Made by a program: the position numbers and the translations under genes. Positions 1 through 64,000 of a stretch of 64,000 nucleotides of DNA are shown here, piece by piece. Under the pieces are notes generated by a model. It did not search any database and was not told where the DNA came from. It saw nothing but the letters and a program-made list of their open reading frames with translations. Source of the stretch: Verrucomicrobium sp. BvORR106 (lineage in GTDB: Bacteria; Verrucomicrobiota; Verrucomicrobiia; Verrucomicrobiales; Verrucomicrobiaceae); contig NZ_BATR01000184.1 of the NCBI RefSeq assembly GCF_000739655.1, positions 1 to 64,000 of the forward strand. Direction: 5' to 3'. Position 1 is the stretch's first letter; each line of letters starts with the position of its first letter.

Positions 1-170
1 CCAACCATATGTATTCACCCTGGAGGGGTGACAGCAATGTGCGCCTGCGGATGGACGTCGCTGGCATCCACTCCGGGATGCAATACTGAATCTGATCTTC
101 CGGAGGTGTCAGTCGCTACGCTCCTTCAACTTCCGGCTAATGGCTATGATGCCTCCGGCATCGGCTAGCC
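1..170. repeat. Degenerate intergenic palindromic repeat
   Basis: The stretch carries the phrases GGAGGTGTCAGTCGCTACGC, CTTCCGGCTAATGG and GATGCCTCCGGCATC. They match in order the better preserved copies at 60538-60655 and, inverted, 60800-60912 (GGGGTGTCGCTACGC, CCCCTGGCTACC, GCATGCCTTCGGCATG). It also has the short dyad CACCCTGGAGGGGTG near its left end. I see no convincing gene in 1-306. The family assignment rests on comparison within the window only. Confidence 0.55.
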
Positions 171-306
171 TGATTGGAACACGATCAGATCATCCGAAGC
201 AACGCCTCGACTTTTCGATGAGATGCAAGTCAGGAGGAACTGGGCAGAGCGATGGACGTTTTGCTTTTCATCCCCCGCTGAAGCCCCCAGGTTGCAGGAG
301 GCTCCT

Positions 307-630
307 CTACTCATGTGGATAGAAACTCAGATGCAGCAAAAACTCCTCCTGTAGCAGGCTGGCGATGGTTTCCCCATCCGGCAACTGGCTCGCCATGCCA
401 GCCCAATGTTCCGCCACATAGGCAGTCCAAGATTGAGGATCGATTTGTCTCACGGGAATCTGCGGACTGACCAGCACATAACCATCCGCCTCGAGGTCGT
501 GCCGCAACCTCGCCTGCGCTTCCTGTTCAGATCCCGCTCCCACCAGGGCGAACACAGTTGCCACAGCATAGAAAGGATGGGCCCTCCCGGTGGCATCCAC
601 CTCGGCGCGAACTTCAAAGAGTTGTTTCAT
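307..630 (-). CDS. Small hypothetical protein
   Basis: A 107-residue product that I do not recognise. It opens MKQLFEVRAEVDATGRAHP, continues through a small hydrophobic stretch (FYAVATVFALVGAGSEQEAQ) resembling a beta-alpha unit, and has an acidic middle (RHDLEADGYVLVSP). There is no signal peptide or membrane segment. The pattern suggests a small soluble cytoplasmic domain of alternating strands and helices. It reads in the same direction as the surA-mfd block but is separated from it by a terminator at 672-706, so it is probably a separate unit. An overlapping opposite-strand frame (406-645) is rich in His and Arg and looks like a shadow. Confidence 0.6.
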   Translation of the reverse strand: MKQLFEVRAEVDATGRAHPFYAVATVFALVGAGSEQEAQARLRHDLEADGYVLVSPQIPVRQIDPQSWTAYVAEHWAGMASQLPDGETIASLLQEEFLLHLSFYPHE

Positions 631-671
631 ACAGTACTCTCGTGATCGCTCCGGCTCACGTACTCCACCAC

Positions 672-706
672 AAAAAAGAGCCTCGCTCCAAGCGGAACGA
701 GGCTCT
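672..706 (-). terminator. Rho-independent terminator after the surA-like gene
   Basis: Perfect 9-bp arms AGAGCCTCG (677-685) and CGAGGCTCT (698-706) are followed, on the minus strand, by six T residues (672-677 complement). It lies about 40 bases beyond the stop of the surA-like gene and closes the mfd-surA unit. Confidence 0.85.
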
Positions 707-747
707 GAAAATCGAACTCTGCGCGAGTCGGTGACAGTTTCGTCAGC

Positions 748-1782
748 TTACGGCTGGACCAGATCCGACTGCTTGCTCAGCCAGGCCAGGAAGGCCTTGC
801 GGACGGAGTCGGGCTGGATGATGGCCTTGTTCGCCAGGCCGGACAACCAGCGGTTAACGGCGTTGCGACCCTGCTCGGACTGGATGAATTTTTCGATCTG
901 AGGGCGAACTTTTTCCAGCGGCTCCATGTTGCCGGGCTGTTTGGCTTCGCAGTAGATGATCATGTAGTTGCCACCGATCTCCACGACGCGGCTAACACCG
1001 CCGACCTTCAGCGCGAAGGCCACATCAGCGATCTCGCGGCTCAGCGTAGCGCGCTCCTGCAATCCCCAGTCACCACCGGACTCGGCGCGGCTGTCTTGGG
1101 AGTAGGTCTTGGCCAGGTTGGCAAAGTCCGAGCCGCCGGTCACCTTGCCACGAATCTCTTCAGCAAGAGTCTTCTGGGACTCAGGGGAGGCACCAACGTT
1201 ACCGATCGGATACTTGGGGATCGTGATGGTGCTGAACTTGATGTAATCCTTGTCGCGGAACTTGTCGGCGTTCTTCCGGTAGAACTCCTCCACCTGGGCA
1301 GGTGTGGGAGGCGCCAGATCCTTGGTCTGGCGGGCCCGCAGCACGGAGACCACCATCATCTTCTGGCGCTGCTCGCGGAACTTCTTTAGCGTCATGCCGG
1401 TCTTGGCGAGCTCCACAAGGAACTTCTCGCGGTTGCCCTCAAAGTTGTCGCGCACAATGCCGTTGATGTCGTCATCGATGTACTGGGGCTTGATGGAGCC
1501 ACCGAGTTTGTCGAATTCTGAGAGCACCAGCTGGCGCTCAATCAGCGCATAGAGCGCCCCTTCACGAAGCTGGGCGAGGCGGGCGGCCTGCTCATTGGGG
1601 TCGCGCACCGTCATGCGGATGAGCTGCTCTTGGGCCTCTACGGCCTCCTTCACTTCAGATTTTGTGACGACCTTGCCGTTCACCACCACCGCAATGCCGT
1701 TGGAGCTTTGGGCCACGGCGGAGCTCACGGCAGACAGGGAGAGCGCCAGGGTCAGGCTCAATAGGAGGGGACGGTACTTCAT
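748..1782 (-). CDS. SurA-like periplasmic peptidyl-prolyl isomerase
   Basis: A 344-residue exported foldase/chaperone. Residues 1-24 form a signal peptide ending SSAVAQ. Residues about 28-150 resemble the SurA N-terminal chaperone domain (NGKVVTKSEVKEAVEAQEQL, then a region of ALIERQLVLSEFDKLG type). Residues about 170-270 are one parvulin/PpiC domain (YSQDSRAESGGDWGLQER, then a FALKVGGVSRVVEIGG-type end). Classical SurA has two PpiC domains; here I see one. The likely role is folding of outer-membrane proteins in the periplasm. The chosen start is ATG at 1782; an upstream in-frame TTG at 1788 overlaps the mfd stop, so the two genes are translationally coupled. Possible alternatives are PrsA-like or PpiC-like foldases. 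Confidence 0.85.
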   Translation of the reverse strand: MKYRPLLLSLTLALSLSAVSSAVAQSSNGIAVVVNGKVVTKSEVKEAVEAQEQLIRMTVRDPNEQAARLAQLREGALYALIERQLVLSEFDKLGGSIKPQYIDDDINGIVRDNFEGNREKFLVELAKTGMTLKKFREQRQKMMVVSVLRARQTKDLAPPTPAQVEEFYRKNADKFRDKDYIKFSTITIPKYPIGNVGASPESQKTLAEEIRGKVTGGSDFANLAKTYSQDSRAESGGDWGLQERATLSREIADVAFALKVGGVSRVVEIGGNYMIIYCEAKQPGNMEPLEKVRPQIEKFIQSEQGRNAVNRWLSGLANKAIIQPDSVRKAFLAWLSKQSDLVQP

Positions 1783-1784
1783 GA

Positions 1785-4700
1785 TCAAAAACTTCTCAGC
1801 AGGTGGAAAGACTCGCGCAATTGTAGGGTTGGGTCATTCGCTGTCAAACGGGGAAACTTGCCGCTCAGCAGGACATATTGACCATTTCGGGTAAGCATGA
1901 GCTTGCCCTCTTTGACCTCCACTGCGGAAATGCTGGCATGCGCAGCAGCAAGCTTGATGCCAGCGCAGAGGAGGAGGTTTTCCACCGCAGGAGGTGGAGG
2001 GCCGTACTGGTCACGCCAGTTGCGCTCCAGAGCATCCAGCTCCTTGCGGGTCAGCACCTCCCCCAGCAGGCGATAGGCGGTGATGCGGGAACGGGCATCC
2101 TCAATGTAACTCTGGGGAATGAAGCAGGGAATACGCCACTCGTTAGCAGTGACCAGCTTCTGGCGATCAGGAGGACGGTGGGCCGTGGCGGCGGTCACCC
2201 GCTTCTGGGGAGCGCCATCTGCCTCCTGCAACCACTGCGCTTCACTCATGCACAGGAAGTCCACGCGCAGACTCACCTCCATGGGCGGAGGGGTGCGTCG
2301 GCCCTGCATGCGGGCGGTGGCGGACTTCAACATCTGGCAGTATAGATCAAAGCCGATCGCAAAAATGTGCCCACTTTGCTCAGTTCCGAGCAAGTTCCCC
2401 GCGCCGCGGATCTCCAGATCGCGCATGGCAATTTTGAAACCGCTGCCGAGTGCCGTGTACTGCTTGATGGCGGTCACCCGTTTTCGGGCGTCGCCCACGG
2501 TCATGAGGTCGCGGGGCAGCATGAGGTAGGCATGGGCCCGCTCGCCCCCACGGCCCACCCGGCCTCGAAGCTGGTAGAGATCTGCCAGTCCGAAACGGTC
2601 CGCGCGGTCAATGATGATGGTGTTCGCATTAGGGATGTCCACCCCGCTCTCGATGATGGTGGTACAGAGCAGAACATCCGCTTCCCCGGCGATGAAGCGG
2701 CGCATCACGTCCTCCAGCAGGGTTTCATCCATCTGGCCATGGCCGATGACCACGCGGGCCTTGGGTGACAGGGCCTCCAGCTTGGCCTTCATCTTCTCCA
2801 TGTCCATCACCCGGTTGTGGAGGAAGAAGACCTGCCCCCCACGCTCGATCTCGTTGTTGATCGCATCCCGAATGATCCGCTCGTCATAGCCGCATACGCT
2901 CGTCTGCACGGCGTGCCGGTTGGGCGGCGGGGTGTCCAGGGTGGACATGTCCCGCATCCCCACCAGCCCAAGGTAGAGCGTCCGCGGGATGGGGGTTGCG
3001 CTAAGCGTGAGCACGTCCACGAGGCGGAACAGTTGCTTGAACCGCTCCTTGTGTTTCACCCCGAAGCGCTGCTCCTCATCGATGACGGCCAGCCCCAACT
3101 GCTTGAACTGCACGTCCTTGGAGATCACACGGTGAGTGCCCACCACGATGTCCACCGTGCCGTCCTTCACCCCCTTGAGAATCTCCTTCTCCCGTTTTGC
3201 CGGAGTCAGGCGGCTGAGCATCTCCACCGTGACCGGGTAGTCGGACATGCGCTCCTTGAAGGTGGCCAAATGCTGCTGGGCCAGCACGGTCGTGGGCACC
3301 AGCACAGCCACCTGCTTGCCTCCCATCACCGCCTTGAAGGCCGCCCGGATGGCCACCTCCGTCTTGCCGAACCCCACGTCCCCGCACAGCAGGCGGTCCA
3401 TGGGTTTCTCCAGCTCCATGTCGCGTTTGATCTCGGCAATGGATTTCAGCTGGTCCGGCGTTTCCCGGTACAGGAAGGACTGCTCAAACTCCACCTGCCA
3501 CTTGGTGTCGGGCGGGTGGGCGTGCCCCTTCAGAGTCTGGCGCTGCGCCGCGATGCTCAGCATGCCTGCGGCGAACTCCTCCACGCTCTTTTCCGCCTGA
3601 GCCCGGGTCTTGACCCAGCGGGCGTCTCCCAGCTTGTTGAGCGAGGGGGCCCTGCTCCCCACGCCGACATAGCGGGAAACCAGATGCGCCTGGGACACCG
3701 GGACGAAGACCTTGGCGTCCTCCGCATAACGGATGACCATCACCTCCTCACGGCGTGCTCCTTCACGAACCTCGATGCCGCCGTACTTCCCGATCCCGTA
3801 GTCCAGATGGACCACCAGGTCCCCTTCCCGCATCTCCCGCAGGTGATCCCGCGCCTGGCGCAGCACCTGCGCCTCATCCAGCTTGGAGCCGCGGAACCGA
3901 CGTGTGTTCTGGTACCGGCCGAAGATCTCGGCTCCCGTCAAGACGGCCAGCTTCGCCGCGGGGATGGCGAATCCGCGATGCAGCAAGCCAAGCGCCAGCT
4001 CCATGTCATGCCTTTTCAGCCAGTCGTCCCCCACCAGTTCCTCAAAGCGCTCCCGCTCACCGGGATTGTGAAAGAACATGACCACCCGCCACTTTTGGTT
4101 GCGCCACTCCTCCACCTGCTTCGTGAACTGCTCCCGCCGGGCCTCCTGCACCACGAAGTCACCTGCATGAAAGACCCCCAGAGGATTCTCGAAGATGGCG
4201 GTGGAAAAATCTTCCTCCGCCAGGTCTGCACGGGCCCCTGAGGTGATCGTGACGGTCGCTGCCGGCTGGGTCTCCACCTCCAAGGCTATCACCGCATCCT
4301 GATCCTGAATGAATTGCCGCACCGTGGTGGTCTCGCCCCCAGCATCGGCAGCATGCACCAGCAACTGCATCCGCTGAAAGCGCTGCACGGACGTCTGGGT
4401 ATGGATGTCGAAGCTTCTCAGCGACTCCAGCTCGTCATCAAAGAACTCCATGCGGAGAGGCTCCTCCGCCTGCCAGGAAAAAACATCCACAATGCCGCCA
4501 CGCCGCGCCACCTGGCCACGCTCCGTCACGACCGGCACCCGCTCATACCCGGCGGCTCCCAGATCCTTCAGAAGGACCTCCACATCCAGCTTCATGCCCG
4601 TCTGCAGGGACACCTTGCCCGCCTCCAGCTCATTCAGCGCCGGCACTTCCTCATCCAAACTGTCCGCGCAGATCACCAGCACCCGGGGCTGGCCCTCATC

Positions 4701-5126
4701 GCCGCCACCCACCAGATCTCCACTTCCCGCCCGACCCTTGCCTTTGCCAGAGGCGGACTCAGAAAAACGGGTCAGCGCCGTGATGCGCTCTGCCAGCGCG
4801 TCGGGATCCGGCAGCCCCGCCGCGTCTCCCGACTGGGCGAGCCTGGGGAAGAACAGGGCTGGCAGCCCCCAGACCCGCAATTCCCCCTGGACCTGCTCCT
4901 GCACGCGAGCATCCGGGCAGACTACCCAGATGCGCCGCTTGGGCAGCGCCTGGGCCGCGAGCGCTGTGGCGAAGGGCCAGGCCTCTTTCGCCACATGGTC
5001 CAGAACGATGCCGCCTTTTTTCAGCGACTTCCAGACCGCCCCGAATTGTTTGGCCCCATGGGCCACCTTCACCAGGCTTTCCGCAAGGTGCTGTTCCTCC
5101 ACTAGCAGCTCTTTTTCCTTGGCCAT
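1785..5126 (-). CDS. mfd: Transcription-repair coupling factor Mfd
   Basis: A 1113-residue protein of normal Mfd length. It displaces stalled RNA polymerase from DNA lesions and recruits UvrA. In order: a UvrB-like N-terminal part, an RNA-polymerase-interacting CarD-like domain from about residue 425 ([19 protein letters not shown]), the helicase core with Walker [11 protein letters not shown] near residue 580, the DEEQRFG box, SATPIPRTL, and the C-terminal TRCF domain. ATG at 5126 (MAKEKELL) is preferred over a GTG two codons upstream. The gene overlaps the surA-like start downstream. Linkage of mfd to a surA-type foldase gene also occurs in other bacteria (recollection). Confidence 0.97.
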
Positions 5127-5137
5127 GAACACAATGG

Positions 5138-5177
5138 AGCAGAACCCGCTGACCAGGGAGGCCGCACGGGTTCTGCT
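5138..5177 (-). terminator. Perfect 11-bp hairpin between the NtrC-like gene and mfd
   Basis: The arms AGCAGAACCCG (5138-5148) and CGGGTTCTGCT (5167-5177) are exactly complementary with an 18-base loop. It lies between the stop of the upstream regulator (5243) and the mfd start (5126). There is no T-run, so it may be a factor-assisted terminator or an mRNA stem shielding the mfd leader. Confidence 0.5.
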
Positions 5178-5242
5178 GCTAAATCCTTAAAGGAGGCGCT
5201 ACGGATCCAAGGTCCGGCTTGAGACCAGACACCTGTCACCGA

Positions 5243-6724
5243 CTAGGAAGCCTTGCGGGCTTTGGCCGCCTTGACATCACCCGGCTTGACCTCCGGCTTC
5301 TTTTCGTCTCCCAACTTCACGTCAGACTTGGCCAGCGTGATCGCGGGGATGCCGAGAAGCTTGGCGGCCTCATCCAGATCCTGATGGCAGTTGCGCAGCG
5401 CCATCTTCTTCAACTCCCGGTCCAGCCAGGGCATGAGCTCGAAGTCCGGCAGCGCCTGGGCACCGTGCAGCAGGGACTGCAGAGCGTCCTGCATGCGCAT
5501 CAACGTGTGAATGGGGGTGGCGATGCGCTGGGTATTGCTCCCCAGCGGGATGTCGCTAGGCAACAGCACATCGGTATTGCAGAGGGCGCAGGCGCGTTGG
5601 AGCGTGTTCTCCAGCTCACGGACATTGCCCGGCCAGTCATAGGCCTCCAGCAATGCGAGGGCGTCCTCACTGAACCGCATCTGGGGCAGGCGCTTGCGCG
5701 CGGCCATCTTCTGCAGGAAAAACTCTGCGAGGATCCGCACATCTTCACGGCGCTCACGAAGCGGCGGGATGTGGATGCGCACCACATTCAGGCGGTAGAA
5801 CAAGTCCTCACGGAAGCTGCCCTCCGTGACTTCCTTTTCCAGATCCTTGTTGGTGGCCGCGAGCACGCGGACGTCGGTCTTGATCGTCGAATTGCCACCC
5901 ACGCGGCTGAATTCCCCTTCCTGAAGCACGCGCAGCAGCTTGCTCTGCACGGTCAGGGGCATGTCGCCGATTTCATCCAGGAAAAGAGTGCCGCCGTCAC
6001 ATTGCTCAAAGCGCCCCATGCGCTGGGCCACCGCCCCGGTGAAGGAGCCTTTCTCATGGCCGAACAATTCGCTTTCCAGAAGGTTGTCCGGAATGGCGGT
6101 GACGTTGATCGCCACGAACTCCTTCTGCGTGCGCGGGCTGAACTTGTGCACGGCACGAGCCACGAGCTCCTTGCCGCAACCGCTTTCACCCGTGATCATC
6201 ACGGCCGCATCCGAGCGGGACACACGGCCGATGAGCTTGAACACCTCCTGCATCGGGCCGCTGCGGCCGATGATAGTTTCCTGAATGCTCTCCGCCGCGA
6301 CCGGGAGGGCGTTCGCCAGTGTCACCTTCCGGGCTTCCACCGCGCGCAGGGCGCTTTCCACGATGGAGCGGAGGTCGTAAGGCATCTGTTCCTTCCGCAA
6401 AAAATCGTAAGCGCCGAGACGCATCGATTCAATGACAGCACTCGTCCCGGCCAGGCCGCTGAAGAGAAGCACCATCGCGTTCGGATCCTGCTGGCGGAGA
6501 CGCTTCAGCAGCTCCACGCCATTCATCTGCGGCAGACGGGCTTCGCTCAGCACCAAGTCAGCCCGCTGCTTCATATAAGCTGCCAGAGCCTCTTCCCCAC
6601 GCTCGAAACTCTCGATGGTCACGTTGGGGGACTTGAGGTGAGATACAGCCCAAGCAAGGAAATCTGAGTCCGGATCCACGATGAAGAGCCGCGTGGATTC
6701 GGGAGGGGAGTCGTTGGTCAGCAT
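5243..6724 (-). CDS. NtrC-family sigma-54 activator with Glu at the phosphoacceptor site
   Basis: A 493-residue enhancer-binding protein. The N-terminal receiver (about 12-125) keeps acidic residues Asp17/Asp19 and the lysine in GAYDFLRK. At the phosphorylation site it reads LVLSEARLPQMNG, so Glu61 replaces the usual Asp. The AAA+ domain (about 150-385) has Walker A GESGCGKE, the sigma-54 contact loop as GSFTGA (usual form GAFTGA) and GGTLFLDEIGDMP. The C-terminal Fis-type helix-turn-helix looks short (DEAAKLLGIPAIT) and runs into a Lys-rich tail. ATG at 6724 is chosen because it places the receiver at the N terminus; a longer frame reaches 6874. No kinase gene is adjacent. It may act without phosphorylation; that is inference. 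Confidence 0.9.
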   Translation of the reverse strand: MLTNDSPPESTRLFIVDPDSDFLAWAVSHLKSPNVTIESFERGEEALAAYMKQRADLVLSEARLPQMNGVELLKRLRQQDPNAMVLLFSGLAGTSAVIESMRLGAYDFLRKEQMPYDLRSIVESALRAVEARKVTLANALPVAAESIQETIIGRSGPMQEVFKLIGRVSRSDAAVMITGESGCGKELVARAVHKFSPRTQKEFVAINVTAIPDNLLESELFGHEKGSFTGAVAQRMGRFEQCDGGTLFLDEIGDMPLTVQSKLLRVLQEGEFSRVGGNSTIKTDVRVLAATNKDLEKEVTEGSFREDLFYRLNVVRIHIPPLRERREDVRILAEFFLQKMAARKRLPQMRFSEDALALLEAYDWPGNVRELENTLQRACALCNTDVLLPSDIPLGSNTQRIATPIHTLMRMQDALQSLLHGAQALPDFELMPWLDRELKKMALRNCHQDLDEAAKLLGIPAITLAKSDVKLGDEKKPEVKPGDVKAAKARKAS

Positions 6725-6857
6725 CGGAAAGGCATTTTCACACAATTGCGGAGATGCGCAAAGGTTACGTTCCTTTCTGCAACGCAGACGCAGACTGTCA
6801 AGTGAAGGAGAAATGCCTCCCTCCTGATGACCACTAGCCGATTGGCTAGTCCACTTA

Positions 6858-7571
6858 TCAGGCCACGCCCCCAAACCGGCGATGGCGACGCCCGAAGTCG
6901 CGCAGGGCCTCTACCAACTGCTCCCGCCGGAAGTCGGGCCAGAGCGTCTGGGTGATGTAAAACTCCGTGTAGCTGAGCTGCCACAGGAGGAAATTGGAAA
7001 GGCGCATTTCGCCGCTGGTCCGGATCAGCAGATCGGGATCAGGATAGTAGCGGGTGTACAGGTGCTTGCTAAAGACTTCGGCATCGATCATCCCCTTGTC
7101 GAGGTGACCTTTTTCCACGCTGTCGATCAGGCTCTTGATGCCATCTATGATCTCTTCGCGCGAGCCATAGCTGAGCGCAAAGATCAGGGTGAGGCCGGTG
7201 TTGCCGGAAGTAACCTCGATGGACTTGTGAAGCTGGTCCTGGCAGGACTGAGGCAGATCATGCAGCCGGCCGATGGCCTGGAGCCGCACATTTTTCTTCA
7301 CCATGTCCGGAGTCTTCTGCTTCAGGAAGCGCTCCAGCATTTTCATGAGGGAGTCCACCTCACTCTTGGGCCGCTTCCAGTTCTCTGTGGAAAACGCGTA
7401 GAGCGTGAGAAACTCGATGCCCAGATCGCCGCAAGATTCGACGGCCGCCTGCACAGACTCCGCGCCGCGGCGATGCCCCTCCGTACGCGGCAGCCCCCGC
7501 TCTTTGGCCCAACGACCGTTGCCGTCCATGATGATGGCAACGTGGCGGGGGATGAGGAGATCTTCCGGCAT
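6858..7571 (-). CDS. uppS: Undecaprenyl diphosphate synthase (cis-prenyltransferase)
   Basis: A 237-residue cytoplasmic enzyme that adds isopentenyl diphosphate units to farnesyl diphosphate, giving the C55 lipid carrier precursor for peptidoglycan. It has the P-loop IIMDGNGRWAKERGLPRTEG, the substrate-binding segment AFSTENWKRP, and the C-terminal signature RTSGEMRLSNFLLWQ with the acidic partner LWPDF. The length is normal. ATG at 7571 (MPEDLLIPRHV) fits the family; an upstream extension in the same frame is unlike known homologues. No clear Shine-Dalgarno sequence precedes it. Confidence 0.95.
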   Translation of the reverse strand: MPEDLLIPRHVAIIMDGNGRWAKERGLPRTEGHRRGAESVQAAVESCGDLGIEFLTLYAFSTENWKRPKSEVDSLMKMLERFLKQKTPDMVKKNVRLQAIGRLHDLPQSCQDQLHKSIEVTSGNTGLTLIFALSYGSREEIIDGIKSLIDSVEKGHLDKGMIDAEVFSKHLYTRYYPDPDLLIRTSGEMRLSNFLLWQLSYTEFYITQTLWPDFRREQLVEALRDFGRRHRRFGGVA

Positions 7572-7644
7572 GGGAGGAGAGCACTCTGATAGACGACCCC
7601 TAAAGTTCAAGCGATTTACAGAAGGCCGATCAGGCTCAAGGGAC

Positions 7645-7676
7645 AAAAAACCGGGAAGGGAGACGCCCCTTCCCGG
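7645..7676 (-). terminator. Rho-independent terminator after purA
   Basis: On the minus strand the stem CCGGGAAGG / CCTTCCCGG (7651-7676) is followed by TTTTTT (complement of 7645-7650). It lies about 40 bases beyond the purA stop, between purA and uppS. Confidence 0.85.
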
Positions 7677-7715
7677 TGGAATGTGTCTTGGCAACGGTGC
7701 TGAAACGCGGGCGGA

Positions 7716-8990
7716 TCAATCCACCACGAGGGTCTGCTCACGAGCCGGACCAATGCCGAGGAGGCTCACCCGGGCGCCAGCGAGTTCCGCCAGACGGTTG
7801 AGGTAAGTCTTGGCCAGAGGCGGCAGGTCTGCGGCATTGGTGAGGCCGCTGAGGTCCTGCTTCCAGCCCTGGTGTGTTTCATAAACCGGCACACAACGCT
7901 CCAGCTCAGGAATGGTTGCCGGAGGATGATTGATCTCCTTGCCGTCCAGAACGTACGCGCGGCAGATCTTGATCTCGTCCAGGCCGTCCAGACCATCGAG
8001 GTTCGTGATCGCTATTTCATCGCATCCATTCACCATGACGGCGTAGTTCAGCAGCACGGCATCCAGCCAGCCGCAGCGGCGGGCACGTCCAGTGGTTGCG
8101 CCATACTCACGCCCCATGTTGTGGAGCATGTCGGAAATGGCTTCATTCTCCGTGACGAACGGTCCCCCACCGACGCGGGTGGTGTAGGCCTTGGCCACAC
8201 CGATGACCTTGTCAATCTTGCGCGGGGACACGCCAGAGCCAGTGCAGGCACCGCCGGCGGTGGTGTTGGAGGAGGTGACGAAGGGATAGGTACCGTGGTC
8301 GATGTCGAGATAGCTGCCCTGCGCCCCTTCAAACAAGACCATCTTGCCCTCGGCAAGAGCCTCATTCAGGTAAACCACGGTGTTGGCAATATGCGGGCGC
8401 AGCAACTCGGCCGCCGCCACGATCTGGGCCACCACTTCTTCCACATTCACCTTCTCAAAACCGGCGGATTCCAGCTCCTGATTGTGCAGGGCGGCGCGCC
8501 AGGTGATTTCATGGGTGAGCTTGTCCGGATCGCGAAGATCGGTCACGCGGAGCCCCTGCCGCTCGATCTTGTCGGCGTAGGTGGGGCCGATGCCACGACC
8601 GGTGGTGCCGATGGCATTCACACCACGGCGGGCTTCCCGGGCCTTGTCCAGGGAGCAGTGGTAGGGCATCGTGAGGTGAGCATGCTCACTGATGAGCAGG
8701 TTCTCCGGGGAAATGTGCACACCCTGGGAGCGGAGCTTCTCCATCTCCTTGAGCAGGCCCAGAGGATCGATGACCACGCCATTGCCGATCACGCACTTCT
8801 TCTCCGGCCAGAGGATGCCGCTGGGAATGAGGTGCAGGATGTACTTCGTGCCGCCGCTGATCACCGTGTGGCCGGCATTGCTGCCACCCTGGGCGCGTGC
8901 GACCACGTCGCTACGCTCCGTAAGATAGTCCACGATTTTTCCTTTGCCTTCGTCCCCCCACTGGAGGCCGACGATGATGGTATTGCTCAT
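7716..8990 (-). CDS. purA: Adenylosuccinate synthetase
   Basis: A 424-residue enzyme of AMP synthesis that joins aspartate to IMP using GTP. It begins MSNTIIVGLQWGDEGKGKI, with the family GTP loop GDEGKGK. It continues with GGSNAGHTV (catalytic His), IGTTGRGIGPTY (IMP site), FEGAQGSYLDIDHGTYPFVT, and the TTGRARRCGWLD segment. The length is normal. ATG at 8990 is chosen over an extension that starts at 9023. It is a single gene closed by its own terminator at 7645-7676. Confidence 0.97.
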   Translation of the reverse strand: MSNTIIVGLQWGDEGKGKIVDYLTERSDVVARAQGGSNAGHTVISGGTKYILHLIPSGILWPEKKCVIGNGVVIDPLGLLKEMEKLRSQGVHISPENLLISEHAHLTMPYHCSLDKAREARRGVNAIGTTGRGIGPTYADKIERQGLRVTDLRDPDKLTHEITWRAALHNQELESAGFEKVNVEEVVAQIVAAAELLRPHIANTVVYLNEALAEGKMVLFEGAQGSYLDIDHGTYPFVTSSNTTAGGACTGSGVSPRKIDKVIGVAKAYTTRVGGGPFVTENEAISDMLHNMGREYGATTGRARRCGWLDAVLLNYAVMVNGCDEIAITNLDGLDGLDEIKICRAYVLDGKEINHPPATIPELERCVPVYETHQGWKQDLSGLTNAADLPPLAKTYLNRLAELAGARVSLLGIGPAREQTLVVD

Positions 8991-9110
8991 GAGATGAAAG
9001 TAAGTACTGACGGGAAGCGGCAAAAAGAAGGCTCAGCCCGTCCACCCCGAAGAGCGCACGTCTGAACCCCAATTGGCCAGCCTGATTCCCTTGACCGGGA
9101 CGCGAAAAAA

Positions 9111-9692
9111 TCAAGCTCCCATCTTCAGAATCATAAAAACAGCCGCGCCACAAGCGGCGAGACCCACGAAAGCGAGGGCCATCAAGCCGCCGCCGGCATT
9201 CTTTTCCTTCGCCTTGGGGCCGAAACCACGGCGCTGACCGCTCGGGCAGGGCGTGGAGCCCAGGCCGGTGACCACAGGTGCTCCAGATGAAGCTGGAGCC
9301 TGGGACCAGGAACGGGACGGTGCGGCGGGGGCCGCGGCTTCCACCACTTCCTCTTCATACTCAGGGGCTGCAGCCTCTTCGTACTCAGCGGGAGCTTCAG
9401 CAACTGCCTCACCCTCAACGTAGCCGGTCACATTACCCAGCCGGAAACTCTGCCCAGGGCCCACTTCGGCCTGCTCGACGCGAGCGCCGTCAAAGTGCGT
9501 GCCGTTCGTGGAGCCAAGGTCGCGCAGCTCGACGCCGTCACCTTTGTTGATGATCTCACCATGGTAGCTGGAAACGGATCCGTCCGCGATGACAAAGTCG
9601 TTGTCCTCGGCACGGCCGACACGGACACGTTCAGTCGTCAGGTCCAGTTCCAGCGTGCCGCCATCAGGCGTGGTGAATTGAATTTTCGGCAT
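9111..9692 (-). CDS. FHA-domain protein with C-terminal membrane anchor
   Basis: A 193-residue protein. Residues about 1-95 form a forkhead-associated phosphothreonine-binding domain with the hallmark residues VRVGRAEDNDFVI, SVSSYHGEI and LRDLGSTNGTHFDG. A Glu/Ala/Pro-rich linker follows (about 95-125), then a Ser/Pro-rich stretch, a short basic segment (GQRRGFGPKAKEK) and one C-terminal transmembrane helix (GLMALAFVGLAACGAAVFMI). The layout is that of a tail-anchored cytoplasmic phosphopeptide reader. No Ser/Thr kinase gene is adjacent, so its partner is unknown. ATG at 9692. Confidence 0.88.
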   Translation of the reverse strand: MPKIQFTTPDGGTLELDLTTERVRVGRAEDNDFVIADGSVSSYHGEIINKGDGVELRDLGSTNGTHFDGARVEQAEVGPGQSFRLGNVTGYVEGEAVAEAPAEYEEAAAPEYEEEVVEAAAPAAPSRSWSQAPASSGAPVVTGLGSTPCPSGQRRGFGPKAKEKNAGGGLMALAFVGLAACGAAVFMILKMGA

Positions 9693-9789
9693 ATCGCGAA
9701 GGTTTTAACAAACCACGAATTCCGAGGCAAGACCAATACCGTCAAAGACACCCGCTCCTGCAAAGAAGGCTGAGCCATGCACCTAAAGC

Positions 9790-9827
9790 AAAAACCTGCC
9801 CGGGGCAGCCAAAGCCGCCCGGACAGG
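9790..9827 (-). terminator. Rho-independent terminator after carA
   Basis: On the minus strand the arms CCTGTCCGGG and CCCGGGCAGG, nearly complementary with extra pairing inside, are followed by TTTTT. It lies about 25 bases beyond the carA stop. Confidence 0.8.
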
Positions 9828-9852
9828 CCAACAAACGCAGGAGCGCCCAGGA

Positions 9853-11025
9853 TTACTTACCCTTCTTGGTCGCGTCGATCAAGCTGGCAAACTCACGGAA
9901 GAAGTAGCTGGCGTCATTCGGGCCAGGGGCTGCCTCTGGGTGATACTGCACACTGAACACCGGCCACTCCTTGTGGCGCAGGCCTTCGACCGTCTGGTCA
10001 TTCAGGTTGAGGTGGGTCACTTCCACATTCGAGGGCAGAGACTCCCCATCCACCGCGAAGCCGTGGTTCTGACTGGTGATCGAGACCTTGCCGCTGCGGA
10101 GATCTTTGACCGGCTGATTGCCACCGCGGTGGCCAAACTTGAGTTTGAAAGTCTTGCCTCCAAACGCGTGCCCCAGGATCTGGTGCCCCAGGCAGATGGC
10201 GAAGATGGGCTGGTGTGGGATGAGCTTGCGGATCTCCTCGTGGATGTAATCCAGAGCTGCCGGATCCCCGGGGCCGTTGCTCAGGAAGACGCCGTCAGGC
10301 TTGAGCGCCAGCACGTCTTCCGCCTTGGCGGTGGAGGGCACGACCTGAACTTCAAAGCCTTCCTGCCGGAGGCGGCGCAGGATGTTGCGCTTGATGCCGA
10401 AATCATAGGCCACCACGCGGTGCCGGGTCTCGCTGAGAGGATGGAAGACTCCCGTGTCTCCGCCGAGCGTTCCCTGGCTGGGGTTCGGAATGTCCCAGCG
10501 GCAGCTGTCGGAATTGTCCGCATCCCAGTGGTAGGGCTTCACCGTGGAGACTTCTTTCACGTAGTCACTGCCTTCCATGGACGGGCTGGCCTGGGCCAGG
10601 GCCACAGCCTCCGCGACGGAGGAAACTTCGCTGGTGATGACGGCACGCATGGCACCCCGGGTGCGCAGGTGCTTGGTCAAGGCTCGGGTGTCGATCCCCT
10701 GAATGCCGGGAATTTCCCAGTGTTTGAGGTACTCGTCGAGCGACTGCTGGCTGCGCCAGTTGCTGGGCGTTTCGCAGAGTTCTTCAATGATGAAACCCCG
10801 CACGTGAGGCTGGTCGCTCTCGGTGTCGAGAGGGTTCACGCCGTAGTTGCCGATCAGCGGGTAGGTCATGGCCACCATCTGACCGCGGTAGGACGGGTCT
10901 GTCAGCACCTCCTGATATCCGGTCATCGAGGTGTTAAAGCAGATTTCCCCGGTGCGCGTGACCGGGGCACCAAAAGCTTCCCCTTCAAAGTAACGTCCGT
11001 CTTCCAGTGCAAGAATGGCTTTCAT
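9853..11025 (-). CDS. carA: Carbamoyl-phosphate synthase small (glutaminase) subunit
   Basis: A 390-residue subunit that hydrolyses glutamine and passes ammonia to CarB for pyrimidine and arginine synthesis. The N-terminal CPSase domain has GEICFNTSMTGYQEVLTDPSY. The C-terminal class I amidotransferase has LSNGPGDPA, the nucleophile elbow AICLGHQILGHAFGG (catalytic Cys) and the catalytic His/Glu in YHPEAAPGP. The length is normal. carB is not adjacent in this window. Transcription ends at the 9790-9827 terminator. Confidence 0.97.
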   Translation of the reverse strand: MKAILALEDGRYFEGEAFGAPVTRTGEICFNTSMTGYQEVLTDPSYRGQMVAMTYPLIGNYGVNPLDTESDQPHVRGFIIEELCETPSNWRSQQSLDEYLKHWEIPGIQGIDTRALTKHLRTRGAMRAVITSEVSSVAEAVALAQASPSMEGSDYVKEVSTVKPYHWDADNSDSCRWDIPNPSQGTLGGDTGVFHPLSETRHRVVAYDFGIKRNILRRLRQEGFEVQVVPSTAKAEDVLALKPDGVFLSNGPGDPAALDYIHEEIRKLIPHQPIFAICLGHQILGHAFGGKTFKLKFGHRGGNQPVKDLRSGKVSITSQNHGFAVDGESLPSNVEVTHLNLNDQTVEGLRHKEWPVFSVQYHPEAAPGPNDASYFFREFASLIDATKKGK

Positions 11026-11114
11026 CTATTGTGCGATAGGGCGACTTACCCGCATTTCCCGGGCGATGCAAGATGGGATTCCCGGCGGGTGCCGCCCCAC
11101 CACTCCCCGTATGT

Positions 11115-11155
11115 GAAAAAACCGTGACATCGCTCCTGCGAAGTCACGGTTTTGA
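11115..11155 (-). terminator. Terminator after the thioredoxin-like gene
   Basis: The arms AAAACCGTGAC (11118-11128) and GTCACGGTTTT (11143-11153) are perfectly complementary. On the minus strand the stem runs into a T-run. It lies 25 bases beyond the stop at 11180. Confidence 0.8.
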
Positions 11156-11179
11156 GAAAAGGAAATCGACAGAGGTCGG

Positions 11180-11650
11180 TTACTTTTTGGTGCTGTCAGC
11201 GGAGGCGGTCGCCGGTGCCGCGGTGCCAGCCTTGGCCAGCACATCATTGAGCTTTTTGGCAAAGCTCTCCGGGGAGGAGCTGCCCACCTGCTTGCCGACG
11301 GATTCGCCAGCAGCGTTCAGAAATTCGATGTGGGGGATGCCGCTCACGCCGAACTTCTCCTTGTCCTTTGCGTTGCGCTTGTCGTCCGAATCCAGGTAGG
11401 CCCAGTTGAACTTGTCGTGAAGAGGCTTCACGGCATCGCTCGGGTAGACGTTATTTTTCATGGACTGGCAGGGTCCGCACCAGACGGCGGAGTACACGGC
11501 CACAATGGGCTTGCCGTTCTTCTTCGCGTCGTTCAGAGCGGAGCGGAGGCTGCTTTCAAACTTGGGGCTACCTTTCGGGAAGTCGCCTGCGTGAACCAGA
11601 GCTGCGGAGGCAAGGAGAACGAGGGCGAGCGATTTGATCAGTGTTTTCAT
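11180..11650 (-). CDS. Exported thioredoxin-like protein
   Basis: A 156-residue protein. A signal peptide (about 1-21, MKTLIKSLALVLLASAALVHA) is followed by a thioredoxin fold with the redox site AVWCGPCQSMK. The WCGPC pair is that of true thioredoxins rather than DsbA. The family cis-proline is in SGIPHIEFL. It ends in an Ala/Ser/Lys-rich tail. Its likely role is as a periplasmic thiol-disulfide reductase. It is the last of three neighbouring genes for small exported proteins (with 11732-12049 and 12148-12531) that share direction. ATG at 11650 gives a clean signal peptide. Confidence 0.88.
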   Translation of the reverse strand: MKTLIKSLALVLLASAALVHAGDFPKGSPKFESSLRSALNDAKKNGKPIVAVYSAVWCGPCQSMKNNVYPSDAVKPLHDKFNWAYLDSDDKRNAKDKEKFGVSGIPHIEFLNAAGESVGKQVGSSSPESFAKKLNDVLAKAGTAAPATASADSTKK

Positions 11651-11731
11651 GGAAGGCAGGGTTGTGAAGACGTGACCTTCACGGGTCACTGGAACTACGA
11701 CTCCCGAAGCGTCGGGAATATTCCAAAAAAG

Positions 11732-12049
11732 TTACTTGGCCGTCTTTTCGAGACTCAGCACTTGGTACTGGCTGGCGCTCTCTCCGAGGGCATTCACGGC
11801 ATCCTGTTTGGTCAGATTGTCGGCTTGAGCGGCAAAGGTGACCTTCTGGGTGTTGGCCTCAGCGCCCTTGGTCACTTCCACTGCGGTCACCCCAGGAAGC
11901 TTTTTCAGCGCTTCGGTCACGTGGGCTTTGCAGGAAGCGCAGACGATGCCGGACACGGTGGCCGTGTACTCAGTTCCTTTGGCGGCGGGATCCGCACCAA
12001 AGAGAGGCAGGGCGGCGACAGCGAGAAGTACGGAAAGAAGGCGCTTCAT
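11732..12049 (-). CDS. Exported heavy-metal-associated (HMA) domain protein
   Basis: A 105-residue protein. A signal peptide (MKRLLSVLLAVAALPLFGA) is followed by one HMA fold with the metal-binding motif GIVCASCKAHV (CxxC) and the typical LKKLPGVTAVEVTKGAE strand-helix pattern. Such domains bind Cu(I) or related soft metals. An HMA domain outside the cytoplasm and unattached to a P-type ATPase suggests a periplasmic metallochaperone or scavenger. ATG at 12049 is preferred over a longer frame to 12136 that runs through the upstream terminator. Confidence 0.85.
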   Translation of the reverse strand: MKRLLSVLLAVAALPLFGADPAAKGTEYTATVSGIVCASCKAHVTEALKKLPGVTAVEVTKGAEANTQKVTFAAQADNLTKQDAVNALGESASQYQVLSLEKTAK

Positions 12050-12088
12050 GACAGAGAACGAAACGAGAGAGACGTCAGACCTGGAAAC

Positions 12089-12131
12089 AAAAAATGCAGC
12101 CTGGCAGGGAAAAATCCAAGCCAGACTGCAT
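12089..12131 (-). terminator. Terminator or attenuator after the rhodanese gene
   Basis: The arms at 12094-12105 (ATGCAGCCTGGC) and 12120-12131 (GCCAGACTGCAT) pair with one mismatch. On the minus strand they are followed by TTTTT. It separates the rhodanese gene from the HMA gene, so the HMA gene either has its own promoter or depends on read-through. Confidence 0.75.
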
Positions 12132-12147
12132 TTCAACTCAAGATGAA

Positions 12148-12531
12148 TTACTTCTCAGTCTTCTCGCCAGCCTGGAGCCAGCCGGAGATGCCTGCGGAGA
12201 GGTGCTTCACGTTGGTGTAGCCGAGTTCCTTGGCGGCAGTAGCGGCCTTGGCGTAGGCGCTGCAGGTCGGGCCACCGCAATAGGCCACCACGAGGGCGCC
12301 CTTGTCAGCAGGAAGCTTGGAAGCAAGGGCTTCTTTGCTGGCGGTGTAGTCGATCGCCCCGGGGATGTGGCCTTTTTCGTAGGACTTGCTGCCATTCACG
12401 TCGATGACGGTCACCTTCTTCTCGGTGATTGCCTTCTTCAGGTCTTCGATGCTGATATCGGGATACTCACCAGCGAACACGGCGGGGATGGCGAGGAATG
12501 CTGCGGCAAGGAATGCGAGTGCTTTCTTCAT
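12148..12531 (-). CDS. Exported single-domain rhodanese
   Basis: A 127-residue protein. A signal peptide (MKKALAFLAAAFLAIPAVFA) is followed by one rhodanese fold with VTVIDVNGSKSYEKGHIPGA. The active-site loop is AYCGGPTCSAY, whose first Cys is the expected persulfide-bearing residue. A second Cys lies four residues later, so the loop could form a disulfide. The protein likely handles sulfane sulfur or thiol redox in the periplasm. The gene leads the three-gene group. The 180 bases upstream (12532-12711) hold no gene and no promoter that I can name. Confidence 0.88.
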   Translation of the reverse strand: MKKALAFLAAAFLAIPAVFAGEYPDISIEDLKKAITEKKVTVIDVNGSKSYEKGHIPGAIDYTASKEALASKLPADKGALVVAYCGGPTCSAYAKAATAAKELGYTNVKHLSAGISGWLQAGEKTEK

Positions 12532-12711
12532 GATATCTGATGCAGGTTATGTTTAGTTTTTTGACGGAATGTCCGGCAATCGGACCACAAAACGACGTCT
12601 TGTGCGACCTTTCCACCTACGAGGTGAAGAGATCCCACGAGACACCGGTACGACTACGCATCTGAAACGACTCGTAGCCGCCACTTCTTTGTTTCTTGAT
12701 TAACTTTTTCG

Positions 12712-14106
12712 TTAGTTTTCCTCCATACTGCTTGGGTCGCGCAGTTTTTTGCGGAGCGTGGCTCGGTTCATATCCAATTCCCGGGCCAAAACGGTCGGTT
12801 TGTTCTCAAAACGGGGCAAGAGCGCGGCCAAAAGTCGTGATTCCAGCTCTTCATGCAGGGCATCGTATTTCAAACCTTCCCGAAGTCTGGCCTCGATCCA
12901 CTCATGAAGTGCTGCATCCAGCCCGCTGATGAAGCCTGAGGTTTCGCCCGCTGGGGAGGTTGCCACATCCTTGGGAAGATGCGCGGGGAGGATGAGTGGG
13001 CCGGTGCACACGGCTGCAGCGTGCTCGATCACGTTGCGCAACTCGCGGACGTTCCCCGGCCAGTTGTGGCGGAGCAGCACACTGAGCGCCTCCTCCGAGA
13101 CGGCCAGCTTCCGATCTCCCGCGACAGAAGCGAGAAGGTAGGAGCAGAGCCCCGGGATATCGCTCATGCGCTCCCGCAAGGGGGGCAGCTGCACCTCCAG
13201 CACACGCAGGCGATACAGGAGATCCTCCCGGAACCGCTTCTCCGCCGCTGCCTGCACGAGGTCCTGATTGGTGGCGGCGATGATACGGAGGTCCACCTTC
13301 AGGTCCTCCCGCCCGCCCACGCGGGAGAAGACCTTTTCTTCCACAAAGCGGAGCAGCTTGACCTGAAGCGCGGGTGAGAGCTCAGCGATTTCATCCAGGA
13401 ACAAGGTACCGCCAGCGGCTCGCTCGATATGCCCCGTCTTGGTGGCCAGGGCTCCAGTGAAAGCGCCCTTCTCGTGACCGAAGACCTCGCTCTCCAGCAG
13501 ATTCTCCGGGAGACTGGCGCAAGACAGTGTGACAAAAGGCCCGGCATGGCGGCGGCTGTGCAGGTGAATGACCCGGGCCGCCAGGGACTTGCCAATGCCC
13601 GTGGGCCCGGTGATCAGCACCGGCGCATCCGAGGTGGTGGCGTGAGCGATGGCGGCAAACGCGGGCTGCATGGCGGGCGCGCTCCCAATCAGCAACGCTG
13701 AATCTGCGGATGCGTCCTGAACGACGGCGGTCACTGCGCCCTCCCCTTGGGACTGAAGGAGCACTTGCACCGACTTTTCAAGATCGCGCAGGTCGAGGGG
13801 CTTTACCAAATAACCGGAAGCCCCCCGCTTCTTTGCCTCCACCGCATTCTGCAGATGCCCGTGGGCGGTGATGATAAGCACCGGCAAATCCGCATCCACC
13901 CCACGGATCTCCTGCAACACCTCCAGACCACTGCGGTCAGGGAGGCCAATGTCCAGCACCACCAGACTCGGACGCTGACGACGCAACTGCTCCAGCCCCA
14001 GTGCCGCCGAAGCAGCAAGCACTGGCTCGAACCCCATGCGTCGGGTCAACTGGCCGAGGGCGGAAGCAAGAGCGGCTTCATCTTCAATAATGAGTATGCG
14101 GGACAT
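12712..14106 (-). CDS. Sigma-54-dependent response regulator (NtrC type)
   Basis: A 464-residue enhancer-binding protein with three complete domains. The receiver (1-120) has phosphoacceptor Asp in VVLDIGLPDRSG, Thr in LIITAHG and Lys in GYLVKPL. The AAA+ domain (about 140-375) has GPTGIGKS, the canonical sigma-54 loop GAFTGA, GGTLFLDEIAELS and WPGNVRELRN. The Fis-like helix-turn-helix lies at the C terminus (VLARELDMNRATLRKKL). It is encoded 24 bases downstream of the kinase gene 14131-15462 and is probably cotranscribed. The nearest good sigma-54 promoter is at 15663-15678, in front of the divergent barrel-protein gene, which I infer to be a target. Confidence 0.95.
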   Translation of the reverse strand: MSRILIIEDEAALASALGQLTRRMGFEPVLAASAALGLEQLRRQRPSLVVLDIGLPDRSGLEVLQEIRGVDADLPVLIITAHGHLQNAVEAKKRGASGYLVKPLDLRDLEKSVQVLLQSQGEGAVTAVVQDASADSALLIGSAPAMQPAFAAIAHATTSDAPVLITGPTGIGKSLAARVIHLHSRRHAGPFVTLSCASLPENLLESEVFGHEKGAFTGALATKTGHIERAAGGTLFLDEIAELSPALQVKLLRFVEEKVFSRVGGREDLKVDLRIIAATNQDLVQAAAEKRFREDLLYRLRVLEVQLPPLRERMSDIPGLCSYLLASVAGDRKLAVSEEALSVLLRHNWPGNVRELRNVIEHAAAVCTGPLILPAHLPKDVATSPAGETSGFISGLDAALHEWIEARLREGLKYDALHEELESRLLAALLPRFENKPTVLARELDMNRATLRKKLRDPSSMEEN

Positions 14107-14130
14107 GGGACAGGGCGTTTGAAGGATGGT

Positions 14131-15462
14131 CTAATGGAGAGAGTGGGAAACAGACAAATGAGGAACCGGGGGAGCCAGTGGGAGGGTGACCGTCACCACC
14201 GCACCACGCGGCACGTTGGCCACGGAGAGGGTTCCGCCATGAGCTTTGATCACCTCACTGGCCACCGTGAGGCCGATGCCCATGCCCCCCTCCCGTTCTG
14301 AATAGAAAAATTCCGCGAACCGCTCCAGCGCCTCAGCAGTGAAACCTTTGCCCTCGTCGGCAAAGGCGATTTTTACGGAGCCCTGCTCCTCTACAGCGGT
14401 CACCACTGTGACTCCGCCCAGCGGCATCGCCTGGGTGGCATTGATGAGCAGGTTGCTGAAGACCTGCACCAAGCGTCTGCGGTCCGCCATGATCTGGATG
14501 ACCTCCGGGACATGCAGCTCAACCACCACGCCAGCATGCCGCATCTGCGGACCATGCGTGACCACCACGGACTCGATCAAGGGCTTCAGCTCCACCAACT
14601 GGAGAGCGGGCGGCTCAGGACGGCTCAGGAACATCCACTGGTTCACCAGTCCCTCAATGCGGGCCGCCTCGCTGGCGATCACCTCTGCGATGGGAGAATT
14701 CCCATCCAGGGCCGCGAGCTGGGCATGCATCTTGATCGCGGAGACGGGATTCTGAATCTCGTGGGCCAGGGCAGCAGTCATCCGCCCCAACACGGCCAGC
14801 TTTTCTGCCTGCTCCCGTTTGATCCGCTCCTCCTGGAGCGCTTCCCGGGTCCGCACAAAGGCGCGCGCCACGTCCCCTATTTCATCGTTCCTTCTCGCCT
14901 CTGGCAGATCCAGCTCGCCTGGTTTCTCAATCTCAGGCAGACGTGAGGCGAGATTCCGGAGGGGCAAAACCAACCCCCGGGACACCAGCCAACCCACGCC
15001 TAGGGCCAGCAGCCAGAAAGCGCCGAGCACCGCGAACGTCAACGGCTGCCAGAGCCCCCTCCAGGCCGGACGTTGAGGCCGCACCAGCAGCAAGTCTCCC
15101 CCGGCAGGCAATTGCACCCCCACCGCCTCCCGCTCCCCCACGGCATGGCAACGCCCGTCAGCCGGAAGCTCCAGCAGCGCCCCCACCGGCAGTTCGGGCA
15201 GGGATTCAGGAATCAACTTCCCCTGCCGGCGGAAGGCCACATCCACATCCAGCACCTCACCCAGCTGCCGAGCCATGCGCTCTGTGGGCGGAAAGCCCGC
15301 CTCCCCCATAAAGCCGGCATTCGTGCGGGCGAGGGATTCGAAGCGCGAGCGATCCTCACGCCCCACCATCAACACCATCCAGACCAGCAGGGCCACGGAC
15401 CCCGCCAGCACCAGCCCGGCAAACGGGAGGACGATGCGCCAGGGGAGACGTTGTGCGGGCAT
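14131..15462 (-). CDS. Membrane sensor histidine kinase (NtrB/ZraS-like)
   Basis: A 443-residue inner-membrane kinase. The N-terminal helix (WRIVLPFAGLVLAGSVALLVWMVLM, about 8-34), a periplasmic sensor of about 100 residues and a second helix (FAVLGAFWLLALGVGWLVS) precede a HAMP linker. Next come the HisKA box with His in ALAHEIQNPVSAIK and the HATPase_c domain with NLLINATQAMP, ADEGKGF and GGMGIGLTVASEVI. It phosphorylates the regulator encoded 24 bases downstream (inference from pairing). The sensed signal cannot be read from the sequence. Confidence 0.93.
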   Translation of the reverse strand: MPAQRLPWRIVLPFAGLVLAGSVALLVWMVLMVGREDRSRFESLARTNAGFMGEAGFPPTERMARQLGEVLDVDVAFRRQGKLIPESLPELPVGALLELPADGRCHAVGEREAVGVQLPAGGDLLLVRPQRPAWRGLWQPLTFAVLGAFWLLALGVGWLVSRGLVLPLRNLASRLPEIEKPGELDLPEARRNDEIGDVARAFVRTREALQEERIKREQAEKLAVLGRMTAALAHEIQNPVSAIKMHAQLAALDGNSPIAEVIASEAARIEGLVNQWMFLSRPEPPALQLVELKPLIESVVVTHGPQMRHAGVVVELHVPEVIQIMADRRRLVQVFSNLLINATQAMPLGGVTVVTAVEEQGSVKIAFADEGKGFTAEALERFAEFFYSEREGGMGIGLTVASEVIKAHGGTLSVANVPRGAVVTVTLPLAPPVPHLSVSHSLH

Positions 15463-15566
15463 GGAAACGGTTCAGATAAACCGAAAACTGACGCAGGGAA
15501 TCACAATTGAAAAGGAGCAAACTCATCGAGATTTTGTGAGGATAAATTGCACCCGTTGACGCGCAG

Positions 15567-15589
15567 AAATGGACAACAATTATCCATTT
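15567..15589. promoter_or_regulatory. Candidate enhancer dyad upstream of the sigma-54 promoter
   Basis: The arms AAATGGA (15567-15573) and TCCATTT (15583-15589) are exact complements separated by 9 bases. They are centred about 85 bases before the -24 element at 15663, a spacing usual for NtrC-type activator sites. It lies between the kinase start (15462) and the sigma-54 promoter. Confidence 0.45.
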
Positions 15590-15662
15590 AACCCCTGCTT
15601 GCCAAACTTGCTCGCAACTGCAATCCCTTGTCCTATCAGGGTTCCAGACATTTTCATCCAAC

Positions 15663-15678
15663 TGGCATGTAAATTGCC
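15663..15678 (+). promoter_or_regulatory. Sigma-54 promoter (-24/-12)
   Basis: TGGCATGTAAATTGCC fits the sigma-54 consensus TGGCAYR-N4-TTGCW at all strongly conserved positions, with GG and GC separated by exactly 10 bases. It faces right, towards the barrel-protein gene at 16409. It is 200 bases from the start of the divergent kinase whose partner regulator carries a GAFTGA loop. Confidence 0.75.
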
Positions 15679-15698
15679 AAGGGGGGAGACGCCCGCGA

Positions 15699-16325
15699 AT
15701 GCACATCTTCATCCGAGCCCTCCGACACACCCTCTTTTCTGCTACCACTGGCCTGTGCCTGGCGGCAGGAGGGGCGGAGCCACCTCCTGAAGAGACTGAC
15801 CGGCAATCCCATGCCCCCAAGCGACCAAAGGTCATGCTTGGGATCCGGGACCAAGGGGAAAGCCCACCCCAACAGACCGCCACGGACTGCTGCTCTGACC
15901 CGAGTTCCGCCTTGCATGCTGAAGGCAGCTCAGAGAGTCGAGCCACATTCAGTGCCGCAGGTTGTATGGGCAATGAAGATACGAGGAACACCCTGGTTGA
16001 AACCGGGGGCGCCGCTCTGGACCCCACGAGCAGAGAAGTGCTGCTGGCGGACCCGCCGCCCCCTGCATCCGCGATCCCACCACGTTCAAGGGTGGGAATC
16101 CCGCCGAGCCATCAGAGCTGGCGGACAGTATTCGCCCCACGCCTGCGTCCCGGAGATTCGGCCCACGGGACCTCCTCTCATTTCAATTTCACCTTCACTT
16201 TCATCACCCACTTCAAGAGTCCCTTTTTTCCTCCTTCTCATCGAACGGCCCGCGATCACGCGCCGCAACGGATGGAGGAACAAATCGGACTTGGGTGTCA
16301 CCCCTTTGGTGGACGGCGCAGCTGA
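15699..16325 (+). CDS. Doubtful ORF in the sigma-54 leader
   Basis: A 208-codon open frame starts about 20 bases after the predicted sigma-54 -12 element, behind a GGGGGGAG purine run. Its first 25 residues resemble a short export signal (RALRHTLFSATTGLCLAAGG). The rest is Pro/Ser/His-rich without clear fold, and it uses AGA, AGG and CGA codons more than the neighbouring genes. No other good gene is seen between 15463 and 16408. It could be a real small exported protein, an RNA gene or just leader sequence; I favour leader. Confidence 0.22.
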   Translation: MHIFIRALRHTLFSATTGLCLAAGGAEPPPEETDRQSHAPKRPKVMLGIRDQGESPPQQTATDCCSDPSSALHAEGSSESRATFSAAGCMGNEDTRNTLVETGGAALDPTSREVLLADPPPPASAIPPRSRVGIPPSHQSWRTVFAPRLRPGDSAHGTSSHFNFTFTFITHFKSPFFPPSHRTARDHAPQRMEEQIGLGCHPFGGRRS

Positions 16326-16408
16326 GCTGAGCCGCCTGCCGAACCGTTTCCCGGACGCACTCCCCCCGCCCCGGAAACGTGCCACAACCAGACAACAACC
16401 AAGTCCAA

Positions 16409-17314
16409 ATGAAACTCACATCCTCACTGGCCTCACTCCTTGCCGTCTTCACGGCTGGAACTGCCCTGGCCGCACAGCCCTCCGCCACGCTCCCCACCGT
16501 GGTGGTGAATGCCCCGCCCACTCAAACCTCCACCGGCTCCTCCCTTGCTGAGGAAGCCCTGGTGGGCCCATACAATCAACCCGAGTGGACCGGTCACCGC
16601 CGGTTCAGCACCACGCGCGTTTACCTCCAGCGCCAGCCGTGGGAAGTCGGGTTTGAGCAGTGGTGGCGCGTCCGCCAGTATGACGACGCCCCCGAGAAGC
16701 ATCTCTTCATCGAAGAGATCGAAATCGGCCTGCCTTATCGCATGCAGCTCGACCTCTACTATGACTGGGTGCATGAAGAGGGCGAGACCCTGAACAAGGA
16801 CTTCGCCGTCGAACTCCGCTGGGCGCTCGCCGACTGGGGTGTCATTCCCTTGAACCCCACCCTCTACGGGGAGTACAAGTTCACGGATGACGACTACGGC
16901 AGCGATGTCTATGAGTTCAAACTGCTCCTCGGCGATGACTTCGGACCCCGCCTCCACTGGGGCTTGAACCTCGTCTATGAGCGCGAAACCAGCGGCGAAG
17001 AGGCTCAGGAGTTCGCAGTCACCCAGGGTATCAGCTACACAATCATCGACCAGATCCTCTCCGCTGGCGTCGAAATGCAGTTCAAGTACGAAAACGTGGC
17101 CGGTGATCGCGACAACGGCGAGCACAAGTTCCAGATCGGGCCTTCGGTCCAATGGCGCCCCACCCACAACACCCACCTGGACATCGTCGGCCTCTTTGGT
17201 TGCACCGATGAGTCTCCGGACTTCGAGGGCTTTGTGGTATTTGGCTTCGACTTCGGCTCCCTCAAGGGTGGTGAAGACCACCACTACAAGCCGGTCTCCG
17301 GCATGCGGAACTGA
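16409..17314 (+). CDS. Outer-membrane beta-barrel protein
   Basis: A 301-residue protein. A signal peptide (MKLTSSLASLLAVFTAGTALAA) is followed by about 45 Pro/Thr-rich residues and then alternating aromatic amphipathic strands. Examples are QWWRVRQYDD, MQLDLYYDWVHEEG and PRLHWGLNLVYERE. The last strands are FVVFGFDFGSL and a short tail. It most resembles uncharacterised outer-membrane or transporter-like barrel families; the substrate is unknown. ATG at 16409 is preferred to GTG at 16379. It is probably transcribed from the sigma-54 promoter at 15663-15678 and ends at the terminator 17357-17390. Confidence 0.8.
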   Translation: MKLTSSLASLLAVFTAGTALAAQPSATLPTVVVNAPPTQTSTGSSLAEEALVGPYNQPEWTGHRRFSTTRVYLQRQPWEVGFEQWWRVRQYDDAPEKHLFIEEIEIGLPYRMQLDLYYDWVHEEGETLNKDFAVELRWALADWGVIPLNPTLYGEYKFTDDDYGSDVYEFKLLLGDDFGPRLHWGLNLVYERETSGEEAQEFAVTQGISYTIIDQILSAGVEMQFKYENVAGDRDNGEHKFQIGPSVQWRPTHNTHLDIVGLFGCTDESPDFEGFVVFGFDFGSLKGGEDHHYKPVSGMRN

Positions 17315-17356
17315 TCAGCGGATTTCCCGGTAGGGCAAACCACATGCAGTAGTGCG

Positions 17357-17390
17357 CGCCGCATCCCATGCAGGGGGTGCGGCGTTTTTT
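17357..17390 (+). terminator. Rho-independent terminator after the barrel-protein gene
   Basis: The stem CGCCGCATCCC / GGGTGCGGCG (17357-17384) is followed by six T residues (17385-17390). Confidence 0.9.
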
Positions 17391-17416
17391 GCGCCCGCCT
17401 CTCCCCCGGACCGAAC

Positions 17417-17662
17417 TCAATACGTAAAGAGCTGCTTCAAGGCAAACTGGCGATCCAGGGTGCGGTCACGCAGGAGGCCGTTGAGGGCTTCCGTGATGCG
17501 GACCTTCATTTTGGGTGTGAGGCGGCGGCCTTTCCGAGCGCGTTGCACCGCCTTGTGAGTCAGGGGCTCGGAGCAGGCGGCCACGAGGTCATGATTGCTG
17601 ACTGCCAGTTCCGTAAGGACGGCGTCCAGCGGCTGGGGGCCATTGTCGAGCTGCTTTTCCAT
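17417..17662 (-). CDS. Small putative helix-turn-helix protein
   Basis: An 81-residue basic protein with no signal or membrane segment. The stretch VLTELAVSNHDLVAACSEPL followed by THKAVQRARKGRRLTPKMK looks like two helices and a basic recognition helix. It ends LNGLLRDRTLDRQFALKQLF. I recall similar short proteins in Verrucomicrobia and Planctomycetes but cannot name a family. It converges on the barrel gene terminator from the right. Its upstream region (17663-17822) is shared with the divergent dehydrogenase gene. Confidence 0.6.
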   Translation of the reverse strand: MEKQLDNGPQPLDAVLTELAVSNHDLVAACSEPLTHKAVQRARKGRRLTPKMKVRITEALNGLLRDRTLDRQFALKQLFTY

Positions 17663-17822
17663 ATGAATTTGTTAGAACTTCAGGATTCCAGGAAGGTGGA
17701 AGGGGGTGGAGAACTTACCCGTTTTCCCGCCGTTGTCCATCGACTGATCCCAGCGCTGCCATCTTGCTGGACTCTCGCGGAGCTTCTGCTATGTCCCCCT
17801 CTCCGCCTTTTTTGCCCAGCCC

Positions 17823-18782
17823 ATGACCCGAGTCCTCCTCACCACCACCTCGTACCAGGACACTCCTGGCGACCACCACGCCCTCCTCGAATCCCAGGGT
17901 TTTGAAGTCCACCGTGAGCGAGGCCCTCTCCCAGAGAGCCGCATGCTGGAGCTCGCGGGCGACTTCGACGCCTTCCTCTGTGGCGATGACGAGATCACTC
18001 AGGCGGTCCTCGACAAGTCCCTGCCCCGCCTCAAGGTCATCAGCAAATACGGCATCGGCCTGGACAAGATCGACGTTACCGCCTGCACCGCCGCCAAGCT
18101 CCCGGTGCTCTTCACCCCGGGCGTGAACCACACCACCGTGGCGGAGCACACCTTCTGCCTCCTGCTGGCCCTGGTGCGCAACCTCGTGGACTCCGCCAAC
18201 GCGGTGCGCAACGGCCAGTGGAAACGCGTCACCGGTCATGAGATCTGGAACAAGTCCATCGGCATTGTTGGACTGGGCAGAATCGGACAAGAAGTGGCCA
18301 AACGCGCCATCGCCTTCGGTATGAAGGTGCACGCTCTGGACCCCTACTGGCCCGAGGCGTTTGCCACCGAAAACGGCGTGACCCGGCATGAGACGATCGA
18401 GACCATGCTGCCGGAGATCGACGTCCTGAGCCTGCACGCCAACCTCAGCGAATCCACCCGCCATCTGGTCAGTGCCGAGCGCATCAAACTCTGCCGCAAA
18501 GACCTGCTGGTGGTGAACACCTCCCGCGCCGAGTTGGTGAACATGCCCGACATCATCGCCGCGTTGGATGCCGGCACCGTGGGCGGCTACGCCACCGATG
18601 TGCTCGACGAAGAGCCCCCGCCGGCCGACCACCCGCTGCTCAAGCATTCCAAGGCCCTGATTACCCCGCACATCGGCTCCCGCACCTACGAGAGCGTGCC
18701 CCGCCAGGCCATGCGCGCCACCCTCAACCTCGTGAACTACCTCAAGGGGGAGAAAGACGTCATCCAGGCCAACAAGTTCTGA
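17823..18782 (+). CDS. D-isomer-specific 2-hydroxyacid dehydrogenase
   Basis: A 319-residue NAD-dependent dehydrogenase of the phosphoglycerate dehydrogenase-like family. It has the Rossmann motif GIVGLGRIGQEVAKRA, the substrate-binding Arg in NTSRAELV, the catalytic Glu in DVLDEEPP and the catalytic His in ITPHIGSRTYE. It lacks the C-terminal ACT domain of many SerA enzymes. The neighbour 18857-19975, another 2-hydroxyacid dehydrogenase of unrelated fold, and the kinase at 22129 suggest sugar-acid or hydroxyacid metabolism. The exact substrate is not readable. Confidence 0.9.
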   Translation: MTRVLLTTTSYQDTPGDHHALLESQGFEVHRERGPLPESRMLELAGDFDAFLCGDDEITQAVLDKSLPRLKVISKYGIGLDKIDVTACTAAKLPVLFTPGVNHTTVAEHTFCLLLALVRNLVDSANAVRNGQWKRVTGHEIWNKSIGIVGLGRIGQEVAKRAIAFGMKVHALDPYWPEAFATENGVTRHETIETMLPEIDVLSLHANLSESTRHLVSAERIKLCRKDLLVVNTSRAELVNMPDIIAALDAGTVGGYATDVLDEEPPPADHPLLKHSKALITPHIGSRTYESVPRQAMRATLNLVNYLKGEKDVIQANKF

Positions 18783-18804
18783 GTTGGCTGGAGAAGTGGA
18801 GCAC

Positions 18805-18856
18805 TGGAGTATTGGATTACTGAATCACTGGATTTCCGAGTTACCGAATTACTGAC
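18805..18856 (+). repeat. Degenerate 16-bp tandem repeat
   Basis: The gap between the two dehydrogenase genes holds TGGATTACTGAATCAC (18813-18828), TGGATTTCCGAGTTAC (18829-18844) and the partial unit CGAATTACTGAC (18845-18856), preceded by TGGAGTAT. The array ends at the ATG of the next gene, so it forms that gene's leader. Confidence 0.55.
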
Positions 18857-19975
18857 ATGCCAACGTATCGCATTCTTCCCACCGCTGCGCACAACGATCT
18901 GGTGCGCAAAGCCTACACCCACCGCGGCTACACCGCTGCTGAGGCAGAAGATGCCGCCCGCTTCTGCGAGATGGCTTCCGTCCACGGCATTCGCACGCAC
19001 AATGCCATCAAGGCCCTCCACCTGGACCACCTCTTTGGTTCGGCTGTAGGCGGTTGCAAACCCGGTGCGGAGATCAAGGTCATCGACAAGCCCTTCGCCG
19101 CCAGCCAGGTCTGGGACGCCCAGCTCAAGCTGGGCCAGAGCGTGGCGTTCGAGGCCATGGAGACCTGCATGAAGCTTGCCGACCAGTACGGCATCGGCCA
19201 GGTGAGCGTGGACAACGCCTTCCATTATCTTTGGGGCGGCGGTTACGTCATGGATGCGGCCAAGAAGGGCTACATCGCCTACACGAACTGCACCTCCACC
19301 CTCGGTGAGGTGGTTCCCTTCGGCGGCAAGTTCCCTGTGCTGGGCACCAACCCGCATTCCTGGGGCCTCCCGACCACCGATGCCTGCGGTTTCCCGATCG
19401 TGATCGACTGGGCCACTTCCACCGTGGCCATGGGCCGCGTGCAGCAACTCCGCCGCGAGAACAAGCCGCTGCCTCCCGGCGCGGCCGTGGATGCCGAGGG
19501 CAATCCGACCGACGATCCGCACAAGGCCCAGTGGCTGCTGCCCTTCGGTGCCCACAAGGGCTACGGTCTCTCCCTCTTGATCGAAGTGATGGGGGCACTC
19601 ATCGGCGGCTCCCTGCCGACCATTCGTGGCGGCGGCGGCCATCCTGACTTCAAGGACAAGCCCCTTGAAGCAGGCGAGAAGCGCACGAGCAGCTTCTACT
19701 TCCAGGTGATTCATCCTGACGCGATCGGCTCCGGCCTCTTCGCGAAGGGCCGCAACCAGTCCCAGAACGTGAAAGCCGTGCTGCAGGACATCCTGGGCCA
19801 CGGCAACGAGAAGTGCATGCTGCCCGGCCAGCCCGAGGCAGACAATGCCAGCCACACCGCCAAGGCGGGCGGACTGCTCTTCACAGATGCTGAAGTGGAG
19901 GCGCTCAACGAGATCGCCGAAGAATGCGGCCTGCCGAAGTTCGACGTGGCAGCGTTGCCAAGCTACGAGGTGTAG
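18857..19975 (+). CDS. Ldh2-type malate/L-lactate/sulfolactate dehydrogenase
   Basis: A 372-residue NAD(P)-dependent 2-hydroxyacid dehydrogenase of the Ldh2/MDH2 fold, unrelated to classical LDH. It has the N-terminal helical segment GYTAAEAEDAARFCEMASVHG, HYLWGGGYVMDAA, the conserved GTNPHSWGLPT and DWATSTVAMGRV, and the HKGYGLSLLIEVMGALIGG segment. Known members act on malate, lactate, ureidoglycolate, sulfolactate or 2,3-diketogulonate; which applies here is open. The start ATG is the one directly after the 16-bp repeat. Confidence 0.9.
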   Translation: MPTYRILPTAAHNDLVRKAYTHRGYTAAEAEDAARFCEMASVHGIRTHNAIKALHLDHLFGSAVGGCKPGAEIKVIDKPFAASQVWDAQLKLGQSVAFEAMETCMKLADQYGIGQVSVDNAFHYLWGGGYVMDAAKKGYIAYTNCTSTLGEVVPFGGKFPVLGTNPHSWGLPTTDACGFPIVIDWATSTVAMGRVQQLRRENKPLPPGAAVDAEGNPTDDPHKAQWLLPFGAHKGYGLSLLIEVMGALIGGSLPTIRGGGGHPDFKDKPLEAGEKRTSSFYFQVIHPDAIGSGLFAKGRNQSQNVKAVLQDILGHGNEKCMLPGQPEADNASHTAKAGGLLFTDAEVEALNEIAEECGLPKFDVAALPSYEV

Positions 19976-19991
19976 GGTATTCTGCTTGACT

Positions 19992-20486
19992 ATGCCAGGA
20001 CTCACTTGGGATGAAGTTTGCGCAGATCGGTCTCTGGCCGATCTGCCTTACAAAATTGAGACCAATCGCTACGGGCAGATTGTCATGAGTCCTACGAAAC
20101 ACTGGCACAGCCAGCAGCAGTCAGACATCCATCTCCGCCTGTCCCGGCTGACCAGATCTGGGTACCTGCTGCTGGAAGCGGCCATTGAGACACCCGAAGG
20201 TGTGAAAGTGGCAGACGTGGCCTGGGGATCCGCAGCCTTTCAGAAGGCTCACGCGAAAGACGACACCTTGACCGCCGCGCCTGACCTCTGCGTGGAGATC
20301 CTTTCTCCGTCGAATTCCAAGGCAGAAATGCAGGAGAAGCTGACGCTCTATTTTGCTTATGGTGCCAAGGAGGTCTGGCTTTGTGATGTGAAGGGCAAGA
20401 TGACCTTTCACACCTCTCCGTCTGCGACTGTCGCGACTTCAGTACTGTTTCCGAAGTTCCCTACGAAGGTGATTGGGAAGCCGTAG
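19992..20486 (+). CDS. Uma2-family (DUF820) PD-(D/E)XK-like protein
   Basis: A 164-residue protein. It has the family pattern of an N-terminal LTWDEVC start, a VKVADVAWGS core Asp, PDLCVEILSPSN with the acidic residue and EKLTLYFAYGAKEVWLCD with the catalytic-type Lys/Glu. The fold is that of restriction-type endonucleases; the biological role of the family is unsettled. ATG at 19992 gives the usual start; the frame extends upstream through the end of the dehydrogenase gene. It follows that gene by 16 bases. Confidence 0.85.
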   Translation: MPGLTWDEVCADRSLADLPYKIETNRYGQIVMSPTKHWHSQQQSDIHLRLSRLTRSGYLLLEAAIETPEGVKVADVAWGSAAFQKAHAKDDTLTAAPDLCVEILSPSNSKAEMQEKLTLYFAYGAKEVWLCDVKGKMTFHTSPSATVATSVLFPKFPTKVIGKP

Positions 20487-20522
20487 AGCATCTCTTGGGT
20501 ACTCGGAAGCAGCTTGGAGAGC

Positions 20523-20563
20523 GCACGCATCTTGCGTGCTGTTCGCGGCATCTTGCCGCGAAC
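20523..20563. repeat. Twin hairpins with TCT loops
   Basis: Two adjacent perfect palindromes are present: GCACGCA-TCT-TGCGTGC (20523-20539) and a 10-bp stem GTTCGCGGCA-TCT-TGCCGCGAAC form (20541-20563). Both have the loop TCT. The layout is that of a REP/BIME-type intergenic element. It lies 37 bases after the Uma2 gene. Confidence 0.7.
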
Positions 20564-20669
20564 GTCAGGCAGCGCACGACATCACCTCCGATTGACCTGG
20601 AGGTGTTGAGAGCGGTGGGAAGAGAGCGGATGTTGCAGCCTCCCCACCTGATCACCATCTGCGGAGATA

Positions 20670-20734
20670 CCCAGGGTCTCCGTCCACTTCGTGGCCTTTG
20701 CCCCTGGGCTGGGCTCTATGGGCCTTTCAGGCCC
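20670..20734. repeat. Intergenic palindromic repeat (CCCAGGG/CCCTGGG type)
   Basis: The arms CCCAGGG (20670-20676) and CCCTGGG (20702-20708) enclose about 25 bases. They are followed by a second hairpin GGGCCT-TTC-AGGCCC (20720-20734). The two-hairpin layout parallels the copies near 60540-60640, where a CCCTTCAGGG dyad sits beside a CAGGGG...CCCCTG stem. Confidence 0.6.
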
Positions 20735-20984
20735 CAATCCTCACGAGCATTGTGAACTGAGGCCTGATCAGCCAAAGCACCTGCTCAGTGAAGCTCTTCC
20801 TCGAAGAGGATGCGGCCACAAGCCCAACGTTGACGAGCTTCCAGCGAGTCTACATTGGGTAAGGGTTACAGGAAATTCCTACTCCGAAGGAGTTGTGGCG
20901 GTCTGGGGGCGCTCTGCGCGTTGATGTCACCACATTCCAACAAGTTCAAAGCTCTGCGAGCCCCCCGGCGCGAAGTCCGCGGAT

Positions 20985-21083
20985 TCTGCGACACCATCGA
21001 CACCCTATTTCCAAGTTACGCCAAAAAAACACCCCCCCCCTACTTCGGTGAACTTACAAAAAGGGTGTCGATGGTGTCGCAGA
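20985..21083. repeat. Perfect 22-bp inverted repeat, 55-base spacer
   Basis: The arms 20985-21006 (starting TCTGCGACACC) and 21062-21083 (ending GGTGTCGCAGA) are exact reverse complements. The spacer contains a run of nine C residues. The right arm ends about 100 bases before the next gene. Confidence 0.85.
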
Positions 21084-21184
21084 GCTGGATGTGACAGACC
21101 TCACGCGCCTCAACCGTCCCGTTTTCTCCTTGCTTGCAAGGACTCGATTGTCAGCTCCATTGCCGCGACAACCCTTCTCAAATC

Positions 21185-21631
21185 ATGGCACACGGACGCA
21201 AACGATGCTTCATCGGCGGAGTTCTTCTTGGCGGCATTGCCGCCGTTGGTGGACTCGTGATTCTGGCACTGGGTGTCGGCATCACACCCGGGCCGCCCGA
21301 CTACCCTTATTTCACAGAACCCAGCGCCCGTGCTGCGACCCTGGAATGGGCCCGCCTGAGCCCTTTCCCCACGGACGTGGAAGGCTTCACCATCACCACC
21401 GGCGGCAACATGTTCACCCGCGGCTTCAGGGTGACGTTCTTCGGGAATCCATCTGACATCTCCAAGTGGGTGCAAAGCTGCCCTGGGGTCATCGATCCCA
21501 AGACCGAGAAGATGACGGCCGGAGATGGAACGATAACCTACGACATACCCGGCGGAGGCGGTGCGGTGTTTGCTGAAATCATTCATCATCCAGACCGGGG
21601 CACGGTCATCATCCGGACCTACTGGAGCTAG
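21185..21631 (+). CDS. Membrane-anchored hypothetical protein
   Basis: A 148-residue protein. The start MAHGRKRCF is followed by one strong transmembrane helix (IGGVLLGGIAAVGGLVILAL, about 10-29) and a soluble domain of about 115 residues with several beta strands (GFTITTGG, RGFRVTFFG, GTITYDIPGGG, GTVIIRTYWS). The domain is expected outside the cytoplasm. I do not recognise a family. ATG at 21185 is chosen. It is followed after 23 bases by another small membrane protein and may be cotranscribed with it. Confidence 0.7.
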   Translation: MAHGRKRCFIGGVLLGGIAAVGGLVILALGVGITPGPPDYPYFTEPSARAATLEWARLSPFPTDVEGFTITTGGNMFTRGFRVTFFGNPSDISKWVQSCPGVIDPKTEKMTAGDGTITYDIPGGGGAVFAEIIHHPDRGTVIIRTYWS

Positions 21632-21654
21632 GCGACCACATTCCCAACACCCCG

Positions 21655-22071
21655 ATGACACCACCCAGCCCCGTTCGTCGCAGACTGGCCACTCACTCGC
21701 ATGAGGGGCTGATCGCCTCTCTGATCCTCGGAATCGGCACCTTCCAGCAGCTTGTGTTCAATTTCACATGGTCGTGGGCAGAAGCCCTCGGAGTGGCTCT
21801 GGCGGTGGCAACTGGGGTGTGGCTGCTCTACCGTCCTCGCCGCCGATCCATCGTGATTGAGAGCGAATCTCTGATCCTCACGGACCGAGTCCAGACGATT
21901 ACCCTTCAAGCGCAAGACATCGAGAACTACTCGATCGACAGCCGGGCCAGCCACGAACTCGTCCTGCATCTCCGAGGAGATAAATCTCCAGTCACCTTCC
22001 CGATCCACGGCTTCTACAGCCAGCGCAAGATCGAGCGTCTTCTGAAGGCCCTCTCGCTCACGCAGCGCTAA
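21655..22071 (+). CDS. Two-helix membrane protein with C-terminal PH-like segment
   Basis: A 138-residue protein. Two hydrophobic stretches (GLIASLILGIGTFQQLVF and EALGVALAVATGVWLLY) are followed by a basic turn (RPRRRS) and a cytoplasmic beta-rich part (IVIESESLILTDRVQTITL, ELVLHLRGD). That layout resembles small bacterial PH-domain (YdbT/bPH2-like) proteins, but the match is only to general shape. The function is unknown. Confidence 0.65.
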   Translation: MTPPSPVRRRLATHSHEGLIASLILGIGTFQQLVFNFTWSWAEALGVALAVATGVWLLYRPRRRSIVIESESLILTDRVQTITLQAQDIENYSIDSRASHELVLHLRGDKSPVTFPIHGFYSQRKIERLLKALSLTQR

Positions 22072-22128
22072 CGCGTGATTCACTGCCCACTTGCACCCCG
22101 TTCCCGGCTCGCTTAGCTGACCGGGCTC

Positions 22129-23211
22129 ATGTCCGCTCCGTCCACCGCCTCTCTCGATCTCCTCGCCCTGGGTGAAGTCCTTCTGCGTCTCGACCCGGGC
22201 GAGTCCCGCGTTCGCACGTCCCGCCAGTTCACCGCCTGGGAAGGTGGCGGGGAATACAATGTGGCCCGCGGGTTGCGTCGCTGCTTCGGCCTTCGCACGG
22301 GGGTGCTGACGGCGTTTGCTGACAATGAGATCGGCCGCCTTCTGGAAGACTTCATCCTGCAAGGCGGGGTGGACACCACGCACGTGAAGTGGGTGCCGTA
22401 CGACGGCATCGGTCGCGCCGTGCGCAATCCCATCAACTTCACCGAGCGCGGTTTTGGCATTCGCGGAGCCAAGGGCTGCGTGGATCGTGGCCATAGCGCT
22501 GCCTCCCAGCTCAAGCCCGGCGACTACAATTGGGATGCGATCTTTGCCAACGGCGGTGTGCGCTGGCTACACACGGGTGGCATCTTCGCCGGCCTTTCTG
22601 AGACCACGGCCCAGCTCACCATCGAGGCCTGCGAAGCGGCCAAGCGCCACGGCGTGACGGTCTCCTACGACCTCAACTACCGCCCCTCCCTCTGGCAGTC
22701 CCGGGGCGGATTCCCCACGGCCCAGGCCCTGAACCACCGCCTGGCTCCGTATGTGGATGTCATGTTCGGCGTGCTGACGGACGACGAACCGGCGGCGATT
22801 GCGGGCAATGACGATCCCAACGACATCTTCGCGGCCCAATCCGCCGCCTTGCAAAAGGGCATCACCGGCATGTTGGAGCGCTACCCGAACATCAAAGTGG
22901 CCGCAGCAACGCTCCGCCGCGTGCACACTGCCTCCCGCAACGACTGGGGCGCGCTGGCTTGGATCGACGGAGCCTTCCACCGGTCCAAGAATTACCCCAA
23001 CCTCGATCTGATGGATCGCATTGGCGGGGGCGACGGCTTTGTGGCAGGTCTCGTCTATGGCATGCTCACCGGCCAGACGCCACAGCTCAGCCTCGATCTG
23101 GGGGCAGCCCACGGCGCTCTCGCCATGAGCACGCCGGGAGACACCAGCATGGCCACGCTGGCCGAGGTGCTGAAGCTGGCTCAAGGCGGCGATGCCAAGG
23201 TGCAGCGATAA
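22129..23211 (+). CDS. kdgK: PfkB-family sugar kinase, probably 2-keto-3-deoxygluconate kinase
   Basis: A 360-residue kinase of the ribokinase fold. It has the N-terminal LLALGEVLLRLDPG, the substrate-site GGGEYNVARGLRR, SYDLNYRPSLW, and the C-terminal PfkB signature as DRIGGGDGFVAGLVYGM, with the catalytic Asp in GGGD. The DLNYRPSLW stretch and GEYN motif point to the KDG kinase branch, which phosphorylates 2-keto-3-deoxygluconate in uronate breakdown. The substrate call is moderate, the family call strong. It ends in the terminator at 23232-23265. Confidence 0.85.
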   Translation: MSAPSTASLDLLALGEVLLRLDPGESRVRTSRQFTAWEGGGEYNVARGLRRCFGLRTGVLTAFADNEIGRLLEDFILQGGVDTTHVKWVPYDGIGRAVRNPINFTERGFGIRGAKGCVDRGHSAASQLKPGDYNWDAIFANGGVRWLHTGGIFAGLSETTAQLTIEACEAAKRHGVTVSYDLNYRPSLWQSRGGFPTAQALNHRLAPYVDVMFGVLTDDEPAAIAGNDDPNDIFAAQSAALQKGITGMLERYPNIKVAAATLRRVHTASRNDWGALAWIDGAFHRSKNYPNLDLMDRIGGGDGFVAGLVYGMLTGQTPQLSLDLGAAHGALAMSTPGDTSMATLAEVLKLAQGGDAKVQR

Positions 23212-23231
23212 GCTGCAGCAGCCATTCTTTG

Positions 23232-23265
23232 AAACGGGGAGTCGCCTACGGGTGCTCCCCGTTTT
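23232..23265 (+). terminator. Terminator after kdgK, inside the convergent gene
   Basis: The arms AAACGGGGAG (23232-23241) and CTCCCCGTTT (23255-23264) are exact complements followed by a T-rich stretch. The right arm encodes the last codons of the convergent gene 23246-23947. Confidence 0.75.
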
Positions 23266-23947
23266 CCATTTTCAGCAGGCCCGGTGCCGTGCCCTTGGTC
23301 ATGACCCGGCCGCTGTAGAGCTCCACGGCGCGACGCGCCACAATGTCCACAATGGCAGGCTGCAGGGTACGGGCGGCCACGTTCGAGACCGCCATGGAGG
23401 CCCAGGTCAGGGGGCTGTTCCAGCGCAGGACCTGCCACACGGGCAGCAGCCGCTTGTACCACTTGTTGAGCTTCTGCACGGTCTCGTGCTGCATCACTTC
23501 CTTCCCCTTTTCCCAGGTCTTGTAGGCGGTGTGTGCGCTGACATCCACCAGCTTGCCCACCGTGCGGGTTTGCAGGAAGTCCGTCACATCCGTGGCTGCA
23601 AGCTGAATGGCGCGGGTGAAGTGGCTCAACCCCGGTGCCAGCAGCGGGTGCGGCGAGTTCGGGTGATACACCAGCGCGATCTCCCGAACCAGCCGGGGAA
23701 TCTCGTCCACCAGCGGGGGGAACCACTCGGGATTGGGGTTGGTGTGCCAGCGCATGCGGTTCTTGCACGCCTCCACCACTGCCAGGGCTGCCCGGTCCCG
23801 CTCGCCCGGCTCATGGGTGAAAAGCTCCGCGGCCGAGGCGTGGCGGGCCGTCTTGAGATCCGACATGAAACGGAGGCCATACCATATAAACAGGCCACCC
23901 ATCCCGCAGACGAGGCCCGCCAAAAATATGAGTATCTCTTTCCACAT
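23246..23947 (-). CDS. Membrane-anchored hypothetical protein
   Basis: A 233-residue protein. The start MWKEILIFLAGLVCGMGGLFIWYGL is a single N-terminal membrane helix with its C-terminal side rich in charge. The remaining 200 residues are helical, with a conserved-looking middle (TRTVGKLVDVSAHTAYKTWE) and an amphipathic C-terminal part (NVAARTLQPAIVDIVARRAVELYSG type). The pattern faintly recalls DUF697/YcjF-like proteins; I would not assign it. ATG at 23947 is chosen over a longer frame without signal. It converges on kdgK. Confidence 0.7.
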   Translation of the reverse strand: MWKEILIFLAGLVCGMGGLFIWYGLRFMSDLKTARHASAAELFTHEPGERDRAALAVVEACKNRMRWHTNPNPEWFPPLVDEIPRLVREIALVYHPNSPHPLLAPGLSHFTRAIQLAATDVTDFLQTRTVGKLVDVSAHTAYKTWEKGKEVMQHETVQKLNKWYKRLLPVWQVLRWNSPLTWASMAVSNVAARTLQPAIVDIVARRAVELYSGRVMTKGTAPGLLKMENGEHP

Positions 23948-24074
23948 TGCCGTTGATGCAACCTTGGTCGGACATGCGGGTCCGGTCAAGGGACAGGCAA
24001 CGACCCCACAGTCTCCAAAAGGAATACGGGGCCTCCTACCATGGAGGTCGTGAAATGAGCACACGGACACCCCG

Positions 24075-24668
24075 CTAGACCATGAGCGCCCGGGAGACAT
24101 GCAGGAGCTCCACCACGGACTGGGCCCCCAGCTTGTCCATCAGATGCGCGCGATGAAATTTGACGGTGCGTTGGGCGATTCCCAGACGATCCGCAATTTC
24201 CTTGTTCATCAACCCCTCCACGACCAGTTGGAGAACCTCCCGCTCTCTGGGCGTGAGCGACTCAAACACCTTCCGGAAACGCTGCGCCTCCCGGTCTTTT
24301 CTCAAGGCCTGCCTCACCGTCTCGATCAGCTCCGTCCCCTTGAGCGGCTTCATCAGAAAGTCGAACGCCCCCGCTTTCATGGCCACAACCGAGTCGGGCA
24401 CGGTCGCTTGTCCCGTCAGGAAGATGACAGGCCGGGTGGCGCAGCGGCGGACCAGTTCCTCCTGCAACTGGAGACCGTCCATCTCCGTCATCGCCAGGTC
24501 GAGCACCACGCAGCCCGGCCGCTGCGGTTCATATGCTTCCAGGAAATCACGAGGGGAGGCGAAGGGTGCCACCTTGAACCCGGCCGTGCGAAGGAGGGAT
24601 GCCGCTGCCTCAAGGAAATCCGGCTCGTCGTCGACGAGATAAATCAGAGCGTCGCGATCATCGGTCAT
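24075..24668 (-). CDS. FixJ/NarL-type response regulator
   Basis: A 197-residue regulator. The receiver (1-120) has Asp in [13 protein letters not shown], Thr in IFLTGQA and Lys in FLMKPLKG. The C-terminal LuxR-type helix-turn-helix (about 135-190) reads [20 protein letters not shown] and continues [12 protein letters not shown]. Its partner is the kinase 24677-26614, encoded immediately upstream with an 8-base gap. The divergent DUF1254 operon is a likely target by position. Confidence 0.93.
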
Positions 24669-24676
24669 GCAGCGGG

Positions 24677-26614
24677 TCAGGGGGTCAGAGGCAGGACGAG
24701 CCGGATGGTGGCACCTCCCCTCTCAGCGTTCAAGGCCTGAATGGAGCCGCCATGATCTTCGGCGATCTGTTTGCAGATGGACATCCCAATGCCCAGGCCC
24801 GTCTTCTTGGTGGTGAAAAAGGGCTCAAACAACTTCTCCCGCACTTCCGGGGTGAAACCCGGGCCTTGGTCCGTCACTACCAGAGAGGCGCTGCCATTGC
24901 CCAAGGAGGTTGTTTCCACCTCCAGCCGCCGCTGACCAGCCGGGCTTGCCGCCATGGCCTCGACACCATTGAGCATGAGGTTCACCAGCACCTGCTGGAT
25001 CTGCACGGGATCGCCCTGGATCGCGAGGGGTGCCTCAGACAGGTTGGGGATCAGCGTCACCTTGCGGGTCGAGAACTCTCCACGCATCAGTGCCAGCACC
25101 TCCCGGACAGACTCATTGAAGTCAAAGCTCCTTCTGGATGGAGGCTCCCGCCTGATCATGCTTCTCACCCGTTCGAGCAAACCACAGGCGCGGTCATTGG
25201 CCCGGGCGATGTTCTGCAACAGCCGACCCGTTTCCCCACCCTCTCCCTGAAGGCCGACATGCATCTGGGCTGCCTCCACCCCGAGCTTGATGGCCGCCAG
25301 GGGCTGGCTCAACTCATGACTCAAGGTGCCCGAGATTTCACCGAACAGGGATACCCGGGTGAGGTGCGCCAATTCATCCCGCTTCACCGCGAGCTGTTCC
25401 TCCGCCCGTTGACGCCGCCGCCACTGGATGAGCAGAGCGGTGATGAACGCGCTCTGCACCAAAATGATGACAACGGCTGTCAGCGCCCGGCCCCAGTAGG
25501 CTTCTAGAAAGGTCGGCACCCGGTTCACGATCACACTCTGTGGGGGAAGCTGACTTTCCTGAATCCTCCAACGCTTGAGCTGGGGCCAGTTGAACCAGGC
25601 GCGTGAGGGTGCCGTTTCTCCGGACAGAGGCACAGGCTGCCCGGCTGCAGCCAGCGCCAGAAGGCGGGCGGCACGAGTTCCCATCTGACTGTAGTCAGGC
25701 CCGATGCCACCAAACGCCCCTACCTCCACGGCTCGCTGGGCAAAGACGGAGTACACAGGCCGGGGGCTCACCTCCGCTATCTTTTCGAGCGCCTCCCCGC
25801 CGATCATCCATTCCCCAGCACCGTCGCTGAGCAGGCTGGGTGATAGCACCACCGCATCCTCCCCCAACCCAGCAAGACGCTGGCGGATCTCCGCCATGGA
25901 CAAACCCGCCCAGAAATCGAACTGCACACGGCCCTCCAGTTGCCCAGCCCGCATCCTGATGTAGCCCTCCCAAAGCCGGTCAAAAGGAGCTGTTCCCGTG
26001 ATGACGACCACACGCTTCAAACCGGGATGCACCTCGAGGGCAAATTTGATCGTCGGTACAGGATCGTAGTCCACCGCCTCGCCGTAGATGCCGGGCATCT
26101 TGTTCCAGCGGGTGGCCTCGCTCTCACGCACGGCCACATGCACAACCGGAGTTCCGGGAAACAGCCGCTCGCGATGCGCAGCGGCAAACCGCAGTGACAT
26201 CTCCGTCACGGCCACCACCCCGGCAAGACTCTGCCCGTTATACTTACGGGCCAAGAACTCGACAAGCTGGCCCTCGTACTCCTTGGAATGGAAGCGGCTG
26301 AGATCAAGCCATTCCACGAAGACCTCTGTGTCACGGCCAAATTCTGTCTTGATCGCCTCTACCACATCGCGGTTGAGTTGGGAGATCAAGGGGAGCAGTG
26401 AGCCCTCACTGTTCAGCACCAGAATCTGGCGTTGCTTCAACGAGCGATGGCTCTCAGAAACCCTGGCAGGGGCAGACGGCAAGGAAAGCGGTGCAAGGTC
26501 CGACTCTCCGGCAGCCCTGCATAGAGAGAGGAGACAAGCTAGGCAGACGAATCCCAACACCGGCTTCGACCACCTCAATGGTTTTTGTTGCGAGTGAACG
26601 ACCACGCGCCCCAT
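24677..26614 (-). CDS. Histidine kinase with periplasmic binding-protein-like sensor
   Basis: A 645-residue kinase. A signal/anchor helix ([18 protein letters not shown], about 20-37) is followed by about 320 periplasmic residues resembling the ABC substrate-binding family PF04392 ([38 protein letters not shown]). A second membrane helix ([20 protein letters not shown]) follows, then HisKA with His in [15 protein letters not shown] and HATPase_c with [18 protein letters not shown] and [12 protein letters not shown]. It probably binds a small ligand in the periplasm and signals to the regulator 24075-24668. ATG at 26614 is chosen; the frame is open upstream to 26797. Confidence 0.9.
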
Positions 26615-26817
26615 CGTCGAGAGGATGCCCCGTTCGTCAAGGCTCGCGACCCGCAAGCATGCCACTGACCTGCACCCAGGGACAGGTTGTTCCACATGCG
26701 ACTGGCTGCTATTCAAATAACGCATCCAGCAATTTGTCTTACTCGTCCAACGGCCCCCGGTCACTCCAGGCCCGACAGGCCACCATTTTGGCAACACATC
26801 ATCCGCGCGGCGTTTCC

Positions 26818-26846
26818 AGCCTGCCTCACTTCATGTGAGGCAGGCT
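26818..26846. promoter_or_regulatory. 12-bp perfect hairpin in the divergent control region
   Basis: The arms AGCCTGCCTCAC (26818-26829) and GTGAGGCAGGCT (26835-26846) pair exactly around the loop TTCAT. It lies 38 bases before the ATG of the DUF1254 gene, in a divergent gap where no terminator is expected. It is thus an operator dyad or a 5'-leader stem. Confidence 0.6.
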
Positions 26847-26884
26847 TCCCGCCCCTCCTCCGTCTCCTTCAAAAGCAAACTGCC

Positions 26885-28285
26885 ATGAAATCAGTCCTTC
26901 CGCTCATTTGCTCAGCCGTGGCCCTGCACAGCAGCGTGTTCGCTCAGTCGGATCTCGAACCCTCGAAGGTGCAGAGCATGGCCCGCGAAGCCTACCACTA
27001 CGCCTATCCGCTCGTCCTCATGGACGTCACCCTGAAGCAGACGACCAACGTGCCCAACGCCACCTCCGTGGAAGGGCGGGCACCCATCAACCAGTTCGCC
27101 CTGTTCAGGAAGTACCCGGATGCGAATGCGAAGGATGTCGTGCGATTCAACTTCGACACCTTGTACTCGTTCGCATGGCTGGATCTCTCCAAGGGGCCCA
27201 TCATCCTGACCGTCCCTGACAGCGGAGGGAGATACTACCTCATTCCGTCACTGGACATGTGGTCAGACATCTTCTCTTCGCTTGGCTCACGCACCACCGG
27301 AACGAAGGCAGGCCATTATGCCTATGTTCCTCCCGGCTGGAAGGGCAGCCTTCCTGCGAACGTGGAAAGGCTGGAGTCCCCCACGCCGATTGTCTGGGTG
27401 ATGGGCCGCACACAGACGAACGGCCCATCTGACTATGCGAATGTCCACAAGTTCCAAGACGGCTTGAAGCTGACTCCTTTGGATCAGTGGGGCAAGGGGG
27501 ACTACACGCCAGCAGCATCGCCCGTCGATCCGGCAATCGACAATACAACGCCCCCTCTGGTGCAAGTAGGCAAGATGAATGGCGTCCAGTTTTTTACGCT
27601 GTTTTCCCAATTGTTAAAGGTTCATCCCCCGCACCTCACTGACTACCCCATCCTGCAGCGCATGCGAGCCCTGGGGTTGCAGCCTGGCAAAGACTGGGAC
27701 TCCAGCAAGCTCAACGCCGCCACAGTCGATGCGATCAACGCCGGGGCCAAACAAGCGATGGACGACATGGTCACCCGCATCAAAAACATGGGCAAACGAA
27801 TCGATGGCTGGAACAACCTCTCCGAGTTCATGGGCGTGTACGGTTCATCCTACCTGCACCGTGCAGCAGTCGCTCTGGGCGGTTTAGGGGCCAACCTGCA
27901 AGAGGATGCCATTTACCCGACCGCTTTTTCAGACGCTGAAGGCAAGCCGCTCATGGCCACGAACCACTACGTGCTGCATTTTGCCAAAGGCAACACGCCG
28001 CCCGCAAATGCCTTCTGGTCCCTCACCATGTACGATGAGGAGGGCTTTCAAGTCCCCAATCCCATCAATAGATTCGCCATCGGCGACCGCGATCCGCTGA
28101 AGTTCAACCCGGACGGATCTCTCGACATCTACATCCAGTCCGAATCCCCGGGTTCTGAGAAAGAACCCAACTGGCTGCCTGCTCCCAAGAGCGGTGGCAT
28201 CCAGCCCACCTTGCGCATCTACTCGCCACGACCAGAAGCCCTGGACGGAAGCTGGACCCCTCCTGCCGTCAACCGTGTGAAATAG
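26885..28285 (+). CDS. Exported DUF1254/DUF1214 protein
   Basis: A 466-residue protein. A signal peptide (MKSVLPLICSAVALHSSVFAQ) is followed by the DUF1254 part (AYHYAYPLVLMDVTLKQTTN, NFDTLYSFAWLDLSKGP, GRYYLIPSLDMWSDIF) and the DUF1214 part (HYVLHFAKGNTPPANAFWSL, TMYDEEGFQVPNP, IYIQSESPG). Both families are beta-rich and of unknown function, common in secreted proteins. ATG at 26885 gives the signal peptide. It is first of a run of five rightward genes with short gaps (26885-31226), divergent from the two-component pair. Confidence 0.88.
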   Translation: MKSVLPLICSAVALHSSVFAQSDLEPSKVQSMAREAYHYAYPLVLMDVTLKQTTNVPNATSVEGRAPINQFALFRKYPDANAKDVVRFNFDTLYSFAWLDLSKGPIILTVPDSGGRYYLIPSLDMWSDIFSSLGSRTTGTKAGHYAYVPPGWKGSLPANVERLESPTPIVWVMGRTQTNGPSDYANVHKFQDGLKLTPLDQWGKGDYTPAASPVDPAIDNTTPPLVQVGKMNGVQFFTLFSQLLKVHPPHLTDYPILQRMRALGLQPGKDWDSSKLNAATVDAINAGAKQAMDDMVTRIKNMGKRIDGWNNLSEFMGVYGSSYLHRAAVALGGLGANLQEDAIYPTAFSDAEGKPLMATNHYVLHFAKGNTPPANAFWSLTMYDEEGFQVPNPINRFAIGDRDPLKFNPDGSLDIYIQSESPGSEKEPNWLPAPKSGGIQPTLRIYSPRPEALDGSWTPPAVNRVK

Positions 28286-28299
28286 AACCTCCCCTTAGC

Positions 28300-29322
28300 A
28301 TGAAGCCTTGTCTTTTCCTCGCTGTCGTTCTCTTCCACTCTGCACTGGTCGCCCAACCGTCGGAGAAAGAAAAGCCTCTCACCGTCTCGGTGGACAACTT
28401 CGGTCGTGCCGAGTCAGACCTGTACTTTGCCTCCATGGTGAAACTGGGCGGCTTTGCCAAGTTCAACCACAACCGTGCCGTGACCCCGATCACGGAACAG
28501 AACATCGTACGGATGAACCGGGACACGCTCTACTCTGCCGCCGTGTTCGATCTGGATGCCGGCCCTGTCACCGTGACGCTGCCGGAGCCGTCCGGACGCT
28601 TCATCTCCATGCAGGTCTTTGACCAGGACCAGTACACACACGGCGTCATCTACTCTCCAGGTGAATACACGTTTACCCGCGAGAAGATCGGCACCCGCTA
28701 CGTCGCACTGGCATTGCGCATCCTGGTGGACCCGGCAAATCCATCAGACTTGAAAGCAGTGCACGCCCTGCAGGACCGCGTGAAAGCACAGCAGGAGAAG
28801 CCTGGGACATTCGAGGTCCCGGCGTGGGATGCGGCAAGCCAGAAGAAGGTGCGCGATGCCCTCTGCGTGCTGGCAGACACCCTGCCGGACAAGAACAAGA
28901 TGTTCGGCACGAAGGCAGAAGTGGAGCCGGTGCGTCGCCTGCTGGGCGTGGCCTCAGGCTGGGGAGGCAATCCCGAGCAGGACGCCACCTACCTCAATAT
29001 CGTGCCCTCCCAGAATGATGGCGTCACCCCCTATGTCCTGAAGATCAAAGACGTGCCAGTGGACGGGTTCTGGTCCATCAGCGTGTACAACGGAGAAGGC
29101 TTCTTCGAGGCCAACAAAGAGGATGCCTACACGGTCAACAATCTTACCGCGGTAAAAGCCACAGACGGCACCATCACGGTTCAGTTCGGCGGGACAAAAG
29201 CTCCCGGCGCAAACTACCTGCCCATCGTGAAGGGCTGGAACTACATGGTGCGGCTCTACCGGCCGCGCCCGGAGATCCTCAACGGCACCTGGTCTTTCCC
29301 CGAGGCCCAAGCAGCCAGGTAA
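28300..29322 (+). CDS. Second, shorter exported DUF1254-family protein
   Basis: A 340-residue protein. A signal peptide (MKPCLFLAVVLFHSALVAQ) is followed by the same family pattern in compact form: FNHNRAVTPITEQNIVRMNR, RDTLYSAAVFDLDAGPVTVT, GRFISMQVFDQDQYTHG and the C-terminal VPVDGFWSISVYNGEGFFE. It is a diverged paralogue of the gene 15 bases upstream, lacking much of the N-terminal half. Paired long and short DUF1254 genes suggest partner subunits, but the function is unknown. Confidence 0.87.
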   Translation: MKPCLFLAVVLFHSALVAQPSEKEKPLTVSVDNFGRAESDLYFASMVKLGGFAKFNHNRAVTPITEQNIVRMNRDTLYSAAVFDLDAGPVTVTLPEPSGRFISMQVFDQDQYTHGVIYSPGEYTFTREKIGTRYVALALRILVDPANPSDLKAVHALQDRVKAQQEKPGTFEVPAWDAASQKKVRDALCVLADTLPDKNKMFGTKAEVEPVRRLLGVASGWGGNPEQDATYLNIVPSQNDGVTPYVLKIKDVPVDGFWSISVYNGEGFFEANKEDAYTVNNLTAVKATDGTITVQFGGTKAPGANYLPIVKGWNYMVRLYRPRPEILNGTWSFPEAQAAR

Positions 29323-29358
29323 TTTCCAACATCCCCACCTCAACCTCAATCATCTGCC

Positions 29359-30162
29359 GTGGCTGTGTTTACCAGTCCCTTCCCCTCATTGTGCCTGTGC
29401 GCCGCGCTCGGCCTGCTTGCTCCCGCCCATCTGCAGGCTGCTGATGCCGATCTGGCAAAACAACTGGCCAATCCCGTGGCCAGCCTGATCTCCGTGCCTC
29501 TCCAGGCCAACTGGGACACCGGCATCGGCGTGAACGATGCCGCCCGCTTCACCCTCAATGTGCAGCCGGTCATCCCGTTTGACCTGAATGAGGACTGGAA
29601 CCTCATCGTCCGCACGATTCTGCCGGTGATCGATGCCGATTCCCCGGCTCCCGGGATCGACGATGCCACCGGGCTGGGCGACACGCTCCAGAGCTTTTTC
29701 TTCTCCCCCAAACAACCGGTGGGCGGGTGGACTCTGGCGGCGGGACCGGCCTTGCTCTGGCCCACAGGCACAGATGACCTCCTGGGCTCCGGCAAATGGG
29801 GAGCGGGACCGACGGCGCTGGCATTGAAACAATCTGGTCCGTGGACCTGGGGTGTGCTTGCGAACCATGTCTGGTCCTATGCTGGCGAAGATGACCGCGG
29901 CGAAGTCAATGCCACCTTCATTCAGCCCTTTGCTGCCTACGTGACGAAGACCGGCACCACCCTCTCACTGAGTGCCGAGTCCACCTACGACTGGGGGGCA
30001 CACCAGTGGACGGTGCCACTGAACGTCGTGCTGTCCCAGCTCTTCAAGGTTGGCTCACAGCCCGTGCAAGCCTTTGTCGGTGGCCGCTGGTACGCCGAGG
30101 GGCCCACCGGAGGCCCCGAGTGGGGCCTGCGCGCTGGTTTCACTTTTTTATTTCCTCGATAA
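29359..30162 (+). CDS. Transporter-like outer-membrane beta-barrel
   Basis: A 267-residue protein. A signal peptide (about 1-27, ending HLQAAD) leads to a barrel pattern seen in the phenol MetA-like transporter family. Its segments are LANPVASLISVPLQANWDTG, DWNLIVRTILPVI, DDATGLGDTLQSFFFSPKQP, GKWGAGPTALALKQSGPWTW, and a last strand RAGFTFLFPR ending in Arg after Phe-Pro. It is the third gene of the DUF1254 operon. The start codon is GTG, 36 bases after the upstream stop. Confidence 0.85.
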   Translation: MAVFTSPFPSLCLCAALGLLAPAHLQAADADLAKQLANPVASLISVPLQANWDTGIGVNDAARFTLNVQPVIPFDLNEDWNLIVRTILPVIDADSPAPGIDDATGLGDTLQSFFFSPKQPVGGWTLAAGPALLWPTGTDDLLGSGKWGAGPTALALKQSGPWTWGVLANHVWSYAGEDDRGEVNATFIQPFAAYVTKTGTTLSLSAESTYDWGAHQWTVPLNVVLSQLFKVGSQPVQAFVGGRWYAEGPTGGPEWGLRAGFTFLFPR

Positions 30163-30177
30163 CCACCCACCCATCCC

Positions 30178-30402
30178 ATGACAAAACTCAACCTTCCCAC
30201 CTTTGCCTCTGCCACCATCCTGGTCCTGCTCTCCTCCTGCGCCGTCGGCCATGTTGACCGCGTCGAAGACCGCGTGGACCGCCGTGAAGATCGGCATGAC
30301 CGCCGGCACTACCACGGCCCGGGAGACCGGGCGGAGGACTACTGGGACAAACGGGAAAACGTGAATGACAAAGTTCGCGGCCGCCGCGGCCTTCTCTACT
30401 GA
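30178..30402 (+). CDS. Small His/Arg/Asp-rich lipoprotein
   Basis: A 74-residue protein. Its N terminus has a lipobox (ILVLLSSCAVG, Cys about residue 21). The mature part is about 53 residues with Asp/Arg repeats (VDRVEDRVDRREDRHDRRHY) and is strongly hydrophilic. It could bind metal or polyanions or simply space the envelope layers; no family is recognised. It sits 15 bases after the barrel gene. Confidence 0.75.
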   Translation: MTKLNLPTFASATILVLLSSCAVGHVDRVEDRVDRREDRHDRRHYHGPGDRAEDYWDKRENVNDKVRGRRGLLY

Positions 30403-30434
30403 ACCGACATCACCCCTGATAGCCCAATCGATCT

Positions 30435-31226
30435 ATGAAATTGATTCCGCTCTTACTGACACTCGGCTTCACCAGCACCACCTACACCGTGCTCGGAGGT
30501 ACCGTTGACGCCAAATCAATCACCCCACTGCAAACTCAAGATGCGGTGGAGGGCGACGAGTGGTGGTTCCGAATCGCCCCGTACAGCTGGCTCGCCGCCA
30601 TGGAGGGAGACGTCAGCATTGGCCGGCTCTCCACCCCGGTGGACATCAGCATGGGAGATACGCTCGACAGCCTCGACATGGCCTACATGGGCGTGGTGGA
30701 GGCCGGAGTGGGACGATGGTCCGCAGGGCTGGATGTCGTCTATGCCAAGACCTCCCAAGACTTCACTGGCGGCGGATTCCTCTTTAACAGTTTCCGGTTC
30801 GAGCAGAAGCAATGGCTGCTGACGCCGTTCGTCGCCTTTCGCGCCATTGCCACGGACAGGTGTTACCTCGACCTTCTGGCCGGAGCCCGTGTCACCCTGC
30901 TGGAGTCAGGACTGACCGGACGGCTTGTCGGCGGCGGCGAGGTGTCCGCAGAACAAGAGGTGGATTTTGCGGATCCCATCATCGGATTGCGGGGGCAGGT
31001 CTCGCTGACGGACAAGCTCTTCATTCGCTACAGCGGTGACATCGGAGGATTCGGGGCCAGTTCCCGTCTTGTCTGGCAGGGATTCTGCGGCCTCGGCGTT
31101 CGAGTCAGCGAGAACGTGAGCGTGGCCGCCGGGTATCGGGGGCTGGGCATGGACTACAGCAAGGGAGGCTTCACTCTGGACACGGTGTCCCACGGACCGG
31201 TGCTGGGCCTCGAAGCCCGCTTCTGA
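30435..31226 (+). CDS. Outer-membrane beta-barrel protein
   Basis: A 263-residue protein. A signal-like start (MKLIPLLLTLGFTSTTYTVL) is followed by a barrel of about eight strands, with WWFRIAPYSWLAAMEGDVSI, GVVEAGVGRWSAGLDVVYAK, WLLTPFVAFRAIATDRCYLD, LFIRYSGDIGGFGASS, VSVAAGYRGLGMDYSK and the terminal strand VLGLEARF ending in Phe, a classical insertion signal. The closest shape is the OmpA-like small barrels. It is the last gene of the run 26885-31226. Confidence 0.85.
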   Translation: MKLIPLLLTLGFTSTTYTVLGGTVDAKSITPLQTQDAVEGDEWWFRIAPYSWLAAMEGDVSIGRLSTPVDISMGDTLDSLDMAYMGVVEAGVGRWSAGLDVVYAKTSQDFTGGGFLFNSFRFEQKQWLLTPFVAFRAIATDRCYLDLLAGARVTLLESGLTGRLVGGGEVSAEQEVDFADPIIGLRGQVSLTDKLFIRYSGDIGGFGASSRLVWQGFCGLGVRVSENVSVAAGYRGLGMDYSKGGFTLDTVSHGPVLGLEARF

Positions 31227-31256
31227 CGCGCTGCCAGTAAAATTTGCGGACGGGTT

Positions 31257-31285
31257 CCGCTTCGGGAACCTCTTGCCCGAAGCGG
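31257..31285 (+). terminator. Perfect 10-bp hairpin between the barrel gene and lnt
   Basis: The arms CCGCTTCGGG (31257-31266) and CCCGAAGCGG (31276-31285) pair exactly around nine bases. It lies 30 bases after the barrel stop and has no T-run. It may end the DUF1254 operon or shape the lnt leader. Confidence 0.5.
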
Positions 31286-31306
31286 GGACATCCTTCAGGG
31301 TGCGGT

Positions 31307-32689
31307 GTGTCGTTCGCACAAAAAACTCCCACTCCCGCAGCTTCCACCGCCCGTCCGCATCACTGGCTGCAAGTGATCCTTGCCGGAGGATGTTTCTCCC
31401 TGGCATTCGCCCCTTTGACCTGGCGCTGGGCTGTCGTCCCGGCGCTTTTCCTTTTGCTGCACGCACTGCGCGGGCAGTCGCCAAAGGCGGGCGCCCGGCT
31501 CGGCTTTGTTTTCGGATTCTCGGCCTATGCCTGCACACTGACATGGCTGTGGCAGGTGTTTGGAGCCTTCAGTCTGGCCTTGTTTGCCATCCTGGCGCTC
31601 TTCACGGGGGGCTTCGGCTGGCTTCACGGGATTGTGGAATCCCGCATTGCCAGCTTTGGAAAGCGAAATCTGGCCATCGCGGCAAGCTGGCTGGCGTGTG
31701 AGTACATCCGCTCAGAACACTTCTGGCTGGAGTTTTCCTGGGCGACGCCAGGACTGGCGATGGGACCGCATCAAATGCTCCAGATAATCGGGGTTTATGG
31801 GGCCAGCTTTGGAGTCGTGCTGGGGACCGCCTTCCTGCAGAAAAGCTCCACCGTCTATGGCGGGATCGTCATTCTGTCCCCATTCCTCTACGGAGTCTGG
31901 GTCACCCAGTCCCAGAAACCTGCTGCCCCCAGGTCGCCCGTAAAAGTGATGCTCGTGCAGAACGAGTCCTCGGACTTTGAGGAGCACCTGGCGGCCAGCC
32001 AAAAGGCCGAAGCGGACGTCCAGCTCGTGGTGTGGCCGGAAATCAGCGCGTCCAGGGATCCGCGACGAGTGCCGGATCAATGGGCCCGGTTGAAAGAAGA
32101 GGCGCAACACCATCAGCGAATCTTCACCTTGGGCACTTACACCCCCTCTCCAGACGAGCGAGGCTGGTACAACACCGCCCTCACGCTGGATGCCACCGGT
32201 GCGCTCGGCACGCACGTGAAACACCACCTTGTACACTTCTTCAACGAAGGCATTCCTGGGCAGAGCTTCGTGCCCATCCCCACGGCTCTCGGCCAGATCG
32301 GCACCTCCATCTGCTTCGACAACGATTTCGAGGACGTCCCTCGCCGCATGACGCTGGCGGGGGCCGAGTTCTTCGCCGTCCCGAGCATGGACCCCGCCCG
32401 CTGGGGCGCGCGTCAGCATGAGCAGCACTCCGAGTTGGTCCGCATCCGCGCTGCGGAAAACTACCGCTGGTTCGCCGTGGCCTCGTCTTCTGGAGTGACC
32501 CAGATCGTCGATCCCAAAGGCCGAATCGTGTCCCGTCTCCCGCCGCTGACCGAAGGCACGCTCACTGGCATCGTGGGCCGGGAACAGTACCTCACCTTCT
32601 ACACCCGATGGGGCTGGCTGTTCCCCGGGGCTGTGACGGGCGCCCTGGCGATCTGGCTCGTCGCCCCCTTCTTCAGACGAAGAAGCTGA
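31307..32689 (+). CDS. lnt: Apolipoprotein N-acyltransferase
   Basis: A 460-residue inner-membrane enzyme that adds the third acyl chain to lipoproteins. The N-terminal half has about five or six hydrophobic helices (WRWAVVPALFLLLHALRG; FSLALFAILALFTGGFGWLH). The C-terminal nitrilase-like domain keeps the triad: Glu in VVWPEIS, Lys in GTHVKHHLVHFF and Cys in TSICFDNDFED. A C-terminal helix follows. It is shorter than typical Lnt (about 500), mainly in the N-terminal part. GTG at 31307 is favoured over TTG at 31244 because the latter would include the 31257-31285 hairpin; the start is uncertain. Confidence 0.9.
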   Translation: MSFAQKTPTPAASTARPHHWLQVILAGGCFSLAFAPLTWRWAVVPALFLLLHALRGQSPKAGARLGFVFGFSAYACTLTWLWQVFGAFSLALFAILALFTGGFGWLHGIVESRIASFGKRNLAIAASWLACEYIRSEHFWLEFSWATPGLAMGPHQMLQIIGVYGASFGVVLGTAFLQKSSTVYGGIVILSPFLYGVWVTQSQKPAAPRSPVKVMLVQNESSDFEEHLAASQKAEADVQLVVWPEISASRDPRRVPDQWARLKEEAQHHQRIFTLGTYTPSPDERGWYNTALTLDATGALGTHVKHHLVHFFNEGIPGQSFVPIPTALGQIGTSICFDNDFEDVPRRMTLAGAEFFAVPSMDPARWGARQHEQHSELVRIRAAENYRWFAVASSSGVTQIVDPKGRIVSRLPPLTEGTLTGIVGREQYLTFYTRWGWLFPGAVTGALAIWLVAPFFRRRS

Positions 32690-32773
32690 CACTTGGGGTT
32701 GCTCTCCCGGGCCATCCCGCCATGTTTGACCGCCCTTCGAGGCTCAATTCCATCCCTCCCAACGATCCGTTCC

Positions 32774-33547
32774 ATGTCCACTTCCCTCTTCGATCTGTCT
32801 GGCAAAACCGCTGTTGTGATTGGCGGCACCGGCGAACTCTGCGGTGCCATTTCTGAAGGTTTTGCTGCTGCCGGGGCGCATGTGGTGCTGGTGGGCCGGG
32901 ATGCAGCCAAGGCGGAAAAGCGCCTGGCCGCGATCGCGGAAGCCGGTGGCAAAGGCAGCTTCATCGCTGCGGACGCCTCCAAGCGCTCTGAGCTGGAAGG
33001 CTTGCTGGCCCAAGTGGTGGCCGAGCAAGGCAAAGTGGACATCCTCGTCAACGGCGCCGGCGTGAACTCCCCCACCCCGTTCCTCGACATCCCGGAGGAG
33101 GAGTATGACCGCATCATGAACATCAACACCAAGGCCGTCGTGATTGCCTGCCAGGTGTTCGGCCGCTACTTCGTGGACAACAAAGTGGAAGCCTCCATCA
33201 TCAACCTGGGCTCCATGTCCGGCCTCCTGCCTCTGAGCCGCGTGTTCACGTACTCCATGAGCAAGGCGGCGGTGCACAACCTGAGCAAGAACCTCGCCCG
33301 TGAGTGGGCCCCTCTTGGTATCCGGGTCAACACCCTCGTGCCGGGCTTCTTCCCCGCAGAGCAGAACAAGAAGGTGCTGGTGCCAGAGCGCATCGCCAAG
33401 ATCATGTCTCACACCCCAGCCGCCCGCTTCGGCGAGGCCAGGGAACTCGTGGGTGCCGCCCTGCTGCTGGCCAGCAATGCAGCCGGTTCCTTCATCACCG
33501 GTCATGAGATGGTCGTGGACGGCGGCTACTCGTCCATGACGATCTAG
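32774..33547 (+). CDS. Short-chain dehydrogenase/reductase
   Basis: A 257-residue classical SDR. It opens [20 protein letters not shown], with the glycine motif as GGTGELCG rather than the usual TGxxxGxG. It has the NNAG equivalent as NGAGVN, the catalytic Ser-Tyr-Lys as GSMSG then [10 protein letters not shown], and the end VVDGGYSS. The N-terminal pattern resembles SDRs annotated as mannonate or gluconate-5 oxidoreductases. Together with the KDG-type kinase it fits uronate use, but the distance is 10 kb. ATG at 32774. Confidence 0.85.
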
Positions 33548-33589
33548 TCCAGTCATCTCACGCGCGCATCAACCGCACCCTCCCACCGC

Positions 33590-34138
33590 ATGCTCAAGCA
33601 CACCGTCAACTCAACGAGGCCCAGCGCACCCATGGGGCCGGGCATGCGGTTTTTCTTCACCATCATCTTCCCCTGGATCTTCATCCTGATGGGAGGCGGC
33701 ATCATGTATGCCGGGATCACGAACCTCCGAAACGCGTCAGCCAGCAAAAACTGGCCGACCGTGCCTGGCAAGGTGGTGGTGTCAGAAGTGGACCGCCACC
33801 GCAGCGACAAGGGCTCCTCCACCTATAGTGCCAATGTCGTGTATGACTACAAGGTGGAGAGCACGACCTACTCGGCCAAGCGAGTCTCCTTTGGTGACAG
33901 CAGGTCGAGCAATCCCGCGGGAGCGCGCACCATCCAGAACAAGTACAAACTCGGCATGGAGGTGCCGGTGCACTACTCCCCGAAGGAGCCATCACTGGCC
34001 GTACTGGAGCCCGGCGTGACGGGTGCCACCATGCTGCTGCCTGGCATTGGGGGTGTGTTTTTCCTTGTCGGCTGCGCCATGGCCTTCTTCCTGCCGGCAG
34101 CCCTGCGAAAACAAGAATCCCAATCCGTTAACGCCTAG
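33590..34138 (+). CDS. DUF3592 membrane protein
   Basis: A 182-residue protein. A first helix (FFFTIIFPWIFILMGGGIMY) leads to an outer beta-rich domain with the DUF3592 pattern: NWPTVPGKVVVSEVDRHRSD, ANVVYDYKVESTTYSAKRVS, YKLGMEVPVHYSPKEPSLAV. A second helix follows (MLLPGIGGVFFLVGCAMAFF). The function of the family is unknown. It precedes queA by 37 bases. Confidence 0.82.
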   Translation: MLKHTVNSTRPSAPMGPGMRFFFTIIFPWIFILMGGGIMYAGITNLRNASASKNWPTVPGKVVVSEVDRHRSDKGSSTYSANVVYDYKVESTTYSAKRVSFGDSRSSNPAGARTIQNKYKLGMEVPVHYSPKEPSLAVLEPGVTGATMLLPGIGGVFFLVGCAMAFFLPAALRKQESQSVNA

Positions 34139-34175
34139 AACCAGACGCCGGTTCTGCAACTGGCGTCCCGTCCGC

Positions 34176-35150
34176 ATGCTGACCTCAGACTTCGACTATC
34201 AGCTCCCCGAGGAGCTCATCGCCAGTGAACCCCTGGCAGACCGCTCCGCCTCACGGATGCTGGTGGTGCATCGCGAATCCGGGACGATTGAACATCGCTC
34301 CTTCACGGATCTGCCGAAGTATCTGCGGCCGGACGACCTCCTGGTGCTCAACGACACCCGGGTGCTTCCAGCCCGGTACTTCTCCAACGACGGTTCGAAG
34401 GAACTCCTCAGGCTCACCTTTGCCACGCCCACCTTGTGGCGCTGTATGGTGAAGCCCGGCAAGAAGCTGCGCGTGGGACACACCATCGCTATCGGCTCCG
34501 CCACCGGCACAGTGAAGGAGATTTACGAGAACGGTGACCGCCTCATCGAGTTCGACCAAGTCGTCGATGAGACCGCCTTCGGGCACCTGGCCCTGCCTCC
34601 GTACATGGAGCGTGAGGAGCGCACCGAGGACAAGGAGCGCTATCAGACCGTCTTTGCCAAACACGAGGGCTCCATCGCCGCCCCCACCGCGGGATTGCAT
34701 TTCACGCCTGAGCTGCTGGCCACGCTGCCACACACCTTTGTGACGCTGCATGTGGGCGTGGGCACCTTCCAGCCGGTGAAGGCGGACCGCATCACCGACC
34801 ATGTGATGCATTCCGAACGTTATTTCCTAAATGAAGAGTCTGCCCGGCGCATCAACGCAGCCGGCCGGGTCATTGCCGTCGGCACCACCGCCACCCGCGT
34901 TCTGGAATCCATCGCGCAGAAGCACGGCGAACTGAAGGCGGCTGACGGGGAGACCAGCATCTTCATCTATCCCCCTTACGAGTTCAAAGTGGTGGACGCC
35001 CTGGTGACGAACTTCCACCTGCCCAAGTCCACCCTCATGATGCTGGTGAGCGCCCTGGCAGGGAAGGACCTCATCTTCCGTGCCTATGAGGAGGCGATCC
35101 GCGAGCGCTACCGCTTCTACAGCTATGGCGACTGCATGCTGATCCTGTAG
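34176..35150 (+). CDS. queA: tRNA preQ1(34) S-adenosylmethionine ribosyltransferase-isomerase
   Basis: A 324-residue enzyme of queuosine synthesis that transfers ribose from S-adenosylmethionine to preQ1 in tRNA. It begins FDYQLPEELIASEPLADRSA and has DDLLVLNDTRVLPARY, PPYMEREERTEDKERYQTVF, APTAGLHFTPELL, GVGTFQPV and TNFHLPKSTLMMLVSALAG. The length is slightly short but complete. ATG at 34176. It is convergent with pbpC, 15 bases between stops. Confidence 0.96.
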   Translation: MLTSDFDYQLPEELIASEPLADRSASRMLVVHRESGTIEHRSFTDLPKYLRPDDLLVLNDTRVLPARYFSNDGSKELLRLTFATPTLWRCMVKPGKKLRVGHTIAIGSATGTVKEIYENGDRLIEFDQVVDETAFGHLALPPYMEREERTEDKERYQTVFAKHEGSIAAPTAGLHFTPELLATLPHTFVTLHVGVGTFQPVKADRITDHVMHSERYFLNEESARRINAAGRVIAVGTTATRVLESIAQKHGELKAADGETSIFIYPPYEFKVVDALVTNFHLPKSTLMMLVSALAGKDLIFRAYEEAIRERYRFYSYGDCMLIL

Positions 35151-35165
35151 GACTCTCCGGAAGGA

Positions 35166-37577
35166 CTACTCCACCATCTCAACCCGGATCTGACAGGAAG
35201 ATGACTGGCCCCGGTCGTCCATGACCTGGACCGTCCACTTTCCAGCCCGAGGCTCCCAAGACAGGGGCTTGGCAGGCTCTGAGGCACCAAGAAACTGCTG
35301 ACCCGCAAACCAGAAGACCTTGCGCACGCCGGCCGACGTCTCCGCGAGCAACGAGATGGTGCGATGGCTGGGATCACTGGCGCGGATGGTGTACACCAGC
35401 GCCGTGCGGGGTGAGACGATGCGGGGCGCAGCCCGGCTGTCTCCCCCTGCCAAGGAGGGGGCCGATCCCGGCTCCAGGGCAGGTGCTTCCCGCCGGGGAA
35501 CGCCCGCCTGTCGGAACAACTCGAGAAGGTCAGGCGTCCAGAATTCATGCACCTCTCTTTGCAGTTCCCGGGTTCCATCATCCCGCAGTACCCGCAGATG
35601 CGTCAGAGGATCCACCAGGATCTCGCGATGGATATCGCACGGCGTGACCGGTGAGACGCCGGGGATGAACCACCCGTGCAGGCGGTGCTGGCAATGGGGC
35701 GTGGGCATCTGGCCCGATACGGCACACAGCTCGATGCGCTCCACTCCAGCGGGCGCGGGCGATTCCTTCAAGGGCAGACGCAGGCGGCGATAGGTCTCAA
35801 ACAAGAGGGGCGCGGCACACTCCCTGGCCACGAAGGCGGGATTGGCCCGGCCGTCAAAGTTGCCGATCCAGACCACCAGCACGTAGTCGCCCCGCATGCC
35901 CGCCGCCCAGGCATCGCGAAAGCGATGAGACGTCCCGGTCTTCCAGTGCACGTTGGGATCATCGAACGCAGCATCGTCCCCCTCCCGCAGGGTCAGCATG
36001 TCGCGGACGAGGAAACAAGCTTCCGGAGTGAGCAGCGGCTCTGAGTCTTGTTGCGGAGCACCCTCCTTCACATTTTCGTGCAGATACTGGAGAGGACGCG
36101 GGCGGCCATCGTCGAGCAGCAGTGAGTACAGGCCTGCCAGCTCCTCCATGGTCACCTCTCCCCCTCCCAGCGGCAGCGAGAGGCCGTAGTGATCCGCCGA
36201 CTTCGGCAGGGCCACACCCGCTTGTTTCATGAAGCCATACAGCCCTGGAGCAGCCAATCGCTGGGTCAGCGACACTGCCGGGATGTTCCGGCTCCGATAG
36301 AGCGCCTCCGAGGCAGAAATGGGACCGGCAAATCCGCGGTCAAAGTTTTCCGGATTGTACTCGCCAAAGCTGGCCTTCGAGTCCCGCAGCAAGGTGCGCG
36401 GATGAATCAATCCCTGGTCGAGAGCGAGGCCGTAGATGAAGGGTTTGAGCGCAGAACCGGGTGAGCGACGCGCCACCACGCCGTCCACCTGACCTTGGAT
36501 GGCATCATTGAGAAATCCGCCCGAGCCCACATAGGCCAGCACTTCCCGTGAGGGGGCATGCACGAGGATCGCGCACGCGTTGCGGATACCCAGCTCCCGC
36601 TTGCGACCGAGGTAGTCGGCCAGAGCCGCCTCCACGGTGCTTTGCTTGTCGGCGTCGAGCGTGCTCTGCACCAGGTCGTTGCGGGTCTCCTCCAGCAATC
36701 GCCGCGACAGGTGTGGGGCATCGCGGGGCACGGTGCGGTCTGGCCGCAGGGTGAAGGTGCCATCCAGCGGATCTGCCCGGAGTCCGCGAGCGGTCTGCAC
36801 CTTTTGGAACAGGCGGTACTGGGCCGCCGCCAGCTTTGCGTTGTCCTCCTTGGTCTTGGGCGTGCGGCGGGAGGGGCTCTGCGGAATGACGCTCAGCGCC
36901 ACCGCCTCGCGCAGGGAAATTTCATGAACCGGCTTACCACACCAGAGCAAGCTGGCCGCACCCGCGCCTTCCACATTGCCGCCATAAGGCGCAAGATTGA
37001 GGTACGCCTCAAGGAGTTGGGGCTTGGAATAATGGCGCTCCAGTTGAAGCGCGCGGAAGACCTGGACGAGCTTGCCGCTGATGGAGCGGGTTTCCAGATC
37101 ATAGCGCAGGCGCGCGAACTGCATGGTGATAGTGGATCCGCCGCCGCGGGGCGTGCGTGACACCATGCCCCAGAGGCCCCGAAGGAGGGATACCGGGTTC
37201 ACGCCAGGGTGCGTGTAGAAGTGCCGGTCCTCGTGTTGCAGCGTGGCCGCGATGAGATCCGGGCTGAAGTCGTCGAGCCCGAGGCGAACGCGGTATTTGC
37301 CTTCCGCCGTGAGCGTGAGGTTCAGGAGTTGACCATGGCGGTCATAGACCTGGCGGGAGAAGGTGGTGTTGGGTGGGTAGAGCTCGGGCTTGGGGAGGAG
37401 GAAGTAGAGGAGGGCGAGGGTGAGGATGGTGATGAGCCCCGCACGGAGTATCCGCCTCGCCACTGAGCCGACTAAAGTCGGTACTCCAACCCGGCTTCCG
37501 AACCTCCCAAACATGCTCAACCTCGACAGCATTGTTGGAGTACCGACTTTAGTCGGCGGTATTTGACGATCATTCAT
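35166..37577 (-). CDS. pbpC: Penicillin-binding protein 1C
   Basis: An 803-residue bifunctional peptidoglycan synthase with a single N-terminal membrane helix (AGLITILTLALLYFLLP). The GT51 transglycosylase has ATLQHEDRHFYTHPGVNP (catalytic Glu) and GGGSTITMQFARL. The transpeptidase has SxxK as GSALKPFIYG, SRN in YRSRNIPAV and KTG in WKTGTSHRFRDAW. A C-terminal BiPBP domain follows. PbpC normally follows an alpha-2-macroglobulin gene; here a RAYT gene intervenes. The first 38 codons read through two REP arms (PPTKVGTPT and VGVPTLVGS), and GTG at 37463 (VARRIL) may be the original start. The frame extends to 37730 inside the RAYT gene, which I reject. Confidence 0.93.
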   Translation of the reverse strand: MNDRQIPPTKVGTPTMLSRLSMFGRFGSRVGVPTLVGSVARRILRAGLITILTLALLYFLLPKPELYPPNTTFSRQVYDRHGQLLNLTLTAEGKYRVRLGLDDFSPDLIAATLQHEDRHFYTHPGVNPVSLLRGLWGMVSRTPRGGGSTITMQFARLRYDLETRSISGKLVQVFRALQLERHYSKPQLLEAYLNLAPYGGNVEGAGAASLLWCGKPVHEISLREAVALSVIPQSPSRRTPKTKEDNAKLAAAQYRLFQKVQTARGLRADPLDGTFTLRPDRTVPRDAPHLSRRLLEETRNDLVQSTLDADKQSTVEAALADYLGRKRELGIRNACAILVHAPSREVLAYVGSGGFLNDAIQGQVDGVVARRSPGSALKPFIYGLALDQGLIHPRTLLRDSKASFGEYNPENFDRGFAGPISASEALYRSRNIPAVSLTQRLAAPGLYGFMKQAGVALPKSADHYGLSLPLGGGEVTMEELAGLYSLLLDDGRPRPLQYLHENVKEGAPQQDSEPLLTPEACFLVRDMLTLREGDDAAFDDPNVHWKTGTSHRFRDAWAAGMRGDYVLVVWIGNFDGRANPAFVARECAAPLLFETYRRLRLPLKESPAPAGVERIELCAVSGQMPTPHCQHRLHGWFIPGVSPVTPCDIHREILVDPLTHLRVLRDDGTRELQREVHEFWTPDLLELFRQAGVPRREAPALEPGSAPSLAGGDSRAAPRIVSPRTALVYTIRASDPSHRTISLLAETSAGVRKVFWFAGQQFLGASEPAKPLSWEPRAGKWTVQVMDDRGQSSSCQIRVEMVE
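37467..37557. repeat. Paired REP palindromes of the RAYT element
   Basis: The arms 37467-37490 and 37534-37557 are perfect 24-bp inverted copies. Each contains the short palindrome CCGACTAAAGTCGG (or its complement) followed by TACTCC. They are separated by 43 bases. This is a classical BIME arrangement and starts 13 bases after the RAYT stop. Confidence 0.9.
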
Positions 37578-38175
37578 CCCATCCCCTTCCATATTCATTG
37601 ATGGGATAGTTCTTCCAGATTCGTGAAGCTTCGGGTTCGCCCATCTGGCCAATGTATTCTTCGGCGCTGCTGTAGGGCCAATCCATCCACTTGTCCACGT
37701 ATCCGTGCTTGACGGGATTGTGGTGGACATAATTCAGGGTAGCCCAAAAATGGCTCTCACTCTTCATGATCGTTTCGGCACATCGAAACCATACCTGACG
37801 CCCTCGCTGGTCCTCCTCACCATTCCATCGATGCGCCGTTCTACCGTGGATTCTTCCCACGACAGACAAGGCCGCGCGAATGTCAGGGGTTTGTACGACG
37901 ACATGATAATGATTGGGCAGAATGACCCAGGCGACGACTTCATCGCAGCAACCTCTTAGGGATTGAACCAGCTCTTGCTCGAAGGTTTCCATTCGTTCCA
38001 GGCTGGCGCCAATCCAGGGCTGATGCTCAAAACAAGCGCCAGTGAGCATCCATTGCCCGGGGCCGTAACTCCTGCGATGGGGAGGCCCGTGCCGGGGCTG
38101 CTGTTGCAACCGTCGGCGACGCAAGGCCTCGCCACGCTGAATTTCACTCATCTGGCGCCAGTTGTACATCGCCAT
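37570..38175 (-). CDS. REP-associated tyrosine transposase (RAYT, Y1_Tnp)
   Basis: A 201-residue protein of the IS200-like single-strand transposase superfamily. It has the HUH-type pair in AWVILPNHYHVVVQ, the segment VGRIHGRTAHRWNGEE, a catalytic-region Tyr near NYVHHNPVKHGYV, and an end typical of RAYTs (WMDWPYSSAEEYIG). The start is 7 bases after the alpha-2-macroglobulin stop, and its stop overlaps the first codons of the pbpC frame. The paired REP sequences at 37467-37557 are its presumed substrate. Its domain is complete, so it may be active. Confidence 0.92.
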   Translation of the reverse strand: MAMYNWRQMSEIQRGEALRRRRLQQQPRHGPPHRRSYGPGQWMLTGACFEHQPWIGASLERMETFEQELVQSLRGCCDEVVAWVILPNHYHVVVQTPDIRAALSVVGRIHGRTAHRWNGEEDQRGRQVWFRCAETIMKSESHFWATLNYVHHNPVKHGYVDKWMDWPYSSAEEYIGQMGEPEASRIWKNYPINEYGRGWDE

Positions 38176-38182
38176 CCCCCCC

Positions 38183-41100
38183 TCACTCCACCACCACCTT
38201 CCCCGACGCCCCGCGTCCTTTCAAACCGCGGTCATACATGGCTTCGGCGAAGACGGGAGGCACGGTGTAGGAACCGGCGGCGACGGGCTTGATGCGGTAG
38301 GCAAAGGTCTTGACCGCCCCCTTGTCCAGGGAGCAGAAGAACACATTGCGATCCTCGCGGACATCCACGTACACGGCACCGGGAACGGTGCCCAGACCGG
38401 GGCGGAGGGCGTTGGGTTCCACCTCGAACCCACCTGGCATGAGGTCCAGCACGGCGATGTTCTCCAGGTTGCCTTCGCTCACGTTGCGCACGCGCACGCG
38501 GACCGACGCACCTTCACCCACTTTCAGCTTCGTCACCGGGTTTCCGTCCTTGTCCACGAACTCCCGATAGACTTCCAGGCCGTCTGTGATCGCGGCTTTC
38601 GCCTCACCGGCATCAAAGCCCTCCTCGACGACCTGATAGAAGGCTCCCAGGTCCGACTTGCCCCCTTGGTCCAGTTGGAAGCGCACCGTTCCGGCATCCG
38701 GTGAGAACGGAGTGGAAAGCAGCCCTGTCGAACCAGGAATGAGCATCTTCAAGGCACCGCCACTGCGGGCCAGTTCCGCGATGGAGACCTGCACCTCTGC
38801 CTTCTGGGCGAGCTGTGAATAGGCCTTGAGCGCCAGGATGGTGCTGGCTGCGCTGATGGTGTTGAAACGGCCTTTCACGATGGGATCCGTGATCACTGCG
38901 AGATCATCGTAGCCAATCTCACCCGCGAGTTCCGGGAAGTGCCGGCAGACCAGGGCGAATACGAGGGCGTTGTTCACCTGCGGATCATCATAGTACAGCC
39001 CCAGCCAGCGTGCCGAAGGCGTCTTGGCCTTAGCCAGCTTGCGGTACTGGGTGATGAGAGCGAGGCCTTCCTTGGGCTGCTTGAGCAGCGCATACGTGGC
39101 GGCAAGGTAGGGAGCGGTGAGGTCTCTGCCCCACTGATCCTTGTACTTGCTCTCCAGCGTGTCGCGCAGGTTCAGGACATAATTCGTCGTCACCTCCCCC
39201 TGGCGGGTCAGCAGATAAATGGCAGCCGCCTGGAGATAGGTCTCGCTCAGGCCGGAGGGTTTCCCCTTGGCCATCTGCAAGAGACGCTTCTTGGCACCGT
39301 CGAGCAGGTCTGCTGGCACGGCGAATCCGGCGTCCTTGGCCTCGGTGAGGAACTGGCTCACGTAGATGGTGAGGAAGTCGAACCCGCCTGAGCAGGCGTC
39401 ACTCCAGTAGCCAAAGCCACCGTTGTTGTTCTGCCGGGCCTGGAGCAGGCCAAAGGCGCTGTCGAGCTGCTTCACGGCCTCTGCCTTGTCGAAGCCAAAG
39501 TCGGCTTCGGTGGATACCAGCAAGCGTGAGACCGCCTTGCTGGTGATCTGCTCCGAGCATCCATGCGGATAGCCGGAGAGGTAGGCCTCCAGACCGCGGG
39601 CCAGCCCCATGGGCACAGCGCTGGCCGTGGCCTGATGCTTCTGGAACTGCGGGTACATGACGCGTTCCACCGGCACATCCTGCTTGGCGAGGCGGAAATA
39701 ACCGCTCTGCACATGCGTGAGGAACGGAGCCGCCGGGCGCACACTCAGGGTGGCACGGCGCTCCATGAGCTCCCCGCCGCCGCTTGCCTTGAAGACCAGC
39801 TCAGCGCCCCCCAGATTGTTCTTCACCCGCACGCGGAACCTCGCGGTCCCCTCCGTGCCCACTGCCACCTCAAGGTCGCGGTCGGCACCGTCCACGATCT
39901 CCACGCGGTCATCGCCAGCGGCAGAGATCTTGATGGCCGGACCAGCCTGGGCCCCTTCCAGGTTGTTCGCCACCGTGAGGCTGGCGGTGAACTCATCACC
40001 CGGCGCAGCAAAGACCGGCACATTCGGGCTGAGGACAAACGGGCCACGCACCGTGCAGGCCGTTTCCGCCGTGCCCACGGCATCGGGAGCCACGGCCACG
40101 GCCATGATCTTGAGACGACCGGCAAAGTAATCCGGCACGGTATAGGAAACTTCCTTCCGCTCCGGACCGGCCTCCACCAGCCCGCTCCAGAACACCACCG
40201 GCGGCTCTTTCTTCCGCTTGAAGGGGTTCAGGTGCATCTTGATCTTCGTGCCGTCGTCACCGCCGAAGGCGCTGGACTGCGTGAGCAGGGAGAACTCTGG
40301 CAGGATGAGGTCCATCAACTGGGAGGACTCCACCTCCAGGGAGCGCTTGCGCATGAAGTGCGGCAGCGGCTGGGGCAGCTTGTACCCGGTGATCTGGTGG
40401 ATGCCTTCATCCACTGCGTACACCACCAGACGGCAGGGTTTGGATGCCTTGAAGCCGATCTTCAACTCCTGGTTGGGCTTCACCAGAGCAGGTGCATCCA
40501 GCTCCACCGCCATCTTGCGTTGGTCGGTGTTCACCGCGAACGACTGCACGGCGTAGCTCAGCGGAGACATGAAGATCTCCTTCGAGTCCAGAGCGCGCAC
40601 GAATGAGACATTCACATACGCATTCCCTTCAATGCCCGCAGGCACAGGGATCTGCTGGGTGCTCCCTGTGGTGGGGGATTTGAACCACTGCCAGCCCAGC
40701 ACCTTCTCACGCTCCACCGTGATCAGCCCGGCCCCAGTGTAGGGGGCATTCACGCTGAGTTCGAGGTTGTCACCACTGTTCCAGGTGCCCTTGGCCAGCT
40801 TCAGATTCAGCTCGGCATTGCGGTCAAGACTGCGATTGCTCTCGCCCTTGCCCACCACCGTAAAGAGGCAGACACAAACCACCTGGTTGTCACCATCCAG
40901 GAGCTCATAGCGGAACTCGCCGGGCTGTTGGGAAGGCAGCGCCACCGTCAAGCCATCGGCTGGCAGGCTGAAGTCCACCTCTGACACGGTCTTGTCGCGC
41001 TCCGTCGATTCATACGCATAGCTGCCGTTGGGCTGCTTCGTGAGGACGGACACATGCCGCACCTCCACGATGCGTTGTTTGAGCCCCGCCTGCGCCACCT

Positions 41101-44095
41101 GGGCCAGGTTGGGGGCCAGGGAGATCAGGTGCAGGTTGCGCTGGCTGTCCTTCGAGATGTAGGACAAGTCGCCATCTGCCTTGTACCCCACCACAAAAGG
41201 CTGGGGCGAAACCAGCATGGACTGGGCTGTGCGGACACTGCGACCGCCGTCCTTCTCAAACCCTTCGGCAAGGAAGTTCAGGAAGAAGCTGCCCTCTGCA
41301 AAACGCTCCAGCGCCAGATTGAAGGAGGCCTCACCGCGGGCGTCCGTCACCTGCTCACCCAGATCCACCGTCTTGGCCGCATCTGAACCCTCTTCCGCAT
41401 CCTCTTCATTGAGGTTGCTCTTGGCCCAGGTGTGGAAGGTGTAGTCAGGGAACTTGTCGAAGGCGAACCACGCGGGATTGAGCTCCAGTCGCGCCTTGAT
41501 GGTGCGGTCCGCAGCGGGGAAGCCAAACAGCGATTGCAACGAGAGGGAGGCCTTCACCTCACGCGGTTGCACCCAGCCAGCTCCGACGTCCGAGTTGAAA
41601 TTCACCGCCAGCTTCATGCGATCGGGCTGGAAGTCCTCCAGACGGAACGTGGTGCGACCGAGGAGGATCTTGCGATCCTCATCCTCACCCTGCATGAGAT
41701 AGAGGCGGGCCTGGAAGGTGCCGGTGGGATCGGCTTCATCCGTGGGCAACTCCATGTCAAAGAAGCCGTCTTCCGGCAGAGCCACTTCCTCCGAGCCAGT
41801 CTGGTTGCCCTTGGCATCGTAGAATAGCATCTTCACCGGAAGCCCATCCAGCTCACCGCCCCAGTCCCGACGACGCACCACGCCGCTGACGTGCACGGTA
41901 TCCCCCGGACGATAGACGCCACGCTCTGTGAAGAGGAAGGCATCCAGTGCCTCATTCTGCGAGGCCTGCACCCCGCCCGTGTCGAACCGGGAGAAGTCCA
42001 CCAGCCGGTCCGGCCGGTTAAAGGGAATAAACGACACGTCGTTCCCCAGGCGGGCAATGATGGCCACGGGGGTCTTCTCACGCTTCAAGTGCTCCACAGC
42101 ATCCGCATGCCAGTGGCCATCTGCGGTGGTGACGCCTTCACTGATGAACTCGCCATTCTTGGCCAGCACGACGATTTTCACGCCCTCCACCGGCTCACCC
42201 TTCTGGATGCTCTGCACGAAAACATCACGCGAACCATCGGCATTGCGTTTCACCAGCAGGCCGAGGTCTGTCACCAGGATGAAGCGTCGGGCATGGCAGT
42301 CCTCCTCCACACGCACCCAGGCGTCCTCAGGATCACTCCCCTGCTCTTCGTCATCGGCTTCCGCCTTCTCGTCATCGGCACGCTGGCGCACACCTTCCAC
42401 ATCCAGGAAGAAGAGACCACGGGAGGCATCGGGATCGGCCGGATCCGCGGCAGCCAGGGCTTCTGCGAAATCATAGGTCAGGTAGTTGGCCTGGTACTCG
42501 TTGCGCATCGCCGTGGGTTTGATCTCCCGCTTGATGCGGGCGATGTTCTCCTCATCCACGTCTCCCGACCAGTAGGGATCCTGGAAGTCGCCTTTGGCAA
42601 AGCGGGCCACGTGATTCACCTGGCTGAAGGGAACGCGCGCCAGCGTGTAGCGCACATGCCCCACGCCGCGGGACTTGATGGAGATCTTGCGCTCTCCATT
42701 GAGCGCCAGGAGTCCCCCCTCACCCAGGATGTCCACCTCATTCGGGAACTCGGGCACATCCGCCACGGCGGCGAAGTCTTTGCCCAGCTTGAAGCCCCCC
42801 AGGGCCTCCACGCCTTTTGTCACCTTCACGTAGAGACGGCCAGCCTCTTCCACCAGGAGCTTGAAGGCATGCGAAGTGCTCAGGGGCTCGCCCTCCTCCA
42901 CTTCCGTCTCCACCCGGGTGAGTTTCACCGGCTTGGCCAGCTTCAGCACCTCCGGCGTCACTTCGCCGGTGTTCGGCCACTCATAGTCTTCCACGACCTT
43001 GCCGTCCTTGTCCGCAGGTTTGTCCTTGGGAAGCAGCCAGGCCTGGATGTGCTTCTCCATCTCCTCCCCGCGGGCATAGCCGCTGGCCTCGACAAAGAGG
43101 TACTGCTCGGGCTCGCCTTCGTCCGTCCGGATGATCCGGGTGTCGGCGCTTTCCACGTTGAAGCCGCTATAGGTATCGGGAACGCGAACGTTCGATCCCA
43201 CCGGCTTGCTGGTGCCCTCACCTCCGTTGGTGGTCTTCAGCCCGGGTTCGAGGGTCAACTTGATGAAGTCCTCCTTCTCCGGGATGCTGATCCGGCTGGT
43301 GCGCACCCAGAACTGCCGCTGATGGGCGCCTTCCACCACGGTGAAGAGAGGCGCAGAAGCATCCCGTTTGCCGAAAAGGGGCGTCTTGCCCAGCACTTCC
43401 ACCTTCAAGAGCTTCTCCAGATCCGTGCGCTCCACGGGATGGGTGAACTTCAGCTCCATCACCGCCTGATGCAGCGCGGGATCCTTGGGGTCCGTGTAGA
43501 ACTCAGACTTCACCACCGCAGGTTGCAGGGGCACGGTGGTAAACTTGAAGACGGACTCCTTGAGCTTTGCCTCCTTGGCAAAACTCGCCGCGTCCAGCTT
43601 CACCTGATATTCCACGCCAGCGGGCCAGTCGCGTCCCGGTTCAAAGATGAGACGCCTGTCGTCCAGCCATTTCCAGGTGCCGGGGAGGGGCGGGTCCATA
43701 ACAATCCCCTTGGCCCCCGCTTTGTCGAGCTCCGCCAGTTGCGCCAGGGATTGATCAAAGTCCAGCCGCAGGGGTTCTGGTTGGGCTTTGCCCTTCACCA
43801 CGGGTGTCAACGCCGGTGCCTTCAGCCTGCCGATGACCTCCCGCTGGACGGTGAGCACGGTGGGACGCGGCTTGTGAGCCTCCCACCAGTGGTAGCCATG
43901 CCAGCCGCCGATGCTCAGCAGACCGGCAGCGACAATGGTGCCCGCCCAGGTACCTGGCCGTCGGGACATGCTCTCAAACGTGGCTTCAAACGCCGCAACA
44001 CCCCAGGCAGGGGGACGGTATTTAAACTCTCCAAAGACCGCACGGGGCAGTTTCCCCCAATTGCGCGGCACCAAAATTCCTGACCAGCGGGACAT
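38183..44095 (-). CDS. Bacterial alpha-2-macroglobulin with intact thioester
   Basis: A 1970-residue giant protease-trap protein of the YfhM/MagA type. An N-terminal anchor helix (GTIVAAGLLSIGGWHGYHWW, about 52-71) is followed by macroglobulin-like domains (for example YRPGDTVHVSGVVRRRDW and RLVVYAVDEGI). The thioester motif is GYPHGCSEQ, with Cys near residue 1513. A helical thioester domain and the receptor-binding-like end follow. It is larger than E. coli YfhM (about 1650). It should sit in the periplasm on the inner membrane and protect peptidoglycan-repair PBP1C from invading proteases; its partner pbpC lies just beyond the RAYT gene. No lipobox was seen. Confidence 0.94.
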   Translation of the reverse strand: MSRWSGILVPRNWGKLPRAVFGEFKYRPPAWGVAAFEATFESMSRRPGTWAGTIVAAGLLSIGGWHGYHWWEAHKPRPTVLTVQREVIGRLKAPALTPVVKGKAQPEPLRLDFDQSLAQLAELDKAGAKGIVMDPPLPGTWKWLDDRRLIFEPGRDWPAGVEYQVKLDAASFAKEAKLKESVFKFTTVPLQPAVVKSEFYTDPKDPALHQAVMELKFTHPVERTDLEKLLKVEVLGKTPLFGKRDASAPLFTVVEGAHQRQFWVRTSRISIPEKEDFIKLTLEPGLKTTNGGEGTSKPVGSNVRVPDTYSGFNVESADTRIIRTDEGEPEQYLFVEASGYARGEEMEKHIQAWLLPKDKPADKDGKVVEDYEWPNTGEVTPEVLKLAKPVKLTRVETEVEEGEPLSTSHAFKLLVEEAGRLYVKVTKGVEALGGFKLGKDFAAVADVPEFPNEVDILGEGGLLALNGERKISIKSRGVGHVRYTLARVPFSQVNHVARFAKGDFQDPYWSGDVDEENIARIKREIKPTAMRNEYQANYLTYDFAEALAAADPADPDASRGLFFLDVEGVRQRADDEKAEADDEEQGSDPEDAWVRVEEDCHARRFILVTDLGLLVKRNADGSRDVFVQSIQKGEPVEGVKIVVLAKNGEFISEGVTTADGHWHADAVEHLKREKTPVAIIARLGNDVSFIPFNRPDRLVDFSRFDTGGVQASQNEALDAFLFTERGVYRPGDTVHVSGVVRRRDWGGELDGLPVKMLFYDAKGNQTGSEEVALPEDGFFDMELPTDEADPTGTFQARLYLMQGEDEDRKILLGRTTFRLEDFQPDRMKLAVNFNSDVGAGWVQPREVKASLSLQSLFGFPAADRTIKARLELNPAWFAFDKFPDYTFHTWAKSNLNEEDAEEGSDAAKTVDLGEQVTDARGEASFNLALERFAEGSFFLNFLAEGFEKDGGRSVRTAQSMLVSPQPFVVGYKADGDLSYISKDSQRNLHLISLAPNLAQVAQAGLKQRIVEVRHVSVLTKQPNGSYAYESTERDKTVSEVDFSLPADGLTVALPSQQPGEFRYELLDGDNQVVCVCLFTVVGKGESNRSLDRNAELNLKLAKGTWNSGDNLELSVNAPYTGAGLITVEREKVLGWQWFKSPTTGSTQQIPVPAGIEGNAYVNVSFVRALDSKEIFMSPLSYAVQSFAVNTDQRKMAVELDAPALVKPNQELKIGFKASKPCRLVVYAVDEGIHQITGYKLPQPLPHFMRKRSLEVESSQLMDLILPEFSLLTQSSAFGGDDGTKIKMHLNPFKRKKEPPVVFWSGLVEAGPERKEVSYTVPDYFAGRLKIMAVAVAPDAVGTAETACTVRGPFVLSPNVPVFAAPGDEFTASLTVANNLEGAQAGPAIKISAAGDDRVEIVDGADRDLEVAVGTEGTARFRVRVKNNLGGAELVFKASGGGELMERRATLSVRPAAPFLTHVQSGYFRLAKQDVPVERVMYPQFQKHQATASAVPMGLARGLEAYLSGYPHGCSEQITSKAVSRLLVSTEADFGFDKAEAVKQLDSAFGLLQARQNNNGGFGYWSDACSGGFDFLTIYVSQFLTEAKDAGFAVPADLLDGAKKRLLQMAKGKPSGLSETYLQAAAIYLLTRQGEVTTNYVLNLRDTLESKYKDQWGRDLTAPYLAATYALLKQPKEGLALITQYRKLAKAKTPSARWLGLYYDDPQVNNALVFALVCRHFPELAGEIGYDDLAVITDPIVKGRFNTISAASTILALKAYSQLAQKAEVQVSIAELARSGGALKMLIPGSTGLLSTPFSPDAGTVRFQLDQGGKSDLGAFYQVVEEGFDAGEAKAAITDGLEVYREFVDKDGNPVTKLKVGEGASVRVRVRNVSEGNLENIAVLDLMPGGFEVEPNALRPGLGTVPGAVYVDVREDRNVFFCSLDKGAVKTFAYRIKPVAAGSYTVPPVFAEAMYDRGLKGRGASGKVVVE

Positions 44096-44294
44096 ATAGG
44101 TGTGCTTCGCACTATGTTAAAGATTGTGACGCGGAATTACAAGACAGTGCGGAGTAAGAACTGTTGGGCGATATTTTTGAATCCTCGCAGATTCTCCAAG
44201 ACTGTTTGACTCCCCCTTTGAAAAGTCCTTTCCTGACCGGCGTTTCTTCCTTTCCCCGGATTTGAGCCGGGGCTGATTTTTTCCTCCTCCCTCC

Positions 44295-45359
44295 ATGAAA
44301 GCACTGACCCTTGTCGCCCCCTCTACTTTTGAATTTGGTGATGCTCCTGCCCCCCAGCCCCAGCAGGGCGAGGTGCTGGTGGACATCAAGGCCTGCGGCA
44401 TCTGCGGCAGCGACCTGCACGGCATGGACGGTCGCAGCGGCCGCCGCATCCCTCCCATCATCATGGGCCACGAAGCCGCTGGCGAAATCTCGGCCGTGGG
44501 CGAAGGCGTGACCGACTGGAAAGTGGGCGACCGCGTGACCTTCGACTCCACGGAGTACTGCGGGAACTGCCCGGACTGCGCGGCAGGCAACGTGAACCTG
44601 TGCAAGAACCGCAAGGTGCTCGGGGTCTCCTGCGGTGACTACCGCCGCCACGGCTGCTTCGCCGACCAGGTGGCCCTGCCCCAGCACATCCTCTACCGCC
44701 TGCCAGATGGCCTCGCCTATGAGAAGGCCGCTTTCGCAGAGCCGGTGAGCATCGCCCTGCACGCGGTGAACCTGGCCCCCAAGCCGAATGCTCACTCCCC
44801 CGCCCTGACGACCCGTCAGGAGGTGGCCGTCGTGGTGGGCGCAGGCCTCATTGGTCTGCTGGTGCTACAGGCGCTGAAGGCTCGCGGCTGGAACAAGGTG
44901 TACGCCGTGGATCTGGACGACTCCCGTCTGGCCCTGGCCAAGCAACTGGGCGCGGACGATGCCTTTAACGCCAAAGAAGAAGGCCTGGCGGCCAAGCTGC
45001 GCGAACTGGGTGGCGGCGATGGTGTGGACGCCAGCTTCGAGGTCGTGGGTGCCGCCGCTCCGGTGGACCTCGCCATCCGCAGTGTGCGCAAGGGCGGCAC
45101 GGTGGTGCTGGTGGGCAATCTCCAGCCGAACGTGCCCTTCCCGCTCCAGGAGGTGGTGACCCGCCAGATCACGCTGCGTGGCTCCTGCGCCTGCGCTGGG
45201 GAGTATCCCGAGGCGATCGAGCGCATCGAAGACGGCACCATCCAGGTGCTGCCGCTCCTGAGCGTGGTGGCCCCCCTCAGCGAGGGCGGCGACTGGTTCC
45301 ACAAGGGCGTGCAGCCCGGCAACGGTCTGCTCAAGGTGGTGCTGACGCCGGAAGGCTGA
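44295..45359 (+). CDS. Zinc-dependent alcohol/polyol dehydrogenase (MDR)
   Basis: A 354-residue medium-chain dehydrogenase. Catalytic zinc ligands are expected in KACGICGSDLHG (Cys), GHEAAGE (His/Glu) and the downstream Glu in AFAEPVSIAL. The structural zinc is in EYCGNCPDCAAGNVNLC. The cofactor site is VVGAGLIGLLVLQALKARG with an acidic VDLDDSR, favouring NAD. The type resembles sorbitol, threonine or galactitol-phosphate dehydrogenases; the substrate is unknown. It is divergent from the alpha-2-macroglobulin gene over a 199-base gap in which I see no named site. Confidence 0.9.
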   Translation: MKALTLVAPSTFEFGDAPAPQPQQGEVLVDIKACGICGSDLHGMDGRSGRRIPPIIMGHEAAGEISAVGEGVTDWKVGDRVTFDSTEYCGNCPDCAAGNVNLCKNRKVLGVSCGDYRRHGCFADQVALPQHILYRLPDGLAYEKAAFAEPVSIALHAVNLAPKPNAHSPALTTRQEVAVVVGAGLIGLLVLQALKARGWNKVYAVDLDDSRLALAKQLGADDAFNAKEEGLAAKLRELGGGDGVDASFEVVGAAAPVDLAIRSVRKGGTVVLVGNLQPNVPFPLQEVVTRQITLRGSCACAGEYPEAIERIEDGTIQVLPLLSVVAPLSEGGDWFHKGVQPGNGLLKVVLTPEG

Positions 45360-45363
45360 TCCG

Positions 45364-45879
45364 TCAGCTCGCCGTATACGGCTGGGAGTGCGCGTGCGGG
45401 TTTGAGTGCAGCCTCTGCACCTCCGCACGCAGCTCTTCCGTCAGTTTCTCACTCAACTCCGGCCGACCGTGATAGGCGGCCGGAGTGTTCTGAAATAGCG
45501 CGATCCTCCACACGCCTGATGGCAAGCGCACCGCCACCAGACTCTGGATGGCATTCAGCGCCGGATTGATGTCCGTCAGATCCCGCGGCACCATCCCCGC
45601 CCCGGCGCTCAGCAGCACCCCCTCTGTGCCAAGGGAACGAATCTCCCGGATCAGTCCCACAAACGCGGCGGTGGGATACTTGGCAAAGATGTCTCCCAGC
45701 TCCGCTGAAATCGCAGCCCGTCCATTCATCTGGCTGCCGTCGAAGCCAACCACGCTGCCATCATCGTGGAAGAGTGCCGCCATCCCGCTCGCGTCCCGGG
45801 CGTTCCATGCTGCCAGGAGGTGATGGTAGAGATCCGTGATTTCCCTGACCTCTTCGATGTTGGAGGGATCGGTAGCCAT
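45364..45879 (-). CDS. SnoaL-like (SgcJ/EcaC-type) small protein
   Basis: A 171-residue protein of the NTF2-like fold. It has the pattern ITDLYHHLLAAWNARDASGM, ALFHDDGSVVGFDGSQMNGR, and VAVRLPSGVWRIALFQNTPA. Such proteins are small cyclase, isomerase or ligand-binding proteins of unknown role in most genomes. ATG at 45879 (MATDPSN) is chosen. The genes 44295 and 45364 converge with stops 4 bases apart. The start faces the kinase at 46139 across 259 bases that contain the ATACC motif at 46019. Confidence 0.8.
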   Translation of the reverse strand: MATDPSNIEEVREITDLYHHLLAAWNARDASGMAALFHDDGSVVGFDGSQMNGRAAISAELGDIFAKYPTAAFVGLIREIRSLGTEGVLLSAGAGMVPRDLTDINPALNAIQSLVAVRLPSGVWRIALFQNTPAAYHGRPELSEKLTEELRAEVQRLHSNPHAHSQPYTAS

Positions 45880-46018
45880 GCCCTCCATCGAAGCAGGTTT
45901 GCCGCGAAGTGGCAAGCTGGCTTGCGCTGGACCCTCTGCGGGCCCCCACGGAAGGGGCTCATCACGTTATGACATCGCACCCATAGGGGAGCCCCATCTC
46001 CCAGTACCCCTCCACATC

Positions 46019-46037
46019 ATACCAACGTATAATTGAG
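46019..46037 (+). promoter_or_regulatory. Motif copy A upstream of the PAS kinase
   Basis: ATACCAACGTATAATTGAG. The near-palindrome ATACC-NN-GGTAT form is adjacent to TATAAT, 102 bases before the kinase ATG. Compare 49115, 49634, 50283 and 50298. Confidence 0.7.
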
Positions 46038-46138
46038 TCGCCGGACGATCACGAGCACGCTACGATCATGCGATCGATCCAAAACAGGGCAGCCCCGCCT
46101 CGAAGGAGGCAGGACTAGGAACACAGTCGAAGTCCAAG

Positions 46139-48460
46139 ATGAGTGCCTCTACCCAGAATCGCGATCTGCCGCCGCGCATCGCTGAGACACCTCCAGATGA
46201 ATGCGCGGACGCCCGCGCACGCCGGCACAGCGAGGCCTACCTCGCTGCGGCTCAGAAGCTCAGCCGCACGGGCAGCTTTGGCTGGAAGATCCCCTCAGGC
46301 GAGGTCTACTGGTCTGAGGAGACTTTCCGTATCTACGAATACGCGACCACCACGCGCCCCACCCTTGATCTCATCCTCCAGCGCGTGCATCCGGACGACG
46401 CAGAGATGCTGAGGCAAACCATCGAGCGCATCACGCAGAACCGGACGGATTTCGATTTTGAGTTCCGGCTGCTCATGCCGGATGGGGCCGTCAAATATCT
46501 CCGCGCCGTGGCGCATCCCGAGTCTGAGGTAGGTGGAGGCGTTGAATTCGTCGGTGCCATCATGGACGTGACGGAGGCAAAAGAGGCGGAAGAAAGGATC
46601 CGACTGATCATCAACACCGTCCCAGCACAGATCTGGACGGCGGATGCCGACGGCCAAATCAACTTCATCAGCCAGCGTCTGCTGGATTACTTTGGATCGA
46701 GCCTGGAAGAGGCAGGCAGGCAGGAGCCGGGGCTCTATGCCCACCCCGAAGAGGCCGCCGACTTCCTCACCCTCTGGCACACCAAGATCGCCGAAGAGAA
46801 ACCCTTCGAATGGGAAATGCGGCTCCGAAGCTCCAGTGGGGACTACCGCTGGTTTTTGAGCCGGGCCTCCCCGCTCTTTGACCGAAACGGCAACATCTCC
46901 GGCTGGTATGGGAACAACGTGGACATCCACGAAAGAAAACTGGCAGAAGAGAAACTGCGGGAGACCCAGGCCTATCTGACGGAAGCGCAGAGGCTGAGCG
47001 GTACGGGCAGCTTCGCCTGGAACCCTCACACAGGCAAAGTCCTCTACTGGTCTCATGAGTGCTACTTCATGCTGGGATTCGACGAGCGGGAGGGCATCCC
47101 GCCCTTTGAATCCTTTTTGAACCGCATTCACCCCGATGATCGGGCTGGCATGGTAGGCCCGCTCGAAAGGGCCATCCGGGATCAGTCAGATTTCAATCAC
47201 AGCTACCGCGTCATCCTGCCCAATGGCGAATGCCGGGACATCCAGGGTATCGGTCATCCCGTGTTCAACACCTCCGGAGAGCTTGTGAAGTTCGTGGGCA
47301 GCGTGGTGGACAACACCGAGAGGAACCGCTCTCAGGCAGCGATCCGTTCGAGCGAGGAGAGGTTCCGCCTGATCGTCGATAACATTCCTGGTCTGCTGTG
47401 TACGCACACCGCAGAAGGAGCCCTCGAGTTCGCCAATCAGCGTCTCCTCGACTACACTGGAAGAACGCAGGCAGCCATCCAGCAGTGGGACTGGGTATCG
47501 CTCATTCATCCTGACGATCTGCCCGAGACGCTCCAGCTCTGGGCACACTCTTGCGCGACGGGGGATCCCTACTCCGTGGAACACCGCACCCGGGGTGCCG
47601 ACGGCGTTTATCGGTGGTTTCACGTCTGCGGGCTTCCCCTGCGTGGCGAAGGCGGGCGCATTGTGCGCTGGTACATCCTCCTCACTGCCATTGATGACCG
47701 GAAGAAGTCTGAGGAGGCGCTGAGCAAGGCCCAGATGGAACTGGCGCACATCACGCGCCTCACCACCATGGGTGAACTGACAGCCTCCATCGCCCATGAG
47801 GTCAATCAACCGCTCGCCGCAGTGGTGAACAACGCCAATGCCTGCCTGAATCTCCTGCAGGCGGGTGCCCCCGATCTGGGTGAGGCACGGGTCGCTCTGG
47901 CTGAAATCGTGGAGGATGCGGACCGCGCGGGAGCCGTGCTTTCCCGGATCCGGCAGATGGTCAAGAGATCGCCACTGGCGAAGACCTCGCTGGACATGCG
48001 GACAGTCATTGCAGACGTGTTGCTGCTGGCTCGCGGCCAGTCGGTTGCCCGCTCGGTCGCGATTCGCACAGAACTGCCCGATGAAACCCTTCCCGTCCTG
48101 GGAGATCGGGTGCAGCTCCAGCAGGTGCTGCTCAACCTCGTGGTCAACGCCATGGACGCAATGAAGGCGGTGGAGATTCCCGAGCGAAGCCTGCTGATCC
48201 GGGCACGCCGCGAGGACCGTCGAGGAAATTACGAAACCTGGGTCAGCGTCCAGGATTCCGGCACGGGCTTCGCCTCGGAAGACATGGACAGCCTCTTCAA
48301 CGCCTTTTACACCACCAAACCGCAAGGCATGGGCATGGGCCTGTCCATCAGCCGATCCATCGTCGAGGCCCACGGCGGCCGATTGTGGGCGGAACAGAAT
48401 GAGCGGGCGGGCGCAACCTTCACCTTCAACCTGCCCGGCGCAGGCACCAACCAGCCATGA
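46139..48460 (+). CDS. Soluble multi-PAS histidine kinase (FixL-like)
   Basis: A 773-residue kinase without membrane segments, so it senses in the cytoplasm. It carries about four PAS/PAC units (about 25-150, 155-275, 280-400 and 405-525). The first and third are strikingly alike ([19 protein letters not shown] and [20 protein letters not shown]). No haem ligand could be fixed by eye. HisKA has His near residue 552 in [19 protein letters not shown]. HATPase_c has [18 protein letters not shown] and [18 protein letters not shown]. It overlaps the next regulator by ATGA, so the pair is coupled. It is transcribed from the motif A promoter, by position. Confidence 0.93.
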
Positions 48461-49101
48461 GCCAGGTCACCGAAGCAGAGCCCATCGTATTTGTAGTCGA
48501 CGACGATGAGTCAGTTCGACGCTCCACCGAGCGCCTGATCCGCTCGGCTGGATTCAAAGTCCTGACATTCGCCTCCGGCCGGGACTTTCTCAAGCAACCT
48601 CGTCCGGAGAGCCCAGCCTGCCTGGTGCTCGACGTCCGCATGCCGGGACTGAGTGGCATGGATCTTCAGCAGGAGTTGGGGAACTCCGGGCTCAACATCC
48701 CCATCATCTTCATGTCTGCCCATGGCGACATTCCCATGACCGTGCGAGCGATCAAGGCGGGGGCGGTGGAGTTTCTCCCCAAACCCGTCCGCAGCAGTGT
48801 CCTGCTGGACGCCGTGCGCACTGCCATCGAGCAAGACCGCGCCGCCAGTGAGGAGCGGGCTGTCACGGGGCAGTTGCGTGAGCGTTACGAGCAACTCACC
48901 CCTCGCGAGCGTCAAGTGATGGGCCTCGTCGTTCAGGGCCTGCTGAACAAGCAGGTGGCCAGCGAACTCGGTACAAGTGAGATCACCGTGAAAGTCCAGC
49001 GAGGCCGGGTGATGCAGAAAATGAAAGCGGAGTCTCTCGCGGATCTGGTGAGGATTGCCGAGCGGCTACGCCCCCTTCTCCAAACGAACCTGCTCCAGTA
49101 A
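48457..49101 (+). CDS. FixJ-type response regulator
   Basis: A 214-residue regulator, partner of the overlapping kinase. The receiver has VVDDDESVR, phosphoacceptor Asp in [13 protein letters not shown], Ser in FMSAHGD and Lys in LPKPVR. The LuxR-type helix-turn-helix is [20 protein letters not shown] and continues [15 protein letters not shown]. Because the five ATACC...GGTAT motifs are confined to this block, it is the first candidate to bind them. That is inference. Confidence 0.94.
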
Positions 49102-49114
49102 AGATCACCTCATC

Positions 49115-49133
49115 ATACGAAGGTATAATGGAG
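49115..49133 (+). promoter_or_regulatory. Motif copy B upstream of receiver 1
   Basis: ATACGAAGGTATAATGGAG, 33 bases before the ATG of the stand-alone receiver at 49166. Confidence 0.7.
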
Positions 49134-49165
49134 AGATTTACGGTGAAGCCGATAGTTGTAACAGA

Positions 49166-49564
49166 ATGAATTTGACCCACGAGGTGGCCCCCGCATCGCC
49201 ACTTGTCTCCATCGTTGACGATGACCCCTCGGTCAGAAGCTCAGCCCGGCGCCTCCTCCGCAGCTCCGGTCTGCAAGCAGAGGCTTTTGCCTCGGGCGAT
49301 GACTTTCTCCGGTCTGAATTCATTGAGAGGACTGACTGCCTGCTGCTCGATGTGTACATGCCAGGAATGAACGGCCTGGAATTGCAGCAACGTCTCACAG
49401 AGATGGGCCGACGCATTCCGATTGTATTCCTCAGCGCCAAGGCAAGCGAGGAGGAGGAACGTCAGGCGTTGCAAGGCGGGGCCGCGGCATTCCTGCACAA
49501 ACCGGCACGCCAGGAAGCGCTGCTGCAGGCCATCCGCGCTGCCATCTCGAACGCCTCTCTCTGA
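49166..49564 (+). CDS. Stand-alone receiver domain protein
   Basis: A 132-residue protein that is only a receiver (CheY-like). It has IVDDDPSVR, phosphoacceptor Asp in CLLLDVYMPGMNG, Ser in VFLSAKAS and Lys in FLHKPARQ; all switch residues are kept. It has no output domain. It may draw phosphate from the adjacent kinase (sink) or relay it. It resembles the receiver of the FixJ protein just upstream. ATG at 49166 (MNLTHEV) is chosen; the frame upstream runs through motif B. Confidence 0.9.
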   Translation: MNLTHEVAPASPLVSIVDDDPSVRSSARRLLRSSGLQAEAFASGDDFLRSEFIERTDCLLLDVYMPGMNGLELQQRLTEMGRRIPIVFLSAKASEEEERQALQGGAAAFLHKPARQEALLQAIRAAISNASL

Positions 49565-49633
49565 GAGAGGTTCGCGGTTTTAACAATTTAGTCAGCCGCC
49601 TCCAGCGACTGATCCAGGCGTGCACGCCGGTGC

Positions 49634-49652
49634 ATACCTAGGTATCATTGAG
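49634..49652 (+). promoter_or_regulatory. Motif copy C upstream of receiver 2
   Basis: ATACCTAGGTATCATTGAG. The first twelve bases are a perfect palindrome. It lies 33 bases before the ATG at 49685, the same spacing as copy B. Confidence 0.75.
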
Positions 49653-49684
49653 ATGCCCGCCCATTGGGTGTTCGATTTTCAACC

Positions 49685-50215
49685 ATGAAAACGACACCCA
49701 CAGACAGGGACACAGCATTGTTGATTTCGATTGTGGACGATGAGCCATGCATCCGCGGCTCGCTCAGCAGACACATTCGATCCGCAGGCTACAGGACGAA
49801 AGAATATGATTCCGCTGAGGCTTACCTTACATGGGGCTGGTGGGATGAAGCAGCGTGCTTGATCGTCGATGTCCACCTGCCCGCCATGAGCGGACTGGAG
49901 TTGCAACGCTACCTGGCAGACCGACACCCCGGCCAGCCCATCATCCTCATTTCTGGAAGGGCGAGCGAAAATGAGCAGACCTGGGGAATGATGAAAGGCG
50001 CAGTCGCCTTTCTCACCAAGCCCTTCAGCAACGAGGCATTGATGCGCGCCGTGCGCAAGGCAGTGGCGCAGCGACCGTCCGTTGTCGATCCAGCACCGTC
50101 GCCTCATGAAATCTGCCAGATGTGCAGCGGGTGCCCGAGAGCGATGGCGACACACCCCGACACCTCTCACAACGCCACGGCGGAAGTGAGATGCTCCCGC
50201 TGCCGCAAGGCGTGA
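49685..50215 (+). CDS. Receiver protein with cysteine-rich C-terminal tail
   Basis: A 176-residue protein. The receiver has IVDDEPCIR, phosphoacceptor Asp in CLIVDVHLPAMSG, Ser in LISGRAS and Lys in FLTKPFSN, all intact. After about residue 135 a tail of about 40 residues reads HEICQMCSGCPRAM and then EVRCSRCRKA: five cysteines as CxxCxxC and CxxC. Such spacing could bind zinc, iron or an iron-sulfur cluster, or form redox disulfides. I know no named family for this fusion. ATG at 49685 is chosen over a TTG seven codons upstream. Confidence 0.88.
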   Translation: MKTTPTDRDTALLISIVDDEPCIRGSLSRHIRSAGYRTKEYDSAEAYLTWGWWDEAACLIVDVHLPAMSGLELQRYLADRHPGQPIILISGRASENEQTWGMMKGAVAFLTKPFSNEALMRAVRKAVAQRPSVVDPAPSPHEICQMCSGCPRAMATHPDTSHNATAEVRCSRCRKA

Positions 50216-50282
50216 CCGCTTCACGCACTTACATCGAACCCTTCGCACCTCCAGGCGCCAGGCCGCACCCCGGCTGCACAGG

Positions 50283-50316
50283 ATACCTAAGTATAAGGCA
50301 CCTAGGTATAATTGAG
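50283..50316 (+). promoter_or_regulatory. Tandem motif copies D1 and D2 upstream of the enzyme cassette
   Basis: D1 is ATACCTAAGTATAAGG (50283-50298). D2 is GCACCTAGGTATAATTGAG (50298-50316). They are 15 bases apart, and D2 is 67 bases before the ATG at 50383. The tandem copies precede the longest operon of the block. Confidence 0.75.
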
Positions 50317-50382
50317 GACACGGCGGCGGGAAGTTAGTCTTTTGGAGTGAAAGGCAAGCAAACCCAATCACACCCAAAATAT

Positions 50383-51147
50383 ATGAAAATCGTCGTTATC
50401 GGAGGCAGCGGGCTGATCGGCTCCAAAGTCGTGAAGCATCTCACCCAACAAGGTCACGAGGTCGTGGCCGCATCTCCTTCCACAGGGGTCAACACCATCA
50501 CCGGTGAAGGCCTGACGGGAGCGCTCACAGGCGCACAGGTCGTCATTGATGTCGCCAACGCTCCTGCGTGGGATGACCAGGCCGTGCTAAACTTCTTTGA
50601 GACCTCGGGACGCAACCTTCTCACCGCGGAGGCTGCTGCCGGGGTCAAGCATCACGTGGCACTGTCCGTCGTGGGCACCGAGCGCCTGCTCTCCAGCGGT
50701 TATTTCCGCGCGAAGATGGCTCAGGAAAGCCTCATCAAAGCTTCGTCCATTCCCTACACCATCGTCCGGGCCACGCAGTTCTTCGAGTTCGTGGAAGGCA
50801 TTGCCAAAGCCGCGACCGAAGGTCAGACCGTTCGGGTTCCGGCGGCACTGATGCAGCCTATCGTCTCGGACGACGTCGCCTGCTTCGTCGCGGACATCGC
50901 CCTTGAGAAACCCACTAATGCCATGATCGAGGTGGCTGGCCCGGAGCCGATCCGTCAGGACGAACTGGTGCGCCAGTACCTCGATGCAACGGACGATCCG
51001 CGCACCGTGGTCACCGATCCCTCCGCGCGTTATTGGGGCATCGCGTTGAACGACCAGAGCCTGACTCCCGGCAGCGCACCCCGACTCGGCCGGACACGTT
51101 TCTCGGACTGGCTCAATCACACCGTGGCTCAAACGGTCGCCCACTGA
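50383..51147 (+). CDS. NmrA-like NAD(P)-binding protein
   Basis: A 254-residue atypical SDR. It has MKIVVIGGSGLIGSKVVKHL (Rossmann start with GGSGLIG), ALSVVGTERL, IVRATQFFEF and later SDDVACFVADIALEKP, the pattern of NmrA/YtfG-type proteins. It lacks the SDR Tyr-Lys pair. Members are NAD(P)-redox sensors or quinone reductases. It is the first gene of the cassette 50383-54535 and follows motifs D1 and D2. ATG at 50383. Confidence 0.88.
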   Translation: MKIVVIGGSGLIGSKVVKHLTQQGHEVVAASPSTGVNTITGEGLTGALTGAQVVIDVANAPAWDDQAVLNFFETSGRNLLTAEAAAGVKHHVALSVVGTERLLSSGYFRAKMAQESLIKASSIPYTIVRATQFFEFVEGIAKAATEGQTVRVPAALMQPIVSDDVACFVADIALEKPTNAMIEVAGPEPIRQDELVRQYLDATDDPRTVVTDPSARYWGIALNDQSLTPGSAPRLGRTRFSDWLNHTVAQTVAH

Positions 51148-51179
51148 CAGGAAAACGGCATTCAGGAAAGAACAAGACC

Positions 51180-51617
51180 ATGAAAACCAAATTGTCCTCC
51201 CCAAGTCAGCCCCTCGCCCGCAGGGTCTCCACGATCCTCGGAATCGCGCTCCTTTCGTCCGCATTGGCTGGCATCTGGGCGGCGGAACCGGTTCAGGTCA
51301 CGGACCTGATGACGAAGGAGCTCGCCAACGTCCCCGGCAAAGAGGTGACGATGCTCTCGGTGCAATACGCTCCAGGCGCAGCGGACCCTGTCCACCGCCA
51401 CAACGCGGCGGCCTTTGTCTATGTGCTCGAGGGCTCAATCGTGATGCAGATGAAGGGCGGCAAAAAGATGACGCTGCATCCGGGGCAGACCTTCTATGAA
51501 GATCCCCACGGCGTTCATCTCGTGGGTAAAAACGCCAGCGACACGGTGCCGGCAAAGTTCCTGGTGTTCCTCATCAAGGAGAAGGACGCGCCAGTTCTTG
51601 TGCCCGTCACGGAATGA
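51180..51617 (+). CDS. Exported cupin-domain protein
   Basis: A 145-residue protein. A signal peptide (about 15-35, ILGIALLSSALAGIWAA) precedes one cupin barrel. The metal ligands are likely in DPVHRHNAAAFVYVLEGSIV (two His) and GQTFYEDPHGVHLVG (His). The mature protein is periplasmic. It may be a small metalloenzyme or a sensor. ATG at 51180. It is 32 bases after the NmrA stop. Confidence 0.85.
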   Translation: MKTKLSSPSQPLARRVSTILGIALLSSALAGIWAAEPVQVTDLMTKELANVPGKEVTMLSVQYAPGAADPVHRHNAAAFVYVLEGSIVMQMKGGKKMTLHPGQTFYEDPHGVHLVGKNASDTVPAKFLVFLIKEKDAPVLVPVTE

Positions 51618-51656
51618 CAGGCATCCAGCAAAGAAAACAAAACACTCAGTTAACTT

Positions 51657-52607
51657 ATGAAAACACAAGTGAGACCATCAAACGGAACCAAAACGGAGGG
51701 CAACTCCTCGAACTCCCGCAAACGCGAGCCTGAGGAATTGGTCCCCTCGCGCTACGCGCTGCAGATCGGTGAAATTGAGGTACTGGTCATCAGCGACGGC
51801 GTGCTGCCGCTCCCCACTGCCATGCTGGGACACAATGCTGAGCCAGCCGTCCGGGCGGCCTGGATGAGCGACCACTTCCTGCCACCGGACGCTTTCGACT
51901 GGGCGTTGAACGTGGTCATGGCACGCAGCGGCGGGCAGACCATCCTCATCGATGCCGGCCTGGGCCTGGATCCGGACCTGCACCTGCCTCGCGCCGGACA
52001 GTCCATCAAACGTCTGGAAGCCGCTGGCATCGATCTTTCCTCGGTGACTGATCTCGTGCTCACGCACATGCACATGGATCACATCGGCGGACTGCTCGTG
52101 GCGGGGGTAAAGGAGCGGCTCCGTCCTGACCTGCGGATTCATGTGGCGGCCTCTGAGGTCAAGTTCTGGGAGTCCCCTGACTTCTCCCACACCTCCATGC
52201 CGCCGGGCTTTCCTGATGCACTTCGTGCGACCGCGAAGCGGTTCATCAATGAATACCGCGATCATGTGCAGACGTTTGAGGACGAGTCTGAAATCGCACC
52301 GGGCATCATCGCCCGCCGCACCGGTGGCCACACCCCTGGGCATTGCGTGGTTCGCCTGGCATCCGGCGGTGAAGCGCTGACCTTCGCGGGTGACGCGGTG
52401 TTCGCCGTCGGGTTCGACCAACCCGACTGGTACAATGGCTTCGAGCACGACCCTGAAGAGGCCGCCCGCGTTCGCACCCGACTCCTCACGGAGATTTCGG
52501 CGAGCGGTGAGCTACTAGTAGCCACGCACCTGCCTTTCCCTTCCTTGGGGCGGGTGGCTGTCGATGGCGACGCCTTCCGCTGGGTGCCGATCTTCTGGGA
52601 CTATTGA
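51657..52607 (+). CDS. Metallo-beta-lactamase-fold hydrolase
   Basis: A 316-residue enzyme. It has the metal-binding HxHxDH motif as LVLTHMHMDHIGG, the fourth His in GGHTPGHC and the bridging Asp in FAGDAVF, and a further ligand region ATHLPFP. The overall pattern resembles the AHL-lactonase-like branch of the fold, but substrate identity is open. The N-terminal 25 residues are Ser/Asn/Lys-rich and look unstructured. It is 39 bases after the cupin gene. Confidence 0.9.
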   Translation: MKTQVRPSNGTKTEGNSSNSRKREPEELVPSRYALQIGEIEVLVISDGVLPLPTAMLGHNAEPAVRAAWMSDHFLPPDAFDWALNVVMARSGGQTILIDAGLGLDPDLHLPRAGQSIKRLEAAGIDLSSVTDLVLTHMHMDHIGGLLVAGVKERLRPDLRIHVAASEVKFWESPDFSHTSMPPGFPDALRATAKRFINEYRDHVQTFEDESEIAPGIIARRTGGHTPGHCVVRLASGGEALTFAGDAVFAVGFDQPDWYNGFEHDPEEAARVRTRLLTEISASGELLVATHLPFPSLGRVAVDGDAFRWVPIFWDY

Positions 52608-52651
52608 TCCCTTGTTGGCCTGGCCCAGCGCTCACCTCACAACACATCGAA

Positions 52652-52675
52652 CCGGGGCTGGAAAGCCAGCCCCGG
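52652..52675 (+). repeat. GC-rich 10-bp hairpin
   Basis: The arms CCGGGGCTGG (52652-52661) and CCAGCCCCGG (52666-52675) surround the loop AAAG. It lies between the metallo-beta-lactamase and esterase genes without a T-run. It could stabilise or separate the two parts of the transcript. Confidence 0.65.
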
Positions 52676-52750
52676 CATGACACGAAGCGAATCACGAGAC
52701 CCGTTTTGGTTAATTTCATAAAACCCATCTGCATCAGAACCCAAAATTTC

Positions 52751-53734
52751 ATGTCCACGACGATGAATGCCATCAACCCCGCCGAAAACCCGAAGGTCGA
52801 ACACCGCACACGTGAGTTCCTCAGAGCTCTCAATTCCGGCGGCGGCCCACCGATGGAAACCCTGACCCCAGCCCAGGCACGGAAGATCCTGGTGGACGCT
52901 CAGGCTTCGGTGTCTCTCGATCTGCCTGAGTGCTACATCGAAGCAAAGACCATCACTCAGGATGGGCTCAATGTGAGTCTGACCATTGTCCGTCCCGCAG
53001 GCAGCAGCGAAGTGCTGCCTGCTTTCATCTTCGTGCATGGCGGTGGCTGGGTTCTCGGCGACTTCCCCACCCACGAGCGCTTCGTCCGCGACCTGGTGGC
53101 CGACAGCGGCTGCACGGCGGTGTTTGTCAACTACACGCCTTCACCAGAGGCTCACTACCCCACCGCGATCAATGAGATCTATGCCGCGACCAAATGGGTC
53201 GCCGACCACGGCGAGGAAATCCGCGTTGACGGTCGCCGGTTGGCGATCGTGGGCAACAGTGTCGGCGGGAACATGACTGCGGCCATCGCTCTGAAGGCCA
53301 AGCTGGAAGGTGGACCGGAACTCAAGTGCCAGGTGATTCTCTGGCCGGTCACCGATGCAAACTTCGACACCGCATCGTACCACGAGTATGCAGAGGGCTA
53401 CTTTCTCTCGCGGGCGATGATGCAGTGGTTCTGGGACGCTTACATCCCCGATCCCGCACAGCGTCGTGAAATCTACGCCTCACCTCTCCAGGCGACGATT
53501 GAGCAACTGGCGGGGCTGCCTCCGACTCTGCTCCAGGTGGCTGGCAACGATGTGCTGCGTGATGAGGGGCTCGCCTACGCACAGAAGCTCGACGCTGCCC
53601 GTGTGGATGTCACCACGGTACGCTACGAGAACCTGATTCACGATTACGGGCTGCTTAATGTGGTCAGCCAGGTGCCCGCCGTGCGCCAGGCCCTGCATCA
53701 GGTGGCAGAGATGCTGAGGCAGCACTTGAAATAA
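52751..53734 (+). CDS. Alpha/beta hydrolase (HSL-like esterase)
   Basis: A 327-residue esterase of the hormone-sensitive-lipase family. The oxyanion motif is FVHGGGWVLGD, the nucleophile elbow GNSVGGNM (Ser), and the catalytic Asp and His lie near AGNDVLRDEG and NLIHDYG. It should hydrolyse short acyl esters. ATG at 52751; the upstream frame crosses the hairpin. It is fourth in the cassette. Confidence 0.9.
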   Translation: MSTTMNAINPAENPKVEHRTREFLRALNSGGGPPMETLTPAQARKILVDAQASVSLDLPECYIEAKTITQDGLNVSLTIVRPAGSSEVLPAFIFVHGGGWVLGDFPTHERFVRDLVADSGCTAVFVNYTPSPEAHYPTAINEIYAATKWVADHGEEIRVDGRRLAIVGNSVGGNMTAAIALKAKLEGGPELKCQVILWPVTDANFDTASYHEYAEGYFLSRAMMQWFWDAYIPDPAQRREIYASPLQATIEQLAGLPPTLLQVAGNDVLRDEGLAYAQKLDAARVDVTTVRYENLIHDYGLLNVVSQVPAVRQALHQVAEMLRQHLK

Positions 53735-53785
53735 GCGCCAGCATCGAAGCCACATGTTCAGTCATTCAATCCTAACAATATTTCC

Positions 53786-54535
53786 ATGAATCTTCTGACA
53801 GGAAAAGTCGCCATCGTCACCGGTGCCTCCAAAGGCATCGGCGCGGGCATTGCCAAAGCACTCGCTGCCGCAGGTGCCTCCGTGGTCGTCAACTACGCCT
53901 CCAGCCGGGCCGGGGCCGAGCGCGTGCTGGCGGAGCTCGCCGTTGCTGACTGCAAGGCCATCGCGGTCCAAGCCAGCGTCTCCGATCCCAAAGACGTCGA
54001 ACGGCTCTTTGCGGAAACCAAGGCTGCCTTTGGCCGGCTCGACATCCTTGTGAACAACGCGGGTGTCTTCAGGTTTGAGCCCTTCGAAGACATCTCGGTG
54101 GATGAGTTCCATCGAGAATTCTCCACCAACGTGCTGGGGCCAATTCTGACCCTTCAAGAGGCCATCAAGCAGTTCGGATTCGAAGGCGGGAGTGTGATCA
54201 ATCTGAGCTCACTGGCGGGCAGTCACTCCCTGCCGAATGGCATCCTGTACTCAGCCACAAAAGCAGCCGTGGAAAGCCTCACGCAGGGATTGTCAGCCGA
54301 GCTAGGAGCACGCGGCATCCGGGTCAATGCCATCGCGCCAGGCTACACTCGGAGCGAGGGAACGGAGGCCGAAGGGCTGCTCGGTGAGGAGAACATCAAA
54401 CACTACATTTCCCTGACGCCTCTCGGACGCTTGGGGGAACCGGAGGACATCGCCGCCGCCGCCGTTTTCCTGGCTTCCGATGCTTCTGCCTGGATCACGG
54501 GAGAGACCATCCGGGTTGGCGGCGGAGCCCGATAA
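53786..54535 (+). CDS. Short-chain dehydrogenase (FabG-like)
   Basis: A 249-residue classical SDR. It has AIVTGASKGIGAGIAKAL, NNAG in ILVNNAGVFRFEP, catalytic Ser in NLSSLAGSHS, YSATKAAVESL (Tyr/Lys) and VNAIAPGYTRSEG. The acidic-free turn after the Rossmann glycine motif (NYASSRAGAER) suggests NADP. It is last in the cassette and followed by a shared terminator. Confidence 0.9.
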   Translation: MNLLTGKVAIVTGASKGIGAGIAKALAAAGASVVVNYASSRAGAERVLAELAVADCKAIAVQASVSDPKDVERLFAETKAAFGRLDILVNNAGVFRFEPFEDISVDEFHREFSTNVLGPILTLQEAIKQFGFEGGSVINLSSLAGSHSLPNGILYSATKAAVESLTQGLSAELGARGIRVNAIAPGYTRSEGTEAEGLLGEENIKHYISLTPLGRLGEPEDIAAAAVFLASDASAWITGETIRVGGGAR

Positions 54536-54559
54536 ATGGCGTCGAAGGTTGGCAAAAAA

Positions 54560-54593
54560 AGAGCGTTGCGCCCAGTGAGGGCCGCAACGCTCT
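54560..54593. terminator. Bidirectional terminator between convergent operons
   Basis: The arms AGAGCGTTGCG (54560-54570) and CGCAACGCTCT (54583-54593) pair exactly. On the minus strand seven T residues follow (54554-54560 complement); on the plus strand TTGCTTTCTT follows. It serves the adaptor gene from the right and the SDR gene from the left. Confidence 0.88.
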
Positions 54594-54613
54594 TGCTTTC
54601 TTGGGGGACAGAA

Positions 54614-55843
54614 TTACCGCGCTGCAGTGGTTACTTCCGGCTTGGCGGGCGTCGCGGGCCGCACCGTGGCGCCCTGCAACAGGGAGTCAGGCGGGTTCAA
54701 GATCACACGGTCAGCGACCGTCACGCCGTCGAGGATCTCCACATTAGGACCGAAGTCACGCCCCAACTTGAGCGTGCGGAGTTCCACCTTGTTGTTTGCA
54801 TCAATGACGCCGGCCTGAATACCCTCAGCACGGAACAGCAGGGTGTTCGCAGGCAGCGTCAGCGCCACATTCTCCTGAGCGTGAGCCAGACGCACCCTGG
54901 CATAGCTGCCAGCGAGAATCTCGCCCTTGGAATTGTCGATCTCCAGCTCGGTCAGTAGCGTGCGGGAGGCCGCATCGATCGCACCAGCGGTGCGCACGAC
55001 TTTGGCTTCAAAGGTCCGCCCCTGGGCCTCAGGGAGAGCGATCTCCGCAATCTGCCCCAGCTTCACTGCGCGAGACTGGCTCTGGGGAACACGGATGTAA
55101 GCACGGAGGCGGTCCGTGCGAGCGAGACGGAACAGCTCATGGCTGCTGCCTGCACTTACGAGCTGGCCCACATCCACCTGCCGGGCGGTGATCGTCCCGG
55201 CGAACGGTGCCGTGATCTTGGAGAAGTCCACGAGCTGCTCCAGGCGCTGCACGCGGGCACGCTCGGCATTCACCGCCGCTGTCTTCAAGGTGAGGTCGGC
55301 GCGCTTCTCATCCACCTCCTGGATGCTCACCAAACGGGTTTCTGCCAGGGTGGCCCAGCGCTTGGCCGTGGTGTCGGCCAAGGCACGAGCAGCTTCAGCC
55401 TGCTGCAGCGTGGCGTGCGCCTCCGCCACCTCACGATCCAGTTCCGGCGTTTCCAGCTCTGCCAGCGGGTCACCGGCCTTCACCACTGCGCCCAGGTCCA
55501 CGGACCACTTCCGTACATAGCCGCTGGCGCGGGCATACACCGGTGTTTCGATCACGGGCTTGAGCTCTGCCGACAGGGTCAGAGAGTCCGGCACTTTGCC
55601 CGGGCCCGGAGCCACAGTATCGAAGGTGGGTGTGGCCAGTTCCTCAGTCTCAGCCGCCACGAGGGCGCGCTGCTGGAGGCGCGGCACCATGCCGAAATAG
55701 ACACCGGCCCCCACGAGGACGATGGTGCCAAGGAAATAAACTCCCAGGCGGGGTCGCCGGCCACCGGGCACGACGAGGATTTGAGGTTGAGGCGGGCTGG
55801 TCGCCGTGGGAACGCCTGGGGTGGCGGGAATGTCAGCATTCAT
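54614..55843 (-). CDS. RND efflux periplasmic adaptor
   Basis: A 409-residue membrane-fusion protein. A short cytoplasmic part is followed by an anchor helix (LGVYFLGTIVLVGAGVYFG), the first half of the lipoyl-like domain (PVYARASGYVRKWSVDLGAV), a helical hairpin (REVAEAHATLQQAEAARALA, ETRLVSIQEVDEKRADLTL) and the second lipoyl half (ITAPFAGTITARQVDVGQLV). Beta-barrel and membrane-proximal domains follow. It pairs with the pump gene 53 bases upstream. No TolC gene is seen here. Confidence 0.92.
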   Translation of the reverse strand: MNADIPATPGVPTATSPPQPQILVVPGGRRPRLGVYFLGTIVLVGAGVYFGMVPRLQQRALVAAETEELATPTFDTVAPGPGKVPDSLTLSAELKPVIETPVYARASGYVRKWSVDLGAVVKAGDPLAELETPELDREVAEAHATLQQAEAARALADTTAKRWATLAETRLVSIQEVDEKRADLTLKTAAVNAERARVQRLEQLVDFSKITAPFAGTITARQVDVGQLVSAGSSHELFRLARTDRLRAYIRVPQSQSRAVKLGQIAEIALPEAQGRTFEAKVVRTAGAIDAASRTLLTELEIDNSKGEILAGSYARVRLAHAQENVALTLPANTLLFRAEGIQAGVIDANNKVELRTLKLGRDFGPNVEILDGVTVADRVILNPPDSLLQGATVRPATPAKPEVTTAAR

Positions 55844-55896
55844 GGTCTGAAAAGAGAAACGGGGGTTTGATGAAAATACCTTACGATTGAAAGGGA

Positions 55897-58800
55897 TCAG
55901 GAAGCCGCGGTTTTCATGGCCGCCGCGGGAAGGGCCACATCGTCCTCATCCATCAGGAGCGGATCCAGCACCGCCACCTTCGGGCGATGCAGGAGGGAAA
56001 ACACCGCTGGCACGAAGAACAGCGTGGCCAGGGTGGCCAGCGTCAGACCGCCGATCACCGCACGGGCGAGCGGGGCGTTTTGCTCACCGCCCTCTCCGAT
56101 GCCCAAGCTCATAGGCACCATGCCGATGACCATGGCCAGGGCCGTCATGAGCACGGCACGGATACGGGTGCTGCCAGCATTGAAGGCAGCCTGGAGCGGC
56201 GAATTGCCCTGCAACACGTTGTCACGGGCGAAGCTCACAATGAGCACGGAGTTGGCCGTAGCCACCCCCAGACTCATGATGGCCCCCATGAGGGCGGGCA
56301 CGTTCAGCGTGGTCTGTGTGAGGAAAAGACCCCACACCACCCCTGCTATGGCGCCCACCAGGGCGGTGATGATGATGAAGGGGTCCACCCAGCTCTGGAA
56401 GTTCACCACCAGCAGCATGTAGATGAGCGCAATGGCCATGATCATGCCCATGCCCAGCCCGTGGAAACTGCTGCGCATCGTCTCGGCCTGGCCGCGCATC
56501 ATGATGTAGCTCCCCTTGGGAAGCTCATGTTGCATGCTGTCCACCAGCTTCTGCACATCCGCCACCACGCCGCCCAGGTCACGACCGCTCACGCCACCGA
56601 AGATGTCGATCACTGGCTGCACGTTGTAGTGCGAGATCACACCCGGGCCTTGACCGCGCTTCAGGGTGGCGAGGTTGGACAGGAGCTGCCCGTCCCCCTC
56701 ACCTGCCTGGCTGCGGCTTACAGGAATGGCTTCCAGATTGGCCAGGGAGTCCATCTCACGCTCCGGCGTTCTGGCATTGATGAGGTACTGGATTCCGTTC
56801 GTGGGGTTCAGCCAGTAAAGGGGCTGCACCTGACCGCTGCCGCTCAAGCTGAGCAGCACTGAGTTGGCCACATCGCGCTCCGTCAGGCCGATCTCCGCGG
56901 CCTTGTCGCGATCCACATCCACGGTGAACTGCGGCTGGTCAGCCGCCTGCTGCACACGCACATCCACCGCACCGGGAATGGCGCGAATCTTCTCCGCCAG
57001 ACGGGCTGCGATCTCGCGATTCGCCGTCTGGTTCCGGCCGTAGATCTGCACGTCAAACGGGGCTGGCAGACCGAAGTTCAGCGTCTGGCTCACGATGTCT
57101 GCTGGCAAGAAGTAGAAAGTCGTTCCAGGAAACTCCTTATTCAAACGCAGGCGCAGGCGGCGCACATGCTCCTCCGTGGGCTGGTGCCCGGGGTTGAGGG
57201 ACACGAGAACGTCCGCATCCCCCGTGCCATAAAGGCCGTTGTTGGAGTACGAAAGGCTGATGCCGGAGTTGGGAATGCCGATGTTGTCCAGGACGCCAGC
57301 AATCTCATGGGAAGGGATCTCCTTCCGGATCGTCTGCTCCACCGCATCCACCAGACGGGCGGTTTCCTCGATTCGCGTACCACTTCGGGCGCGCAGGTGC
57401 AGCTTGATCTGGCCGGCATCCACCTGCGGGAAGAAGTCCTGCCCGAGTTGCGGCACCAGGGTCAGCGAGCCTGCGGCCAGGGCGAGGAAGAGCATCACAA
57501 ACACCACACGCTTCTCCAGTACTGCCCCCAGCAGGCGCTGGTATCCGGCATGGAAACTGGAGAAAGCCCGCTCGAACCCGCGCTGAAATGCCACAAAGGG
57601 ACGCACCAGCAGGAAGGGCTTTTTGCCACCGGTGGCGGGTGCGTGACCATGGCTGCCGTCTTCCGGACCGTGATGCGGCACGTTCTTGTAGAACCATGCG
57701 ATCAAGGTGGGCACCAGGGTACGGGAGATGAAGTAGCTGGCCAGCATGGCGAAGACCACCGCCTCAGCCAGAGGCACGAAGAGATACCGCGCCACCCCGG
57801 TGAGGAAGAACATGGGCACGAACACGATACAAATACAGATGGTGGACACGAAGGCCGGCAGGGCAATTTCCTTGGACCCGTCCAGAATGGCCTGCACGAA
57901 GGATTTCCCCATGCTCATGTGTCGGTGCACGTTCTCGATCTCCACCGTGGCGTCATCCACCAGGATGCCCACCGCCAGGGCAAGACCTCCCAGCGTCATG
58001 AGGTTGATGGTCTCCCCCATGGCACTGAGAATGGCGATCGAAGCCAGCACAGACAGCGGGATGGACACCGCAATGATCACGGTGCTGCGCCATGAGCCCA
58101 GGAACAGAAGAATCATCAAGGCAGTGAGGGCGGCCGCAATGATGCCCTCATGCACCACGCCATTCACCGCCGCGCGCACGAACAGCGACTGGTCCGCAAA
58201 CTCTTCCACCTTCAGGTCTGCAGGCAGGCCAGACATGAGGCGGGGCAGCTCGCCCTTCACGCTATCCACCACCTGCAGGGTCGAGGCCATGCCGCTCTTC
58301 ATGATGGTGAGCAACACACCGCGCACGCCGTCTTTGCGCACCACGTTCTGTTGCGGTTGATAACCGTCCCGCACCTGGGCGACATCTCGCACGTAGATTG
58401 TCGCGCCGTTGACCGTTTTCACGGGCAGGTTGTTCAGCTCATCCAAGACACGCGGACTGCTGTTCACGCCCACGTTGTATTCCGTCTCTTTGATCTTGGC
58501 AGTACCGGCGGGCAGAATGAGATTCTGCGCGTCCATGGCGTTCACCACGTCACGGGCCGTGAGGTTCTTGGACTTCAGAGCCGTAAGGTCCAGGTCCACG
58601 GACACCACGCGCGTCTTGCCCCCATAGGGCCACGGGATCTGCGCCCCCTGTACACTGGCCAGTCCCACGCGGACCTGGTTCTGCGCCGTATCATAGATCT
58701 CCTGCTCGGACATCTTGTTGCTGGTAAACGCATACTGCAGGATCGGCACCGTGGAGGCGTTGTACCGGATCACCAGCGGTGGCGTCTGCCCCGGCGGCAT

Positions 58801-59157
58801 CTGCTTTAAGATCGTCTGCGCCACAGCCGTAAGCTGGGCCACCCCGGCATCCACGGAAGCACCTGGACGGAGGAACACCTTGATAATCCCTACCCCGTTA
58901 TAGGAGTTTGACTCAATGTGCTCGATGTCATTCACCGTCGCGCTCAGCGATCGCTCGTGAATGTAGAGAATGCGCTGCTCCACCTCCTGAGGGCTCAGTC
59001 CCGCATACTGCCAGATGATGGAGATCACCGGGATGTTGATGGACGGGAAGATGTCCGTAGGCGTCCGCACAAGGATCACCGGAGTGGACAAGAGGAGCAC
59101 CAATGCCAGCACGACAAAGGTGTAAGGGCGCCGAAGCGCGAGGCGGACAATCCACAT
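55897..59157 (-). CDS. RND efflux permease (HAE1-like)
   Basis: A 1086-residue inner-membrane proton/drug antiporter. It starts MWIVRLALRRPYTFVVLALV, continues RTPTDIFPSINIPVI, has the proton-relay DD in TM4 (ILVDDATVEIENVH), and the duplicated 12-helix layout with two large periplasmic loops. The C terminus ends in an acidic/Ala-rich tail. It reads leftwards with the pump gene first and the adaptor second, opposite to the commoner order. The divergent LysR gene is the likely regulator. Confidence 0.94.
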   Translation of the reverse strand: MWIVRLALRRPYTFVVLALVLLLSTPVILVRTPTDIFPSINIPVISIIWQYAGLSPQEVEQRILYIHERSLSATVNDIEHIESNSYNGVGIIKVFLRPGASVDAGVAQLTAVAQTILKQMPPGQTPPLVIRYNASTVPILQYAFTSNKMSEQEIYDTAQNQVRVGLASVQGAQIPWPYGGKTRVVSVDLDLTALKSKNLTARDVVNAMDAQNLILPAGTAKIKETEYNVGVNSSPRVLDELNNLPVKTVNGATIYVRDVAQVRDGYQPQQNVVRKDGVRGVLLTIMKSGMASTLQVVDSVKGELPRLMSGLPADLKVEEFADQSLFVRAAVNGVVHEGIIAAALTALMILLFLGSWRSTVIIAVSIPLSVLASIAILSAMGETINLMTLGGLALAVGILVDDATVEIENVHRHMSMGKSFVQAILDGSKEIALPAFVSTICICIVFVPMFFLTGVARYLFVPLAEAVVFAMLASYFISRTLVPTLIAWFYKNVPHHGPEDGSHGHAPATGGKKPFLLVRPFVAFQRGFERAFSSFHAGYQRLLGAVLEKRVVFVMLFLALAAGSLTLVPQLGQDFFPQVDAGQIKLHLRARSGTRIEETARLVDAVEQTIRKEIPSHEIAGVLDNIGIPNSGISLSYSNNGLYGTGDADVLVSLNPGHQPTEEHVRRLRLRLNKEFPGTTFYFLPADIVSQTLNFGLPAPFDVQIYGRNQTANREIAARLAEKIRAIPGAVDVRVQQAADQPQFTVDVDRDKAAEIGLTERDVANSVLLSLSGSGQVQPLYWLNPTNGIQYLINARTPEREMDSLANLEAIPVSRSQAGEGDGQLLSNLATLKRGQGPGVISHYNVQPVIDIFGGVSGRDLGGVVADVQKLVDSMQHELPKGSYIMMRGQAETMRSSFHGLGMGMIMAIALIYMLLVVNFQSWVDPFIIITALVGAIAGVVWGLFLTQTTLNVPALMGAIMSLGVATANSVLIVSFARDNVLQGNSPLQAAFNAGSTRIRAVLMTALAMVIGMVPMSLGIGEGGEQNAPLARAVIGGLTLATLATLFFVPAVFSLLHRPKVAVLDPLLMDEDDVALPAAAMKTAAS

Positions 59158-59261
59158 GGGGTTACCTTTCGATAATTATTGGGCGGGCAGATAACCGATT
59201 TGCGCGCATTTTCCCAATACAAGCTTGGTCCCGCACTGATAGGCCGCACGTATCAATGGCC

Positions 59262-60149
59262 ATGGAACTGCGACATCTTCGTTACTTCACCGCGGTGGCG
59301 GACACTTTGAACTTCCACCGGGCGGCGGAGATTCTTCATGTGGCACAGCCTGCGTTGAGTTCGCAGATCAAGTCTCTGGAGGAGGAACTTAACGTGCAAC
59401 TCTTCATCCGAAACACGCGCTCCGTCAATCTCACGCATGCAGGACGCGTCTTTCTTGAAGAAGCTCGCACGGTTCTTTCCGCTGCCAATCAGGCAGAGAA
59501 ACGGGCTCGCCATGCCGATCAAGGCTTGGTCGGCACGCTACGCGTGGGCATTATCGCGCCTACCGCCAACGCCTGGCTGGCCAAGATACTTCGTTGTTTC
59601 CATCAGAAGTTCCCAGGCGTACAGCTGTCCCTCTATGACCTCACCAGCACAGAGCAGATTCATCGTCTGCGCGCGGGGGAACTGGATGCGGGTCTGCTGC
59701 GACCACCGGTGGGTTTTGCGGAACTGGACTCGATGCATGTTGAGGAATCCAGCCAGATCCTGGCCATGCCTGCTGGCCATCGCTTGTCCCGCAAAGAGAA
59801 GCTGACCTGGGCCGACTTTGACGGCGAAGGGCTCGTGATGATGGACCCTCGGGTGCAGCACGGGTACTATGACTCGTTCCTTGCCGAGTGCGCCAAGGTG
59901 GGCGCCACGCCACGAGCCGTGCAATACGCTCACGACATCCAGACCAAGATGTGGCTCATCTCTGCAGGATTCGGCATCGCCCCCACCACGGCGACCCTGG
60001 CCCAGGTCAAACGCCCGGGCCTGATCTTCCGCCCGCTGCCCAAGGGTCTGCCCAAAGTGGAGACCGTGCTCGTTTGGCGGAAGCAGGATGAGTCACCCAT
60101 CCTGGCGAACTTCCGAGGTTGTTTCAAAGAACTTTCAACGGAGTCGTGA
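59262..60149 (+). CDS. LysR-family transcriptional regulator
   Basis: A 295-residue regulator. The winged helix-turn-helix is MELRHLRYFTAVADTLNFHR and continues AAEILHVAQPALSSQIKSLE and ELNVQLFIRNTRSVNLTHAG. The C-terminal effector domain has the expected LRVGIIAPTANAW start. It is divergent from the RND operon with about 100 bases between them, so it likely controls that operon and itself. ATG at 59262 is preferred to ATG at 59256; both are possible. Confidence 0.93.
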   Translation: MELRHLRYFTAVADTLNFHRAAEILHVAQPALSSQIKSLEEELNVQLFIRNTRSVNLTHAGRVFLEEARTVLSAANQAEKRARHADQGLVGTLRVGIIAPTANAWLAKILRCFHQKFPGVQLSLYDLTSTEQIHRLRAGELDAGLLRPPVGFAELDSMHVEESSQILAMPAGHRLSRKEKLTWADFDGEGLVMMDPRVQHGYYDSFLAECAKVGATPRAVQYAHDIQTKMWLISAGFGIAPTTATLAQVKRPGLIFRPLPKGLPKVETVLVWRKQDESPILANFRGCFKELSTES

Positions 60150-60410
60150 GGGGGCGGGGGACAGGGTGGGGAGATGGAGTGACGGAGGAATGAAACTCAA
60201 GATCAAAGGCACCGGCGCTCCCAGATCACCCAGCGCATCCAACACCTGATCCCGCGAAGCGGGATTTTGGAGTGCGTGCGGGAACCGCCGCTTTGGCACC
60301 CCTTGTGATTTCCTGTTACCCTTCGCTTTCCTGCAGCGTCACCGTTCCTTCCCCTTCGCTACCACCCCCAACCACCTGCCCCACACAGGACTCTCGAAAG
60401 CGGCGATTAT

Positions 60411-60534
60411 CGCCGCACTCCTGAAGAGGCTTCGCATCCAGGTGGTGGTCATCTGTCGCACAAGATACAGAGTATCAGCCTCCAGCTTCATGTGCGGCCC
60501 GCGGCCAATGCCCATTCCCCCTCTCCCACTCTAG
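60411..60534. repeat. Direct repeat copy 1
   Basis: Starts CGCCGCACTCCTGAAGAGGC and ends CCCACTCTAG. It matches 60674-60796 over its first 80-90 bases with few changes (for example CACAAGATACAG against CACAAGTTACAG) and again at the end, with one small indel. Spacing is 263 bases. Confidence 0.85.
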
Positions 60535-60537
60535 CGA

Positions 60538-60655
60538 TTCTGGCACCCCTTCAGGGTGCAAATTTTTGTGCAGCTTTCCAGGGGTGTCGCTACGCTCAAC
60601 CCCTGGCTACCCTCTGGCATGCCTTCGGCATGAGGAGACAATCGCGACAGCAATC
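60538..60655 (+). repeat. Intergenic palindromic repeat, plus orientation
   Basis: Carries TGGCACCCCTTCAGGGTGC, GGGGTGTCGCTACGCTC, CCCCTGGCTACCCTCTGG and GCATGCCTTCGGCATG. It forms the left arm of a large imperfect inverted repeat with 60800-60912. It also contains internal hairpins. Confidence 0.75.
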
Positions 60656-60673
60656 ATAGGAGAATGTGAAAGC

Positions 60674-60796
60674 CGCCGCACTCCTGAAGAGGCTTCGCAT
60701 CCAGGTGGTGGTCATCTGTCGCACAAGTTACAGAGTATCAGCCTCCAACTTCACGTGCGACCTCGTGGCGAAGCTCATCCCCCGCTCCCACTCTAG
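60674..60796. repeat. Direct repeat copy 2
   Basis: Second copy of 60411-60534, located between the two arms of the inverted repeat. Confidence 0.85.
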
Positions 60797-60799
60797 CCG

Positions 60800-60912
60800 T
60801 CATCTCCGCCATGCCGAAGGCATCTCAGAGGGTAGCCAGGGGCCGGGCGAGCTTGACGAGCCCTGCCCCTGGTATCTTTGATATTTCATTGCACCCTGAA
60901 GGGGTGCCAGAA
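60800..60912 (-). repeat. Intergenic palindromic repeat, minus orientation
   Basis: Carries CATGCCGAAGGCATC, GAGGGTAGCCAGGGG, CCCCTGGTATC and GCACCCTGAAGGGGTGCCAG, the reverse of the 60538-60655 copy. Confidence 0.75.
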
Positions 60913-60932
60913 AGCGCGCGCAACGCGTCAAA

Positions 60933-61805
60933 CTATTTCACCGCCCCGGCCACGGCACCTTGCAGTAACTCAGCGATCACCGCGTCCACGGACTTCTTCT
61001 GCTTGGCCGCATAGGCCTCCAGAGCTTCCATCTGCTTCAGGCTCAGCTTGGCCTTCGCGGTCACGGTCACGGCATCAGGAATGGTCTGCCAGCTTGCTTC
61101 TGCTTTGGCAAGATCGGCGCTGCTGATGCCCAAGCTCTTCAGCACTCCCTTGGCCATCATGAGATTGCCAAGGTGATTCATGTGCACGCCATCGGTGGTG
61201 ACGTTCACCTTGCCACCGCCAGGAGCCTCCTTGGACTGCGCTTCGATCATGTCAGCGTTGAGGTCTGCAACCGGCAGCTTGCGCTCCTTGGCCAGATCAC
61301 GAAGGAACTCGTTGTAAGCCTTGGCCTTGGTGTTGTTGGCATCATCCAGCTTGGGGCCGATGAGTGTGGAGGTGAGGATGACCACCTGGATACCAGCCTT
61401 CTGAGCGCGATCCACGATCTCCGTGATGTTCTTCTTGTACGCATCCAGTTCCACACCGCGGGGCCCGTGCCACACGTCATTCACACCGCAGCTCAGCGTC
61501 ATGACGTCCGGCTTCTTGCTAATCACGTCCTTGTCCAGACGGGCCAGCATATCGTTGGACTTGTGCCCGCTGATGCCTGCAGGGATGGCCACGATGTTGA
61601 TGCCTGCGGCCTTGAGCCCGCTTTCCACCAGACGCACATATCCGCCAGGGTGGCTGGCTCCACCCTGCGTGATGGAGTCACCGAGGAACGCGACCTTGGT
61701 GCCGGTCTTGACCAGTGGCGCATCGGCAGCCGACAGCGCAGTGACAGAGAAGGCCAGAGCGGCAACCGCCAGGGCAATTTGAGGGAACGAGTATTTCAAC
61801 TTCAT
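60933..61805 (-). CDS. Exported SGNH/GDSL hydrolase
   Basis: A 290-residue secreted esterase-type enzyme. A signal peptide (about 1-27, ALAFSVTALSAAD) is followed by block I FLGDSITQGG (Ser), the Gly block near IPAGISGHKSND, GVNDVW (Asn) and TDGVHMNHLG (Asp/His). The C-terminal 70 residues after the catalytic domain are helical and Lys-rich. Such enzymes in Verrucomicrobia often deacetylate polysaccharides (general knowledge; not shown here). ATG at 61805 is chosen. The adjacent large gene upstream may be cotranscribed. Confidence 0.9.
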   Translation of the reverse strand: MKLKYSFPQIALAVAALAFSVTALSAADAPLVKTGTKVAFLGDSITQGGASHPGGYVRLVESGLKAAGINIVAIPAGISGHKSNDMLARLDKDVISKKPDVMTLSCGVNDVWHGPRGVELDAYKKNITEIVDRAQKAGIQVVILTSTLIGPKLDDANNTKAKAYNEFLRDLAKERKLPVADLNADMIEAQSKEAPGGGKVNVTTDGVHMNHLGNLMMAKGVLKSLGISSADLAKAEASWQTIPDAVTVTAKAKLSLKQMEALEAYAAKQKKSVDAVIAELLQGAVAGAVK

Positions 61806-61922
61806 GATGAGGAGGTAGAGACGTGAGAATTGATTGAGCAGCAAAGCCAGCCTGGGAGCCAGCTTGATATTAACGCGCCGTTTCGATCAAAATTAGTGAT
61901 CGTCCCGGCCCGGACTTGCCCT

Positions 61923-64000
61923 TCACTGGCCGGAAGCGTCCGGCGGCTGATCAGCAAACCGCAAATCCCAGAGGTCCTTCGTCGCGCCTTTCACTACGAG
62001 TCCCACGCGATAGGGTACATAACCGACGTTAAAACTGCGGAAGAACACGTGGTTCCAGCCCTTCTTCAACTGCACCGGCCGGGAGGCGGTCATGAGCTGC
62101 TTGGCCCCGCCTTCCTGATACTCCTTGAGGGGCACATCCAACCCCTCGCCGTTCAGGGACCAGCGAATGTGGGTCATGCGATGCCCTTGAAACTCAAAAG
62201 TCACCTGCTTGTCCTCCGGCACATGCACCCAGGTGGTGCCGTAGTTCACCTGAGAGCCTTCCCCACAGATGATGCGAGTATCGAGGTCCGCCACCTTGGC
62301 CGGCTTCCACTGCAGACGCTTCTGCTCGGGCCAGTAGCCTTTGATCTGAGGCCCCTCGTAGCTGGCCTTCAGATCGACGTTGCCATCATCCGGCGGGAAC
62401 GTCGCGGCTTCATAGAACTTCTGCACCTCCGGCTTGTTCTGCGGATCACGGGTGAACTTCTCCGCCCCAGGGCCGCCGAATGGCCCGAGCAAATGCCAGT
62501 GCTGCACCACCACCCCACGGTCCAGTCCTTCAAAGGTCAAAGGTGCCCAGGAGCCGGGGTAAAATCTGGCCTCACTGGGCTCATCATAGGTCTCGGCACT
62601 GGCGGAACCGTCCGTGTTGGCCCACCAGAACTTCTGATGCCCTCCCAGATTGGCGTCAAAGTTAACCTGGGTGCGGAAGGCTCCGTCGAATCCAGCTTTC
62701 AGCGCCGGGAAGGCAGCACGATGGATCGAGGCAACAATGACGAATCCTTTGCCATCCTCATCAAGGGCGTGGCCTAGCTTGACTCCTGCAACGTCGCCCA
62801 CGTGCTCGAACGCGGCCTCCCCCACGGGCGTGCGATAGACCTGCCGTTTCCCTTTGGCACTCGGCCACTTCGGATACAACCCCACCACCGCAGGCTCCAG
62901 CCTGCCCTGATTCTGAAAGAGGCCGAATACCAGGCGAACATCACCGGACCGGCCCGCCCCAGCCCCTTTGGCCGGAGCATTGAGATCCCCCTGGAAATAA
63001 AAGCCGACGGTCTCCGAGGCCTGGTCGTGCGTGAACAGCCGCTCCAGTGGCGGGGTGGGCTTGGGCTGGAACTTCTCCCCCAGCCGGACATGCCAGCGCA
63101 GATAGAGATGCTCCGGATCATACAGACCGCGTGCTTCCACGAACCGCTCCTTGCCAGGACCATAGGTCACCGCAGCAGCTCCTTCCCAACCTGTGAGCGA
63201 GCCATCCAGGACGGCCCCGCCCAAGGCGGGCGAAAAGCGGGCCACGCGCGCCTTCCCTGCCCCACCGCGAAGGCTCAGGGCCATCTCCGGTGGCGATGCC
63301 ACCTCACTGGAGCGGATGCTGACATCCTTCGGCAGCGAGGTCAGGCGTCGTACCGGATTCTCCGAAAGGGTCCACCCCTGCATTTCATACAACAGAGGAG
63401 TGTACTTCCCTGAACCGTAGAAGATGCGCCCGCTGGCGGGATCCGGGAAAACACTGCCCGCAAAGAACTCCCCTGGCTGCTGATAGACGCCAGTGCCCTT
63501 GCGCTCGCCCGGAGGAAACAGGGTGTCCACATACAGGCCGTCCTCCGTGTACAGGAAGAGACCGCTGCGGCTCTGGTCCACCACGGTCAGCAATCCGTTG
63601 ACAGGCTTGAAGAGACGCATGCCGCCGGTCAGCTCACCCCGGCGCGGTGCACCGCCCAGCACGCTGCGCCCCACCCGCCATTTCAGGGCAAAGCCCCCTT
63701 TCCCATCCGGCACATAGCGGGAGACCTTGTGCTGGGGGCCGCGATTGGCGTCAAAGTTGCGTCCGCCGCGAGCCTGGACGTAGAAGCCATCTTTCATCGA
63801 ACCATCCACCTGCATCCAGTCACTGGAGAAGTTGTCCGAGAGCTCGTTGCCACCGTGCAGCGCATTGGCCGTGGCGGCTGTGCGTGCCGCAAAGACGGGA
63901 TCCGTCAGCACCTTCTGCCAGTTCTGGAAGACCGGGTTGCCATGGGCATCAAACGACTCAGGAGCCAGCCGCCACACCTCCTGTCCGCCCATGGCCGGGG
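61923..64000 (-). CDS. Large probably secreted protein, C-terminal part only
   Basis: The frame stays open to the window edge; the Met at 63992 lies mid-protein and is unlikely to be the start. About 690 residues are visible. The N-terminal visible part has NWQKVLTDPVFAARTAA and propeller-like segments (YVQARGGRNFD, GLFLYTEDGLYVDTLFPPGE). The middle has ARFSPALGGAVLDGSLTGWE, DPEHLYLRWHVRLGEKF and SIHRAAFPALKAGFDGAFR, reminiscent of sugar-binding beta-sandwich domains. I cannot assign a family. It precedes the SGNH gene by 117 bases in the same direction, so a polysaccharide-related role is conceivable. Confidence 0.8.
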   Translation of the reverse strand, partial: PAMGGQEVWRLAPESFDAHGNPVFQNWQKVLTDPVFAARTAATANALHGGNELSDNFSSDWMQVDGSMKDGFYVQARGGRNFDANRGPQHKVSRYVPDGKGGFALKWRVGRSVLGGAPRRGELTGGMRLFKPVNGLLTVVDQSRSGLFLYTEDGLYVDTLFPPGERKGTGVYQQPGEFFAGSVFPDPASGRIFYGSGKYTPLLYEMQGWTLSENPVRRLTSLPKDVSIRSSEVASPPEMALSLRGGAGKARVARFSPALGGAVLDGSLTGWEGAAAVTYGPGKERFVEARGLYDPEHLYLRWHVRLGEKFQPKPTPPLERLFTHDQASETVGFYFQGDLNAPAKGAGAGRSGDVRLVFGLFQNQGRLEPAVVGLYPKWPSAKGKRQVYRTPVGEAAFEHVGDVAGVKLGHALDEDGKGFVIVASIHRAAFPALKAGFDGAFRTQVNFDANLGGHQKFWWANTDGSASAETYDEPSEARFYPGSWAPLTFEGLDRGVVVQHWHLLGPFGGPGAEKFTRDPQNKPEVQKFYEAATFPPDDGNVDLKASYEGPQIKGYWPEQKRLQWKPAKVADLDTRIICGEGSQVNYGTTWVHVPEDKQVTFEFQGHRMTHIRWSLNGEGLDVPLKEYQEGGAKQLMTASRPVQLKKGWNHVFFRSFNVGYVPYRVGLVVKGATKDLWDLRFADQPPDASGQ

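Follow-up and report, generated by a model that had tools for sequence, protein, structure and literature searches.

The window analysed here, a 64,000 nucleotide stretch of the genome of Verrucomicrobium sp. BvORR106, harbors a gene block encoding a PAS kinase, a FixJ-type regulator, two stand-alone receivers and an enzyme cassette (Table 1). The first-pass annotation of the window described five copies of a palindrome placed in front of these genes, and the letters are indeed present at all five places. It also described a tail, AATTGAG or similar, directly after each palindrome; this holds for four of the five copies and not for D1, where the tail is absent. The spacing of D1 and D2, 15 bp, keeps these two copies in register. 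The equal distance given for copies B and C was confirmed by measurement; in each case the A of the ATG, at 49166 and 49685 respectively, stands 33 bases after the end of the 19-base site.

Table 1. Positions of the genes, boxes and predicted promoters of the FixJ block in the window.
Feature	Positions	Strand	Description	Basis or remark
Box A	46019..46033	+	ATACCAACGTATAAT; copy A reads ATACCAACGTATAATTGAG; precedes the kinase-fixJ operon	18/19 bases kept in the same-genus genome
Predicted promoter A	46033..46061	+	-35 TTGAGT (46033-46038), 17 bp, -10 CACGCT (46056-46061), start near 46068	Columns from 65 sites, as applied to a single site
Kinase	46139..48460	+	Multi-PAS sensor histidine kinase (PAS_3/PAS, HisKA, HATPase_c)	Pfam
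FixJ	48457..49101	+	FixJ-type response regulator (receiver and GerE/LuxR HTH), proposed box binder	Pfam; co-occurrence; recognition-helix contrast
Box B	49115..49129	+	Copy B reads ATACGAAGGTATAATGGAG; between fixJ and receiver 1	
Predicted promoter B	49129..49157	+	-35 TGGAGA; -10 ATAGTT (49152-49157, 17 bp) or GATAGT (16 bp); start 49164-49165	
Receiver 1	49166..49564	+	Stand-alone receiver without output domain	Pfam
Box C	49634..49648	+	Perfect ATACCTAGGTAT palindrome; copy C reads ATACCTAGGTATCATTGAG; precedes receiver 2	
Predicted promoter C	49648..49676	+	-35 TTGAGA, 17 bp, -10 TTCGAT; start 49683-49684	
Receiver 2	49685..50215	+	Stand-alone receiver without output domain, Cys-containing tail	Pfam
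Box D1	50283..50297	+	Copy D1 reads ATACCTAAGTATAAGGCAC; upstream member of the tandem, with D2 following at 15 bp	No -35/-10 of its own
Box D2	50298..50312	+	Copy D2 reads GCACCTAGGTATAATTGAG; promoter-proximal copy, precedes the enzyme cassette	
Predicted promoter D	50312..50340	+	-35 TTGAGG, 17 bp, -10 TAGTCT; start near 50347	
Five-gene cassette	50383..54535	+	NmrA/NAD(P)-binding protein, cupin, MBL-fold hydrolase, HSL-type esterase, SDR	Pfam, NCBIfam

The regulator contains the domains PF00072 (2.6e-28) and PF00196 (3.5e-19) and thus belongs to the FixJ/NarL-type proteins. It scores below the cut-offs of FixJ proper (NCBIfam equivalog NF006900, 208.9 bits against 255) and of CrbR/ErdR (NF041830, 58.3 bits against 390). 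Rhizobial FixJ (PDB 5xso) has the same domain order, receiver and GerE HTH (146 bits), but a different recognition helix. Among solved structures, PDB 1yio is the nearest in sequence over the full length (phmmer 2.6e-63); it was deposited as a response regulatory protein, and we take it to be StyR, the regulator of styrene catabolism. StyR is paired with a multi-PAS kinase, as in this block, but its box and targets appear to differ, the half-sites being longer. The nearest family of the MBL-fold hydrolase is the AidB-type lactonases of NCBIfam, with a score far below the family cut-off.

The palindrome ATACCTAGGTAT, with at most two mismatches, occurs five times in the 64-kb window against 0.20 expected (25 times chance), and none of 100 shuffles reached five. 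The annotation had proposed a whole-genome scan for clustering, and the outcome agrees with a local regulon. In the 8.69 Mb genome the 19-base site, with at most three mismatches, has four matches, all in the block and all on the plus strand, against none for the reversed control; D1 is not counted here, its tail being too divergent, and these scans used mismatch patterns, not a matrix. A paralogous block elsewhere in the genome (C149), with a FixJ 62% identical to that of the window, adjoins a weaker copy of the box (L034:6251, AGACCTTGGTATAATAGAT) in the corresponding position, with fixJ on one side and the next receiver on the other. At the other FixJ-like loci of this genome (C80, C98, C201, C26:24084 and C48) we found no box of comparable score.

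The block is syntenic throughout in the same-genus genome G152, which the matching locus L038 indicates to be Verrucomicrobium sp. BvORR034. The box is kept at all four promoters, and the cassette promoter of G152 carries three tandem boxes in 15-bp steps (L033:9243, 9258 and 9273). Over the four orthologous promoters of the two genomes, the 19-base site is identical at 71 of 76 positions (93%) and the predicted -10 at 20 of 24 (83%), compared with 42 of 68 in the spacer (62%) and 52/120 and 53/120 (43-44%) in the upstream and downstream flanks. This alignment of orthologous upstream regions, which the first-pass annotation had also asked for, supports its proposal of a local regulon. That the copies cluster by chance, or are copies of a repeat or mobile element, we regard as virtually excluded; we found nothing in favour of such an origin, and the shuffles, the empty reversed control and the conservation of the box but not of its flanks all speak against it.

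A FixJ with an E-value of at most 1e-58 is encoded by exactly four of 40 genomes of the family (G000, G152, G354 and G361). All four carry the box, within the fixJ block or directly behind it, at 50-53 bp behind fixJ in G354 and G361. Only one of the 36 family genomes without a close FixJ relative has any box match, a single one that is probably due to chance; the reversed control over the 40 genomes also gave one match. The complete same-genus genome G349 has neither the FixJ, the cassette nor the box. Pattern matches in other Verrucomicrobiae (TTCCTACGTATAATTTAG and others) were rejected as background. Those that recur fall on the beginning of an unrelated coding sequence on the opposite strand, and no FixJ, kinase or receiver relative was found near them.

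Outside the phylum, the box, with the consensus ATACCWAVGTATRAT, adjoins FixJ-type genes in Acidobacteriota, Planctomycetota, Gemmatimonadota, Bradyrhizobium and Pseudomonas. We collected 80 loci of FixJ relatives, some on short contigs, from Acidobacteriota, Verrucomicrobiota, Bradyrhizobium, Pseudomonas, Burkholderiales, Planctomycetota, Gemmatimonadota and others. The core gave 39 matches in these loci against 2 in the reversed control, and a matrix of box and promoter, at 14 bits or more, gave 93 against 2, its own training sites included. A looser consensus searched across 33 of the genomes gave 69 matches against 8 in the control, and many of the matches away from the loci again adjoin FixJ, kinase or receiver genes. 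The box takes the form AAACCTAAGTATGATT in Bradyrhizobium. Boxes in tandem, at steps of 15, 21-22 or 31 bp, occur at L033:9243-9287, L148:3958-4003, L079:9227-9263 and L154:4084, with the -35/-10 carried by the promoter-proximal copy. Several blocks have a sigma-54 activator, in some cases with its own receiver, behind the box-driven receiver (L034:6718-8115, L064:8189-9238 and L068:7123-8163), an arrangement that suggests a cascade from FixJ to sigma-54.

To place the box relative to the promoter, we used the box to align 65 non-redundant sites from the neighbourhood of FixJ, kinase or receiver genes, and took 62 matches with no such gene nearby as the comparison. Beyond the box itself (columns 1-15) two groups are conserved, T(T/G)GAC at columns 15-19 and a -10-like group at columns 38-43, with A at 39 and T at 43. 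The best match to TTGACA is at column 15 only. The pattern NANNNT starts at column 38 in 27 sites and at column 39 in 17, against 3.2 expected per column, and is above chance at no other column. An ATG stands at columns 50-52 in 20 of the 65 sites, against about 0.9 expected per column. The 62 comparison matches have no -35, NANNNT or ATG peaks. The binomial p-values treat related promoters as independent; the stretch between the two groups is hardly conserved, and common descent alone therefore does not account for the -35 and -10 signals. With the -35 group at column 15 and the -10 group mainly at column 38, the main spacing is 17 bp and transcription is expected to start near column 50. As the box runs into the -35, with the -10 17 bp further on, the box ends at about -35, by its geometry the predicted layout of a class II activator site. 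For the single promoters of the window it should be noted that the 16-bp spacer fits box B as well as the 17-bp spacer, and that the -10 of promoter C is weak. Promoter D reads TTGATG-17-TAGTTT in the same-genus relative.

The first-pass annotation had instead let the right half of the palindrome overlap the -10. If that half were the -10 itself, the regulator would act there, as a repressor or, in the manner of MerR, as an activator of a promoter that lacks a -35. In A, B and D2 the TATAAT matches the -10 perfectly, but position 13 is A or G, box C reads TATCAT, and many relatives have TATGAT, TACAAT or TCTAAT. No -35 signal precedes TATAAT at 17 bp, the -35 and -10 signals lie at fixed columns downstream, and the ATG is at the distance expected for a start at column 50 rather than column 22. 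The ACTU box of CrbR likewise ends in AAT, yet sits at -52 to -36 (PMC5715377). The conservation of downstream columns over the 65 sites leads us to reject TATAAT as the -10, and action of the regulator at that place is very unlikely. The poor -35 regions noted earlier are poor only if TATAAT is the -10, and that -10 is rejected by the comparative data. It is still less probable that the whole element is a promoter for an alternative sigma factor, although its orientation and its distance to the start codons are fixed. The element is palindromic, occurs in tandem at 15, 21-22 and 31 bp, and has a normal -35, 17 bp and -10 behind it, and we saw no sigma gene in the block.

The columns also bear on the start codons. 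Homologous receivers in several phyla have their ATG or GTG at columns 50-53, and for many receivers in Acidobacteriota and in the present block the start that agrees with the homologous N-termini is the one at these columns; the ATGs behind B and C are at column 52. We predict from this that both receiver genes are leaderless, and the equal distance of 33 bases would follow from an ATG placed on the transcription start. The cassette has, in both same-genus genomes, an in-frame GTG at column 50 upstream of the usual ATG; in the window this GTG lies on the predicted transcription start, and the stretch from it to the ATG is 50347-50383. In length the GTG-to-ATG stretches of the two genomes are two codons apart exactly, a hint of translation. 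At promoter A the ATG of a 16-codon ORF (46068-46118) lies on the predicted start; it is not conserved in the relative and is probably there by chance.

The box is very probably the landing site of the FixJ-type protein of the block itself. The first-pass annotation had named this protein as the binder, autoregulating through site A, and both its presence together with the box among the 40 family genomes and the recurrence of the pair across phyla argue for that assignment. The recognition helix SEITVK points the same way, with Ile176 in 33 of 40 site-bearing and 10 of 27 site-lacking relatives (Fisher p=2e-4), a correlation in which relatives are counted without phylogenetic correction. Next after the orthologue in overall identity come L039 (75%) and L040 (67%), whose helix is not the same (TERTIKFHRAHIMQK) and which lack a good box. 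Could another DNA-binding protein, a second LuxR/FixJ-type regulator or the C149 paralogue, read the box in place of the FixJ of the block? The 62% identical FixJ beside its weaker box would be a candidate, but G152 has only one FixJ at E<=1e-58 and has kept the sites, and presence of the box tracks presence of FixJ across the family; we consider such an exclusive reader improbable. The box may be read by a second regulator of the same subfamily as well. With the paralogue placed beside a weaker box, cross-regulation is possible.

We suggest the following model. In brief, the PAS kinase would phosphorylate the FixJ-type regulator, and a FixJ dimer would bind the box, at about -50 to -35, where the end of the box is the first base of a weak -35 hexamer. 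As a class II activator, bound FixJ would bring in sigma-70 RNA polymerase at a promoter whose real -10 lies 17 bp after the -35. It is likely that phosphorylated FixJ in this way activates, rather than represses, its own operon, the two stand-alone receivers and the cassette from four promoters. The dependence on an activator that the first-pass annotation suggested is in line with sites unique in the genome, their conservation in the genus, the co-occurrence with FixJ in 40 family genomes and the recurrence across phyla. Through site A the kinase-fixJ operon would feed back positively on itself. B and C would switch on the receivers, whose mRNAs would begin at or beside the ATG, and the receivers could take phosphate from the same kinase and, as phosphate sinks, damp the response. 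D1 and D2 would drive the enzyme cassette, the second box in tandem giving stronger or cooperative activation.

The most similar known system is that of CrbR (ErdR), which governs the acetate regulon of Pseudomonas and Vibrio through an ACTU motif of the type TACTACCAAAGTCTAAT (PMC5715377). This box lies directly before an RpoD promoter, and both mutation and reconstitution in E. coli showed that it is needed (PMC5715377). Both systems combine a LuxR/FixJ-type regulator with an imperfect inverted repeat before the promoter; the repeat has an ACC-3-GT core and in many cases AAT at its end. The core is present in A, C, D1 and D2 and has one substitution in B, and the conserved -35 and -10 columns put the boxes directly upstream of a sigma-70 -35 at about the same place, -52 to -36. 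The outer flanks differ, with ATACC...GTATRAT here (ATACC...GTAT in the window) against (T/G)ACC...GTC(N)AAT in CrbR, the kinase is multi-PAS and not SLC5-STAC, and the targets differ. In placement, and probably in action, the box resembles the ACTU box. Acidobacteriota have intermediates, ATACCAAAGTCTAAT, between the flanks of the two boxes. A second class of box is frequent in acidobacterial FixJ loci, ATACCATCGTCCAAT followed by TGATT, 17 bp and TGTAAT/CTTAAT (L048, L055, e.g. L055:9931, L063, L065, L080, L089, L096, L110, L116 and L117); it is nearly an ACTU box and may belong to a CrbR-like regulator. RpuR was discarded as a counterpart, its site being an imperfect direct repeat and not a box of the ATACCWAVGTATRAT type. 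A literature search with the exact letters ATACCAAAGTAT gave unrelated matches only, one with letters of the StyR box gave none, and titles and abstracts on NodW/FixJ sites mention no such motif.

Since the same box and promoter layout lies beside FixJ relatives in several phyla, we regard the regulon as real and new, though not revolutionary. It would add to the class of FixJ/CrbR-type activated promoters, with binding, activation and leaderless translation as predictions from comparison of genomes. It is possible, though we say so tentatively, that it represents an ancient, portable circuit in several phyla, in which a PAS kinase, a FixJ-type activator and one type of box are joined by leaderless, phosphate-draining receivers that give an automatic pulse or shut-off, and by unrelated effector cassettes specific to each lineage. 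FixJ-type regulators of this kind form a large group in soil bacteria that has received little study; for them the analysis provides a concrete consensus, a promoter geometry and a recognition-helix signature, and with these the regulons of such regulators become predictable from sequence. Stand-alone receivers, which are as a rule orphan genes, are here linked to a defined regulator, and their messages are predicted to be leaderless across phyla.
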